Origin: an uncultured Erysipelotrichaceae bacterium
GTDB taxonomy: Bacteria > Bacillota_I > Bacilli_A > RFN20 > CAG-826
Length of the DNA stretch: 45,074 nucleotides
Reading direction: 5' to 3'
Assembly (NCBI GenBank): GCA_947166565.1
Contig: CAMVEL010000015.1
Span: forward strand, 1 to 45,074
Under the pieces are notes generated by a model. It was not told where the DNA came from. It searched no databases and saw nothing but the letters and a program-made list of their open reading frames with translations. How positions within the stretch are numbered: the first letter of the stretch is position 1; the number at the start of each line of letters is the position of its first letter. Positions 1-45,074 of the stretch are shown in pieces. Made by a program: the position numbers and the translations under genes.

Positions 1-3000
1 TCCTTAGGGGCCTATGCCGATACCTTCGTCGATGGATGTGGTGATAGCCATGAAGGCTATGAAGACCTTTCTTCTTATTTGGAGGATGTCTGCGAAGCTG
101 CATATAACGCAGGGGTCATCGTTGTTGCCTCCGCCGGCAATGAATCTACTTGGCATAAATCTTATCCCGCCTGCAACTATAAGGTCATTGGCGTTGGGGC
201 TACGGGAGATTGGGACAATAAAGGGAATTCCGATGTCCTTGCCGAATTCACCAATTATGTGAAATCAGACCAAACCGGTGAGGTGAATGTCGATATTTTG
301 GCTCCGGGCTATTCCTATACCGCCCATCAATCGGGCACGCAATATTCCCCTACCCATATTTATGACGATATTCAAGGAACTTCGTTCTCTTCCCCTATAA
401 TTGCTGGGGCCGCTTGTTTATGGAAACAAAAAAATCCTAACGGCACCCCTGATCAATTCTTGCAAGAACTCCAATCTACCGCGGATGGAATCGGGTATTA
501 CGCCGATAAATATGTTCCTGTCAGCGGATGGTATGACGAGCTTGATGACGTAGGTCCTTCGGAAATCGAAAACGGAAGGCTCAATGTCGCTAATCTATTG
601 GAAATTGATGAACCATTCGTTTCGATCGTTCAAACCAATCTCAATATCTCTATCGGTGAGCAACGTCAAATCGATTTGGATACCTTTAACGGCGTTATTT
701 CCTATAGTTCTTCTGATACTTCCATAGCAACAGTAAATAACTCTGGTGTTGTAGAAGGTGTATCTGCAGGAAATGCCACGATCACAGTTACCGCTACTAA
801 AAACAACAAAACCGCGACGACCACCGTTGCAGTTAGCGTCAACGACGTTATTTCTTGTTCATCCCTCTCTTTCGATCCCAAATCGATTACGATTGGCATA
901 GGCGATACTTATGACGCCGAAGCGACCATAAACGTTTCTCCCGCTAATGCCTCGCGCCTTTTCCTTTTCGCTAGCGGAAATGAAAACGTTGCAACCGTCG
1001 ATGAAGAAACGGGCTTAGTTAGAGGGGTAGGAGTAGGTTCGACTACGATTGAAGCCGTATCCGTTTATGGTGATGGCTATGACACCCTTACAGTAACGGT
1101 TGAGAACACGAATTTGCATACAGGGTCCATCTATTTTGGGAATGCGGATGGCAAAACCAACATCAACGGAGTAAGCATCAACGGAACTGATAGCCTATCA
1201 AATACATGGAGTATAACTACTGGAGGGACCTCCTCATTTACCCCTAATGCCGATTATTCTCAAATAGGTTCATCAAATAATCCAGCCTCCAACATCACTT
1301 TCTCGTTGACTCTTCCTTCTTCCGCGACATTTAGCGGTGTCAGCGCCTCCTTTGGAGGATTCAATAACACCGCCGGCAATATCGCGATCAAAGTCGGCTC
1401 AACCACCATCGGCAGCGGTTCGCTTTCCGCTTCAAGCGACGTCACGGTCAATAGCACTTCCTCAGCGGAAGGAACGAATTTAAGTATTTTGGTCACAAAT
1501 ATCAGCAAAGGCGTTAAAGCCTATGGAATTACTTATTCCTATACTTCTAGCGGAGTTGCGCCTTCTCCAACCGTTACCAGCGTTACTGTTAGCCCCTCGG
1601 TATTGAACCTCGATTTATATGGGAACGCTTCGGGCAGCCTTTCCGCGACCGTAAACGGAACTAATTCACCATCCCAAAGCGTCATTTGGTCTAGCGGGAA
1701 CAATTCCGTTGCAACCGTTTCCAATTACGGCGTAGTTACCGCCTTAGCTACTGGAAGCACAACCATTACCGCTACCTCAACTGTCGATCCAAGCAAATCG
1801 GGTTCCTGTTCATTGACCGTTATCGATAGCACGCCTGCCCCAAAAACCCTTTCTTCCATATCGATTAGCGGATACGCGACTGCGTTTATCGTCAATTCGC
1901 CTTTCTCTTTTGGTGGCACGGTCACGGCCAATTTCAGCGATGATTCACATGAGGATGTAACTAATTCCTGTACATTTAGCGGTTATAACATGACGGTCGC
2001 GGGAAACTATACGGTCACGGTCAGCTATACATATGCCGGAACTACCAAAACAGCGACATATGACATAGTCGTATCCGCTTCAAGTATCAATCAATACAAC
2101 TCCACATTCTCCTATTCTAACGTCGGAACCACCTGGTCTTTGACCAATTATGATTCCCAAAACCAATTCCTTCTTTGCCCTAATGGTAACAATTCGACTT
2201 CCATTGCTTTGATAAACGGAATATTTGAGGGCAAGGACATCATGTCCGATGTTGCCATCGCCATCGATTGCGCGACTTACGGAAGTGGAGATAATCCAAG
2301 CGAATCGACTTTCTCCGTCTATGGCGATTCCTCTTGCTCTTCTTCGGTATCGTCCGCAATGAGTGGCACGCTTCCAACTAGTAACACTTACAAGGAAGTC
2401 ACATATACGGTTTCCCAAGCAAACGCTTTCGCTTCCTTCTCGGATGATTTGGCTATAAAAATTACAAAACCAGGGAAACAAATGAGGTTAAGATCGATTA
2501 CCGTTTCCTTTGAATATGCGGTTTCCGATCCAAAGATTATCGCTAGTCTCTCTGCTTCTTATAATGGCGGGAACGTATTTGTCGGCCATAATTTAAACGA
2601 ATCTGCCCTAACGGTCACCGCTTCATATACCAACAGTCAAAGGTATCAAGAAACTGTTTTGCCTAGCAGCGATTACACGTTGACCGGTTTCTCAAGCGCT
2701 TCCGCCGGGACTAAGACCGTCACGGTCACCTATATAGGTGCGTTAGAAGTAGAGACTGACCCAATGGCAACGACGTTCGAGGTCAACGTTGTCGTCGATA
2801 GCGTTTCAAATGTCACCATCACCAACAGCAAAACCTATCATCCGGGTGAGACCATCTCCAAATCCGACTTGACGGTCAACGTTACTCGTCTAAGCGGAGA
2901 AAGCGGGGTCGTCAATGACTTTACATTCGAAAGTGATGGATACCGCTTTACCTACGCTGATGCTTATAACGGCGGGGCTAACGCGACAAAGCACTTCACT

Positions 3001-3846
3001 ATTTCATACGAAGGAATTGAGTATGGCTTCGACGTTAAGGTCAATAGGGTGGCTTATTCCCCAATCAATAACCCATCTACGACTTTATCCTCTTCGCAGT
3101 TCCATGCCTCCAACGTCTCTTCTAGCAGTGGCACCCCAAGTAATTCCAACGTCACGATTGGGGGGATTTCCTTTACCGTCACCACGAATGCCTATATCTA
3201 TCAATCTTCCAGCACATTCTTCCTTTCCTTTGGAAAAGCTGCCGGTTCCATCTCCAACGCCAATCCGTTTGACTACGACTTGCTTTCTGTTGGTTTCAAT
3301 ATCAGGAGCGGAGCCAGGACGGATGGCGTTGTCTCCATTAGCAAAAACGGAGAGGATTATGTCCCTTATTCCATGGAAGAAACCGCGAAAGGCGGATACC
3401 GTTACTTCAAGATCGCTTACGAAGGCAGCAGCAGTTCCTATAGCAATATCTCCTCCATCACCTTTACTTTAAGAGGCCAAGATAATGTCGTTAACGTCGC
3501 TAATTACATCATGTATGAAGATACGGAAAACCAATGCCTTACCAAACTCGATCTCGCTTTGGACAAACTCATTAACATGTCTTCCTCCGACAAGAATACT
3601 TTCTGGACTTCCGAAAACTATGTCATAAGCTCCGCTAGGGAAAGGGTCTTAGCCTGGTCCGCCCATCAAGGAAAAGAGCTTATCTTCGAAGAGGGTCGTT
3701 TCCAATTCAATGGAGTACACATCGCTTCAGCCCCAATCATTTTCAGTGAAAATAATGACATGGGTGCCATGGTTTTCATCTTGTTAGCAACGGCATTGCT
3801 CTCATTTGGAGGCTATGCTTTCTTTAGGAAGAAAAGAGAAGAATAA
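1..3846 (+). CDS. Cell-surface subtilisin-like serine protease (S8) with Ig-like repeats and C-terminal membrane anchor, 5' partial
   Basis: The frame is open from base 1, so the start, signal peptide and catalytic Asp and His lie upstream of the window; 1281 residues are visible. The subtilase core is recognised by ASAGN (oxyanion Asn, visible residue 47) and GTSFSSP (catalytic Ser, visible residue 128). After about residue 200 come at least three Big_2-like bacterial Ig modules, each with the I/VATV..G.V.G...G...I motif, then further Ser/Thr/Asn-rich beta modules. The C terminus is a hydrophobic helix (MVFILLATALLSFGGYAFF) followed by RKKREE, a stop-transfer anchor. I see no LPXTG sorting motif. 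The protein is probably displayed on the cell surface and cleaves extracellular protein; its substrate is unknown. A weak terminator follows, so it is likely separate from the ABC genes. Confidence 0.9.
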   Translation, partial: SLGAYADTFVDGCGDSHEGYEDLSSYLEDVCEAAYNAGVIVVASAGNESTWHKSYPACNYKVIGVGATGDWDNKGNSDVLAEFTNYVKSDQTGEVNVDILAPGYSYTAHQSGTQYSPTHIYDDIQGTSFSSPIIAGAACLWKQKNPNGTPDQFLQELQSTADGIGYYADKYVPVSGWYDELDDVGPSEIENGRLNVANLLEIDEPFVSIVQTNLNISIGEQRQIDLDTFNGVISYSSSDTSIATVNNSGVVEGVSAGNATITVTATKNNKTATTTVAVSVNDVISCSSLSFDPKSITIGIGDTYDAEATINVSPANASRLFLFASGNENVATVDEETGLVRGVGVGSTTIEAVSVYGDGYDTLTVTVENTNLHTGSIYFGNADGKTNINGVSINGTDSLSNTWSITTGGTSSFTPNADYSQIGSSNNPASNITFSLTLPSSATFSGVSASFGGFNNTAGNIAIKVGSTTIGSGSLSASSDVTVNSTSSAEGTNLSILVTNISKGVKAYGITYSYTSSGVAPSPTVTSVTVSPSVLNLDLYGNASGSLSATVNGTNSPSQSVIWSSGNNSVATVSNYGVVTALATGSTTITATSTVDPSKSGSCSLTVIDSTPAPKTLSSISISGYATAFIVNSPFSFGGTVTANFSDDSHEDVTNSCTFSGYNMTVAGNYTVTVSYTYAGTTKTATYDIVVSASSINQYNSTFSYSNVGTTWSLTNYDSQNQFLLCPNGNNSTSIALINGIFEGKDIMSDVAIAIDCATYGSGDNPSESTFSVYGDSSCSSSVSSAMSGTLPTSNTYKEVTYTVSQANAFASFSDDLAIKITKPGKQMRLRSITVSFEYAVSDPKIIASLSASYNGGNVFVGHNLNESALTVTASYTNSQRYQETVLPSSDYTLTGFSSASAGTKTVTVTYIGALEVETDPMATTFEVNVVVDSVSNVTITNSKTYHPGETISKSDLTVNVTRLSGESGVVNDFTFESDGYRFTYADAYNGGANATKHFTISYEGIEYGFDVKVNRVAYSPINNPSTTLSSSQFHASNVSSSSGTPSNSNVTIGGISFTVTTNAYIYQSSSTFFLSFGKAAGSISNANPFDYDLLSVGFNIRSGARTDGVVSISKNGEDYVPYSMEETAKGGYRYFKIAYEGSSSSYSNISSITFTLRGQDNVVNVANYIMYEDTENQCLTKLDLALDKLINMSSSDKNTFWTSENYVISSARERVLAWSAHQGKELIFEEGRFQFNGVHIASAPIIFSENNDMGAMVFILLATALLSFGGYAFFRKKREE

Positions 3847-3866
3847 GTAGCTTTCCAATTGCTTTT

Positions 3867-3895
3867 AAGGCCACTCGGAAGCCATGGTCTTTTCA
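3867..3895 (+). terminator. Possible rho-independent terminator after the subtilase
   Basis: Arms AAGGCCA (3867-3873) and TGGTCTT (3885-3891) pair over 7 bp with one G-U, around an 11-nt loop, and are followed by a short T-rich tail. The tail is short, so termination may be weak. Confidence 0.45.
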
Positions 3896-3974
3896 TATCG
3901 ACAAAAAAGGACTTTGCACTTATCCTTTCTAAAAGAAAAACAAGGAAATCGCCCCGTGGTTCTAGGAGAGAGTT

Positions 3975-4682
3975 ATGGAAGAAAAGAAAGTTGTGATTGA
4001 GGCTAAAAACCTAGTGAAGACATACGGGGAAGGAGAAGCAAAAACCTTCGCCCTGAATGATGTTTCCATCAATGTCTACGAACACGATTTCCTCGTGATC
4101 CTTGGAGGCTCAGGCTCAGGAAAGAGTACTTTCCTCAATATGATCGGGGCAATCGATAAAGTCGAAAGCGGCGAGATCATCGTCAATGGGCGTGATATCA
4201 CCAAGGTCAATGACAAGGAATTGACTTTATATCGTCGTAACGAAATCGGATTCGTCTATCAGTTTTTCAATCTCATCAACGACCTAACCGTCTATCAAAA
4301 TGTTATCTTGGCTCCTGGAAGTAGAAACAAAGAGAGGGCCGAGCGCCTTCTTTCACGCGTTGGTCTCCTTGAGAAGAAGGATAAATTCCCCCGTCAGCTT
4401 TCCGGCGGTCAACAACAACGCGTTGCGATTGCCCGCGCTTTGAACAAAGATAGCAACATCCTCCTTTGCGATGAACCGACGGGGGCTTTGGATGATGCTA
4501 GCGGAAAGGAAGTCCTCAAGCTTTTGGAAGAGATCCATAACGAAGGAAAAACCCTTGTTTTGGTTACCCATACACGCGAAATCGCCCAAATGGCGAACCG
4601 CATCATCACCATGAAAGGCGGCAAGGTTGTGAATGATGTCTATAACGATCATATCGTCAAAGCCGAAGAGGTCGAATGGTAA
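3975..4682 (+). CDS. ABC transporter ATP-binding protein (LolD/MacB-type)
   Basis: This 235-residue nucleotide-binding domain powers the FtsX-like permease encoded next to it. Walker A is GGSGSGKST (residues 44-52), the signature is LSGGQQQRVAIARAL (from 142), Walker B is ILLCDEP (162-168) and the switch His lies in LVTHTRE. Length and motif order match stand-alone ATPases of the MacB/LolD/BceA group, which drive mechanotransmission exporters or peptide-sensing pumps rather than importers. Translation starts at an ATG preceded by AGGAGAG. One base separates its stop from the permease start, so the two genes are one operon. The substrate cannot be told from sequence; no histidine kinase or response regulator of the Bce type is adjacent. 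Confidence 0.93.
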   Translation: MEEKKVVIEAKNLVKTYGEGEAKTFALNDVSINVYEHDFLVILGGSGSGKSTFLNMIGAIDKVESGEIIVNGRDITKVNDKELTLYRRNEIGFVYQFFNLINDLTVYQNVILAPGSRNKERAERLLSRVGLLEKKDKFPRQLSGGQQQRVAIARALNKDSNILLCDEPTGALDDASGKEVLKLLEEIHNEGKTLVLVTHTREIAQMANRIITMKGGKVVNDVYNDHIVKAEEVEW

Positions 4683-4683
4683 T

Positions 4684-7200
4684 ATGATCAGAATACTCTT
4701 CAAATCGTTTTTCAAAAGGTTTCTAGGTCTTTTCGTTTCGATGACCTTCGTTTCCCTTTTGGCGATTGGGCTTTTAGTGACGTTCGGAAGCACCCTTATA
4801 AATCTGGACGAACGATATACTTCCTACCTAAAGGAATATGGAAACGTTGATCTTCAAGTCGATACCTCCCTTGCTAGCAGAGAGGATTTGAATGGGGTCC
4901 TCCAAGCGGTCCCTGGCATCCAAAAGGCCGATGTCCGTTTTTCCCTCGATACCTATTTGAAAAAGAGCATATCCCCAACCGAAAAGACTTTGACCGCGCG
5001 TATTTTTTCCTATAACGAACCTGAAAACGACATCTTCAAAAGGTATATCCTTTCCTCCACTGAGCCCAATTATGAAAAAATGCCAGACGGTAGCTTCAAA
5101 TATATGAACGCCGGCATAACCAGGAAGTTTGCCAAGAACAATTCCATCACCTTAGGACAAACCCTCGTCATTGGATATCAGGATGTTTACGTCGATGTTC
5201 ATATCAACGAAATAGTCGAAACCGCGGAAGGCATTTACCCAAGGGCCAATGAGTACATTTGGAGCGATAACCAAGGCTTCGGCTACCTATATGTCGATGA
5301 GAAGGAATTCGGGAAGGGCATAACAAACCTTTCAAATAAAATCATCGCCCGAATTGAAAGCGAGACCACTGAAGAGGCCAAGGATAATATTAGGAAGATT
5401 TTCGTTGGCCTTATCGAGCTTATGGGCCTTCCAAATTTCCTTGATCCTTCCATTGATTCAAACTATGTTTCCGCTTTTGGAAATCAAATAATCATCCAAA
5501 ACAAGGAAGGTTATACTCAAGATGAGGCGAAAACCGCGGTTGAGGAATATCTGGCATCCGAGGCCATTTCCGTCAGAAAGTCGTTAACTGGGGAGACCCT
5601 TCCTTACAAGGTTTATATGGCTAACGCCCAAAGGCAATTGACGGTCGGGGCTATTTTTCTCCCTGTTTTCTTCTATAGCGTCACTATGATAATCATTGGC
5701 TTGTTCATGAACCAAATAATCAAAAACATGACGAGCGATATGGGCATCATGATGTCTATAGGAGTAGGAAAATGGGACATCGTATCCATATTCCTCCTTT
5801 TTGCCTTCGTAATTGCGATGACCGCGGGTTTGCTTGGCTCGTTCGTCGGTTATGGATTGAATATCGTGATGACCTCGATCATGGCCGAGACCTATTCGAT
5901 CCCCACTCTTGTCAGCTCGATTAATCCATATGTTCTTGTCGCCGCGATTATTGGTTTGGCGGTTTTCGCGGAGCTTGCGACCTTCCTCTCTTGCCTAGCG
6001 ATTTTCAAAATCACCCCAAAAGACGCGGTTATCTCCAACGAATCCAAGAGGAAAAACAACGCGAAATGGGTCGAACGCCTTATCGATAAATCACCAATGA
6101 GCATCAAACTAGGGTTAAACTCGATTTTCCAAAACCCCAAGAGGTTCTTCGTTTCCTCATTCTCCATCTTTGCTTCCTTTGTCCTCATTATGCTTTGCTG
6201 CAACTTCTATGTTTCCAAGGAGACGATGATTTCCCAATCGGTAGATCAACGCCTAAATTACGATTGCCAGGTCTACATGCAGGAAGTCAGCGATCAAGCT
6301 CTCATCGATGAAATCAAAGCCCTCCCTTCCGTCGACAAATTCGAAGATTGCTATTACACATACCTGAAAGCGGAAAACGGGGATAGATCCGTCTATATCG
6401 AGACGCTTGGAATCAACGAAACAAGCAATTCGGGTTTAATCGCCATCCCCGATATCAATGGCATGGGTAGCCTAAATGTTCCTAGCGAAGGCATCATTCT
6501 CCCTACATCCGACGCAAGAGCCCTTGGAGTCAATATCGGCGATATCGTCAAAGTAGGCGGCTTAAATGTGAAGGTCGCCAATATCTCCTACCAATATTTC
6601 CATCCGATATCTTATCTAAGCAAGACTCAGATGGAAGCCATCGGAAAAGCCTCTACCTTATCAAAATATGTCTCAAGCTTTATAGCCAATTTAAACGATA
6701 AAGAAGCCTTTGAGGATTATTTCACCTCCAATAGTATCCAATGCCTAAAAGTATATACCAACAACCTTTCTAAAGACCTCCATGGTATTTTCGACGCCAT
6801 CAACGTCATGATCTTCATCATGATCGCCTTCGCTTTTGGAATCGGTTTCATCATCTTGGCGATCATGTCGCAGAATTCTTTGATGGAACAGCAAAGGAGC
6901 GTATCCGTGTTGCGATTAATCGGTTTCACTGTAGGTGACATATCCACAGTTTGGTCGCTTCAAAGCGTCCTTCAAATGATAGCCTCCTCCATCATAGCCA
7001 TACCCGCGGGTATCGGGGCCTCCATTTTGCTATTTAGCCTAGCTAGCGGCAAAAACCAGATTTATCCATTCATCTTCTCTTGGCCAGTCCTTGGAATTTC
7101 CTTTGGTTTTGTCCTTATATCTGTTTTGCTTTGCCATGCCTATTCGATGGTTTCCATCCGCAAATGGAATCTCGCGGATAACACCAGAAGCAGGGAATAA
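4684..7200 (+). CDS. ABC transporter permease, duplicated FtsX-like (MacB_PCD/FtsX) type
   Basis: I place the start at the ATG at 4684, one base after the ATPase stop. The longer open frame from 4633 lies inside the ATPase gene and adds no recognisable sequence. The 838-residue protein has a 1+3+1+3 membrane plan: TM1 at about 12-38, a large outside domain, TM2-4 at about 322-345, 367-396 and 415-440, TM5 at about 488-510, a second outside domain, and TM6-8 at about 705-728, 761-788 and 796-823. This is the architecture of two FtsX modules fused head to tail, as in macrolide/bacteriocin-type or cell-wall-linked exporters. It should form a complex with the preceding ATPase. Substrate unknown. 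Confidence 0.9.
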   Translation: MIRILFKSFFKRFLGLFVSMTFVSLLAIGLLVTFGSTLINLDERYTSYLKEYGNVDLQVDTSLASREDLNGVLQAVPGIQKADVRFSLDTYLKKSISPTEKTLTARIFSYNEPENDIFKRYILSSTEPNYEKMPDGSFKYMNAGITRKFAKNNSITLGQTLVIGYQDVYVDVHINEIVETAEGIYPRANEYIWSDNQGFGYLYVDEKEFGKGITNLSNKIIARIESETTEEAKDNIRKIFVGLIELMGLPNFLDPSIDSNYVSAFGNQIIIQNKEGYTQDEAKTAVEEYLASEAISVRKSLTGETLPYKVYMANAQRQLTVGAIFLPVFFYSVTMIIIGLFMNQIIKNMTSDMGIMMSIGVGKWDIVSIFLLFAFVIAMTAGLLGSFVGYGLNIVMTSIMAETYSIPTLVSSINPYVLVAAIIGLAVFAELATFLSCLAIFKITPKDAVISNESKRKNNAKWVERLIDKSPMSIKLGLNSIFQNPKRFFVSSFSIFASFVLIMLCCNFYVSKETMISQSVDQRLNYDCQVYMQEVSDQALIDEIKALPSVDKFEDCYYTYLKAENGDRSVYIETLGINETSNSGLIAIPDINGMGSLNVPSEGIILPTSDARALGVNIGDIVKVGGLNVKVANISYQYFHPISYLSKTQMEAIGKASTLSKYVSSFIANLNDKEAFEDYFTSNSIQCLKVYTNNLSKDLHGIFDAINVMIFIMIAFAFGIGFIILAIMSQNSLMEQQRSVSVLRLIGFTVGDISTVWSLQSVLQMIASSIIAIPAGIGASILLFSLASGKNQIYPFIFSWPVLGISFGFVLISVLLCHAYSMVSIRKWNLADNTRSRE

Positions 7201-7291
7201 TGACCCCCGTTTCCGAATATCTTAGGAAATGCTATCCGTTTTCAATATATTCGTTAGCATGATAGTCGACCCCTTAAAAGCAAAATGAATG

Positions 7292-7323
7292 TTGTTAACA
7301 AACCGCAAAAATTCCATTATTTA
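7292..7323 (+). promoter_or_regulatory. Candidate promoter with overlapping palindromic operator, esterase gene
   Basis: TTAACA (7295-7300), a 17-bp spacer and TATTTA (7318-7323) form a plausible sigma-A promoter. A perfect 10-bp palindrome, TTGTTAACAA (7292-7301), overlaps the -35 box and would suit a dimeric repressor. The pairing is seen directly; its use is inferred. Confidence 0.42.
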
Positions 7324-7342
7324 AACGAACAGGAGTCAACCC

Positions 7343-8410
7343 ATGGACAAAAAATCCCATTTTCTATTGCTGTCATCTTTGGCTTTGATGGCTTTATCTA
7401 GTTGCGGAGGAGGCCAAGTGCCAGGGAGTTCCGCCGAATCGAGCGTCGAACCAGACCCAGACGACGGCAAAACCGTATCCGTCTTCGTCCTTTCCGGCCA
7501 ATCCAATATGGAAGGGTCGACCTTCTACGATAATGGACACGATTACCTTCGCGCCGCTGGAGAGGCTTTGGAAGTCGATGTCGAACCCGTCTTCGAAGGA
7601 ATAGAAGGGGTCCAAACAAGCTTCTATGGCTATTATCCATATCAAGGATGGGGTCAGGATGCCTGGAAGAACATCACCCCGCATTGCTCCAATACGGAAA
7701 ACCCTCTTGATGGGAAATTCGAAGCCACCAAAGTCGGCATGGGCAACCGTGATGACCTAATGGGCCCGGAAGTTGGTTTATCCCTTGGGCTGAAAGACCA
7801 CCGCAAGAATAGCCGTCCGATTTTCTTTATCAAATGTGCCTTCTCCGGTTCGGGATTCACCTCTCAAAACCCCACTTGGAAAACCCATGAGCAAGGAACG
7901 GAAGACCAACTTTTCGATCGCCTTCTCCTTTATACCCACAATAATCTCGGCTTAATCGAAGGCATGGGTTACAAACCGGTCATAAAAGGTTTCCTTTGGC
8001 ATCAAGGCGAATCAGACGCGAACAACGATTCGGCCGCGACGGGGTATTTGGATAACCTCCGCCATCTCGTCGGTGAATTCCGCGAAGAATTCAAGGATTA
8101 CGCGGTGGAAGGCAACGGGGAAAACATCAATTTCGTCGACGCCCTCATCTATGATGGCACCAGATTGACCTATGGCTCCGTCGATAAACTCAACGATTCC
8201 AAACTCGCCTTTGCCGAAGAAGGCGACCACAATTTCTGCATCAATACCTCAATGAAACGCGAAGGCGGGTTGCAACTCCAAATCGGCGGAGGATCCCAAA
8301 ACTCCGATGTCGAAGGTTGCTTCAACATTTACCATTACATAACCAAGGACATGCTGAGGCTTGGACTAGCCTACGCGGATGTCGTCCTTGAAAACGGGAT
8401 GCTCGACTAA
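7343..8410 (+). CDS. Lipoprotein SGNH-fold carbohydrate esterase (sialate O-acetylesterase/CE6-like)
   Basis: A 355-residue exported lipoprotein. The signal peptide ends in a lipobox, ALSSC, so Cys is lipidated after about residue 20, and a short Gly/Ser/Pro-rich linker follows. The domain resembles the SASA/DUF303 family (PF03629): SGQSNMEG holds the nucleophile Ser54, GFLWHQGESDAN is the second conserved block, and YHY near the C terminus may supply the catalytic His. Family members remove acetyl groups from sialic acids or xylan-type sugars outside the cell, which fits the neighbouring glycosidases. The start has an AGGAG site. A strong terminator follows at once, so it is monocistronic. 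Confidence 0.82.
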   Translation: MDKKSHFLLLSSLALMALSSCGGGQVPGSSAESSVEPDPDDGKTVSVFVLSGQSNMEGSTFYDNGHDYLRAAGEALEVDVEPVFEGIEGVQTSFYGYYPYQGWGQDAWKNITPHCSNTENPLDGKFEATKVGMGNRDDLMGPEVGLSLGLKDHRKNSRPIFFIKCAFSGSGFTSQNPTWKTHEQGTEDQLFDRLLLYTHNNLGLIEGMGYKPVIKGFLWHQGESDANNDSAATGYLDNLRHLVGEFREEFKDYAVEGNGENINFVDALIYDGTRLTYGSVDKLNDSKLAFAEEGDHNFCINTSMKREGGLQLQIGGGSQNSDVEGCFNIYHYITKDMLRLGLAYADVVLENGMLD

Positions 8411-8423
8411 GATTAAGCAGAAG

Positions 8424-8458
8424 CGGGCCAAGCGACAACTTGGTCCGTTTTTCTTTCC
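8424..8458 (+). terminator. Rho-independent terminator after the esterase gene
   Basis: Arms CGGGCCAAG (8424-8432) and CTTGGTCCG (8439-8447) form a 9-bp stem with one G-U, a 6-nt loop and a T-rich tail directly behind it. Confidence 0.9.
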
Positions 8459-8672
8459 CTAGATTCTCTAAACACAGAAACGATTTTTCCCAAAAATAGT
8501 TTATTTCCTCATAAATGAGATTTTTCCCTACCTATATAAATACATATTCTTATCGCAAGAAAATCATATCAAATAATGCCATTTGAAAAGGTAAAATATG
8601 GACATAATCGCAAAAGCACATTTTCGTGTGTTTTGCCCTTATATAGCGCATAGCGCAAGAAAGGATAAAAGT

Positions 8673-11600
8673 ATGGTAAAGCCAAAACTATGGTTGGGTC
8701 TATCAGCCGTCGGTGTTTTACTGACCAGCATGATCCTTGCTGGACAAAGACTTTCTAATGAATACGAAGGTTTGATCAACGACGTCCTAGGCCTTTCCAC
8801 GCAGAAGATTTCCCGTATTGATTCCGACGAAGTCGAAGGCTCGGCCTATGTCGATGAGGATGGTTCCTTAAGCGACAGGGGCTGGAGGGCGATGATCAAG
8901 GATTCCTACAAATTCTGCGAAGAATGCGTCGAGCAGGGTTCCGTTTTGTTCAAGAACGCTGTCAAAGACGGAAAACCAACCCTCCCGCTAGCGGAAAACG
9001 AGAGAAACATTTCCTTGCTTGGACAAGGCAGTAAGAACTTGTTCATGCGTTCCGGTGCCGGCGGAGCTGCCCCGAACACCAACTTGGTCGTTAAACTAGA
9101 CAGAGCCTTCGAAGACAACGGCTTCTCGATCAACAGGACTGTCTTTGACCGCTATTCCACGCTCAGCCAATCCCAGATGACGAGCCCTGGAACCAACGTT
9201 GAACACGCATTCAACAATTTCTATACGGATGAGATGAAGGAATCCTTCTCCCAATATGGCGATGCCGCTATCATTACCTTCGTCCGTATCGGTACCGAGA
9301 ATACCGACCCATCCAATGGACAACTCAACCTTAAAGACGATGAAAAGAACCTCCTTAGGATGGTTAAGGAATATAAGGATAAAGGAACCTTTAAGAAGGT
9401 TATCGTCATCATCAACTCCCCGTTAGCGATGTCCACCGACTGGGTCGATAACGAGGAATTCGGCATCGACGCCTGCGTCTACATGGGCGTCCCAGGATAT
9501 TATGGTGCTGGCGGAATCGTCCACGTTTTGATGGGCAAAGACGCCGATGGCAAAGTCGTCAATCCTTCTGGCCACGCCCCGGATTCATTCGCTTCCATCG
9601 CTAGTTCCTCGCCAGCGTATCAAAACTTCGGCAACAGCCAACTCGCCGTCTACGCCGAAAACGTCTATGTCGGCTACAAATATTATGAAACCAGGTATGC
9701 CGATGGCGTCCTTGGACAAGGCAACGCCCTTGGCACAGCCGGCGTCTCCAATAGCCAAGGCAATTGGAACTATGCCGATGAAATGGGTTACCCATTCGGA
9801 TTTGGCCTTTCCTATACCAACTTCGACATGAAGCTTCTTGACGTTAGACATAACGCCGAGAAAGACACGATCGACGCGGTCGTCGACGTCACCAACTCCG
9901 GTGATATCGATGGCAGAGCCTCCGTCCAACTTTACGTCAATGCCCCATACACCGATTTTGATAAGAACAACGGCTTAGGCAAATCCGCCATCGCCCTTAT
10001 GGCTTATGAGAAAGTACCAGTCAAAGCCAAGCAGACCCAAAGGGTCACCCTTTCCTTCGATAGGTATTTCCTCACCACCTATGACTATGTGGTCAACAAG
10101 ACCTACATCCTTGAAGGCGGTAAGTATTACTTCGGTATCGGCAATGGCGCTCATGAAGCGTTGAACAACATCCTTTCTGTCTCCAACCCAGGCAAGGCCC
10201 TCGTCGACCACCTCGGCCAAGAATATCATGGCGTTTCCGACTGTGTGAAATCCCTTGATATCTCCGAAGACCGCCTCACCTACAAGAAGTCCCATTACAA
10301 TCCGGAAATCGAAGTCACCAACCAATTCGATGACGCCGATTACAACTGGATGGCCGAAAAGAACGGCAGGGACAAAATCAAATATCTTGATAGACAAGAC
10401 TGGGAAGGCACCTACCCAACCAGAATCTCCGTCAACCCCGCCACCAACGCCGATAGCAACATGGCCACCAAGTATCAACGCCCAACAGGCGATGATGCGC
10501 CGAAATACAAAGATGAGAACGGCAACGAAATCTATTCCAACATCGCCTATCATGACGATGAGGGAAAAGAGGTTCTCATCACCTTCAACGATATGACCAA
10601 AGTCCCGCTAGAGGGTGAGGTCAAAGAAGGCAAATTCGCTGGAAAGCAAGGCGCCGATATCTGGGATGCCTTCATCAAGCAGATGAGCCTTGATGACTTG
10701 GTCATCTCCGTCTCCGACAACCGTGGTATCCTCGACGTCAAGAAGGTCCAAAAGAAAGGTAACTCCGTTGCCGAAGGACCAGAAGGACTTCTCTCCAAAT
10801 ACCAATATGGTGACAAGAGATGGGCCACCGGTTTCCCAACCGGTCCGACATACACCGGAACCTTTGACCATGAAATGCAAAGGAAGTTCGGTGGATTCTA
10901 TGGTGAAGACGCCCTCTTCTGCGGCGTTGCCTCCGTTAACGCCCCAGGCGCCAACATCAACCGTACCCCATATGGTTCCCGTGCCTCCGAATACATGTCC
11001 GAAGACGGCATCATGAACTACTATGTCGCCTCCAACATCGTCGGTGAAGCGAGGAGAAAAGGTTTGATTATGAACATCAAACACTGCTTCTTGAACAACC
11101 AGGAATCCGGCCGTCAAAGGATCCATACCTATTGCAACGAGCAGGCTATCAGGGAAATCTACCTCAAGCCATTCGAAGGCGCCCTCACCAGAGGTCACGG
11201 CCTTGGCATCATGACTTCCTACAACCGTATCGGCGCGACCTACGCGGCCACCCATGAACCTCTTATGATGAACGTCATGAGGAAGGAATGGAACTACAAG
11301 GGCTTCATCATCGATGACGCGCTTACCGGCTCCAACACCGATCAATACAGTAACGGTCCAGCGATGCTTTATTGCGGAACCGACCTCTTCTGCCTTGACG
11401 GTAACCGCGGCAGGGATTTAAGAAGCTACATCGATAGCAACAACGACGGCACACTCCTAAAGTGCTTGCAAAGAGCGAATAAACACATCATGTATTCGAT
11501 CAGCAGGTCTTGGATGGGTGGCGTCAAAGTCTCCGAGGAAGAGCTCGAAGAATCCAGCAACCCATGGTGGAAGCAAACCGTTTCCGGGGCTGTCATCGGA

Positions 11601-11693
11601 GTGAGCGTCGTCACCGGTGGACTCGTCATCACCTATGTCGTCATGGAAATCCTTTCCAAACTCAAGAAAAAACCTGAGGCCCAAGGCCAATAA
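8673..11693 (+). CDS. Membrane-anchored glycoside hydrolase family 3 protein, inverted domain order
   Basis: I prefer ATG 8673, with AAGGA spaced 7 bases and only a short basic leader before the first TM. ATG 8598 in the same frame also has a ribosome site and would add 25 residues. The 1006-residue protein has an N-terminal TM (LWLGLSAVGVLLTSMILAG) and a C-terminal TM (AVIGVSVVTGGLVITYVV), so both ends are cytoplasmic and the enzyme faces outward. The GH3 C-terminal alpha/beta domain (SVLFKN..LPL) and a fibronectin-III-like domain come first, and the TIM barrel last. This permuted order is known from Ruminococcus and Butyrivibrio beta-glucosidases. The nucleophile region reads GFIIDDAL (Asp882 expected) instead of the usual SDW, and KHF is KHC. 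It may be an unusual beta-glycosidase or weakly active. It is cotranscribed with the next gene. Confidence 0.85.
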   Translation: MVKPKLWLGLSAVGVLLTSMILAGQRLSNEYEGLINDVLGLSTQKISRIDSDEVEGSAYVDEDGSLSDRGWRAMIKDSYKFCEECVEQGSVLFKNAVKDGKPTLPLAENERNISLLGQGSKNLFMRSGAGGAAPNTNLVVKLDRAFEDNGFSINRTVFDRYSTLSQSQMTSPGTNVEHAFNNFYTDEMKESFSQYGDAAIITFVRIGTENTDPSNGQLNLKDDEKNLLRMVKEYKDKGTFKKVIVIINSPLAMSTDWVDNEEFGIDACVYMGVPGYYGAGGIVHVLMGKDADGKVVNPSGHAPDSFASIASSSPAYQNFGNSQLAVYAENVYVGYKYYETRYADGVLGQGNALGTAGVSNSQGNWNYADEMGYPFGFGLSYTNFDMKLLDVRHNAEKDTIDAVVDVTNSGDIDGRASVQLYVNAPYTDFDKNNGLGKSAIALMAYEKVPVKAKQTQRVTLSFDRYFLTTYDYVVNKTYILEGGKYYFGIGNGAHEALNNILSVSNPGKALVDHLGQEYHGVSDCVKSLDISEDRLTYKKSHYNPEIEVTNQFDDADYNWMAEKNGRDKIKYLDRQDWEGTYPTRISVNPATNADSNMATKYQRPTGDDAPKYKDENGNEIYSNIAYHDDEGKEVLITFNDMTKVPLEGEVKEGKFAGKQGADIWDAFIKQMSLDDLVISVSDNRGILDVKKVQKKGNSVAEGPEGLLSKYQYGDKRWATGFPTGPTYTGTFDHEMQRKFGGFYGEDALFCGVASVNAPGANINRTPYGSRASEYMSEDGIMNYYVASNIVGEARRKGLIMNIKHCFLNNQESGRQRIHTYCNEQAIREIYLKPFEGALTRGHGLGIMTSYNRIGATYAATHEPLMMNVMRKEWNYKGFIIDDALTGSNTDQYSNGPAMLYCGTDLFCLDGNRGRDLRSYIDSNNDGTLLKCLQRANKHIMYSISRSWMGGVKVSEEELEESSNPWWKQTVSGAVIGVSVVTGGLVITYVVMEILSKLKKKPEAQGQ

Positions 11694-11707
11694 GGAGGTA
11701 ACAGACA

Positions 11708-13072
11708 ATGGAAAAGATTAAAGAGTTCTTCAAGAACAAAGCAGTCGGTTACTACATCGCAATCGCCGACGCCGTCTTGGCCCTCGTCTTGGCGATCATC
11801 TATTTCGCCACTTACAAAACCGCGATGGCTAACAACGCCGCCGCGAACATTCCGGAGACCATCGGCATCTTCCTCCTCGCGGGATTCGTCGTCGAATGCG
11901 TTCTCCTCGTCTTACCGCAATATAGGTTTATCCACGTTATAGCCTTGGTCATGTATGGCCTTGCCCTATATAAGGAAATCCTCCTCATCCCCGCCCTTAT
12001 CGCCGACTGGGCCAACAACGTCTTCTACCAAGGTGGTAACCTCGGTACCAACGTCTTCTACCTAGTCACCCTTCTCCTCATCGCCATCTCCGCGATCGTC
12101 GCCGTCTTCTTCGGATTCTACAAGAAAGAAGAAGAGGCTGATGAGGATATGGCCGTTAAGAAGGGACAAACCCTTAAGGTCATTAAAATCGCCGCGGGTA
12201 CCGCTTTAGTCGTCGCGGCCGTCCTCTCCAGCTCTCTAGTTGCCATCAACATGAGAAACGCCGCTAACCAAGCCGCTCCAGTCGATCCAGAACCGGTCGA
12301 ACCACCGGTCCATGTCGAACCATTCGATCCAATCACCGATGATGTCAGGGCCAAAGCCGATGCTTACGCCTATGACTTCAAACCGGAAGAAAAGATCATC
12401 AAGGAGCAGGAATCCTACACCTACGGCACCGCCGAGCTCAACGCTCTTGGCACCGGCGATACCAGGGCCGACCACAACTTGGTCTACGTCTTCGAAGGTT
12501 CCTATGCCGAAGGTTATCAAGGCGACTATTCCGAAACCTATGGTTACCTCTACCTTTGGGATGACGGCCTCTTCGGTGGAAAGATCAGGGATACCAACGT
12601 CAAAGGCTATTGGTTCAACTCCTCGTTGACCGAAGGCAAAGACGAACAAGGCAACGATATCAAAGACTGCCTTAAGATGGTCTCCAACGTCAGCAAATAC
12701 GAATCCATCATCACCGAACCGGCGACCGGCTTCTATGAATGCCACGCCTACGTCTACCTCAACATGGGTTGGGGCACCCGTTCCATGATTCTTAACGGAT
12801 ACGTCTATTATCCAGTCGTCGACCTCGCTATCGATACCGCTGAAACCGGCACCGAATTCAAAGTCGGTAAGACCTTCGACAGAAGTTCCTGGACCGCCAA
12901 CCGCATCCTCAAGAACCTCAACTACTCCGCCGTCTTCAAAGCCTCTGAAGTCAGATGGACCGATCCAGCTGGAATGCTTGATGGTGGCAAGTTCGTCGCT
13001 GCCGGCAGCTACGACATCACCGCGACTTGGAATGGCCTAACCGCCACCAAGACCATCACGGTCACCGAATAA
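11708..13072 (+). CDS. Five-TM membrane protein with extracellular Ig-like C-terminal region; partner of GH3
   Basis: Family not recognised. Of 454 residues, about 1-180 hold five hydrophobic helices (near 14-34, 48-68, 72-95, 113-136 and 154-177). An acidic, Pro/Glu/Val-rich linker (DPEPVEPPVHVEPFDP) leads to an outside domain of about 250 residues. The tail, with VRWTDPAGMLDGGKFVAAGSYDI and then TATWNGLTATKTITV, has the look of a bacterial Ig-like (Big_3/4) strand set. Translation starts from a perfect AAGGAGGT site 14 bases after the GH3 stop, so the two are one operon. The protein may hold or present the tethered glycosidase or bind its glycan; that is inference. No catalytic motif is visible. 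Confidence 0.8.
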   Translation: MEKIKEFFKNKAVGYYIAIADAVLALVLAIIYFATYKTAMANNAAANIPETIGIFLLAGFVVECVLLVLPQYRFIHVIALVMYGLALYKEILLIPALIADWANNVFYQGGNLGTNVFYLVTLLLIAISAIVAVFFGFYKKEEEADEDMAVKKGQTLKVIKIAAGTALVVAAVLSSSLVAINMRNAANQAAPVDPEPVEPPVHVEPFDPITDDVRAKADAYAYDFKPEEKIIKEQESYTYGTAELNALGTGDTRADHNLVYVFEGSYAEGYQGDYSETYGYLYLWDDGLFGGKIRDTNVKGYWFNSSLTEGKDEQGNDIKDCLKMVSNVSKYESIITEPATGFYECHAYVYLNMGWGTRSMILNGYVYYPVVDLAIDTAETGTEFKVGKTFDRSSWTANRILKNLNYSAVFKASEVRWTDPAGMLDGGKFVAAGSYDITATWNGLTATKTITVTE

Positions 13073-13083
13073 AGAACTTATTC

Positions 13084-13121
13084 AAAAAAACGTGGGAGCT
13101 CCTAACTTCCACGTTTTTATT
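13084..13121. terminator. Bidirectional terminator between convergent genes
   Basis: AAAAACGTGG (13086-13095) pairs with CCACGTTTTT (13109-13118). The A-tract and T-tract flank the stem on both sides, so it can stop the GH3 operon from the left and the GGDEF gene from the right, whose stop codon is only a few bases away. Confidence 0.85.
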
Positions 13122-13125
13122 TGCC

Positions 13126-14097
13126 TTAACGTTTTATCGAGGCGGCTAGAGATTGGAGTCTCTTATCTAGATCTCCTTTGGCTACGATATTCAACGAATC
13201 CTCGTAGGAGATGTAATGGCATAGCTTCCCGGATTTCTTCGCTTGGTACATAGCTAGGTCCAATAATTTCAGTTTATCGTCCAAAGACAACTCGTTTTTA
13301 TCGTTGCTTCCATGGATTTCCAATAAGCCGTAAGAAGCCGAAACGCTTAAACCATCATATTGTTTTAAGGAGACTTTGGGGATGTTATGGAGATAAGCTT
13401 CCATGGAATTGATAAGACCCATCGCGTATTTAAGGTCGTTTTTAAGGACGTAGATCAGGAATTCATCCCCTGAACGGCGATAGAAGATCTCATCTTGGGA
13501 GGAGATCGAAATCATGAATGAAGAAATAAGGAGAAGGACATCGTCCCCCACGCTATGTCCATATGTATCGTTAATCTCTTTGAATTTATTCAAATCGAAT
13601 AAGCATATGAATCCTGGGGTTTTATCCGCTTCAAGATGGGTTTTGAAAGTATTGAAATTGAATAAACCCGTAAGCCTATCTTTGAACTTTCCCGCGGCGT
13701 AAGTATCCAAATCGATATATCCATCTTTATTGAGTAAGAAAAGCAAAATAGATAACCCGTGCCCGTTCTTTTTGACCTTCATTAGGAAATTATGGGAGTC
13801 TTCGCCATACTTTAAGGGCAAGAGGATGGAAGTGGTTTTCCCGTTTTCAAAACAGGTTTGCAAGCATTCCCTGATCTTGGCTTTATATGCGAGGAAGCCA
13901 ACGCCTTCGCAAACTTCGCTATTGTGGTCGATATTTTTGAGGATATCTCCGAAAGTCTCGAAATTTGGCATTCCCGCGATGGAAAAATCGGAAAAAAGGT
14001 ATTCCAAATGGCCTTTCATAGCGTCGCCGCCGAAAGGCATATCGAGGAGAATCAAGGAACGGAATGAGGATAGGATGTCTAGACGTTCATCATTCAT
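13126..14097 (-). CDS. GGDEF-domain protein (probable diguanylate cyclase)
   Basis: From ATG 14097 the protein has 323 residues; a TTG at 14154 would add 19 but has no ribosome site. There is no signal peptide or TM, so it is cytoplasmic. The first about 150 residues form an unrecognised sensory or PAS-like region (..GVGFLAYKAKIRECLQTCFENGK..). The GGDEF domain begins at DRLTGLFNFNTF; the active-site loop is RRSGDEF (SGDEF at 209-213), a G-to-S change in the first position found in many active enzymes. The preceding LFDLNKFKEINDTYGHSVGDDVL block (metal and guanine contacts) is intact. No RxxD inhibitory site is present. Expected product: c-di-GMP. The gene stands alone between a terminator and the GH3 operon. 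Confidence 0.87.
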   Translation of the reverse strand: MNDERLDILSSFRSLILLDMPFGGDAMKGHLEYLFSDFSIAGMPNFETFGDILKNIDHNSEVCEGVGFLAYKAKIRECLQTCFENGKTTSILLPLKYGEDSHNFLMKVKKNGHGLSILLFLLNKDGYIDLDTYAAGKFKDRLTGLFNFNTFKTHLEADKTPGFICLFDLNKFKEINDTYGHSVGDDVLLLISSFMISISSQDEIFYRRSGDEFLIYVLKNDLKYAMGLINSMEAYLHNIPKVSLKQYDGLSVSASYGLLEIHGSNDKNELSLDDKLKLLDLAMYQAKKSGKLCHYISYEDSLNIVAKGDLDKRLQSLAASIKR

Positions 14098-14199
14098 ACA
14101 AATCCATTTTATCACAAAGATAAAAGAGGTGCAGGACGGCTTTTCAATGAGCAAATCATAAAATTTATGCCTAAAAAAGGGCCAATCCTGTAATTCTAG

Positions 14200-14218
14200 A
14201 AGCCAAGGAGGCTTTTTT
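14200..14218 (+). terminator. Short hairpin with T-tract upstream of the second GH3 operon
   Basis: AAGCC (14200-14204), loop AAGGA, GGCTT (14210-14214), then further Ts. The stem is only 5 bp. No plus-strand gene precedes it, so if real it would end a short leader or read-through transcript. Confidence 0.3.
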
Positions 14219-14230
14219 CATATAGAATAT

Positions 14231-14258
14231 GAGCGAACTAATGCGAAGGATTTCGCTC
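14231..14258 (+). promoter_or_regulatory. Dyad-symmetric candidate operator before the GH3-GT2-glf operon
   Basis: GAGCGAA (14231-14237) is repeated inverted as TTCGCTC (14252-14258). Within it GCGAA (14243-14247) and TTCGC (14252-14256) form a tighter dyad. A possible -10 (TATAGA, 14221-14226) lies just before. It could be a repressor site or an mRNA hairpin just upstream of the AAAAAAGGAGA ribosome site. Confidence 0.35.
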
Positions 14259-14280
14259 GCCTAAAAAAGGAGAACATACC

Positions 14281-16743
14281 ATGAAGCTACGTCACAAGAT
14301 CATCCGCGCGGTCGTTTCCATCATCCCTGGGCTTTCCCAGACTTCGGTCCCCGCTCTTGACGATGGAAAAACCACCCCGGAGGAATTCAAAAAGCTTTGC
14401 CGCGAGGCCGCTACCGAATCCCTAGTTTTGCTCAAAAACGATGACATGCTCCCACTAAATAAAGATACGAGGATTTCCATCTTCGGTAGATGCCAAATCA
14501 ATTATTTCTTCTGTGGATATGGTTCTGGAGGAGACGTCAAAGCCCCATATAAGACCAATTTGCTTCAGGGCTTCTTTGAAGCGGGCGCAAAAGTTAATGA
14601 GGAACTAGCGAGCTGGTATCAAGAAAAATGCGCGGCGGATGTTCCTTATGACGGATTCTGGGGCGCTTGGCCTTATCATTATGATGAATTCAAGCTCGAA
14701 GACGAATTCGTTAAGAAGCAGGCCGCCAAATCCGATGCCGCGATCGTTGTCATCGGCAGAAGCTCCGGCGAAGACCGCGACACCAAATTAGTCGAAGGCT
14801 CCTGGTTCTTAACCAAAGACGAAAAGCGTCTTCTCGAACAGGTTACACGCGAATTCAAGAAAGTCCTGGTCGTCGTCAATTCCGGCGGATTCATCGATTT
14901 CAAATGGCTTGATAATTACAACATCTCCGCGTTGCTATTTGCTTGGCAGGGCGGTCAGGAATCCGGCGGATCCATTGCTGACGTTGTTTTGGGCATCTCC
15001 TATCCTTCGGGCAAGCTCGCCGATACGATTGCTAGGGAATACGATGATCAGCCCTCCAAAGACGAATTCGGACTTAAGAAAACCCATTACGTTGAGGACA
15101 TCTTCGTTGGGTATCGCTATTTCGAGACCTTTGCCAAGGAAAGGGTCCGTTTCCCCTTCGGATATGGCAAAACGTATACCAAATTCGATATCGACGCGAA
15201 AGGAAGAGGCAAGGTTGAAGACGATGAGGTTATCTTAAATCTCAACGTCAAGAACATCGGCGAATTCCGTGGCAAAGAAGTAGTCCAAGTCTATTATGGC
15301 GGTCCTAAAGGAAAACTCTCCAGGGCCGATAAGAACCTCGTCCGTTTCTATAAGACCAAAGAGTTGCAGCCGGAGGAAAACGAGGAATTCGAGATCCGTT
15401 TCAATATCAAAGACCTCGCTTCATTTGATGATACCGGTGTCACTGGACACAATATGTGCTGGGTCGTCGAACCTGGTGATTACCCCATTTACGTTGGTTC
15501 CGATGTCCGTCATGCCGAAAAGGTGATGGATGTCCACGTCGATGAACTCCGCGTCATCGAAGAACTCGAAGAGGCGGTTGGCGTCAAGGAATCCTTCAAG
15601 CGTATGGCTAACCGCAAAGGCGCGCTGACCTTTGAGGACGTTCCCGTTTCCAAGGTTTCGGTCAAAGACCGCATTGCCACCCAAATCCCTGCGGATATCC
15701 CACAAACCGGTGATAAAGGCTTCAAACTAAAAGACGTCAAAGAAGGCAAATGCACGATGGAGCAATTTATCGCTCAGCTTAATGACGTCGAGCTCGAAAA
15801 CCTCTCCCGCGGCAACCAAGGCGCGATGTTCTGCACCATCGGTATTCCAGGAAATGCCGGTGTCTTCGGTGGCATCACCGCGGATCTCCGTTATTATGGC
15901 ATTCCGACCATGAACACCAACGATGGCCAATCCGGCAACCGTTTCCAGCACCATACCACCCTTCTCCCAATCGGGGCCGCGCTTGGCTGCACCTGGAACC
16001 CGACGCTCGTCAAAGCCCTTTGCGATGAAGTCGGCAAAGAGCAACAAGCTGGTGATTCCCAGGTTATGTTAGCCCCTGCCATCAACCTCCACCGCAACCC
16101 ATTATGCGGCCGCAACTATGAATATTTCTCCGAAGACCCATATCTAACCGCCTTATTCGCGATCTCCTATATCAGAGGTATCCAGGATAATGGAGGTTCC
16201 GCGACCATCAAGCACTTCGCTTGCAATAACCAAGAGAAGCACCGTTGGTCCGGTGATTCCATCGTCTCCCAGAAAGCTCTTCGCGAAATCTATCTCCGTG
16301 CCTTTGAAATCGCCATCAAGGAAGCCAAACCGCATTGGGTCATGACCTCCTATAACAGGATTAATGGCATTCTCAACGCCTATTCCTTCGATTTGATTGA
16401 CACTATCCTCCGTCGTCAATGGGGCTTCAAGGGCCTTACGATGACCGACTGGTGGGTTTGGAAGGAAAAGTGCCCGGATTACAAGCACATCAAAGACCAT
16501 GGCTGGAGAATCCGCGCTGGCAACAACCTCTTCATGCCGGGTTCCGACCGTTTGAAGAGATTACAGCCCTCAATCTTCCAATGCCTCCACAAAGAGGACG
16601 GTCTCACCTTAGGTGAACTTCAACGTGCGGATATGGGAATTCTACAATTCATCATTGACCATTTCCCCGAACGCATGGACAATATATCGATTGCGATGGA
16701 GGACAAATATGACAAGTCCCCACGCAATAAAATGCCAGAATAA
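14281..16743 (+). CDS. Glycoside hydrolase family 3 beta-glycosidase, inverted domain order, cytoplasmic
   Basis: This 820-residue GH3 enzyme has no convincing signal peptide. Like the enzyme at 8673 it is permuted: alpha/beta domain first (SLVLLKNDDMLPL, about 41-53), a fibronectin-III-like domain in the middle, and the TIM barrel last. Unlike that paralog, its catalytic motifs are canonical: GRNYEYFSEDPYL (substrate contacts), IKHFACNNQE (KHF) and TMTDWWVWK with nucleophile Asp723. It should release terminal beta-linked sugars from imported oligosaccharides; beta-glucosidase is the family default, but specificity cannot be read from sequence. The start follows AAGGAGAACATACC. It lies 5 bases before the glycosyltransferase and so heads the operon. 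Confidence 0.9.
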   Translation: MKLRHKIIRAVVSIIPGLSQTSVPALDDGKTTPEEFKKLCREAATESLVLLKNDDMLPLNKDTRISIFGRCQINYFFCGYGSGGDVKAPYKTNLLQGFFEAGAKVNEELASWYQEKCAADVPYDGFWGAWPYHYDEFKLEDEFVKKQAAKSDAAIVVIGRSSGEDRDTKLVEGSWFLTKDEKRLLEQVTREFKKVLVVVNSGGFIDFKWLDNYNISALLFAWQGGQESGGSIADVVLGISYPSGKLADTIAREYDDQPSKDEFGLKKTHYVEDIFVGYRYFETFAKERVRFPFGYGKTYTKFDIDAKGRGKVEDDEVILNLNVKNIGEFRGKEVVQVYYGGPKGKLSRADKNLVRFYKTKELQPEENEEFEIRFNIKDLASFDDTGVTGHNMCWVVEPGDYPIYVGSDVRHAEKVMDVHVDELRVIEELEEAVGVKESFKRMANRKGALTFEDVPVSKVSVKDRIATQIPADIPQTGDKGFKLKDVKEGKCTMEQFIAQLNDVELENLSRGNQGAMFCTIGIPGNAGVFGGITADLRYYGIPTMNTNDGQSGNRFQHHTTLLPIGAALGCTWNPTLVKALCDEVGKEQQAGDSQVMLAPAINLHRNPLCGRNYEYFSEDPYLTALFAISYIRGIQDNGGSATIKHFACNNQEKHRWSGDSIVSQKALREIYLRAFEIAIKEAKPHWVMTSYNRINGILNAYSFDLIDTILRRQWGFKGLTMTDWWVWKEKCPDYKHIKDHGWRIRAGNNLFMPGSDRLKRLQPSIFQCLHKEDGLTLGELQRADMGILQFIIDHFPERMDNISIAMEDKYDKSPRNKMPE

Positions 16744-16748
16744 AAAAG

Positions 16749-17774
16749 ATGAAACTACTATCCGTTGCCATTCCTTGTTATAACTCCGCCGCTTACATGC
16801 GCAAATGCATTGATTTTATGCTTGAGTGTGGTGAGGAGATGGAGATTATCATCGTCAACGACGGATCAAAGGACAGTACCCTAGAAATCGCCCGTGAATA
16901 CGAGGCTGAATTCCCAACGATCGTTAAGGTCATCGATAAGGAAAACGGAGGACACGGATCCGCCGTTAATGCCGGCTTAGCCGCTGCAACAGGCGTTTAT
17001 TTCCGCGTCTGCGATTCGGACGACTATCTTCAAGTCGACGCCCTAAAGAAGATGCTTGAGCATATGAGGGAATCCTTAGAGGCGGGAAATGAACCGGATG
17101 TTTATTTCACCAATTATGTCTACGACCATCAATTCGATAACACCATCCACGTGAATTCCTTGGCTAAGCAAATGCCGCCTAACCGCCTTTTCACTTGGAA
17201 TGAGATGAAGCATTGGGGCGTTTCCGATTATATGCTCATGCATTCGATGACTTTCAAAACGGAAAGAATCAGGGCCTCGAAGATGCATCTTCCAGAGCAT
17301 TGCTTCTACGTTGACGAAATCTATTGTTACCAACCTTTGCCGTTCGTTGAGAAGCTTTGCTATCTTGACCTTGATTTGTATTGGTATTTCATCGGACGCC
17401 CGGATCAATCCGTTACGGTCGAGAACATGAAGAAGCGTTACATGATGCAGCTTACCGTCATCACGGAGATGTTCCGTCCTTACACCTACGAAGACCTTAA
17501 AAAACTTCCTAAGAAATTGAGGAAATACATGATCCACGTCCTAAGAATCATGACCACCGTCGCGATGGCTTATGTCTATATGGATAAAGGAAAGGAACGC
17601 GTTGAGAATTACCGCGCTTTCCGCAAAAACGTCAAGGCGATGAATCCTTCCCTTTACAAGAAGATTTTCCATCATGCCTACATGCCTTTCCTTCGCTCGA
17701 TTCCACCTTGGCTATCCGTAAGGATTTATCCTTTGGGGTACCAATTCTTTAAACGCAAATTAAAACTAGGATAA
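16749..17774 (+). CDS. Glycosyltransferase family 2
   Basis: A 341-residue GT-A fold inverting transferase that moves a sugar from a nucleotide donor to a glycan acceptor at the inner membrane face. Seen motifs: the N-terminal strand LLSVAIPCYNSAAYM, IIIVNDGSKDST (nucleotide binding), GGHGSAVNAGL and the metal-binding CDSDDY. The C-terminal half is basic and has no clear TM. The start is 5 bases after the GH3 stop with only an A-rich stretch ahead, so translation is probably coupled. It is directly followed by UDP-galactopyranose mutase, which suggests, but does not prove, a role in a galactofuranose-containing cell-surface polymer. Confidence 0.9.
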   Translation: MKLLSVAIPCYNSAAYMRKCIDFMLECGEEMEIIIVNDGSKDSTLEIAREYEAEFPTIVKVIDKENGGHGSAVNAGLAAATGVYFRVCDSDDYLQVDALKKMLEHMRESLEAGNEPDVYFTNYVYDHQFDNTIHVNSLAKQMPPNRLFTWNEMKHWGVSDYMLMHSMTFKTERIRASKMHLPEHCFYVDEIYCYQPLPFVEKLCYLDLDLYWYFIGRPDQSVTVENMKKRYMMQLTVITEMFRPYTYEDLKKLPKKLRKYMIHVLRIMTTVAMAYVYMDKGKERVENYRAFRKNVKAMNPSLYKKIFHHAYMPFLRSIPPWLSVRIYPLGYQFFKRKLKLG

Positions 17775-17778
17775 GAAA

Positions 17779-18888
17779 ATGGAACCAAAATATGATTTTC
17801 TGATTGTCGGCGCCGGGCTTTCGGGCGCCACGATGGCCCGTTTATTAACCGATAGGGGACATCGCTGCCTCGTTATTGAAAAACGCAATGAGGTCGGTGG
17901 GAATATCCATACCGACATCATCGATGACATCCCGGTCCATACCTATGGGCCGCATATCTTCCATACCCATTCCAAAGAGGCTTGGGATTTCTTCTGCAAA
18001 TATACCGAAGTTACCCCCTTTGTTAATAGGGTCAAGGCCAACTATAAAGGAAAGATTATTTCCATGCCTTTCAATATGGCGACATTCGAAGCCCTATTTG
18101 GCGTCAAAACCCCAGAAGAAGCTAAGAAAGTAATTGAAGAAGAAGTCAAAAAGGAAGGGATTGCCGAACCTAAGAACCTTGAGGAACAGGCTTTGTCTTT
18201 GGTCGGAAGGACCATTTACGAAACTCTCGTCAAGGGATATACGGAAAAACAATGGGGCCGTGACGCCAAAGAGCTTCCAGCCTTCATTATCAAGAGACTC
18301 CCATTGCGTTTTGAATATAACGACAACTATTTCAACGACGCCTATCAGGGTCAACCAAAATACGGTTATACTCCCTTCGTCGAGAATCTCCTTGAAGGTG
18401 TTGAAGTTCGTTTGGGTGTCGATTTCCTTGAGAAGAAAGAAGAATACGAATCCCTTGCCAAGAACGTGATCTTCACCGGTCGCCTTGATGAATACTTTGG
18501 ATTCTCCCTTGGTCGCCTTGAATGGCGTTCGCTTCGTTTCGAAACCGTTAAGAAGAACGTTGATTCCTTCCAAGAAACCGCGGTCATCAATTATACGGAA
18601 CGCGAAGTTCCTTATACCCGTATCACCGAGCATAAGAAATTCCATGTCGCTTCCCCAAACCACACTTCCACGATTGTCACCTATGAATATCCAGATGCCT
18701 TTGAGGAAGGGAAGATTCCTTATTACGTGATCGCGGACGATCGTAACCTCGAACTAGCGAGAAAATATAAGGAACTCGCCAAAGAAAAACCGAACGTTCA
18801 CTTCCTAGGACGTCTTGCCAACTACCAATATTTCGATATGGACGACGCCATACTTTCGGCTTTTGATTTGGCGGAAAGAATAGGATAA
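17779..18888 (+). CDS. glf: UDP-galactopyranose mutase
   Basis: This 369-residue flavoenzyme converts UDP-galactopyranose to UDP-galactofuranose in the cytoplasm. The FAD-binding GAGLSGATMARLL lies at the N terminus, followed by VIEKRNEVGGNIHT, the conserved YGPHIFHT block and the GYTEKQWG segment typical of Glf. Length is normal for the bacterial enzyme. The start is 4 bases after the GT2 stop with an AGGATAAG site. As last gene of the GH3-GT2-glf operon, it points to synthesis of a galactofuranose-bearing glycan. A long nested hairpin follows. Confidence 0.95.
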   Translation: MEPKYDFLIVGAGLSGATMARLLTDRGHRCLVIEKRNEVGGNIHTDIIDDIPVHTYGPHIFHTHSKEAWDFFCKYTEVTPFVNRVKANYKGKIISMPFNMATFEALFGVKTPEEAKKVIEEEVKKEGIAEPKNLEEQALSLVGRTIYETLVKGYTEKQWGRDAKELPAFIIKRLPLRFEYNDNYFNDAYQGQPKYGYTPFVENLLEGVEVRLGVDFLEKKEEYESLAKNVIFTGRLDEYFGFSLGRLEWRSLRFETVKKNVDSFQETAVINYTEREVPYTRITEHKKFHVASPNHTSTIVTYEYPDAFEEGKIPYYVIADDRNLELARKYKELAKEKPNVHFLGRLANYQYFDMDDAILSAFDLAERIG

Positions 18889-18895
18889 ACAATTC

Positions 18896-18968
18896 AAACC
18901 TGTTTTCTAAAATCTTTGCAAAAATTGAATAATATTTATGTTTTGCAAGGAAAAAACAGGTTTTTTTG
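18896..18968 (+). terminator. Composite nested-hairpin terminator after glf
   Basis: Outer arms AAACCTGTTTT (18896-18906) and AAAACAGGTTT (18953-18963) pair perfectly over 11 bp and are followed by Ts. Nested inside, TTGCAAAA (18916-18923) pairs with TTTTGCAA (18941-18948) over 8 bp. The pair makes an unusually long terminator stem. Confidence 0.8.
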
Positions 18969-18994
18969 AACAAAAAATAAAACCCTTTTATCAA

Positions 18995-19024
18995 TTGTCT
19001 TTGCACGCGCGTTAGGATTAAAAT
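18995..19024 (+). promoter_or_regulatory. Candidate promoter of cdaA
   Basis: TTGTCT (18995-19000), an 18-bp spacer and TAAAAT (19019-19024), about 30 bases ahead of the chosen cdaA start. Confidence 0.5.
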
Positions 19025-19054
19025 AAAGTGCTTCGGCGAAAGGGGCATTTTCGA

Positions 19055-19882
19055 ATGGCTATATTTGCATTATCTGGACCCATTTCGGATATGGGTAATT
19101 ACATCAATGTGGTATCGCTTGTCTTGGCGATCTTGGTTTTAGGAACCGGGGACTTATTCCTCTTCATTCTTTTCCGTCGCAACTTCCCGCGTATCTTCAT
19201 CATCGCGACTGAGATCCTAGGTCTTGTCTGCTGGCTTATGGGCTTTAACCTACCGGCCTTCATCTGCCTTATGATGCTTTTAACCGGGACCATTTGTTTC
19301 TATGTCGCTAACGCGGCCGAAAGCAAAAACCTAACCGCCAATAACCTCAAAGGCAAGAACATTGATATCCCATTATTCAAACGCAGAAAGCACAAAGGCG
19401 AATCCCTTTTCAACCGCGAGGAGATGTATGGCAAAATCCAAACCGCCGTCATCACCATGTCAAAACAGAAAATCGGCGCCATCATCACCTTCGAGAAGAA
19501 AGATAACCTTGATGACGTCATGAAGTCCGGAACGATAATCAACGCCCCTGTTTCCGCTGAGCTTCTCCAAACCATTTTCTATGAAGGAACCCGCCTTCAT
19601 GACGGCGCGGTTATCATCCGCAACGACATGATTGTGGCCGCTAGCGTTTATTTCACCCCGACCACCCGTCCCTTGACTGGTAAATTCGGTTCCCGTCATA
19701 GAGCCGCCATCGGCATTAGTGAAATCTGCGACGCCGTCACCGTCGTCGTTTCCGAAGAAACCGGTCGTATATCGATCGCCCATAAAGGTGAACTCACTAC
19801 AGTGACACCAGATAACTTCCTTTCGACCTTCGAAGAAGCCATGGCCTTCCAGTCCGAACCGAAGAAAGATGATGAAATCTAA
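19055..19882 (+). CDS. cdaA: Membrane-bound diadenylate cyclase CdaA/DacA
   Basis: Start chosen at ATG 19055, preceded by AAAGGGG; a GTG at 19028 would add nine residues with no ribosome site. The 275-residue protein makes c-di-AMP from two ATP. Three TM helices (within about 13-90) precede a DisA_N cyclase domain with the two signature motifs, DGA (Asp183 in HDGAVI) and RHR (214-216). This is the usual CdaA plan. In most Firmicutes cdaA is followed by cdaR (YbbR) and glmM; here deoD follows, so CdaR regulation is absent locally. c-di-AMP controls potassium and osmolyte uptake in Firmicutes; a TrkA-N protein gene begins at the far end of this window. Confidence 0.95.
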   Translation: MAIFALSGPISDMGNYINVVSLVLAILVLGTGDLFLFILFRRNFPRIFIIATEILGLVCWLMGFNLPAFICLMMLLTGTICFYVANAAESKNLTANNLKGKNIDIPLFKRRKHKGESLFNREEMYGKIQTAVITMSKQKIGAIITFEKKDNLDDVMKSGTIINAPVSAELLQTIFYEGTRLHDGAVIIRNDMIVAASVYFTPTTRPLTGKFGSRHRAAIGISEICDAVTVVVSEETGRISIAHKGELTTVTPDNFLSTFEEAMAFQSEPKKDDEI

Positions 19883-19917
19883 TTCCATTAGTCAATAAAG
19901 CAAAAAGGAGAATAATT

Positions 19918-20646
19918 ATGGCTACACCCCACATCAACGCTAAAGACGGCGCATTCGCCAAGGTCGTTTTAATGCCAGGAGATCCGCTTCGCGCGAAATG
20001 GATCGCCAGCACATTCCTTCATGATGTTGAAGAAGTGACCAATCTTCGCGGAATGCTTGGATTTACCGGCTACACCAAAAACAACGTCCGCATTTCCGTT
20101 ATGGCTTCTGGTATGGGACAACCATCGATCGGCATTTATTCATATGAACTATTCACCCAATATGGAGTAGAGGCCATCATCAGGGTTGGAACGGCTGGTT
20201 CCTATCAGAAAGACGTTCATGTTGGCGATGTCGTCATCGCTAACGGTTCCTGCACCGATTCTAGCTGGATGCTTCAATTTGAACTCAATGGTGGCGTTTA
20301 TTCTGCCGTCTCAACCTTCTCTTTGCTCGAAAAAGAAGTAGCGGCTGCAAAGAACCAAGGAAAGAAAGTCCATATCGGTAACGTCTTATCCTCCGATATG
20401 TTCTATAACGCCGATGGCTTACGCTGGAAAAAATGGGAAGCCCTTGGCGTCCTTTGCGTTGAAATGGAATCCTTCGCCCTTTTCTGCAACGCTGCGCGCA
20501 CCCATAAGAAAGCAGGCTGCGTTCTCACCATCTCCGACTCCTTCCACAATGAGCCTCAGCTTACCCCGGAAGAAAGACAAACCAACCTCATCAACATGAT
20601 TGAGATTGCAATCGAGGCCGCCGAAAAGGAGACCAATGCCCTATAA
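19918..20646 (+). CDS. deoD: Purine-nucleoside phosphorylase, DeoD type
   Basis: 242-residue cytoplasmic enzyme that splits purine (deoxy)nucleosides with phosphate, in salvage. Family features seen: MATPHINA start, VLMPGDPLRAK (phosphate site), SGMGQPSIGIYSYEL, RVGTAGSYQ, ECVEMES-like CVEMESFALF for ribose binding, and TISDSFHNE containing the catalytic Asp. Length is normal for hexameric DeoD. The start has AAAAAGGAG. Its 3' end overlaps the next start by 11 bases, so the two genes are translationally coupled. Confidence 0.96.
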   Translation: MATPHINAKDGAFAKVVLMPGDPLRAKWIASTFLHDVEEVTNLRGMLGFTGYTKNNVRISVMASGMGQPSIGIYSYELFTQYGVEAIIRVGTAGSYQKDVHVGDVVIANGSCTDSSWMLQFELNGGVYSAVSTFSLLEKEVAAAKNQGKKVHIGNVLSSDMFYNADGLRWKKWEALGVLCVEMESFALFCNAARTHKKAGCVLTISDSFHNEPQLTPEERQTNLINMIEIAIEAAEKETNAL

Positions 20647-21265
20647 TACAAGACTGACAATTTTTCTTGTTGTCGCTATTTTTAGCGTATGCATGTTATT
20701 GTTTTTCGTATTTTACGGCCCAATAAAAAGGTTCCTTTACAAGCATTTTACGGTCAGGATGTATTACCGCAATGTCAGAAGGGTCACCCTCGATAATGAT
20801 TTCTACCTAATCAACGATTTCATGAATCGCACCGCGGATAGGGAGCAATTCACCATCGACCATATTATGGTGGGCGAGAAATTCATCTACGTCATCCGCG
20901 ATCGTTATTATCCAGGCGCTTTATCCGCGACTGAGGATGATCCAAAATGGATTTTCTATAAAGGGAAGAAGACGAGGATGATTCCAAATCCTTTACTTAT
21001 GAACCACCTTAGGATGGAAAGGCTTTCCCTTCTTACGAATCTCGATTTGAAATTGTTCGTTTCAATCGTCCTCATCAATAACGATTGTCTCATGACTCCA
21101 ATGCAAAATACCAAATGTGACTCTTTCCTCGTTTCTTTGAAGAAGTTCCCAGAACTCATAAAGACCCTGGAAAACCAAAAAGACGTCCCGCCGTTAAACG
21201 AGGAGTCGGTTGCCGTCGCGGTTAAAGATTTCGCCCATTTGAATCTAAATAGCAAGAATAAGTAA
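20636..21265 (+). CDS. Small membrane-anchored protein, weakly NERD-like
   Basis: Chosen ATG 20636 has AAAAGGAGA upstream and overlaps deoD by 11 bases; the longer frame from 20600 lies inside deoD. The 209-residue protein has one N-terminal TM (LTIFLVVAIFSVCMLLFFVFYG), basic residues, then a cytoplasmic domain. IDHIMVGEKFIYVIRD, followed by a Trp, then NPLLMNHLRME and a VLINN strand, has the strand and spacing pattern of NERD (nuclease-related) domains. The usual catalytic E/Q-x-K after the second strand is not clear, so it may be inactive or not NERD at all. Function unknown. Confidence 0.72.
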   Translation: MPYNTRLTIFLVVAIFSVCMLLFFVFYGPIKRFLYKHFTVRMYYRNVRRVTLDNDFYLINDFMNRTADREQFTIDHIMVGEKFIYVIRDRYYPGALSATEDDPKWIFYKGKKTRMIPNPLLMNHLRMERLSLLTNLDLKLFVSIVLINNDCLMTPMQNTKCDSFLVSLKKFPELIKTLENQKDVPPLNEESVAVAVKDFAHLNLNSKNK

Positions 21266-21291
21266 GAAAAAATCCTCCAATCGGAGGATGC
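21264..21291 (-). terminator. Terminator of tRNA-Gly (minus strand)
   Basis: ATCCTCC (21272-21278) and GGAGGAT (21283-21289) form a 7-bp stem with a 4-nt loop. The A-tract at 21264-21271 is the T-tail when read on the minus strand, directly downstream of the tRNA. Confidence 0.82.
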
Positions 21292-21302
21292 TTCAGTCAA
21301 TC

Positions 21303-21376
21303 TGGAGCAGGCGACGGGAATCGGACCCGCGTATCTACCTTGGCAAGGTAGTGTTCTACCATTGAACTACGCCTGC
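21303..21376 (-). tRNA. tRNA-Gly (GCC)
   Basis: Read on the minus strand: acceptor GCAGGCG pairs with CGCCTGC, D arm AGTTCAATGGTAGAACA, anticodon loop TTGCCAA with GCC, T loop TCCGATT, discriminator T and encoded CCA. The cloverleaf is complete. It has its own promoter and terminator. Confidence 0.96.
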
Positions 21377-21380
21377 ATGT

Positions 21381-21397
21381 GCTTCCCTTGGGAAAGC
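21381..21397 (-). other. Hairpin in the 5' leader of tRNA-Gly
   Basis: GCTTCCC and GGGAAAGC are inverted around a 2-base turn, between the promoter and the mature tRNA 5' end. It could guide RNase P processing of the precursor; inference only. Confidence 0.4.
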
Positions 21398-21403
21398 CTG
21401 CAT

Positions 21404-21433
21404 ATTATAGACACGAGAATATTTGCGTTTCAA
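21404..21433 (-). promoter_or_regulatory. Promoter of tRNA-Gly
   Basis: On the minus strand TTGAAA (21433-21428), 18-bp spacer and a consensus TATAAT (21409-21404). Confidence 0.75.
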
Positions 21434-21434
21434 G

Positions 21435-21463
21435 TAGAAGTTTACTTCATACGCGCATATAAT
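21435..21463 (+). promoter_or_regulatory. Candidate promoter of gltX
   Basis: Consensus TATAAT at 21458-21463 with a poor -35 (TAGAAG, 21435-21440, 17-bp spacer). A GAAGT..ACTTC dyad covers the spacer. It is back to back with the tRNA-Gly promoter. Confidence 0.45.
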
Positions 21464-21489
21464 CTTCTCGCCTCAAGGAGGTAACCCAT

Positions 21490-23151
21490 ATGGCTACTAA
21501 TGAAGAACTAGCGGAATTGCTGTTTCCGGACGTAAAAGACAGCATCGAAGATCTTGAGAAACGTTACCCTGCGCGCAACCTTCCAGAAGGAGCTCAGGTC
21601 ACTCGTTTTGCTCCATCGCCAACCGGTTTTTTACATACCGGTTCGCTTTTCACCTCAATGATTTCCTATACGGTCGCCAAAACGACCGGCGGTGTTTATT
21701 TCTTCCGTCTTGAAGATACCGACACCAAACGCACCATCGAGGGAAGCGGCGATCTTCTCATCGAACAGCTCCATGAATTTGGAATCGATGCCGATGAAGG
21801 ATATTTCAAAGAAGGCGATAAAGGCGCCTATGGGCCATATAAGCAGTCTGAAAGACGTCAGATCTATCGCACGGTCATCAAAGAGCTAGTTCGCATTGGC
21901 CGTGCCTATCCCGATTTCTGCACCCCTGAGGATTTGGACAAGATCCGCAAGAGCCAAGAAGCCAACAAAGTCCTCCCCGGTTATTATGGTATCTACGCGC
22001 GCGACCGTAACCTCTCGGTCGACGAAAGAATCGCCCGCATCAACGCCGGAATCCCTTGGGTTATCCGTTTCAAATCCAATGGTGACCATGATCGCAAAAC
22101 CAAATTCACCGACGCTATCCGTGGCGAAATCGAATTGCAGGATAACGACACCGATGTCGTCATCCTCAAAAGCGATGGTCTTCCAACCTACCATTTCGCC
22201 CACGTCTGCGATGACCACTTCATGAGGACCACCCTTATTTCCCGTGGAGAGGAATGGATTCCGTCCACCCCAATCCATTTGGATATGTTTAGGGCCCTAA
22301 ATTGGAAAGCTCCAAAATACGCCCACATCCCTTCCATCATGAAATTGGATCACGGCAACAAGAGAAAACTTTCCAAACGCAAAGACCCAGAAGCCGCTGT
22401 TTCCTATTTCCTTGATGAAGGTTATCCAACCAAAGCCTTGCTTGTTTACCTTATGAGCATCGCCAATTCCAACTTCGAGGAATGGGCTGCTGCCAATAAG
22501 AGCTTCGATATCTCCAAATTCCCCTTCAAAATCAAGAAGATGTCTCTCGATGGAGCCCTCTTCGATATCGATAAACTCAATTATTTCTCAAAGGAAGTCA
22601 TCGCCGCCACCCCGATTGATGAACTTTGCAAGGAAGTAAAGGAGTACGCCGAAAAGCACGATGAAATCCTCTATAAGAGGATGGTTGAAATGCCAGAATA
22701 TTTAAAGAAGATCTTAAATATCGAAAAAGATAGGAAGAATCCTCGCAAAGACTACGCTAAATATAGCGACGTTTCCCCCAATATTCGTTTCTTCTTCAAA
22801 GAAGAATGGGAAAAGATGGTTGCCAACCCCCTTCCCTTCAAAGAAAGCATTGATAAAGCAATTGTTAAGCAAATGCTTGAACTCGCTGCTAAGGAAATGG
22901 TCTTTGGCACCGACGAGAATACCTGGTTCTCCTGCGTTAAGGAACTTGGCGGAAGACTTGGCTTTGCAACCTCCAATAAGGACTACAAAGAGAACCCCGA
23001 AAAGTTCGTTGGTTCCCTTTCCGATTCCGCGGAAATCATTCGCATCGCCGTCACTGGATCTACTCAATCGCCCAATCTACATGAGATTCTAGAAATCCTT
23101 GGGGAGGAGGAAGTCCGTGCCCGCCTAAACGCCGTTGCGCAGGCTCTATAA
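21490..23151 (+). CDS. gltX: Glutamyl-tRNA synthetase
   Basis: 553-residue class I synthetase charging tRNA-Glu in the cytoplasm. The HIGH-type motif is APSPTGFLHTGSL and the KMSKS-type motif is KLSKRKD. The catalytic core is followed by an alpha-helical anticodon-binding domain. It is longer than the common bacterial enzyme of about 470-490 residues, matching the longer Clostridia/Bacilli forms. The start has AAGGAGGT. A tRNA-Glu(CTC) gene starts 45 bases after its stop, so enzyme and substrate tRNA are side by side. No T-box leader was seen. Whether it also misacylates tRNA-Gln, needing GatCAB, cannot be decided here. Confidence 0.96.
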   Translation: MATNEELAELLFPDVKDSIEDLEKRYPARNLPEGAQVTRFAPSPTGFLHTGSLFTSMISYTVAKTTGGVYFFRLEDTDTKRTIEGSGDLLIEQLHEFGIDADEGYFKEGDKGAYGPYKQSERRQIYRTVIKELVRIGRAYPDFCTPEDLDKIRKSQEANKVLPGYYGIYARDRNLSVDERIARINAGIPWVIRFKSNGDHDRKTKFTDAIRGEIELQDNDTDVVILKSDGLPTYHFAHVCDDHFMRTTLISRGEEWIPSTPIHLDMFRALNWKAPKYAHIPSIMKLDHGNKRKLSKRKDPEAAVSYFLDEGYPTKALLVYLMSIANSNFEEWAAANKSFDISKFPFKIKKMSLDGALFDIDKLNYFSKEVIAATPIDELCKEVKEYAEKHDEILYKRMVEMPEYLKKILNIEKDRKNPRKDYAKYSDVSPNIRFFFKEEWEKMVANPLPFKESIDKAIVKQMLELAAKEMVFGTDENTWFSCVKELGGRLGFATSNKDYKENPEKFVGSLSDSAEIIRIAVTGSTQSPNLHEILEILGEEEVRARLNAVAQAL

Positions 23152-23196
23152 AAAAATCTTTACAACAACGGGGTGTAATGGTAAATTACCTCCGCT

Positions 23197-23271
23197 GGCC
23201 CCATGGTCAATCGGTTAAGACGCGACCCTCTCAAGGTCGAATGACTGGTTCGATTCCAGTTGGGGTCACCA
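23197..23271 (+). tRNA. tRNA-Glu (CTC)
   Basis: Acceptor GGCCCCA with TGGGGTC, D arm GTCAATCGGTTAAGAC, anticodon arm CGACC-CTCTCAA-GGTCG giving anticodon CTC, T arm CTGG-TTCGATT-CCAG, and encoded CCA. It lies directly after gltX, probably on read-through from it. Confidence 0.95.
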
Positions 23272-23280
23272 CTAGAGAAT

Positions 23281-23318
23281 AAAAGCCGTACGTGATTCGC
23301 GTACGGCTTTCATTTTTA
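23281..23318. terminator. Bidirectional terminator between tRNA-Glu and hslO
   Basis: AAAGCCGTACG (23282-23292) and CGTACGGCTTT (23300-23310) form a perfect 11-bp stem with a 7-nt loop. T-rich tails occur on both strands, serving the convergent hslO gene too. Confidence 0.9.
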
Positions 23319-24164
23319 GGCTTGTTTCTTCAGTTTGGTAGCAGCGATTCTTGCAATCTCTTCTGGGGTGAAGGAGTAGTTCTTTCCGCACCACCCACAA
23401 GTGGTGACGGTTGGTTCTTTTTGAGAGGCCATATCCGACAATTCCTCAACCGTAACCGTTTGGAGCAACTTGACGAATTTGTCTTTTGAACAATCGCAAT
23501 GGAAGCGAACTGGTTCGTCACTGACTGTTTCAAATTTTTCATCTTTGAAAAATGCAGCGGCAATTTCTTCAAGTGAATCTTCTGCCAAGGCTTCCTTCGC
23601 GCGCGCATCACTATAGATATTATTGAAGTCTTGGGAGCTTGTTGGCAGCTTATGATAAAGCAAGGCAATAGCGTCAACGAAATCACCATTATCATCAAAG
23701 ACTAAATGGGAATGAAAGCGGATGAGAGTTTGATCACTTTGCTCAAAGAAAGAATTAACACAATTCTCGAATGAAGAACCGTCAACGAAAATTGAAGAAT
23801 GGTATGGAGTCTTCATCCCTAAGTCGGCTGTACAAGAAAGCATGTTAGAGGATAGATCACCAATGCAGGAAGGGTTAGCAATATAGCCTTTGACCTCGCC
23901 CATAGAATTGGCGGTTGCCATAATTTTCTTGGCGTCGGAAACGGTGTCCAATTGGAAGGTCAACAAAGAACTTGCCTCCTTCAAATTGTTACTCCGAAGA
24001 AGGGCGAGCATCATCATGTTGGACAGTAACTCGCTTGCCTTTTTGGATAACGGCCTAATGGCTGTAGCATCAAGAAGTACTTGCCTTGCCCTAACGACAT
24101 AGAGTTGATGTTCCCCGTCTATGGAGATTGCGCGAATGATATGATCTTTTTCCATAACAGCCAT
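23316..24164 (-). CDS. hslO: Redox-regulated chaperone Hsp33
   Basis: 282-residue cytoplasmic holdase that is switched on by oxidation. The C-terminal zinc centre shows both cysteine pairs, HCDCS and CGWCGKNY, about 30 residues apart, as in the CXC...CXXC switch. The N-terminal part (MEKDHIIRAISIDGEHQLYVV.., then AILRPL-like AIRPLSKKASELLSNMM) matches the Hsp33 core. No ribosome site precedes either ATG (24164 or 24155). A TAAGAT box ends at 24165, right against the first ATG, so the mRNA may be leaderless with the second Met as start. It is divergent from the lipid kinase gene and ends in a shared terminator. Confidence 0.94.
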   Translation of the reverse strand: MAVMEKDHIIRAISIDGEHQLYVVRARQVLLDATAIRPLSKKASELLSNMMMLALLRSNNLKEASSLLTFQLDTVSDAKKIMATANSMGEVKGYIANPSCIGDLSSNMLSCTADLGMKTPYHSSIFVDGSSFENCVNSFFEQSDQTLIRFHSHLVFDDNGDFVDAIALLYHKLPTSSQDFNNIYSDARAKEALAEDSLEEIAAAFFKDEKFETVSDEPVRFHCDCSKDKFVKLLQTVTVEELSDMASQKEPTVTTCGWCGKNYSFTPEEIARIAATKLKKQA

Positions 24165-24341
24165 ATCTTACACTTTTTTCAATAGTTTTTGGGGTTTAAT
24201 TAATATTGCAAAAATCTCACCAAAAATACTGTAATTGCAGGAAAAAAATAAAAAATGCGTGGTTTTTTAGATTTTATTTGAATGGTTCTTTAATTGTTTT
24301 CTAGGAAAGAAGGAAGCAAATAGAGTATCATTATTTTGCAT

Positions 24342-25196
24342 ATGGAAAAGGCGATAGTCCTGATATCAACTCACTCTGGGAGGGCCCACCCCAAGGAGAC
24401 CGAAGAAAGAATCAAAAATGGTCTTTCTGATATTTTTGAATTGTCCTTTGTTGAGATTGGGGAGAGCTTCAAAGAAAGCCTTGAAGCCATTCTCCTCGAT
24501 CTAAAAAAGATCCATACTCTTATTGTCACGGGCGGAGATGGAACGCTCAGAAACGTTTTGAATTTCATATATAACAAAGAATTGGATTTTCCAAAAATAG
24601 GATATATTCCTACTGGAACTTTATGCGATGCCGGCAAGAATTTAGGCATAAAAAGGAGCTTTAAAAAAGCCATTGAGGTCATTAGGGAAGGTAAGACTCA
24701 TAACTATGATCTCATAGATTTTGATGGTGAGATTTGCTTTTACATGTGTGCCGTTGGAGCCTTCTCGGATATAGCCTATAGAACAAAAAGAAAAGATGTC
24801 GAGAGGTTTGGAAGGCTGGCCTATTATTGGCGTTCTTTCGTCACTGCATTCAAATATAAAAGAGTAAGAATTTCCTTCAGGGTGAATGGAAAAGAGTATT
24901 CAGTTAAGACTGGCTTTTTCATGGTTCTAAACGGTAAAAAAGTTGGTGGTTTTAAAGTCAATTCAAAAGGCAATTTTGATGATGGATCCATTGAAATCTT
25001 CTATACAAAAGGTGGGCTTTTTAACGGGTTAGTGAGATATTTCTTCCATGTTGGTGTACATCGGATTTCCGCTCAAAACGTGGATATTTTATCAATTGAC
25101 GATAATGTTTGGTGTCTTGATGGAGAACGCGATGAGCGCGATATTGCACGGATTTCCGTTTCTAAAAAACAGGCTCAATTCTACGCTAAAATATAA
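24342..25196 (+). CDS. Diacylglycerol kinase family lipid kinase (YegS/DagK-like)
   Basis: 284 residues. The catalytic signature TGGDGTLRNV and the later GTLCDAGKNLG, VGAFSD and DGSIEIF blocks are those of the DAGK catalytic superfamily (YegS/BmrU/DgkB). It phosphorylates a lipid, most likely diacylglycerol, at the membrane. The ATG at 24342 is preferred over an in-frame TTG two codons earlier. Neither has a ribosome site; possible -10 boxes (TATCAT or CATTAT) lie 7-10 bases upstream, suggesting a leaderless or near-leaderless mRNA. The gene is more A+T-rich than its neighbours. It stands alone between an AT-rich divergent region and the next gene. Confidence 0.9.
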   Translation: MEKAIVLISTHSGRAHPKETEERIKNGLSDIFELSFVEIGESFKESLEAILLDLKKIHTLIVTGGDGTLRNVLNFIYNKELDFPKIGYIPTGTLCDAGKNLGIKRSFKKAIEVIREGKTHNYDLIDFDGEICFYMCAVGAFSDIAYRTKRKDVERFGRLAYYWRSFVTAFKYKRVRISFRVNGKEYSVKTGFFMVLNGKKVGGFKVNSKGNFDDGSIEIFYTKGGLFNGLVRYFFHVGVHRISAQNVDILSIDDNVWCLDGERDERDIARISVSKKQAQFYAKI

Positions 25197-25292
25197 AATA
25201 AGCTGATTTTTGCAGGAATATTTAAACTATATCTTTTCATACGCGCGCAAGTGCGCTAAACTTTTAAGGATTTCAACAAGGGGGTATTATTC

Positions 25293-27524
25293 ATGAAAAA
25301 GAAACTTGTTGTAGAAGCCTTATTGAGCATCTTCTTCCTCGTAAGTGGGGTTGTCTTACTTTTCTTCCTTCCGAACATTCTTGGCCAAAACGCTTTCTTC
25401 AATAATTTCCGTTTGCTCCGTCCACGTCATGGGCTCAATAGTTTTGCCACCGCTTTTAACTTCAACGGCACTTCTGGAATCTTCCCAATCCTCATGATCT
25501 CCTTCATCGGGGTTGCTGGTGTTCTCCTCATTCTTGAAATCATCTTCATCATTTCCAAGAAGAAACCAATCTACCTTTTCGCCGTTCTTCTTCACATCAT
25601 CGCGACCTGCGGATTGCTCTATCTCATCACCGTCTTCTTCGCTCCAAATTTCTTTGAACAAGGAGTCGATTCAATTGGTCTAAAAGATATCAATGGAAAC
25701 ATCCAATATGGCCTAGACGACAAGATGGGTGGTTATATCACCTTTGGCCTTGAGTATGTCCAACACGGCGCTTTAGGAGTCGGATGGCTTATCCTTTCCT
25801 ATGTTCCTGTTTTGTTTGGTCTCATTGGTTTAGTTCTCTTCGTTGTCTTCGCGATTGGAACTATTGGGGCTTTAGCTACCATCGAGATGCCTGAAGCGGA
25901 AGATGACGAAGATTCCCCAGCCTCCAAAAAATTGGCCGGCGATGAAAAGCGCATCATCCGAGTCTACGAGGGCGATGTAGAAGAACCCGCTAGCGAAGGC
26001 TTGACCGCGGACATGCTTGCCGCCGATAAGAAACCTGAGGTTGGCATTCCTCCGGTTAAGGCCGACAAGGATATTGAGCCAACAAAGGAATCCGCTCCGG
26101 TTCCTATGCCTACCCCAATGCCTCAGGCTCCAGGTCTAAATGGTCCGTTCCTTATTCAATATATCAACACCTATGCCCCTGCTGGCGAAACCGTCAAAAA
26201 CAGCAAAGAAGAAGAAAAGCCAACAGCCCTCACCGCGGAAGAAGTCAGGAAGATTATCCGCGACGAGTTGGAGGGGAGCAAAAAAGAGAAAGAGGCGACT
26301 CCAGTCATTGTCTCTGTTCCTGCCCCTGTCTCCGAACCAGTCAAACCTCTTTCCGCCGAAGACGTCCGTTCAATCGTCTCCGAGGAATTGAAAGCCGCGA
26401 CCATCGATTCTGCTTCTGAAGGCGATGTTGTTATCGAACCAGGCGAATTACCTTTAACTATCGATGATGTTAAGCGCATTATCAATGAAGCCCTAGCTGA
26501 ATCAAAACCAGCTCCTACCCCAGAACCCGTAAAGGAACCGGAACCCGTCAAAGAAGAGGCTCCCCTTACTGAAGAAGGAGTTCGTTCCATAATGCGCGAG
26601 GTTCTTGATTCCTATCATAAAGAAGAACCGGAACCAGAACCCGAACCCCTAAAAGCCCCAGAGCCATCTTTATCCGCCTCTGACATTCGTTCAATCGTCG
26701 CCGATGAAATGGCCAAGCTTTCCAAACCGGAAAAGAAGGAGCCGGCAGCTCTCTCTCCTGAAATGATCAGGGCAATTATCCGTTCGGAAATGAAAACCTC
26801 AGAACCGATTAAGGAAGAAAGACCTACCCCTATAACCGTAGTTATCCGCGAACCAGAGGCCGCTAAACCTGTTGAAGTTATCAAGCCTGAACCAAAACCG
26901 GAGCCCGCCCCTGCACCCACTCCGGCTCCAGCGCCTTCCATCACGGTTGTCGTTAATAACCCAACCTCGGAAACTAAACCAGCCGTAGAGCCAGTTATCG
27001 AAGCCCCTAAGCCCGAACCTTTGCCTATTCCTTCTGTTGCGGAACCAGAATCTAAGGACGCGGACGAAGAAGGAGGCGACGGCAAGATTATTCGTATCCC
27101 CTTTACGGATAGAATGAAAATGGCCGATGAGAACATGAAGAGCAACTACAATGAGCTCAAATCGGAAATACTTTCCTATGGCGTGAAATGCCGCACATCC
27201 AATTCCGGCGATACCTTCCGTTTGCACAAAGTCACTTATGTCAAACTGACTATCGCCGGCAAGAGCCTAAAACTCTACATGGCCCTTGACCCCAAGGATT
27301 ACGCGACTTCAACCCTTCCGATTTCCGATGCTTCCAGCAAGAAGATCTACGAAGCCATTCCCCTTGTTTTCAAGGTGAAGAGCGATCTTTCGCTACGCAG
27401 AGCCAAACAGCTCATCGCCGATGTCTTTGATAAAGCAAACCTTGATCAGGGGCCGGTTGTCCCGCACAATTGGGCTGATGAACTCGCCAATTCCGAAGAA
27501 AGCGACGATTCAGACGAAGATTAA
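25293..27524 (+). CDS. Four-TM protein with six helical repeats and a conserved Firmicutes C-terminal domain
   Basis: 743 residues, function unknown. TM helices lie near 3-29, 62-88, 91-117 and 160-193. The cytoplasmic part is Pro/Glu/Lys-rich and carries six copies of a 14-residue module, L[ST]xxx[VI][RK]xI[IVM]xxE[LM], starting at residues 313, 353, 388, 425, 460 and 487. The last about 140 residues (IIRIPFTDRMK..YNELKSEILSYGVKCRTS..GKSLKLYMALDP) match a domain I know from many unnamed Firmicutes proteins of the type with SY, GK-LYLAL and K.A+ELI motifs; I cannot name it. The tail is acidic. The start has AAGGGGG. The repeats suggest a multivalent protein-docking scaffold at the membrane. 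A strong terminator follows. Confidence 0.85.
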   Translation: MKKKLVVEALLSIFFLVSGVVLLFFLPNILGQNAFFNNFRLLRPRHGLNSFATAFNFNGTSGIFPILMISFIGVAGVLLILEIIFIISKKKPIYLFAVLLHIIATCGLLYLITVFFAPNFFEQGVDSIGLKDINGNIQYGLDDKMGGYITFGLEYVQHGALGVGWLILSYVPVLFGLIGLVLFVVFAIGTIGALATIEMPEAEDDEDSPASKKLAGDEKRIIRVYEGDVEEPASEGLTADMLAADKKPEVGIPPVKADKDIEPTKESAPVPMPTPMPQAPGLNGPFLIQYINTYAPAGETVKNSKEEEKPTALTAEEVRKIIRDELEGSKKEKEATPVIVSVPAPVSEPVKPLSAEDVRSIVSEELKAATIDSASEGDVVIEPGELPLTIDDVKRIINEALAESKPAPTPEPVKEPEPVKEEAPLTEEGVRSIMREVLDSYHKEEPEPEPEPLKAPEPSLSASDIRSIVADEMAKLSKPEKKEPAALSPEMIRAIIRSEMKTSEPIKEERPTPITVVIREPEAAKPVEVIKPEPKPEPAPAPTPAPAPSITVVVNNPTSETKPAVEPVIEAPKPEPLPIPSVAEPESKDADEEGGDGKIIRIPFTDRMKMADENMKSNYNELKSEILSYGVKCRTSNSGDTFRLHKVTYVKLTIAGKSLKLYMALDPKDYATSTLPISDASSKKIYEAIPLVFKVKSDLSLRRAKQLIADVFDKANLDQGPVVPHNWADELANSEESDDSDED
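26229..26793 (+). repeat. Six degenerate coding repeats of a 14-residue helical module
   Basis: Modules begin at 26229, 26349, 26454, 26565, 26670 and 26751: LTAEEVRKIIRDEL, LSAEDVRSIVSEEL, LTIDDVKRIINEAL, LTEEGVRSIMREVL, LSASDIRSIVADEM and LSPEMIRAIIRSEM. Linkers of 13-26 residues are rich in Pro, Glu and Lys. DNA identity between copies is low, so the repeat is kept at protein level. Confidence 0.85.
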
Positions 27525-27533
27525 TACCAAAAC

Positions 27534-27570
27534 AAAAGCTCCTTTGTCTATGAAAAGGGGCTTTTTGTAT
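27534..27570 (+). terminator. Rho-independent terminator after the repeat protein
   Basis: AAAAGCTCCTTT (27534-27545) pairs with AAAGGGGCTTTT (27554-27565) over 12 bp with one G-U, with an 8-nt loop and T-tail. Confidence 0.9.
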
Positions 27571-27597
27571 GTATGATTATTTGGAGGAAAATCAGAA

Positions 27598-28623
27598 TTG
27601 GACATTCCTTTGTGGCTTAGTATCATCCTTCTCGTAGTCGCGGTTCTATTCACCGCGTTCTTCTCGGGCGCTGAAACTGCTTTTGCTTGCGTTAACAAAT
27701 ACAAATACAAGGCTTTGGCTAAGGAAAACGACCGTAATGCCAAGCTAATCGTTTCTCTTATCGAGCGATTTGACTCAACCCTTATCACTGTACTTATTGG
27801 GAATAACGTCTGCGCTATTTTCATATCCGTCCTTTCGACTTTCCTTTTTGTTGATTTGCTCTCCCCGTATTTAAGTGAGATGGCCGTTTCATTAATCATC
27901 TCTATCGTAATGGCCTTTATCATCTTTCTCCTTGGGGATACCATCCCTAAATTAATCGCCAAGAAAATCCCTGATACCTTTGTAAAGGTATTCGTTTTTC
28001 CTCTCACCTTCTTCAAAATCATTTTCTATCCCTTGACGATTATCTTCAAAGGCCTCAATGCCCTTTTCCAAAAACTATTTAGGGGAAAGAAGGACCCCGA
28101 ACTCACCGAGGATGATTTTTCTGATGCCGTCGATTTAGCTGAGGAAGAGGGATTATTTGAGGAAAACGAATCTGAAATCATCCAAAATACCCTCGATTTC
28201 GATGACACGCGTGTCGCGGAAGTATTAACTCCCTTAAAAAAGACGGTCATGCTTGATGCATCTGGCTTAACGAAGGAAAAACTTATCGAGTTCCTAAAGG
28301 AATGCCGTTTTTCAAGAATTCCAATTTATTACAAGAACAAAAACAAAATCGTTGGGGTCTTAGTTGTCAAAGACTTCCTATCTGAATATTTCGCATCCCC
28401 GAGAACCGCAAATTTCCTCGCCCATTTGAAGAAGCCCCATTTCGTAAAGCCTTCCATCAAAATGGATGATCTCATCGATTTCTTCCGTGAGAATCAAACC
28501 CAAATTGCTTTCGTTAGGAAAAACGACGTAATTTTGGGCATGGTTACTACCGAAGACGTTTTGGAAGAGCTAGTTGGGGCGATCAACGAGAAAGAAAACA
28601 AAATCGAAGGAGGCGCCAAATGA
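27598..28623 (+). CDS. CNNM/CBS-domain membrane protein (CorC/HlyC family), short form
   Basis: 341 residues, starting at TTG 27598 after GGAGG; no Met occurs early in the frame, so TTG is the likely start. The N-terminal CNNM (DUF21) region has three to four TM helices (IPLWLSIILLVVAVLFTAFFSGAETAF first), and a CBS pair follows (EVLTPLKKTVML.. and ..VTTEDVLEELVGAI). It ends there and lacks the C-terminal CorC_HlyC transporter-associated domain present in its neighbour. Related proteins handle Mg2+ or Co2+ efflux. It overlaps the next gene by ATGA, so the tandem pair may form a heteromeric transporter. Confidence 0.9.
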   Translation: MDIPLWLSIILLVVAVLFTAFFSGAETAFACVNKYKYKALAKENDRNAKLIVSLIERFDSTLITVLIGNNVCAIFISVLSTFLFVDLLSPYLSEMAVSLIISIVMAFIIFLLGDTIPKLIAKKIPDTFVKVFVFPLTFFKIIFYPLTIIFKGLNALFQKLFRGKKDPELTEDDFSDAVDLAEEEGLFEENESEIIQNTLDFDDTRVAEVLTPLKKTVMLDASGLTKEKLIEFLKECRFSRIPIYYKNKNKIVGVLVVKDFLSEYFASPRTANFLAHLKKPHFVKPSIKMDDLIDFFRENQTQIAFVRKNDVILGMVTTEDVLEELVGAINEKENKIEGGAK

Positions 28624-29912
28624 GTACCGCGGCGATTTTGGATATAGTCATCATTGCCGTTCTTCTTGTTTTCAGTGCTTTCTTTTCGATGTGCGACATG
28701 GCCTATTCGACGGTTAATATTAATAGGCTAAAAAAGTCAAAGGCAAGCACGGCAAAACTTGCTTTGAAATATGCTTCCGAATACGAAAAATCTATTACGA
28801 CCCTTCTATTTTCAAATGCCTTTGTTAATGTAGTAGCTTCATCAATCGGCGCTTTGTTTGCTATAAATATCGTCAATGATTTCAATATTGATCCTTCTTA
28901 TGGAGGGTTAACATCCACCCTCGTATCTTTAGGAATGCTTCTTTTGATTCTGACTTTCGGAGAAATTCTTCCTAAAGCCTTTGCCAAAGCCCATTCCTAT
29001 GGCGTCTCCCTCTTCGGGGCCCCTGTTGTCAAGTTCTTCTCAATCGTTTTCTTCCCAATTGTCTTCCCCTCAACTTGGTTTGCCAAAACCATTACCAAAC
29101 CGATTATCGAGAAATTCGACGACGATTTGCCTCCTGGAGACGAAGAGCTTTCCATCATGGTCGAGGCCATTGAAAAAGAGGGTATCATCGATGAGGATAA
29201 CGCCGAGATGCTTCATAGCGCGCTCGAATTCAAAGACACCGCCGCCTATGAAATAATGACCCCACGTATGCGAATTGAGGGAATTGAAAGGAAAACTGAC
29301 CTTATCCGTTTCGTTCAAGGAGGAGGGAAATTCAAGCATTCCCGCGTACCGGTGTATGAGAATGATTTAGACCACATCGTTGGTTATATCCCTGTCAAAT
29401 CGCTTTATAAGGCCATGCTTTTTGAAAAGAAAGTTACGGTCGACTCTTTATTGACTGAGGTCCTAGAAGTTCCAAGAACCGCTGAAATCTCCTCTATCTT
29501 GGAGGAAATGAAGAAAGTCCATCGCCATATCGCTGTCGTCAAAGACGAATATGGCGGCACCGATGGTATTTTGACTTTAGAAGATATCATCGAAGAACTC
29601 GTTGGTGAGCTTTACGATGAGTCCGAGACCGTTAAGGTCGATATTGCCAAAACCCAGAAGAGGAATCAATTCCTTGTTTTGGGAAGTTGCAACATCGATC
29701 TCTTCTTTGAAACCTTCCACATCGATGAAGAAGAGAGGGGAGAAGGGTATGAGACCCTTTCAGGATTTATCAACGAGAGACTCGGCGATTTCGCTAAAGT
29801 CGGCGATGAGGTTGTCTTACTAAAAGTTGATATCAAAGTAATAAAAGCCTCCCCATATGTCGTCGAGGAGGCCTTAATCACATATCATCCGAGAAGGAAG
29901 AAGATTAACTAA
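28620..29912 (+). CDS. CNNM/CBS-domain membrane protein with CorC_HlyC domain, full-length form
   Basis: 430 residues. CNNM TM region (VIIAVLLVFSAFFSMCDMAYSTV and later helices), CBS pair (MTPRMRIEGIERK.. to ..YGGTDGILTLEDIIEELVGELYDE) and a C-terminal CorC_HlyC domain (NQFLVLGSCNIDLF..GYETLSGFINERLGDFAKVGD). This is the usual full plan for bacterial Mg2+/Co2+ efflux proteins. Its start overlaps the stop of its shorter paralog, and its stop overlaps the convergent gmk gene by 8 bases. Confidence 0.93.
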   Translation: MSTAAILDIVIIAVLLVFSAFFSMCDMAYSTVNINRLKKSKASTAKLALKYASEYEKSITTLLFSNAFVNVVASSIGALFAINIVNDFNIDPSYGGLTSTLVSLGMLLLILTFGEILPKAFAKAHSYGVSLFGAPVVKFFSIVFFPIVFPSTWFAKTITKPIIEKFDDDLPPGDEELSIMVEAIEKEGIIDEDNAEMLHSALEFKDTAAYEIMTPRMRIEGIERKTDLIRFVQGGGKFKHSRVPVYENDLDHIVGYIPVKSLYKAMLFEKKVTVDSLLTEVLEVPRTAEISSILEEMKKVHRHIAVVKDEYGGTDGILTLEDIIEELVGELYDESETVKVDIAKTQKRNQFLVLGSCNIDLFFETFHIDEEERGEGYETLSGFINERLGDFAKVGDEVVLLKVDIKVIKASPYVVEEALITYHPRRKKIN

Positions 29913-30450
29913 TTCGCTTTTCGTATTCCTTTTTATAAAGATCATGAATGAGTTTCGTTAATTCATCGATGCCTTTATCACTGGTGTCGATTTCAAAATC
30001 CGTCGGGGCTACGTTTTCTTTAGCGAAGGCCACACGATCGTTTTCTAATCTAGATTCTATCGCGTGGGCGTCATCAAGACGTTTTTCCATTCTTTCTTTG
30101 CGCGTTTCCTCGTTGCAAGAGAGAAGAAAAGTGATAATTGATTTGTCTTTTAACGCAAGGAAAGACAATAGACCGGACGGATCGACGATGACGACTTTAT
30201 CGACGCCGATCTCTGCCTTAGAACAACCGTAGTAATTTCCGTTATAGTAAGTTGTCTCGACGAAGGCGTCTTCTTTTTTAAGGCGAAGGAATTCGTCCTG
30301 ACTCACGAAATGGTAATCGATATGATTCCTTTCGCCTACTCGTGGTGACCTTGTCGTATGGGTCACCGCTTTTTTGATGCCGAAAAGGGTTCCTAGTCTT
30401 TTCGCGATTTCCGTTTTGCCACTAGCTGAAGCACCGATTAAAACTATCAT
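29905..30450 (-). CDS. gmk: Guanylate kinase
   Basis: I start at Met 30450; the longer frame to 30591 adds an unlike, low-complexity stretch and crosses the promoter. The 181-residue enzyme phosphorylates GMP with ATP. P-loop GASASGKT (residues 6-13), GMP-binding TRSPRVGERNHIDYHFV and the ..FVETTYYNGNYYG lid are family features. The Ala in place of the usual Pro/Gly of the P-loop is mildly unusual, and the protein is slightly shorter than typical Gmk (about 200). There is no ribosome site. A consensus TATAAT ends 6 bases before the ATG, so the transcript should begin at the start codon (leaderless). It overlaps the convergent gene by 8 bases. Confidence 0.88.
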   Translation of the reverse strand: MIVLIGASASGKTEIAKRLGTLFGIKKAVTHTTRSPRVGERNHIDYHFVSQDEFLRLKKEDAFVETTYYNGNYYGCSKAEIGVDKVVIVDPSGLLSFLALKDKSIITFLLSCNEETRKERMEKRLDDAHAIESRLENDRVAFAKENVAPTDFEIDTSDKGIDELTKLIHDLYKKEYEKRIS

Positions 30451-30456
30451 GACGCA

Positions 30457-30485
30457 ATTATAGTAGATGGCAACGGCATTTTCGA
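30457..30485 (-). promoter_or_regulatory. Leaderless promoter of gmk
   Basis: Minus strand: TCGAAA (30485-30480), 17-bp spacer, TATAAT (30462-30457), then 6 bases to the ATG at 30450. Confidence 0.6.
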
Positions 30486-30607
30486 CACATTTATAAGACG
30501 ATTTTCCTCTTAGCCCAAAAAAGTTTTTAAAAAAGTTTTCATTTTTTTGAGCCAAATTTTGATTTTTTTCACTATTAGTTAGTAGAGGCACATTTTTGGA
30601 GAGCCGA

Positions 30608-30694
30608 ATGAAAAGAGGAAAAAAACATGAACGAAAACAGTCAAAAAGTCAGACCGCGTTACGTCGCGGAAACCTTAAGGAAGAGGTTGCGTAG
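30608..30694 (+). CDS. Possible 28-residue basic leader peptide ahead of the pilus operon
   Basis: ATG 30608 has GGAGAG 6 bases upstream. The frame reads 28 residues, about a third Lys or Arg, and ends inside the next gene, which it overlaps out of frame. It could be a leader ORF controlling translation of the operon, or chance. No comparative evidence is available. Confidence 0.25.
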   Translation: MKRGKKHERKQSKSQTALRRGNLKEEVA

Positions 30695-30989
30695 AAGCCT
30701 TACCAACGTAGGGATGAGCCCTTTGATGAGGGTAGAAGAGGTGGATCTATCCCATGTTTCCTTCCTTACTCCCAAAAAGGAAGTCGATTTCATCAGGAAG
30801 ATGAAACGTTTCCTAATGGAATTAGATCCACTTGAACGCGAATTCTTCGACAAGGAGTTCCTCTGTTTAGGGGTCGAATATCGTTTTTGGTGGAGGTTTT
30901 ATTTCAATAGCGATAGCGAGTATTCCTCCGAAATGAGATTTTTGGCTTATCGGGCTTACAAAACTTTAGGAGGTTATTTCGATGCTTAA
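30627..30989 (+). CDS. Hypothetical 120-residue protein, first gene of the pilus operon, possibly a DNA-binding regulator
   Basis: Not confidently recognised. The N-terminal third is very basic (RPRYVAETLRKRLRRSL). The C-terminal part, ELDPLEREFFDKEFLCLG..WWRFYFNSDSEYSSEMRFLAYRAYKTLGGYF, has the pattern LxxxEREFIxxxYF..W....S...YRxRxxAYKxL, weakly reminiscent of the ArpU/RinA-like phage regulators and sigma-70 region 4. No signal or TM. The start has GAGG at 9 bases. It overlaps the next gene by 8 bases, so it is the operon head and may be its regulator; inference only. Confidence 0.65.
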   Translation: MNENSQKVRPRYVAETLRKRLRRSLTNVGMSPLMRVEEVDLSHVSFLTPKKEVDFIRKMKRFLMELDPLEREFFDKEFLCLGVEYRFWWRFYFNSDSEYSSEMRFLAYRAYKTLGGYFDA

Positions 30990-32031
30990 AGGAAAAAGAA
31001 GTAGAAAGTTCTTACTAGTTTCCGCGACGCTGCTTTCTAGCTTCGCGGCTTCAGGGGAAAGCCTATTCGATGGGATTACCTATGATATAGGTCCTTTAGT
31101 GGCAGGATCCCCTCTTACCATTCGTTTCCGCTATACGAATAGGGATTTGCCGAGATACGAGTATTCATGGACCCTTTATCAGGATTCAAGCAAGGCCAAA
31201 ACACTTTATTCACAATTAACCAAATCAGGGGTTTTGAGTTCTTCAAACCCTGAATTCTATGATGAATCTAGCGTCCCCGCCTATTATACGAAGGTCTATT
31301 CTAGCGTCTTCCTTGTTATCAACTTCAATTTCAAGGCCAGCATCTTTTCACAAACCTATCCTCTCACGGCTTCATGGAATATCGAACGGTTTGGCGATCA
31401 AATGGTCCTAGAAGACCCGCAGGAAAACAAAGTCTATGACACCTATAGGTGGTGCAACCGTTTCTCAAACGGAAATCAGCTTAAAGAAAGCGACCTTTAT
31501 CGGATTGGTTCCTGGAGTAAGGATAATGGTCAAAAACAATATCATGGGTTAAATATTTCCTCTTTCACAATCGGCTTTCATGGAGGGATCAACAATTCAA
31601 ACGTCCTTTCAGGAAAAAGCGATTTATACATCTTCTCATATCCAGACGAATGGACCGTTTTCCCAAAAGTCTTCGTAAATGGGAAATATGCTGCCAAAGT
31701 CCCTTTGGTATTCGAGTATCTTTCCAACTGGACGAGCGATCAGGGGGTCCTCTTCCGCATATATAAGGTTCAGACAGAGTTTTCCTACTATGTCTCTAGG
31801 CTTGATTATTCGATGTATTCAAGCACTCCGCCAATAAATGATTATTTCCGTTCAAATGACGTTTTCATTCCGACTAAAAAAGGCCATGACGATGCTTTGT
31901 ATCAATGCCAATTAAATCTTTATGACCTGACGGAGTATAGGGACAGGATCACCGTCAATTTCATGGCGAACAACACCGGGAAGTTCTTCGGAAATTGCGT
32001 CGAAGCCGATTACTGCGTCGCCCTAGGATAG
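30982..32031 (+). CDS. Exported 349-residue protein of the pilus operon
   Basis: Not recognised. A basic N terminus (MLKGKRSRKFLL) and a hydrophobic stretch to FAASGES form a likely Sec signal with cleavage near residue 26. The rest is beta-strand-rich, aromatic (many Tyr, Phe and Trp) and low in Cys, without repeats or a C-terminal anchor. Start ATG overlaps the previous stop and has TTAGGAGG. Position between the operon head and pilin-like genes suggests an extracellular pilus accessory, adhesin or assembly factor; no catalytic motif is visible. Confidence 0.72.
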   Translation: MLKGKRSRKFLLVSATLLSSFAASGESLFDGITYDIGPLVAGSPLTIRFRYTNRDLPRYEYSWTLYQDSSKAKTLYSQLTKSGVLSSSNPEFYDESSVPAYYTKVYSSVFLVINFNFKASIFSQTYPLTASWNIERFGDQMVLEDPQENKVYDTYRWCNRFSNGNQLKESDLYRIGSWSKDNGQKQYHGLNISSFTIGFHGGINNSNVLSGKSDLYIFSYPDEWTVFPKVFVNGKYAAKVPLVFEYLSNWTSDQGVLFRIYKVQTEFSYYVSRLDYSMYSSTPPINDYFRSNDVFIPTKKGHDDALYQCQLNLYDLTEYRDRITVNFMANNTGKFFGNCVEADYCVALG

Positions 32032-32041
32032 GAGGAAAGCC

Positions 32042-32440
32042 ATGGTACATATTTTGGGTTCAACCATTATTATGGTTACGATTATCCATTTTTTCTCGGT
32101 CAACTACACCATCTCCAATATCGAGAGGGCATATCTAGGATTATATAAAGGAATCGCCGAGAATTCGGTAATCGTCTCCGATTCAACTGGGGCGGAACTT
32201 AACGAGCCCGTTTTCTCAAGGACGACTTTCACCGCGAACGTCAAAGCCTATTGCGAATTGGAGGTTAAACCGATTTGCAAATATTCGCTTTCCATAAACT
32301 ATTATGCCAAATCCGGTCAATCCGGACTTACCTCTCCTTACAAAGCGAAGGTCACGATCACTTTCTATCCAAAGATGTGGAAAAGAATCTCCCGCGTTGC
32401 CACATTCCAAATCGTTAAGGGGCTAGAAAATTATGGATAA
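32042..32440 (+). CDS. Single-TM pseudopilin-like protein
   Basis: 132 residues. A hydrophobic helix lies at the very N terminus (ILGSTIIMVTIIHFF), followed by an outside region with a Cys pair (YCELEVKPIC) and a beta-rich C terminus. The plan (short leader, TM, small globular part) is that of TadE/TadF-like pseudopilins rather than a Sec substrate, but no Gly-x4-Glu cleavage motif is seen. It has GGAGGAAAG before the ATG and overlaps tadA by 8 bases. Confidence 0.65.
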   Translation: MVHILGSTIIMVTIIHFFSVNYTISNIERAYLGLYKGIAENSVIVSDSTGAELNEPVFSRTTFTANVKAYCELEVKPICKYSLSINYYAKSGQSGLTSPYKAKVTITFYPKMWKRISRVATFQIVKGLENYG

Positions 32441-33398
32441 TGACGAGAAACTCGTGGCCTTCATGGAGAGCTCTTTCCTTTCCGACCTTCTAAGGGAGAA
32501 AGCCGTGACCGATATATCTTGGAATGGCGAATCCATCTTTTATATGGATAACGCTTATGGCCGCAAAAAAAGCGACATGCCTCTCACGAATGAAGAAGTC
32601 GGTTCCTTTCTAAGGCAAATTGCAAATTTTTCAGAGAAGCAATTCTCCTATAAGGAACCGATCTTGGATGTGAGTTTTTCAAGATATCGCCTTAACGCCA
32701 CGTTCTTATCCCTTGTGAGGGTCAATAACAAAAAGGCCTATTCATTCTCTCTGCGTATTGCTTCAAGTGGCTCCGCGGTCGAAAACAGCAAAACCTTTTT
32801 CCCAGGTGAGACAAGAGAACGTCTTCTTGAGGCAATAGACAAGGGGAAATCCATCATCATCGCGGGGGAGACGGGGTGTGGGAAAACCGAACTGCAGAAG
32901 TTCCTTTTGCTTCACCTAAGACCATTTACGAGGGTCATCGTCATCGATAATGTCCAGGAGTTGGAATTAAGTAGAGGAAACGGCGATTTGGATATGACGA
33001 GTTGGCTTGTTGATGAAAGATCACCGGAATCCTCTTTCCAAACCCTTATCAGAAACGCTTTGAGAAACAACCCCGATTATCTTCTCGTCGCGGAATCCCG
33101 TGGCCCTGAGATGCTAGATGCTCTAAATGCCGTAATGTCCGGACACCCGTTAATTACAACCATCCACGCTTTGGACGTATCCGCGGTTCCCCATCGCATG
33201 GCTAGGATGGCTATGCAAGCCGGCAAGAACCTCGTATATGACGAACTCCTCGATGACATCTACCACCACATTTCCATTGTCGTTTATCTGAAAAGATCCG
33301 TTTCCGAGGATGGAACGATATTCCGCAGGATTTCCGAGATGGGTTATCTAAACGAAACGACTCGGAAGATCGATTACTTTTATAAGGAGAACAATTAG
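32433..33398 (+). CDS. tadA: Type II/IV secretion-family ATPase, TadA/CpaF-like
   Basis: 321-residue cytoplasmic assembly ATPase for pilin polymerisation. Walker A GETGCGKT lies at 145-152. Walker B/glutamate PDYLLVAESRG (from 214, Glu221) has Ser where most TadA have Val (EVRG). The Asp-box (VIVIDNVQELEL) and the HAL..(TIHALD) His-box are present. It lacks the long N-terminal extension of typical CpaF, so it is a short form. It lies 1 base ahead of the tadB-like gene. Confidence 0.9.
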   Translation: MDNDEKLVAFMESSFLSDLLREKAVTDISWNGESIFYMDNAYGRKKSDMPLTNEEVGSFLRQIANFSEKQFSYKEPILDVSFSRYRLNATFLSLVRVNNKKAYSFSLRIASSGSAVENSKTFFPGETRERLLEAIDKGKSIIIAGETGCGKTELQKFLLLHLRPFTRVIVIDNVQELELSRGNGDLDMTSWLVDERSPESSFQTLIRNALRNNPDYLLVAESRGPEMLDALNAVMSGHPLITTIHALDVSAVPHRMARMAMQAGKNLVYDELLDDIYHHISIVVYLKRSVSEDGTIFRRISEMGYLNETTRKIDYFYKENN

Positions 33399-33399
33399 T

Positions 33400-34131
33400 A
33401 TGAAAACATCATTCATCGTCTGCTTGGTTATATCTTTGGTTTGTGCTTTCGCTTCGTTTTTTGCTAGCGATTCCATTATCTTCGCTTTAGGCGTTGCTTT
33501 GGTTTTCGTTCTTGTTTTGTCTTTATCCGTGATACCAATGGTTGAGAAATTCAAAACAAGGGAAAGAAAGCGACACGAATGTTTCCATTTTATAAATACC
33601 TTCGTGACGACCCTTTCGGTAAGCGAATCAATAGACTTAGCCTATGCTTCATCAATTCAGGGGCAAGGAAGCGAATTGACCTCTTTAAGCCAATCCATTT
33701 CCGAATTGTCCACGATAGAGAAAATCGAATACCTTGCATCCTATTTTGATTCGCCTATCTACCGAATGTTTTTATCGACGTTATCGATTTATCAAGATCA
33801 AGGAGGGGACATAATCCGACTTTCCAACGAACTTCTCGCCGAGCTTACGCGTATCGAGGAAACCGAAAACGACGTCATATCAATCAATCGCAAGAACCTG
33901 ATTCAGTTCGGTTTGCTTTGGTCGATGTCTTTGGCTATTACGGTTTTCCTGAGATTTGGGTTATCAAATTTCTACGATGTATTGAAAACCAGCGTTACCT
34001 TCCTCTCTTGTCTTGCGGCCTTCTTCGTTTTGATGCTTGGCTCAATTGTGGTTTACGTTAGCTTCTATACTGGAGAAAAAATAGCTTTCGGCCTTAGCAA
34101 AAAAGAGGAATACAAGGAGGTCAAGGCATGA
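33400..34131 (+). CDS. tadB: TadB-like inner-membrane platform protein
   Basis: 243 residues with two N-terminal TM helices (FIVCLVISLVCAFASFF and IIFALGVALVFVLVLSLSVIPM), a cytoplasmic helical T2SSF-like region with LSxSxSxSLAYASS and YQDQGGDI blocks, and two C-terminal TM helices. This matches T2SSF/TadB proteins that couple the ATPase to the growing pilus. It ends in ATGA overlap with the next gene. Confidence 0.82.
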   Translation: MKTSFIVCLVISLVCAFASFFASDSIIFALGVALVFVLVLSLSVIPMVEKFKTRERKRHECFHFINTFVTTLSVSESIDLAYASSIQGQGSELTSLSQSISELSTIEKIEYLASYFDSPIYRMFLSTLSIYQDQGGDIIRLSNELLAELTRIEETENDVISINRKNLIQFGLLWSMSLAITVFLRFGLSNFYDVLKTSVTFLSCLAAFFVLMLGSIVVYVSFYTGEKIAFGLSKKEEYKEVKA

Positions 34132-34796
34132 AGAACATACGCAAAAACATGGTTCTTTTGAATCTTAACGAGAACAAGGAATTCGCCGTCTATTTCCTCT
34201 GTGTGGTTTTGTTTATAGGATTAGGTGTCGGCCTATTTATTCTCCGTGGCCAAATCCTATTCCTTCTCTTTCCTGTACTTGGTTTATTGGTGTTCACATA
34301 TTTCTATTTTTCGAGATATGAAAGGATGTTGCGGAAAATAGCATTCCAAGACGAGGAGGAATTCGTAAGCCTCTTTACCTTTTTCCAGGTTTATCTAAAT
34401 GATGGCTTCAACGTTTATAACGCTTTGCAGTCCATTATTTCTTATGCCTCTGATTCGGTGAGGGTTCATTTGGAAAAACTCGTCAATGATATCGAAAACG
34501 ACAAAACAGTGACCCCATACATCGAATTTGCGGATCATTTCAATGATATCCAAATTAATCAGGTGATGCTTTCCGTCTATCAAATGGTCGATCAAGGAAC
34601 CAACGAAGTCTATCTAAGGCAGTTCCGCCAAATTTTCGGTCGTCTGTCCGATCAAAAACATGAACTTGGAAAGCAGAAGAAGATAGAAAGAGTTTCGTCT
34701 CTTTCCGCATTGCCTCTTATTGGCTCAGGAGTCTCAATGGTGATGTTATTGACCGCGTTGGTCGAGATTATGGGAGGTGTTATGAATGGCCTATAA
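34128..34796 (+). CDS. tadC: TadC-like inner-membrane platform protein
   Basis: 222 residues with the same plan as its neighbour: TM helices near residues 16-34 and 37-56, a cytoplasmic helical region (EEEFVSLFTFFQVYLNDGFNVYNALQSIISYA) and a C-terminal TM (LPLIGSGVSMVMLLTALVEIMGGV). The paired arrangement after tadB is the norm in Tad systems, where TadB and TadC form the platform together. It overlaps tadB by 4 and the next gene by 11 bases. Confidence 0.8.
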   Translation: MKNIRKNMVLLNLNENKEFAVYFLCVVLFIGLGVGLFILRGQILFLLFPVLGLLVFTYFYFSRYERMLRKIAFQDEEEFVSLFTFFQVYLNDGFNVYNALQSIISYASDSVRVHLEKLVNDIENDKTVTPYIEFADHFNDIQINQVMLSVYQMVDQGTNEVYLRQFRQIFGRLSDQKHELGKQKKIERVSSLSALPLIGSGVSMVMLLTALVEIMGGVMNGL

Positions 34797-35136
34797 GATT
34801 TCTTTGTTGCTCTCTAGCGTTTTCCTGATGTTCGTTTTTCTTCTTGCCTGCGACTTGATGTGTATTTCCCATATTCATTCAAGTCTTAACGCTCTGGCGA
34901 CCACGGTAGGCTACCGAATCGCCAAAGAGGGGGCGATTTCACAGACAACCGTGAATTTATTGAATAACTACAACGCCAGGATCCTTTCCTCCCATCAAGG
35001 TCCCTTATGGGTTGGAATGACCTTCACGTTCAAATTAAGAAGGGACTACACGCCTTTAATTATGTCCAAAAACACGATGGCGATTACGGTGCAGCACTCA
35101 ACCATCGTGGGCTACTATGACTCGTATTATCAATGA
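34786..35136 (+). CDS. TadE-like pseudopilin, single TM
   Basis: 116 residues. A hydrophobic N-terminal helix (ISLLLSSVFLMFVFLLACDLMC) is followed by a small outside domain; no catalytic motif. Size, N-terminal TM and position after the platform genes fit a minor pilin. I cannot show a prepilin cleavage site. The start overlaps tadC by 11 bases, so translation is coupled. Confidence 0.65.
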   Translation: MAYKISLLLSSVFLMFVFLLACDLMCISHIHSSLNALATTVGYRIAKEGAISQTTVNLLNNYNARILSSHQGPLWVGMTFTFKLRRDYTPLIMSKNTMAITVQHSTIVGYYDSYYQ

Positions 35137-35153
35137 AAGGAGGTGAATAGAAT

Positions 35154-35300
35154 ATGTCCGAAATCAAAGGTCAACTTTTGGGAATGCTCATGGTTCTCGT
35201 CATGTTCGGTCTTTTCGGAAGTGTGCTTTACGCGAGCTTCTCCGGCTCCGTCGACACCCTTTCCCAGAAACTATCTGACGAGACCTCCCTTATAGCTTAA
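35154..35300 (+). CDS. Small Flp-like pilin candidate, 48 residues
   Basis: Short frame with ATG 35154 and TAA 35298-35300, preceded by AAAGGAGGTGA, the strongest ribosome site in the operon, fitting a high-output major subunit. The peptide reads MSEIKGQLLGMLMVLVMFG, then LFGSVLYASFSGSVDTLSQ, then KLSDETSLIA: a short charged leader, KG followed by Q and a long hydrophobic helix, then a soluble tail of about 20 residues. Class III (Flp/archaeal) prepilins are cleaved after Gly in such a position, so cleavage after KG is predicted. The usual Glu at +5 is missing. It is the last gene before a terminator. Confidence 0.75.
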   Translation: MSEIKGQLLGMLMVLVMFGLFGSVLYASFSGSVDTLSQKLSDETSLIA

Positions 35301-35320
35301 ACATAAGCTCCAACAAAAAC

Positions 35321-35356
35321 GCGTAATAGGCAACTGTCGTCTATTGCGCCTTTTTG
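35321..35356 (+). terminator. Terminator of the pilus operon
   Basis: GCGTAATAG (35321-35329) and CTATTGCGC (35341-35349) form a 9-bp stem with one G-U, an 11-nt loop and a TTTTT tail. Confidence 0.85.
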
Positions 35357-35370
35357 TTAGGAAAAATGGA

Positions 35371-35379
35371 TGATATAAT
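35371..35379 (+). promoter_or_regulatory. Extended -10 promoter of acpP
   Basis: TGATATAAT at 35371-35379 is a consensus extended -10. No clear -35 at normal spacing. It lies just after the pilus terminator, about 30 bases before the acpP start. Confidence 0.55.
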
Positions 35380-35409
35380 CACCGAGAACAAGAAACGAGG
35401 AAACTGATT

Positions 35410-35655
35410 ATGGAAAATGAAATAATGGCTCGTATCAAATCGCTTTTCTGCGAAAGGCTTAACATCAAAAACATCGAAATGGACACTGATTTGGCTGGGC
35501 TAGGACTTGATAGTCTCGACGTTGTCGAAATGTGCTATGCGGTCGAAGAAGAAGTCGGCATTCATTTTGAGACCGAAGAACTCTCCAGCTTTAAGACCGT
35601 TGGCGATCTCTTCAACTCCATTGAGAAGAAACTAGCTGAAAAGAAAGCTGCTTAA
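35410..35655 (+). CDS. acpP: Acyl carrier protein
   Basis: 81 residues, carrying fatty-acyl chains on a phosphopantetheine arm in lipid synthesis. The attachment Ser lies in GLDSLDVVEM (residue 37 region). Acidic four-helix ACP sequence of normal length. The start has ACGAGGA. It has its own promoter and no fatty-acid genes beside it. Confidence 0.95.
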   Translation: MENEIMARIKSLFCERLNIKNIEMDTDLAGLGLDSLDVVEMCYAVEEEVGIHFETEELSSFKTVGDLFNSIEKKLAEKKAA

Positions 35656-35708
35656 TTCTCTAGATTTCATCGTAAATATTATTGATATTTAGCCAAGGCG
35701 AAAAAGTG

Positions 35709-35737
35709 TTGCATTCCGCTTTTCGTCCGACTATTAT
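35709..35737 (+). promoter_or_regulatory. Promoter of the tRNA-Asn/tRNA-Glu pair
   Basis: TTGCAT (35709-35714), 17-bp spacer and TATTAT (35732-35737), 26 bases before the tRNA. Confidence 0.7.
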
Positions 35738-35763
35738 ATTCTCCGCCTGAATAAGGTGGTTGC

Positions 35764-35838
35764 GCTCAGCTAGCTCAACGGCAGAGCTCCCGGCTGTTAA
35801 CCGGTAGGTTGTAGGTTCGAATCCTATGCTGAGCGCCA
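35764..35838 (+). tRNA. tRNA-Asn (GTT)
   Basis: Acceptor GCTCAGC with GCTGAGC, D arm GCTCAACGGCAGAGC, anticodon loop CTGTTAA with GTT, T arm GTAGG-TTCGAAT-CCTAT, encoded CCA. The outer pair of the anticodon stem is a C-T mismatch. Confidence 0.94.
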
Positions 35839-35845
35839 TTATTTT

Positions 35846-35922
35846 GGCCCGTTGGAGAAGTGGCTTAACTCATATCCCTTTCAAGGATACACTCATGGGT
35901 TCGAATCCCGTACGGGTCACCA
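35846..35922 (+). tRNA. tRNA-Glu (TTC)
   Basis: Acceptor GGCCCGT with ACGGGTC, anticodon arm TATCC-CTTTCAA-GGATA giving TTC, T loop TTCGAAT and encoded CCA. Second Glu isoacceptor in this window (the other is CTC), cotranscribed with tRNA-Asn. Confidence 0.93.
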
Positions 35923-35934
35923 GCTTAATTAAAC

Positions 35935-35966
35935 AGGACCGATGCTAAAATGCCGGTCCTTTTATT
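35935..35966 (+). terminator. Terminator of the tRNA pair
   Basis: AGGACCG (35935-35941) and CGGTCCT (35954-35960) form a 7-bp stem with a 12-nt loop and a T-rich tail. Confidence 0.85.
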
Positions 35967-36012
35967 TATAAAAGGGACTGTTTTTCTGGATTAAGATCAC
36001 TAAAATTTTGAT

Positions 36013-36999
36013 ATGAAAAAATTTGATAAAAATCAAAATTTTCCTCATTTCATTCATGGTGACTGTTTTTCGGTTTTGAAAGATTTTGAGGCGGAATCCA
36101 TCGATTGCGTTATTACTTCTCCCCCTTATTTCAGGGAACGTGAGAAGAATAAACAATTCAATCTTAATCAAAGCCTTGAATCATATATTGATAACATTTT
36201 GTCCTTTGCACGCGAGATTAAGCGCATTTTGAAAAACGGGGGGAGTTTTTGGCTTAATTTAGGTGATTGTTATCAAAAGACATCCCTTCAACTGATTCCA
36301 ACTAGAATTGCCACAAAACTTATTGAAGATGGATGGATTCTGAACAACGACATCATTTGGAAAAAAGCATCTTATACTCCGACTTCTTACAAAAAAAGAC
36401 TTTCGAGTTCATATGAACATTTTTTCCATTTTGTTAAAACGAATGATTTCTATTATAACCTGGTTGGATTGGACTCCAAAAAAAGAAGGCCGAAAGTCGA
36501 TGGGCAGATAATTAAAACTTCTTCGAATGTCACAGGTATTAATTATTTGAAAATCATTAAATCTTCGATTGCCCTTACGGAGGCGGAAAAACGAAATGCG
36601 GTCCTAGCTTTGGAGGAGTGTATTAATGAAATAAAAGAGGGAAAAATAAGTGATTTCCGTCTTTTGATTAAGGGCCATAACAAAGTAAGTAGCGAAAACA
36701 GAAAAAAAGAACTAGAAAAAAACGGTTTTATAGTTATTAAATCGAAGTACAACAAGCCGTCTGATATTTGGGAAATATTGCCAGAAAAGAAAAGTAATCA
36801 CTACGCTCCATTTCCAGAAGATTTGGTGACGTTTCCAATCATTGTTACCTGCCCTCCAAAAGGAGTTGTCCTCGATCCGTTTGTCGGAAGTGGCACGACA
36901 TGTTATATAGCCATGAAAAACAACAGAAAATCCATTGGTATTGACATAAACAAAGATTTTATTAACTATGCTCAAGAAAGATGCAATAAAAACCAATGA
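36013..36999 (+). CDS. Orphan DNA methyltransferase, class beta (N4-cytosine/N6-adenine type)
   Basis: 328 residues. The catalytic motif IV TSPPY (residues 35-39) comes first and the SAM-binding motif I DPFVGSGTT (from 288) near the C terminus, the beta order. TSPPY is common in N4-cytosine enzymes but also occurs in N6-adenine ones. About 130 central residues form a probable target-recognition insert. No restriction endonuclease gene adjoins it, so it is an orphan. The gene is clearly more A+T-rich than its flanks and sits just after a tRNA-Glu terminator, which suggests horizontal gain. No ribosome site; TAAAAT at 36001-36006 is 6 bases before the ATG, so it may be leaderless. Confidence 0.9.
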   Translation: MKKFDKNQNFPHFIHGDCFSVLKDFEAESIDCVITSPPYFREREKNKQFNLNQSLESYIDNILSFAREIKRILKNGGSFWLNLGDCYQKTSLQLIPTRIATKLIEDGWILNNDIIWKKASYTPTSYKKRLSSSYEHFFHFVKTNDFYYNLVGLDSKKRRPKVDGQIIKTSSNVTGINYLKIIKSSIALTEAEKRNAVLALEECINEIKEGKISDFRLLIKGHNKVSSENRKKELEKNGFIVIKSKYNKPSDIWEILPEKKSNHYAPFPEDLVTFPIIVTCPPKGVVLDPFVGSGTTCYIAMKNNRKSIGIDINKDFINYAQERCNKNQ

Positions 37000-37092
37000 A
37001 CAGTCTTATGGATAAATCCCCTTTTTGCCTAAAACTTTTTAAACTGGTTACTTGGCTCAATGAGATTTATGCAAGCGGGGCAATTTAGTTTT

Positions 37093-37101
37093 TGTTAAGA
37101 T
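37093..37101 (+). promoter_or_regulatory. Extended -10 of the GNAT gene (leaderless)
   Basis: TGTTAAGAT (37093-37101) is an extended -10; 7 bases separate it from the ATG at 37109, so the start codon should be at or next to the transcript end. Confidence 0.5.
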
Positions 37102-37108
37102 ATATCCA

Positions 37109-37642
37109 ATGAAGAAGATAGACATTCATCTAGAAAAGATCGATTGGGACAATTATCGCAAAGTCCTTAAACTTAGAGTAACGAAAGAACAAGAGAATTA
37201 TGTTGCAAGCAACAAAGCGAGCCTCATCCATGCTTTCGTACAGTCTTCAGAAGGCACGCCAGTCCATGCTTTCGCGGTAAAAAACGGGAAGACCATCGTT
37301 GGATTTATGCAGATTATGTACGATAACGATTGGACGGGGTATGAAAGAGATGATTGGTTAACTAGCGAAACCTATAAGCAATACGAAGGAAGGCCATATT
37401 ACTATATTTGGAGATTCATGATCGATAAGAAATACCAAGGACGCGGTTATGGCAAAGAGGCCTTTAAACAAACGCTGGATCTCATTAAAACCTTTCCTGA
37501 TGGCAAAGCCGATTATGTTGTTATCTCCTATGAAAGGAACAATGAAAGAGGAAGGAAACTTTATGGTTCGTTTGGTTTCGAAGAGACTTTTACAGAATTC
37601 CTTCATGATGATGACGAAATAACGGCCGTGTTGAGGATTTAA
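37109..37642 (+). CDS. GNAT family N-acetyltransferase
   Basis: 177 residues. Acetyl-CoA-binding motif A is DKKYQGRGYGKEA (R/Q-x-x-G-x-G/A), followed by VVISYERNNERGRKLYGSFGFEET. The pattern resembles the PaiA/BltD polyamine-acetyltransferase branch, but substrate assignment is only a guess. It moves acetyl from acetyl-CoA to an amine in the cytoplasm. There is no ribosome site; see the leaderless promoter. Confidence 0.87.
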   Translation: MKKIDIHLEKIDWDNYRKVLKLRVTKEQENYVASNKASLIHAFVQSSEGTPVHAFAVKNGKTIVGFMQIMYDNDWTGYERDDWLTSETYKQYEGRPYYYIWRFMIDKKYQGRGYGKEAFKQTLDLIKTFPDGKADYVVISYERNNERGRKLYGSFGFEETFTEFLHDDDEITAVLRI

Positions 37643-37655
37643 GGACTTTTTATTT

Positions 37656-37721
37656 ATTTTTGGGCTTATTTTTAGGTAGACTTAAGCCGTAAATAGAAAA
37701 AGAACCCAAAAATGGCTTAAG
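37656..37721 (+). promoter_or_regulatory. Interleaved inverted repeats in the leader of the ABM-flavodoxin operon
   Basis: Two competing pairings: ATTTTTGGG (37656-37664) with CCCAAAAAT (37705-37713), and CTTAAGCC (37681-37688) with GGCTTAAG (37714-37721). GGCTTA (37663-37668) can also pair with TAAGCC (37683-37688). The 3' arm touches the AAGGA ribosome site of the next gene, so one fold would hide it. This is the geometry of a translational switch; no known riboswitch class is recognised. Confidence 0.4.
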
Positions 37722-37730
37722 GACGTTTGT

Positions 37731-38051
37731 ATGTTGACTGTGTTGATTCGATATAAAGGCAAAAACGGAGCTGCCGGGAAGTTCGTTAGCGAAATGATTT
37801 CTTCTGGCCTGGTTGAGCAAATAAGAAAAGAAGAAGGTAACCTTAGATATGAATATTTTTTTCCCGAAACCGAGGATGAATCCGTTTTGCTCGTGGATTC
37901 TTGGGCTAATCAAGAGGCCTTGGATAGACACCATAAACTGCCGTTGATGGAAAGAATCAAAGAATTAAGAGAAAAATGCGACCTTCATATGGAAGTTGAG
38001 AAATACCAATCACTCCTAAATGAAGGGGACGAAAAATATATTAGGAGATAA
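37731..38051 (+). CDS. Antibiotic-biosynthesis monooxygenase (ABM) family, YgiN-like quinol monooxygenase
   Basis: 106 residues of ferredoxin-like fold. The GNLRYEYFFPETEDESVLLVDSWANQEALDRHHKLPLME segment, in two stretches, is characteristic of YgiN-type proteins, whose conserved His and Trp lie near the active pocket. Possible role: oxidation of a quinol or aromatic substrate without cofactor. AAGGA precedes the ATG. The flavodoxin lipoprotein gene begins just after its stop, so it heads a three-gene redox operon. Confidence 0.87.
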   Translation: MLTVLIRYKGKNGAAGKFVSEMISSGLVEQIRKEEGNLRYEYFFPETEDESVLLVDSWANQEALDRHHKLPLMERIKELREKCDLHMEVEKYQSLLNEGDEKYIRR

Positions 38052-38055
38052 CAAG

Positions 38056-39003
38056 ATGAAAAAGTTTTTCCTTGTCCCCATCATCGCTTTAATAAGCTGT
38101 TCAGGGGGTCCTGGTAGCTCAAGTGGCTCCAGTAGTCAAGAGAGCAGTAGCGATAAAAGCGGAATGATTGACCCAGGCGATGGTAAAATTTTGGTTGCCT
38201 ATTTTTCCGTGACGAACAATACCGAAAAGATTGCCAATTACGCGAAAGAGCATCTTGGCAGCGACATTTTCGAAATAGTCCCAAAGCAAGAATATACCGC
38301 GGAAGACATCGCTTACAATAATTCCGATTGCAGGGCCAACAAAGAACAAAATGACCCGTCTAGTAGACCTGAAATCAAGTTTTCAATCGACGATATATCT
38401 CAATACGACACCATCGTCCTAGGCTATCCGATTTGGTGGAGCCAAGCACCGAAGATCCTATATACGTTTATGGAGTCTTACGATTTTTCGAACAAGACGA
38501 TTCTCCCTTTCTGCACCTCGGGGAGTTCCCCAATCGGTAGCAGTGCCACAAACCTAGCCAAAAGCGCACCAAGTGCCAATTGGCTTGAAGGAAAACGTTT
38601 TTCCGCTAACGCAAGCAAGGAAGAGGTAGGGAATTGGTTGGATGAATCTCTTAAGAAGGAAGAAGATATGAAGTTATATATTGATGAAAACGAGCTAAAC
38701 GTGGTTTGGGAAGATAACGAATCGGTTAAGGCTCTTAAGCAATTGCTCCCGTTAACGATAAATATGCATGAATACGGGGGCTTCGAACAAACGGGCTCCA
38801 TCGGCTCAGCCATCACCAAAAACGATACGCAGATCGATGTTGTCCCAGGAGACATCGTTCTCTATGGCGGGAACGCCATTTCGGTTTTCTACAATGAGAG
38901 TTCTTGGTCATACACAAGGCTTGGGAAGATCAACATGGAGAAAACCGAATTAGAAAAGCTTTTGAACAAATCCTCTGTAACCTTCGTTTTAAAAGGAGAA
39001 TAA
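38056..39003 (+). CDS. Flavodoxin-like lipoprotein with C-terminal cyclophilin-like domain
   Basis: Start ATG 38056 (AGGAGATAACAAG before it); the frame from 38020 lies in the previous gene. The 315-residue protein begins with a lipobox ALISC and a Ser/Gly linker. A flavodoxin_4-like domain (GKILVAYFSVTNNTEKIA FMN loop; TIVLGYPIWWSQAP, then FCTSGSS) follows. The last about 110 residues (KLYIDENELNVVWEDNESV, AL..LLPLTINM, PGDIVLYGGNAISVFYN) match the cyclophilin-like (Cyclophil_like2) fold. It would bind FMN outside the membrane, an uncommon place for a flavodoxin. Probable partner: the reductase encoded next. Confidence 0.85.
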   Translation: MKKFFLVPIIALISCSGGPGSSSGSSSQESSSDKSGMIDPGDGKILVAYFSVTNNTEKIANYAKEHLGSDIFEIVPKQEYTAEDIAYNNSDCRANKEQNDPSSRPEIKFSIDDISQYDTIVLGYPIWWSQAPKILYTFMESYDFSNKTILPFCTSGSSPIGSSATNLAKSAPSANWLEGKRFSANASKEEVGNWLDESLKKEEDMKLYIDENELNVVWEDNESVKALKQLLPLTINMHEYGGFEQTGSIGSAITKNDTQIDVVPGDIVLYGGNAISVFYNESSWSYTRLGKINMEKTELEKLLNKSSVTFVLKGE

Positions 39004-39006
39004 ACC

Positions 39007-39543
39007 ATGAAGAAAATCTTAATTATCTCCACGAGCATCAGGAATGGAAGCAATTCCGAAAAGTTGGCTCATGAGGTCGAAAGGGGCGCAAAAGAAGCAG
39101 GACATGTAGTCGAATTTGTTTCCTTAAAAGACAAAAACATCGCATTCTGCCGTGGCTGTTTGGCTTGCCAAAAACTACATAGATGCGTGATCGGTGATGA
39201 CGCGAATCCTATCGCGGATAAAATGTGCGAAAGCGACGTTATTGTCTGGTCGTCCCCAATTTATTATTACGAGATGTCCGGTCAAATGAAAACGTTGATT
39301 GATAGAGCAAATTCCCTATATTCAAGGGATTACAAATTCAAAGAGGTTTATTTCCTATGCGTCGCCGCCGAAAACGAGGAGTACGTTCCAGAAAAGGCCA
39401 TCGCTGGTCTAGAGGGTTGGATTGATTGCTTTGAAGGAGTTGAACTCAAGAAGACTTTGTTCATCGGCGGATTGAACGGGCCTAACGAGATTGATGGCAA
39501 CAAGAACCTTCATCTTGCTTATGATCTCGGAAAGAACATCTAA
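39007..39543 (+). CDS. Flavodoxin-family NAD(P)H/FMN reductase
   Basis: 178 residues, cytoplasmic flavoprotein of the FMN_red type. FMN-phosphate loop STSIRNGSNSEKLA, conserved FCRGCLACQK (two Cys, as in iron-sulfur flavoproteins/WrbA-like reductases), and SPIYYYEMSGQMKTLIDR. Likely reduces FMN or quinones. Start is 3 bases after the flavodoxin lipoprotein stop. Confidence 0.9.
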   Translation: MKKILIISTSIRNGSNSEKLAHEVERGAKEAGHVVEFVSLKDKNIAFCRGCLACQKLHRCVIGDDANPIADKMCESDVIVWSSPIYYYEMSGQMKTLIDRANSLYSRDYKFKEVYFLCVAAENEEYVPEKAIAGLEGWIDCFEGVELKKTLFIGGLNGPNEIDGNKNLHLAYDLGKNI

Positions 39544-39556
39544 TGGGCTTGAATTA

Positions 39557-39585
39557 TTAAAAACCCGCCGAACAGCGGGTTAATC
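39557..39585 (-). terminator. Terminator between convergent reductase and GGDEF genes
   Basis: AACCCGC (39562-39568) and GCGGGTT (39575-39581) form a 7-bp stem with a 6-nt loop. The A-tract on the left makes a good T-tail on the minus strand for the GGDEF gene; it can act weakly on the plus strand. Confidence 0.8.
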
Positions 39586-39598
39586 ATTATTTGAAAGT

Positions 39599-40717
39599 TT
39601 AAATCTTTCTTCTTTCTCTACCGGATTCATGATAGAAAGCAGCTTTGTCTGCATACATCATTTCCTCCGCTTTCTTCGACATGGTTTTGATATCTGGGCA
39701 ATCGTTGTTTTTCGTTGAATATCCTAAGGCAATAGAGTAATTGGTTTTGCTAAGTTCCATTTTGATTTTCGCCGCTAGGTTCTCCATGGCGTTATCCTTG
39801 GTTGAAAGGGAGATGATGGTGAATTCGTCTCCGCCCATACGATACACGTACATGGAACGCGAATCGATACTATGCTCCAAGACTTCCGCAATCGTCTTGA
39901 TAGCGACGTCCCCAGCTTCATGGCCTTCGTTGTCGTTAATCCATTTAAGGGAATTCATATCAACCATCATAAGGCCTTTGACCTTGCTTTCGATTTTCGC
40001 AAGGTCAGAATAATAGGCCTTACGGTCAAAGAGATTAGTCAAGGCATCGCGAATCGAAGCTTGCTGATAAAGGTGAACGACATAGAACAAGCAAGCGATT
40101 GCAATCGTAGTATTCAATAGATAATCAGCGACGAGGAAGGTCTCAAGAATAACGGCGATGCCAATGAAGCCCGTGCAGATAAGGCTCGCCAGGGCATCGT
40201 AACGATGCCTCCCCTTTAAAGAGACGATGGAATAGATAATGAAATAAACCATCATGACCCCAACGACGAAATAAGCAAAATAGAACAACGGGCCGCGATT
40301 GAATTTTAATGTATTGCCTTCGATGGAATAATAGAAGATCGCTTGGGTTAGGTCCGGGGCAAAGATAAATAGGCCTAAGCAATAGACGATTGCGTTAAGG
40401 ATGATCAGCCCAACCGCAATCCTTAAAACGATTTTCTCAGTGATGGTGATTCGCATGAAGAAGTAGAGAATCAACGGACGGATGATAAATCCTAAAGCGC
40501 AGCAAAATGTCGCGGCAAACAAAAGGTCTGGATGAGTCTGGCAAGCCTTCTCAATTGCATAGATGACAGAAAGCAACAAAGCCGAACTAACTACCAAGAT
40601 TGGCATCAAAACAACGATACGTTTCGCACGATAATTGCGAAGGACCATAAAAATAACGCCCAGGGCAAGGCAGATGAGAAAGAAGTTTTTTAAGAAGAAA
40701 TCAGCCAATGCTTCCAT
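39599..40717 (-). CDS. Membrane GGDEF diguanylate cyclase
   Basis: 372 residues. Six to seven TM helices fill the first about 215 residues (first: FFLICLALGVIFMVLRNY), then a linker (YQQASIRDALTNLFDRKAYY) and a full GGDEF domain. The signature is RMGGDEF (295-299 for GGDEF). The preceding VDMNSLKWINDNEGHEAGD block is intact. No RxxD I-site. It likely senses a membrane signal and makes c-di-GMP. No ribosome site is evident before ATG 40717. No EAL or HD-GYP phosphodiesterase is in the window. Confidence 0.92.
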   Translation of the reverse strand: MEALADFFLKNFFLICLALGVIFMVLRNYRAKRIVVLMPILVVSSALLLSVIYAIEKACQTHPDLLFAATFCCALGFIIRPLILYFFMRITITEKIVLRIAVGLIILNAIVYCLGLFIFAPDLTQAIFYYSIEGNTLKFNRGPLFYFAYFVVGVMMVYFIIYSIVSLKGRHRYDALASLICTGFIGIAVILETFLVADYLLNTTIAIACLFYVVHLYQQASIRDALTNLFDRKAYYSDLAKIESKVKGLMMVDMNSLKWINDNEGHEAGDVAIKTIAEVLEHSIDSRSMYVYRMGGDEFTIISLSTKDNAMENLAAKIKMELSKTNYSIALGYSTKNNDCPDIKTMSKKAEEMMYADKAAFYHESGRERRKI

Positions 40718-40818
40718 AAAGTAAAGTCAGGCGAATGTATCTATAAGGCCCTCGTTGCTTATATTGTAATTCCTTCTAAGGAAAAAGCAAAAGGAATTAT
40801 TCGAAGCAAAAATAGCGT

Positions 40819-40850
40819 ATAAAAAGCGAAAACTGATACATGTCTCGCTT
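40819..40850 (-). terminator. Possible terminator of the YpmS-like gene
   Basis: Read on the minus strand, AAGCGA (40850-40845) pairs with TCGCTT (40829-40824) and is followed by T-rich sequence. It overlaps the stop codon. Confidence 0.5.
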
Positions 40851-42465
40851 ATTCTTTGATGGTTAAGGCGATTCTGGCGTTTGCGTCGGTCAATGAGTTG
40901 CCTAAAAGCGCGGCATCGGCTCCGCCTAAGCCTTCGATTAATGCACTTTGGCCAGATCCTTCAATTGCACTGGAGAAATCTAGTCTCATGGTGCTGTTGG
41001 CTAGGCTATAGCCAATCATGTTTTGCTCTTGGAAAGTAGAAGTTAAATATCCATCAAGAATCTTTTTGAGTTCAGGCTGGATTTGTTTCATTCCGTAATA
41101 AATGCCCCTTAGTTCCAAATTCATGACATATCCTTCGACGGATTTGAATTGGCCATCGAGGATTATCCTGGTTTCGTAACCGTTGATGTTGATTCCGACT
41201 ATGACATAGAGCAAATTGTCGAGGATGTTGCAGTTGATGTTATCAACTACGACAAAGATGGACTCGTTGTTCTTATCTTTAAGGATAAGACCGTTTCCGA
41301 TAGCTTTCGACGTTGCCAAGAAGGCGTTTATGTCACTTTCTTTCAAATCGGCTATCTTGCCATTAGCGACTATTTCGGCGGGATTGATTTGGGCTTCCAC
41401 GGTATCGGATAGGTTTGGATTTCCCTGTAGTTTTGGGTCGCCCTCATACGCGGACACGTCGTTGATTCCGATCGAGGAGAGATCAAGACCATCGATAAAT
41501 GTTTTGGTTTCATCAGTCATATCGTCATATCCGTGAAGGAGATAACGGAAAACCTCGTTTTCATGATTGGTGATGTTGATACCTCCCTTGAAAAGGGTAC
41601 TCATCTTCGCTCCATAGGAAGTCATATCCAATCCTATATCATTGTTTGGATCGACATAGGCGCCGTTGGTGTTGAATGGCTTCAAATCACCGACAAACCC
41701 TAGTGAATGGGGGTCTGCTGAACCAATCGTTAAAAGGCCATCCGCCACGAATTGTTTGGTAACCGCGGTCATGACGTTTTGCTCCGCGCCAAGGAAGGCA
41801 GTTATATCTTTTTGAAGGTTTTCCCTTGTGTAGATGAGGGAGTTATTGGCTAAATCAACATTGATATGAAGACCGTTTTGAGCCAGCTGAGCCTCTAATT
41901 CGGCAGAAGCGTTGCCGGTGACGGATTTAGCGATGGAAGCGACGGAATTCAAACGCCCAAGCTTGATTTCCTCGATTTTGAAAATGAATTTTCCCAGCTG
42001 TGGGTTGTCCACATTTGGTTCGTCCGTAAGAGAGGTTCGAATGACCAAACGGGTCATGAACAAAGGCGCCTTCGCGTCAATATAGAAGGTGTAGTTGTTG
42101 TTATCGATATCGACATAGACACCGTCAATAAAGGACTTGGCGGCAGGATCCATCATGTTGTAGGCCTTTTTGAAAACGGCGTTTAAATCGTCTTGGGTGA
42201 TATCGATTTTCATCTTTCCGTCGTCTTTGACCGTTCTAAGCGAGCTATATAAGGAGGTTTCCATAACTTCGTTAAAGGTCTTCTCGGTTCCTTTGTCCTC
42301 GTGCCTAACGGGGTCAAAGAAGAATCCATAGATTAAGGCTAGCGGGGTGACGATCAAAACAAGGAAAAGGACTAGAAGCGTGATAAGTACGGGGTGATGC
42401 TTTCTTTTCTTTTTTCCTTCGTTTTCGTTTTCCTTCGTTTCTTCGTTCTTCTCTTCGTCTGCCAT
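40849..42465 (-). CDS. Single-TM protein with duplicated YpmS/DUF2140-like modules
   Basis: I start at Met 42465, with AAGGAG at 9 bases; the longer frame to 42534 lacks a site. 538 residues: an acidic/basic cytoplasmic N terminus (DEEKNEETKENENEGKKKRKHH), one TM (PVLITLLVLFLVLIVTPLALIYGFFF), then about 490 outside residues. Two halves share the pattern I(T/K)xxDLNA/DINAF... VxxxNxxI/YTFYI... (from about 95 and about 380), suggesting an internal duplication. It resembles YpmS of Firmicutes in plan, but length is about double. Function unknown, possibly envelope-associated. Confidence 0.72.
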   Translation of the reverse strand: MADEEKNEETKENENEGKKKRKHHPVLITLLVLFLVLIVTPLALIYGFFFDPVRHEDKGTEKTFNEVMETSLYSSLRTVKDDGKMKIDITQDDLNAVFKKAYNMMDPAAKSFIDGVYVDIDNNNYTFYIDAKAPLFMTRLVIRTSLTDEPNVDNPQLGKFIFKIEEIKLGRLNSVASIAKSVTGNASAELEAQLAQNGLHINVDLANNSLIYTRENLQKDITAFLGAEQNVMTAVTKQFVADGLLTIGSADPHSLGFVGDLKPFNTNGAYVDPNNDIGLDMTSYGAKMSTLFKGGINITNHENEVFRYLLHGYDDMTDETKTFIDGLDLSSIGINDVSAYEGDPKLQGNPNLSDTVEAQINPAEIVANGKIADLKESDINAFLATSKAIGNGLILKDKNNESIFVVVDNINCNILDNLLYVIVGININGYETRIILDGQFKSVEGYVMNLELRGIYYGMKQIQPELKKILDGYLTSTFQEQNMIGYSLANSTMRLDFSSAIEGSGQSALIEGLGGADAALLGNSLTDANARIALTIKE

Positions 42466-42490
42466 GGCTTTGTTCTCCTTTTTTCTAGGC

Positions 42491-42507
42491 TGGATTATTT
42501 TAATCCA
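42491..42507 (-). promoter_or_regulatory. 17-bp palindrome in the leader of the YpmS-like gene
   Basis: TGGATTA-TTT-TAATCCA is a perfect 7-bp inverted repeat, 11 bases upstream of the ribosome site. It may be a repressor operator or a leader hairpin. Confidence 0.4.
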
Positions 42508-42637
42508 AAACAAAGGGCATATGAATATACCCAAGAAGCGCTTACTCCAAGGAAGAAGGAAGCAATTCCAAATATTAAGTGGTAGACTATTGATGAATAG
42601 GACGGATTCGGCATTCTATTTGAACACCAAAGTAACT

Positions 42638-42675
42638 ACCGTTTTTCAATAAATGAGTTAAAACGGTGGTAGAAT
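42638..42675 (+). promoter_or_regulatory. Promoter region of GDPD gene with flanking dyad
   Basis: An extended -10, TGGTAGAAT (42667-42675), follows the dyad ACCGTTTT (42638-42645)/AAAACGGT (42660-42667) that covers the -35 region. The dyad could be an operator; inference. Confidence 0.4.
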
Positions 42676-42685
42676 TGGAGGTATT

Positions 42686-43408
42686 ATGGCCAAAGCGAAA
42701 AGAGAAGATTTTGATCCAAGGTTACTCGGCCCAATCGCCCACCGCGGGCTCCATGATGAATCGATAAGCGAAAACAGCTTGAAGGCTTTCGAAAAAGCGA
42801 TTGAATTAGGAATCCCATTCGAGTGCGATGTCCATTTATCGAAGGATGGGCATCCAATCATCTGCCATGATGCCAATTTAAAAAGGGTTTGTGGGAAAGA
42901 GGGGTATATCCCTGACCTTTCCCTTAAGGAAATCAAAGAGGCTTATCGTCTTCTTGATGGGCAGGAGGTCCCCACTTTAGAAGAAGCCCTTTCCTTAAAC
43001 GGCGAGAGGGTTCCTCAAGTCATTGAACTCAAGGTGGACGATGGCAATCAAAAAGAATTGGTAAAGGTTGTCTTGAAAACGCTGGAAAACATTAAAAATA
43101 AGAAGGCCATTACCTTGATTTCATTCAATCCCCTCGCGCTTTTAAAGGCGAAGAAATCCCAATATACAAGGGGGCTGCTTGTTTGTTTGGAACACCCATT
43201 CTGGCTAAAGACCCTTCCTTTATTTGATTATCTTGATATCGACGTGAAGATGCTTCCGAACAAAAAAATCGAGAAATATCGTAAAAAAGGCGGGCTGGTC
43301 AACACCTGGACGATAAATAAAGAAGAACATATCTCCTTGATTAAGGGGAGAGTCGATGCCCTTACGTTCGAATTGATGCCTTTAGATAAAGCCAAAGAAG
43401 CTTTATAA
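42686..43408 (+). CDS. Glycerophosphodiester phosphodiesterase family protein
   Basis: 240 residues, TIM-barrel GDPD. Catalytic and metal residues are in IAHRGLHDES (HRG), FECDVHLSKDG (E-x-D) and HDANLKRV. Cleaves glycerophosphodiesters to glycerol-3-phosphate and alcohol in lipid or teichoic-acid turnover. No signal peptide, so cytoplasmic. The start has GGAGG at 4 bases. A short AAGCTT dyad overlaps the stop. Confidence 0.92.
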   Translation: MAKAKREDFDPRLLGPIAHRGLHDESISENSLKAFEKAIELGIPFECDVHLSKDGHPIICHDANLKRVCGKEGYIPDLSLKEIKEAYRLLDGQEVPTLEEALSLNGERVPQVIELKVDDGNQKELVKVVLKTLENIKNKKAITLISFNPLALLKAKKSQYTRGLLVCLEHPFWLKTLPLFDYLDIDVKMLPNKKIEKYRKKGGLVNTWTINKEEHISLIKGRVDALTFELMPLDKAKEAL

Positions 43409-43429
43409 GCTTATTTCTTAAAAATGTCT

Positions 43430-43435
43430 TATAAT
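43430..43435 (+). promoter_or_regulatory. -10 box of the sirtuin gene, near-leaderless
   Basis: TATAAT at 43430-43435, 9 bases before the ATG at 43445. No ribosome site lies between them. Confidence 0.45.
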
Positions 43436-43444
43436 TAACTCGCT

Positions 43445-44185
43445 ATGAGTGATATCGATTACGCAAAAATCCATAAGGAAATCCTCGAAGGAGGAAATGT
43501 CGTATTTTTAGGTGGGGCCGGAGTCTCCACCGCTTCGGGCATTCCTGATTTTCGTTCAGAAGCCGGGCTTTACCACATCAAAAGCAAATATGGTGTCCCT
43601 TATGAAGAGATGCTTTCCCATCATTATTTTTATGAGAACACCGAAAATTTCTACGATTTCTATTGGAGCACGATGGTGAATAAGGACGCTAAGCCCAATC
43701 TCGCCCATCTCGCCCTTGCTCGATTCGAAAAAGAGCATCCCGATAAACATTTGGCGATCATCACGCAAAATATCGATGGCCTTCACCAAAAGGCGGGCAG
43801 CAAAAGAATATATGAAGCCCATGGATCGGTAATGAATTACCATTGTTTATCCTGTCATAAACATTACACCCTAGACGAATTAGAAGCGCACGGGGTCCCT
43901 AAATGCTCTTGTGGTGGTTTGCTGAAACCGGATGTTGTCTTATATGAAGAAGGCCTTGATGAAGATGTCATCGAAAACGCCTTGATTGCAATGAGCAGGG
44001 CCACCACCTTAATTATCGGGGGAACTTCGATGGCTGTTTATCCAGTCGCTTCATTCCCAAATTATTTCCATGGTTCGAGGACCATTATCATTAATCTTAG
44101 TCCCACCCCATATGATCGTTACTGCGATTATGTGATCAGGGAAGACGTCGGCAAGGCGCTAAGCCTGATTTTGCTTGGAGAATAG
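43445..44185 (+). CDS. cobB: Sirtuin, NAD-dependent protein deacylase
   Basis: 246 residues, SIR2 family. NAD loop GGAGVSTASGIPDFRS, catalytic TQNIDGLHQKAG and EAHGSV (His), zinc Cys in CLSC and CSCG, and GTSMAVYPVASF. Deacetylates Lys residues, in bacteria often metabolic enzymes. It lacks a clear ribosome site and has TATAAT 9 bases upstream. The next gene starts just after the stop, so the two may be cotranscribed. Confidence 0.94.
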   Translation: MSDIDYAKIHKEILEGGNVVFLGGAGVSTASGIPDFRSEAGLYHIKSKYGVPYEEMLSHHYFYENTENFYDFYWSTMVNKDAKPNLAHLALARFEKEHPDKHLAIITQNIDGLHQKAGSKRIYEAHGSVMNYHCLSCHKHYTLDELEAHGVPKCSCGGLLKPDVVLYEEGLDEDVIENALIAMSRATTLIIGGTSMAVYPVASFPNYFHGSRTIIINLSPTPYDRYCDYVIREDVGKALSLILLGE

Positions 44186-44189
44186 ATAC

Positions 44190-44780
44190 ATGGGTCACCC
44201 ATTTAAGCATTTCATCCTCATCACCAAGCACCGTCATAAGGTCATAAGAAACGCTTCCCATTGCGGGATTTTCTTTCATTCGCTTGGACATGACCTAAGC
44301 AAATATGGACCGACCGAATTTTGGACGAGCGCGAAATATTACGTTGGCAACATGTCTCCGATAGTCAACGAGAGAAGGAACAACGATTTTTTCTCCACGG
44401 TCTGTCAGCATCATGCAAAGCACAACAAACACCATTGGGAGTATTGGTGCGATTGGGCCAAAGGGAACGTCATTATAATGACGATGCCTTGGAAATATGC
44501 GACCGAATATGTCTGCGACATGCTTTCGGCTTCCTACACATATGATAAGAAGGACTTCAAACCGGAGACCGCCCTTAATTATTTCAATACCTACGTCGGA
44601 TATTTCCATATGACGAATGCGACAATCGAATATATCCGTTGGTGCCTAACCCGTTATCGCGATATGGGGTGGAAAGGTTTGAAGAAAAAAGACACCAAAG
44701 CGAAATACGCCGAGATAACCTCCCGCAACAAAAGAGTGGAATATATCCTCCTTGAAGGAGCGGGCGAGTTGTCCTTTTAG
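44190..44780 (+). CDS. DUF5662-family protein
   Basis: Start ATG 44190 (GGAGA at 8 bases); the TTG at 44175 lies in the sirtuin. 196 residues. HDLSKYGPTEFW near the N terminus and HHAKHNKHHWEYW match the His-rich blocks of DUF5662, whose members look like metal-binding HD-like proteins of unknown role. MTMPWKYATEYVCDML is a third conserved block. No TM or signal. Confidence 0.85.
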   Translation: MGHPFKHFILITKHRHKVIRNASHCGIFFHSLGHDLSKYGPTEFWTSAKYYVGNMSPIVNERRNNDFFSTVCQHHAKHNKHHWEYWCDWAKGNVIIMTMPWKYATEYVCDMLSASYTYDKKDFKPETALNYFNTYVGYFHMTNATIEYIRWCLTRYRDMGWKGLKKKDTKAKYAEITSRNKRVEYILLEGAGELSF

Positions 44781-44797
44781 ATTACTAGGCATATAAT
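44769..44797 (+). promoter_or_regulatory. Promoter of the TrkA-N gene
   Basis: TTGTCC (44769-44774), 17-bp spacer, consensus TATAAT (44792-44797). The -35 lies in the last codons of the DUF5662 gene. Confidence 0.65.
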
Positions 44798-44825
44798 GCC
44801 TGCGCGAAAAGAGGAGGGGGACTAG

Positions 44826-45074
44826 ATGAGAAACCTGACAATCGTCGTCGGCTGTGGCCGCTTAGGCGGAGCCATCGCCAACTATTCATCGGCTCAAGGG
44901 GACAGCGTCATTGTCGTCGATCCTGACCCAAATTGCCGTAGTTATCTCACCGAGGTTTTCTCCGGTGTCGTCTATAATTTCGATGCGACCGACGAGTCCA
45001 GCTTAATCGAAGCCGGCATCGCTAACGCGCGAGAAGTCATCATCACGACCGGAGACGATAACATCAATCTTTTC
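44826..45074 (+). CDS. TrkA-N (RCK) potassium-uptake regulatory protein, 3' partial
   Basis: Only 83 residues are in the window; the gene runs off the end. Rossmann nucleotide motif VVGCGRLGGAIAN, acidic VVDPDPN at the end of strand 2, then FDATDESSLIEAGIANAREVIITTGDDNIN, typical of TrkA/KtrA cytosolic gating subunits of K+ channels/transporters. GAGGAGGGGG precedes the ATG. c-di-AMP binds related RCK_C proteins in Firmicutes, and cdaA is in this window, but the RCK_C half is not visible here. Confidence 0.9.
   Translation, partial: MRNLTIVVGCGRLGGAIANYSSAQGDSVIVVDPDPNCRSYLTEVFSGVVYNFDATDESSLIEAGIANAREVIITTGDDNINLF

Follow-up and report, generated by a model that had tools for sequence, protein, structure and literature searches.

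A compact Tad-like operon in a bacterial family with almost no recognisable prepilin peptidase

Operon layout and conservation

The window, a stretch of 45,074 nucleotides analysed in full (contig CAMVEL010000015.1, from an uncultured Erysipelotrichaceae bacterium), encodes eight genes at positions 30627-35300, here called g1 to g8 (Table 1). All eight open reading frames are present on a single strand and overlap or are separated by gaps of ≤17 bases. Their order is kept in 42/42 loci, and the full set of eight was detected in 37. The tight coupling proposed in a preliminary description of this DNA is thus borne out. The 42 loci, which include the window and four near-copies (L001, L006, L008 and L009), were picked for holding g4, so g4 is present in every one by construction; profiles detected g1 in 39, g2 in 41, g3, g5 and g6 in 42 each, g7 in 41 and g8 in 40. 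We conclude that the eight genes are a real, conserved operon and more than a chance arrangement. The terminator-like hairpin at its end is weak evidence on its own, because five such sites were found versus 5.6 in shuffled sequence.

Table 1. Features of the operon and its immediate neighbourhood
Feature	Coordinates	Strand	Length (aa)	Description
gmk-like	29905..30591	-		Guanylate-kinase-like neighbour (by eye), upstream on the opposite strand; outside the machine
g1	30627..30989	+	120	Probable DNA-binding regulator, MG284/MPN403-like; helix-turn-helix-like C-terminus
g2	30982..32031	+	349	Exported; signal-peptide-like N-terminus (by eye), beta-sandwich domains
g3	32042..32440	+	132	Pilin-shaped; begins directly with membrane helix
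g4	32433..33398	+	321	TadA/VirB11-type ATPase
g5	33400..34131	+	243	TadB-like platform protein
g6	34128..34796	+	222	TadC-like platform protein
g7	34786..35136	+	116	Putative TadE/TadF-like minor pilin without leader
g8	35154..35300	+	48	Tiny pilin, proposed major subunit
Hairpin	35321..35349	+		Terminator-like, at operon end
acp-like	35410..35655	+		Acyl-carrier-protein-like neighbour (by eye); outside the machine

The ATPase is carried by 81 of the 96 genomes of the window's family, together with g7 in 76 and without it in five. Another five genomes, all of genus g9, have g7 alone. The ten with neither include good-quality genomes, and therefore the operon is not universal in the family. The family's ATPases form one clade (97/98).

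Proteins of the operon and the missing prepilin processing

For g4 we identified matches to T2SSE (E 5e-20), VirB11 (2e-36) and TadA-family (3e-29) models, a P-loop (GETGCGKT), and residues E221, R223 and H245. Catalytic motifs are intact in 36/37 aligned g4 sequences, as read from aligned columns; pattern searches for the His-box and Walker-B motifs overlooked several ATPases that are intact, and L012 was additionally excluded from this count and from the g8 residue-conservation counts. Matches of the putative platform proteins to T2SSF at E≤0.01 are weak (1/36 g5 and 2/37 g6 members), and the g6 profile cross-matches g5 in some genomes. Both align with platform proteins of conjugative plasmids (hhalign 95.7% for g5 and 96.8% for g6). 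At E≤0.05, g7 members match TadF (6/37) or TadE (1/37), all weakly, and TadF-like proteins from family f11 match the g7 profile, down to 6e-7. The claim that the non-ATPase proteins show no clear family mostly holds, given that matches to T2SSF, TadF and TadE are few and weak. The proposed make-up is supported as TadA-, TadB- and TadC-like proteins, a putative TadE/F-like protein, the pilin-shaped g3 and a tiny pilin.

At E≤0.01, 27/34 g1 members match MPN403_MG284_C and 6/34 match ArpU; the window's own match (E 0.0047) lies below the curated cut-off. No family was found for g2 in Pfam and NCBIfam scans. Its predicted model (pLDDT 80) has a helix at residues 7-23 with strands after it, its matches are generic and Ig-like only, and aligned sequences share a mean identity of 18%, with the C-terminus better conserved. 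Based on position and fold class, we propose that g2 may be an adhesin; an exported g2 fits the tip or accessory protein suggested previously, or a display protein. The predicted model of g3 (pLDDT 91) combines a long helix (residues 2-41) with an alpha/beta head. This outline is pilin-like, as the preliminary description anticipated, and pilins were not singled out by the fold search.

The class III signal (SPIII) motif, defined by our own regular expression, occurs in 0/113 g3, g7 and g8 sequences (0/38, 0/38 and 0/37, near-copies excluded). The search covered the first 30 residues and required a positive charge before the motif. In a comparison set, four classical Tad loci of family f11, SPIII was detected in 6/10 pilin-like N-termini, the four misses being TadF-like. 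A looser expression gave a single g8 match, at position 37 of L076, which lies past the membrane helix and disappears under the restricted search. Position 5 of g7 is I, L, F, V or M, at the place where classical f11 Tad proteins have G-1. The g8 N-terminus reads M[SGA]E[ILV][KN]G in 37/37 sequences, with E3 and G6 invariant. Because the conserved E3 sits inside the would-be g8 leader, the leader appears to be kept rather than removed.

The window's genome, 91.85% complete, gave no Peptidase_A24 (PF01478) match, and relaxing the threshold to E≤10 did not produce one. Across the family this domain was detected in one of 96 genomes (G065), where its neighbours (L048) are PilB/PilC-like genes and genes for proteins that contain FTLIEL or FTLVEL; the g8 of that genome resembles other g8 proteins. 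Arc_PepC_II, the second of the two Pfam models on which the peptidase absence is based, is above cut-off in 0/96. On these two models we set aside a peptidase encoded elsewhere in the genome. A peptidase hidden by an assembly gap was also rejected, as 95/96 genomes are A24-negative, including two listed as 100% complete (G017 and G018) in which the ATPase is present. Among class-sample genomes with a TadC-like match, A24, matched by eye, occurs in 1/33 cases from the window's family versus 21/24 others.

Neither a peptidase nor CpaB/C nor a pilotin was detected when the eight operon proteins were scanned against Pfam and NCBIfam, in agreement with the preliminary description. That description envisaged a compact monoderm pilus with its peptidase elsewhere: the compact, secretin-less Tad-like machine is supported, and the peptidase elsewhere is not. 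A genome without a prepilin peptidase was half of what it held would speak against a pilus, yet the gene order, the other half, is conserved. The absent cleavage motif, the plasmid relatives and the motorless relatives are points that it missed.

Motorless relatives are found in genus g9 (5/5 genomes), in G355 and in two sister-family genomes, all without the ATPase and g8 and with most other genes kept; in G049 the ATPase is degenerate and g8 is missing. In total, g8 is present in 36/36 loci with intact g4 and in 0/9 without. In genus g9 the remaining operon genes are under purifying selection, and g2 is retained though motor and g8 are absent.

A putative adhesin-display machine and its alternatives

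We give an even chance to the reading that the operon encodes a Tad-like surface machine that displays an adhesin and works without prepilin processing. It draws on what can be read from the sequence: which genes are present and in what order, the homology that links g3-g7 to a plasmid module, the absence of A24 and of the leader motif, and the joint absence of g4 and g8. In this machine g2 would leave the cell through Sec and be retained at the surface by g3 and g7, whose heads would hold it; both would be uncleaved minor pilins anchored in the membrane and seated on the g5-g6 platform. Where present, g4 would assemble g8 under the tip, pushing the adhesin outward, and g1 would regulate the operon. 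In relatives without g4 and g8, a fixed display complex would remain. Several points stand against this reading: g8 retains the K-G-Q that forms the cleavage context in classical prepilins of f11, g2 has neither Tie homology nor an adhesin family, the peptidase absence is based on two Pfam models, pilins were not singled out for g3, and the small plasmid proteins correspond to g8 by place only.

The first of these is the starting point of the main rival, a Tad pilus whose g8 pilin would be cut behind G6 by a peptidase belonging to some unrecognised family. The conservation of G6 (37/37), K5 (36/37) and Q7 (35/37), with K-G-Q common to f11 prepilins bearing GQxLVE, favours it. However, relative to a site after G6 the E at +5 is missing, E3 within the would-be leader is invariant, g3 and g7 have no site, and neither a candidate protease among the operon proteins nor Arc_PepC_II (0/96) was found, so we regard such processing as unlikely. 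It is distinctly unlikely that the operon encodes a pseudopilus that serves secretion instead of adhesion and pushes g2 or other cargo through the cell wall. The short pilins, the exported protein encoded first and the lack of any retraction ATPase seen in the operon are consistent with this, but g2 carries a signal peptide of its own, as judged by eye, and genus g9 keeps g2 while motor and g8 are dispensable.

A DNA-uptake pilus supplying ComEC in place of a Com pilus is very unlikely. A ComEC-like match occurs in 59/96 family genomes, including the window's, and no standard Com pilus is expected because A24 occurs in only 1/96. However, ComEC is not associated with the ATPase (51/81 genomes with it versus 8/15 without, p 0.57 in a Fisher test that treats genomes as independent, ignoring kinship), although some ComEC genes may be missed because the matches are weak; motorless forms exist, and an exported g2 has no known role in uptake. 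A competence pilus was set aside on this lack of association. Least probable is a remnant of a conjugative element. Collinearity with a conjugative-plasmid module suggests it; set against this, the operon is in 81/96 genomes, usually at the same site of the chromosome (a gmk-like neighbour in 39/42 loci, an acp-like one in 35/42), the ATPases form a single clade, and selection is purifying where tested, in genus g9. We set aside a mobile-element remnant on spread, the mostly shared site, the single ATPase clade and that selection.

A broader reading, somewhat short of even as a whole, is that this type IV filament lineage has been freed from prepilin processing, its pilins being leaderless and uncleaved, with the acidic residue at position 3 perhaps assuming the charge role of Glu5. 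Under the same reading, several gut lineages would have cut the machine down further, to a platform for adhesin display that has neither motor nor pilin, and the same leaderless mini-Tad, on Gram-positive conjugative plasmids, would present Tie adhesins. Such plasmids are not known to have a pilus. A family with the machine in most genomes and the enzyme in almost none would show that the peptidase rule can be escaped, and from the motorless forms one can see which components of the machine can be separated. Through the plasmid link two questions become testable: how Tie is held on the donor cell, and whether a pilus has been overlooked in Gram-positive mating systems.

Comparison with known systems

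Genes g3-g7 are collinear and homologous with the module that follows the gene for the thioester adhesin Tie in conjugative plasmids of the pLS20 type, most strongly for the ATPase, with E-values from very small databases. The module order is the Tie gene, a ~128 aa protein, CpaF/VirB11, two platform proteins, a ~120 aa protein and proteins of 47-50 aa; all except Tie and the ATPase are annotated as hypothetical. Matches to g3 and TadB are weak in pLIS40. The pLIS40 128 aa protein matches best with g6 (E 0.004), then g3 (0.017); the pLIS40 TadB-like protein and both pID-A02 platform proteins also score best with g6. The small proteins correspond to g8 by place only, and the g2 profile did not match Tie of pDSYZ or pLIS40. 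Like the operon, the module has an exported surface protein in front, tiny proteins last and no SPIII (0/7 N-termini tested). Unlike it, the module is plasmid-borne in a mating operon, has a 770-780 aa thioester adhesin in front and a longer ATPase, and lacks g1. B. subtilis, the control in the A24 search, has an A24 peptidase, unlike the window's genome. According to PMC8092201, Tie is needed for efficient mating, a point in favour of adhesin display; its discussion leaves open how pLS20 Tie is held on the donor cell. No relaxase, VirD4 or VirB4 was noticed by eye among the window's open reading frames.

The Com pilus, with its ComGA-type ATPase and ComC peptidase, is also distinct from the operon: g4 is matched best by VirB11 and TadA-family models, and no A24 was found in the genome. 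MSH loci likewise have no peptidase in the locus, but their genomes encode one in other systems, as far as the available portion of PMC6668835 states; none was found here.

The Tad/Flp (type IVc) pilus shares with the operon the TadA-branch ATPase (intact, TadA/CpaF-type), the paired TadB/TadC platform proteins and a tiny pilin, and perhaps a TadE/F-like protein, to which g7 members match weakly. Missing here are TadV/A24, the SPIII leader and E5, and motorless forms exist; TadZ/CpaE, CpaB/RcpC, RcpA and secretin were not found among the eight operon proteins. To our knowledge, a secretin is not expected in monoderms. The putative machine would work like a Tad pilus, yet it fails two defining Tad tests. 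According to the sections of PMC10191384 concerned, leader removal by a dedicated peptidase is considered a requirement for assembling type IV filaments. Gram-positive tad-like loci of five species, in the portion of PMC3244431 that describes them, likewise combine Tad genes with no SPIII-bearing protein or recognisable prepilin leader; unlike the operon here, those loci contain tadV, tadZ and rcpC homologues.

Operon layout, distribution and protein families

The ORFs of the operon overlap or lie at most 17 bases apart, and a terminator-like hairpin 3' of g8 closes the array. The flanking genes, both named by eye, are a guanylate-kinase-like gene on the opposite strand and an acyl-carrier-protein-like gene. 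We compared 42 loci chosen for holding the ATPase gene g4 (including four near-copies). Gene order is unchanged in all 42, 37 carry the full set of eight genes, and the guanylate-kinase-like and acyl-carrier-like neighbours are present in 39 and 35, respectively. Profiles matched g3, g5, and g6 in all 42 of these loci, g2 and g7 in 41, g8 in 40, and g1 in 39. Across the 96 sampled genomes of the window's own family (f1), g4 and g7 were each detected in 81 and together in 76; 58 of the 66 good-quality genomes carry g4. The f1 ATPases form a single clade (support 97/98), separate from the ATPases of related families. Titles of ATPase-matched contigs include uncultured Erysipelotrichaceae bacterium and Bacilli or Bacillales bacterium, and, going by title, some derive from the rumen or reticulum of sheep or goats.

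Positions and sizes of the operon genes and of other located features
Feature	Location	Strand	Length (aa)	Remark
Operon	window, 30627-35300	+		eight ORFs, g1 to g8
g1		+	120	near MG284/MPN403 (27/34 members)
g2		+	349	
g3		+	132	
g4		+	321	TadA/VirB11-type ATPase
g5		+	243	
g6		+	222	
g7		+	116	putative TadE/F-like; TadF matches 6/37 members
g8		+	48	tiny pilin candidate
Large beta-glucosidase-like genes	window, 8598-11693 and 14281-16743			GH3-like, by eye; near each other
ComEC-like gene	window's genome, G000:C2:60166-60696			no Com peptidase found in this genome
Second g8-like match	G017:C3:114057-114418			adjoins the first; one stop in its frame

Despite weak family matches, g5 and g6 encode TadB/TadC-like platform proteins, because the g6 profile also picks up g5 in some genomes and both match plasmid counterparts. 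Structure prediction gives g2 an N-terminal helix followed by beta-sandwich domains (pLDDT 80), and g3 a helix at residues 2-41 plus an alpha/beta head (pLDDT 91). The modeled g3 has the outline of a pilin lollipop; the fold search gives no decision for pilins.

Prepilin peptidase and leader motif

The preliminary description tentatively placed the prepilin peptidase elsewhere in the genome. However, Peptidase_A24 (PF01478), the prepilin peptidase family, was not found in the window's genome (91.85% complete) and occurs in just one of the 96 f1 genomes (G065). The search was not blind, since it matched 125 of 296 class-sample genomes and 12 of 14 controls. Among class-sample genomes with a TadC-like match, the peptidase is present in 1/33 from f1 versus 21/24 others; in the three non-f1 genomes that lack it (G123, G195, and G170) the TadC-like matches are weak and lie in long frames. 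None of the six genomes of f2, a family of the same order, is among the peptidase-positive rows of the class sample, and Arc_PepC_II was above cut-off in 0/96 f1 genomes. The G065 peptidase sits in a separate locus (L048) alongside PilB/PilC-like genes and pilins carrying FTLIEL or FTLVEL, an additional type II secretion/type IV pilus-like locus in an f1 genome.

The leader motif, written as our own regular expression (one of G, A or S followed by four residues, an acid, and a hydrophobic stretch), is absent from g3 (0/38), g7 (0/38), and g8 (0/37). Of 10 N-termini taken from classical Tad loci (four loci of another family, f11), 6 fit the same expression, and the 4 that do not are TadF-like. 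Proteins of the g7 family have about four residues and then a hydrophobic residue at the site of G-1 in f11 relatives. All 37 g8 N-termini read M[SGA]E[ILV][KN]G, with M1, E3, G6, L9, and F18 invariant in 36 aligned rows. Given a residue invariant within the would-be leader, the sequences suggest that this region of g8 is kept uncleaved. Alternatively, some other peptidase may recognise this region; our searches covered the Peptidase_A24 and Arc_PepC_II models, and a peptidase of an entirely different kind would escape them.

Loci L112, L113, L114, L116, L117, L122, and L123 of f11 represent a second kind of Tad-like operon, headed by a large surface protein and, in several cases, followed by PrgI-like, VirB6-like, and VirB2-like membrane proteins (named by eye). 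Their tiny pilins mostly begin MKEATGEL, sharing E3 and G6 with g8, and lack the GxxxxE leader.

Relatives without an intact ATPase

All five sampled genomes of the genus g9 have g1, g2, g3, g5, g6, and g7 and lack g4 and g8, with g5 immediately after g3 (in two loci g5 was missed by the ORF picker, yet its frame is open). Two close pairs of g9 loci have dN/dS of ~0.005 to 0.16. Also lacking g4 and g8 are G355, which retains g2, g3, g5, g6, and g7, and the sister-family genomes G244 and G293, which retain g2, a g3-like protein, a single long platform-like protein, and g7; g1 was seen in G244, and the G293 contig ends within g2. In G049, which has no g8, the ATPase carries changes in four catalytic residues (P-loop T, E221, R223, and H245), all of them intact in the 36 other aligned g4 rows. 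At this locus (L065), g7 is followed by two genes whose products (320 and 195 aa) have N-terminal membrane helices. When these nine genomes were searched in full, g4 gave only the copy in G049 and short matches resembling a P-loop (none better than E 0.001), and g8 gave nothing below E 0.013.

Thus, g8 is tied to the motor, as it is present in 36/36 loci with an intact ATPase versus 0/9 without; such coupling would be expected for a polymerised pilin. These relatives show the remaining genes to be useful even in its absence. In the simplest account, minor pilins that stay uncleaved would display g2 on a TadBC-like platform, and g8 would extend the display where the motor is retained. A DNA-uptake machine is a weakened alternative, as a ComEC-like match is not associated with the ATPase (51/81 genomes with the ATPase versus 8/15 without). 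ComEC-like matches occur in 59 of the 96 f1 genomes.

Plasmid relatives and the nearest known systems

Among the matches listed from up to 5000 records, the best 12 plasmid rows for g4 are Bacillus and Listeria plasmids. We compared pDSYZ, pLIS40, pID-A02, and a fourth plasmid, from a B. subtilis natto isolate and carrying a pLS20_p028-family gene. The front gene of each encodes an exported protein, annotated as a thioester protein in three and as hypothetical in pDSYZ, where the sequence is similar by eye. Zero to several small genes separate it from a module encoding, in order, a protein of ~128 aa, an ATPase, two platform proteins, a protein of ~120 aa, and small proteins of 47-50 aa. The g3 to g7 profiles match this module in order, weakly for the pLIS40 g3 and TadB-like proteins. 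The pLIS40 ~128 aa protein has its best score with the g6 profile (E 0.004) and its next with g3 (E 0.017); the g6 profile is also the best for the pLIS40 TadB-like protein and for both pID-A02 platform proteins. A TadC homologue is present in 141 plasmid records, 94 of them typed conjugative; in 15 rows among the matches listed, 14 are annotated as hypothetical and one has no feature.

In L137, L138, L139, and L149, a Tad-like module lacking annotation lies immediately after or close to the thioester adhesin gene of pLS20-type conjugative plasmids. This adhesin, Tie, is required for efficient mating of pLS20, and the available text of that study leaves open the means of holding it on the cell (PMC8092201). 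A subsequent study reports Tie foci at the cell surface and treats virB11 as a secretion-system gene (PMC11730352).

Among the matches listed from open-licence PMC papers, we recognised none that describes the plasmid module as a pilus or reports a type IV filament that is wholly peptidase-free. The nearest systems, as far as the available text of each source goes, are tad-like loci without proteins bearing the class III signal motif of prepilins, yet carrying tadV (PMC3244431), and MSH loci without a peptidase of their own (PMC6668835). Because peptidase and leader were both tested and neither was found, we do not file the f1 operon as a canonical Tad pilus, although the machine shares its core with that pilus and would work like it.
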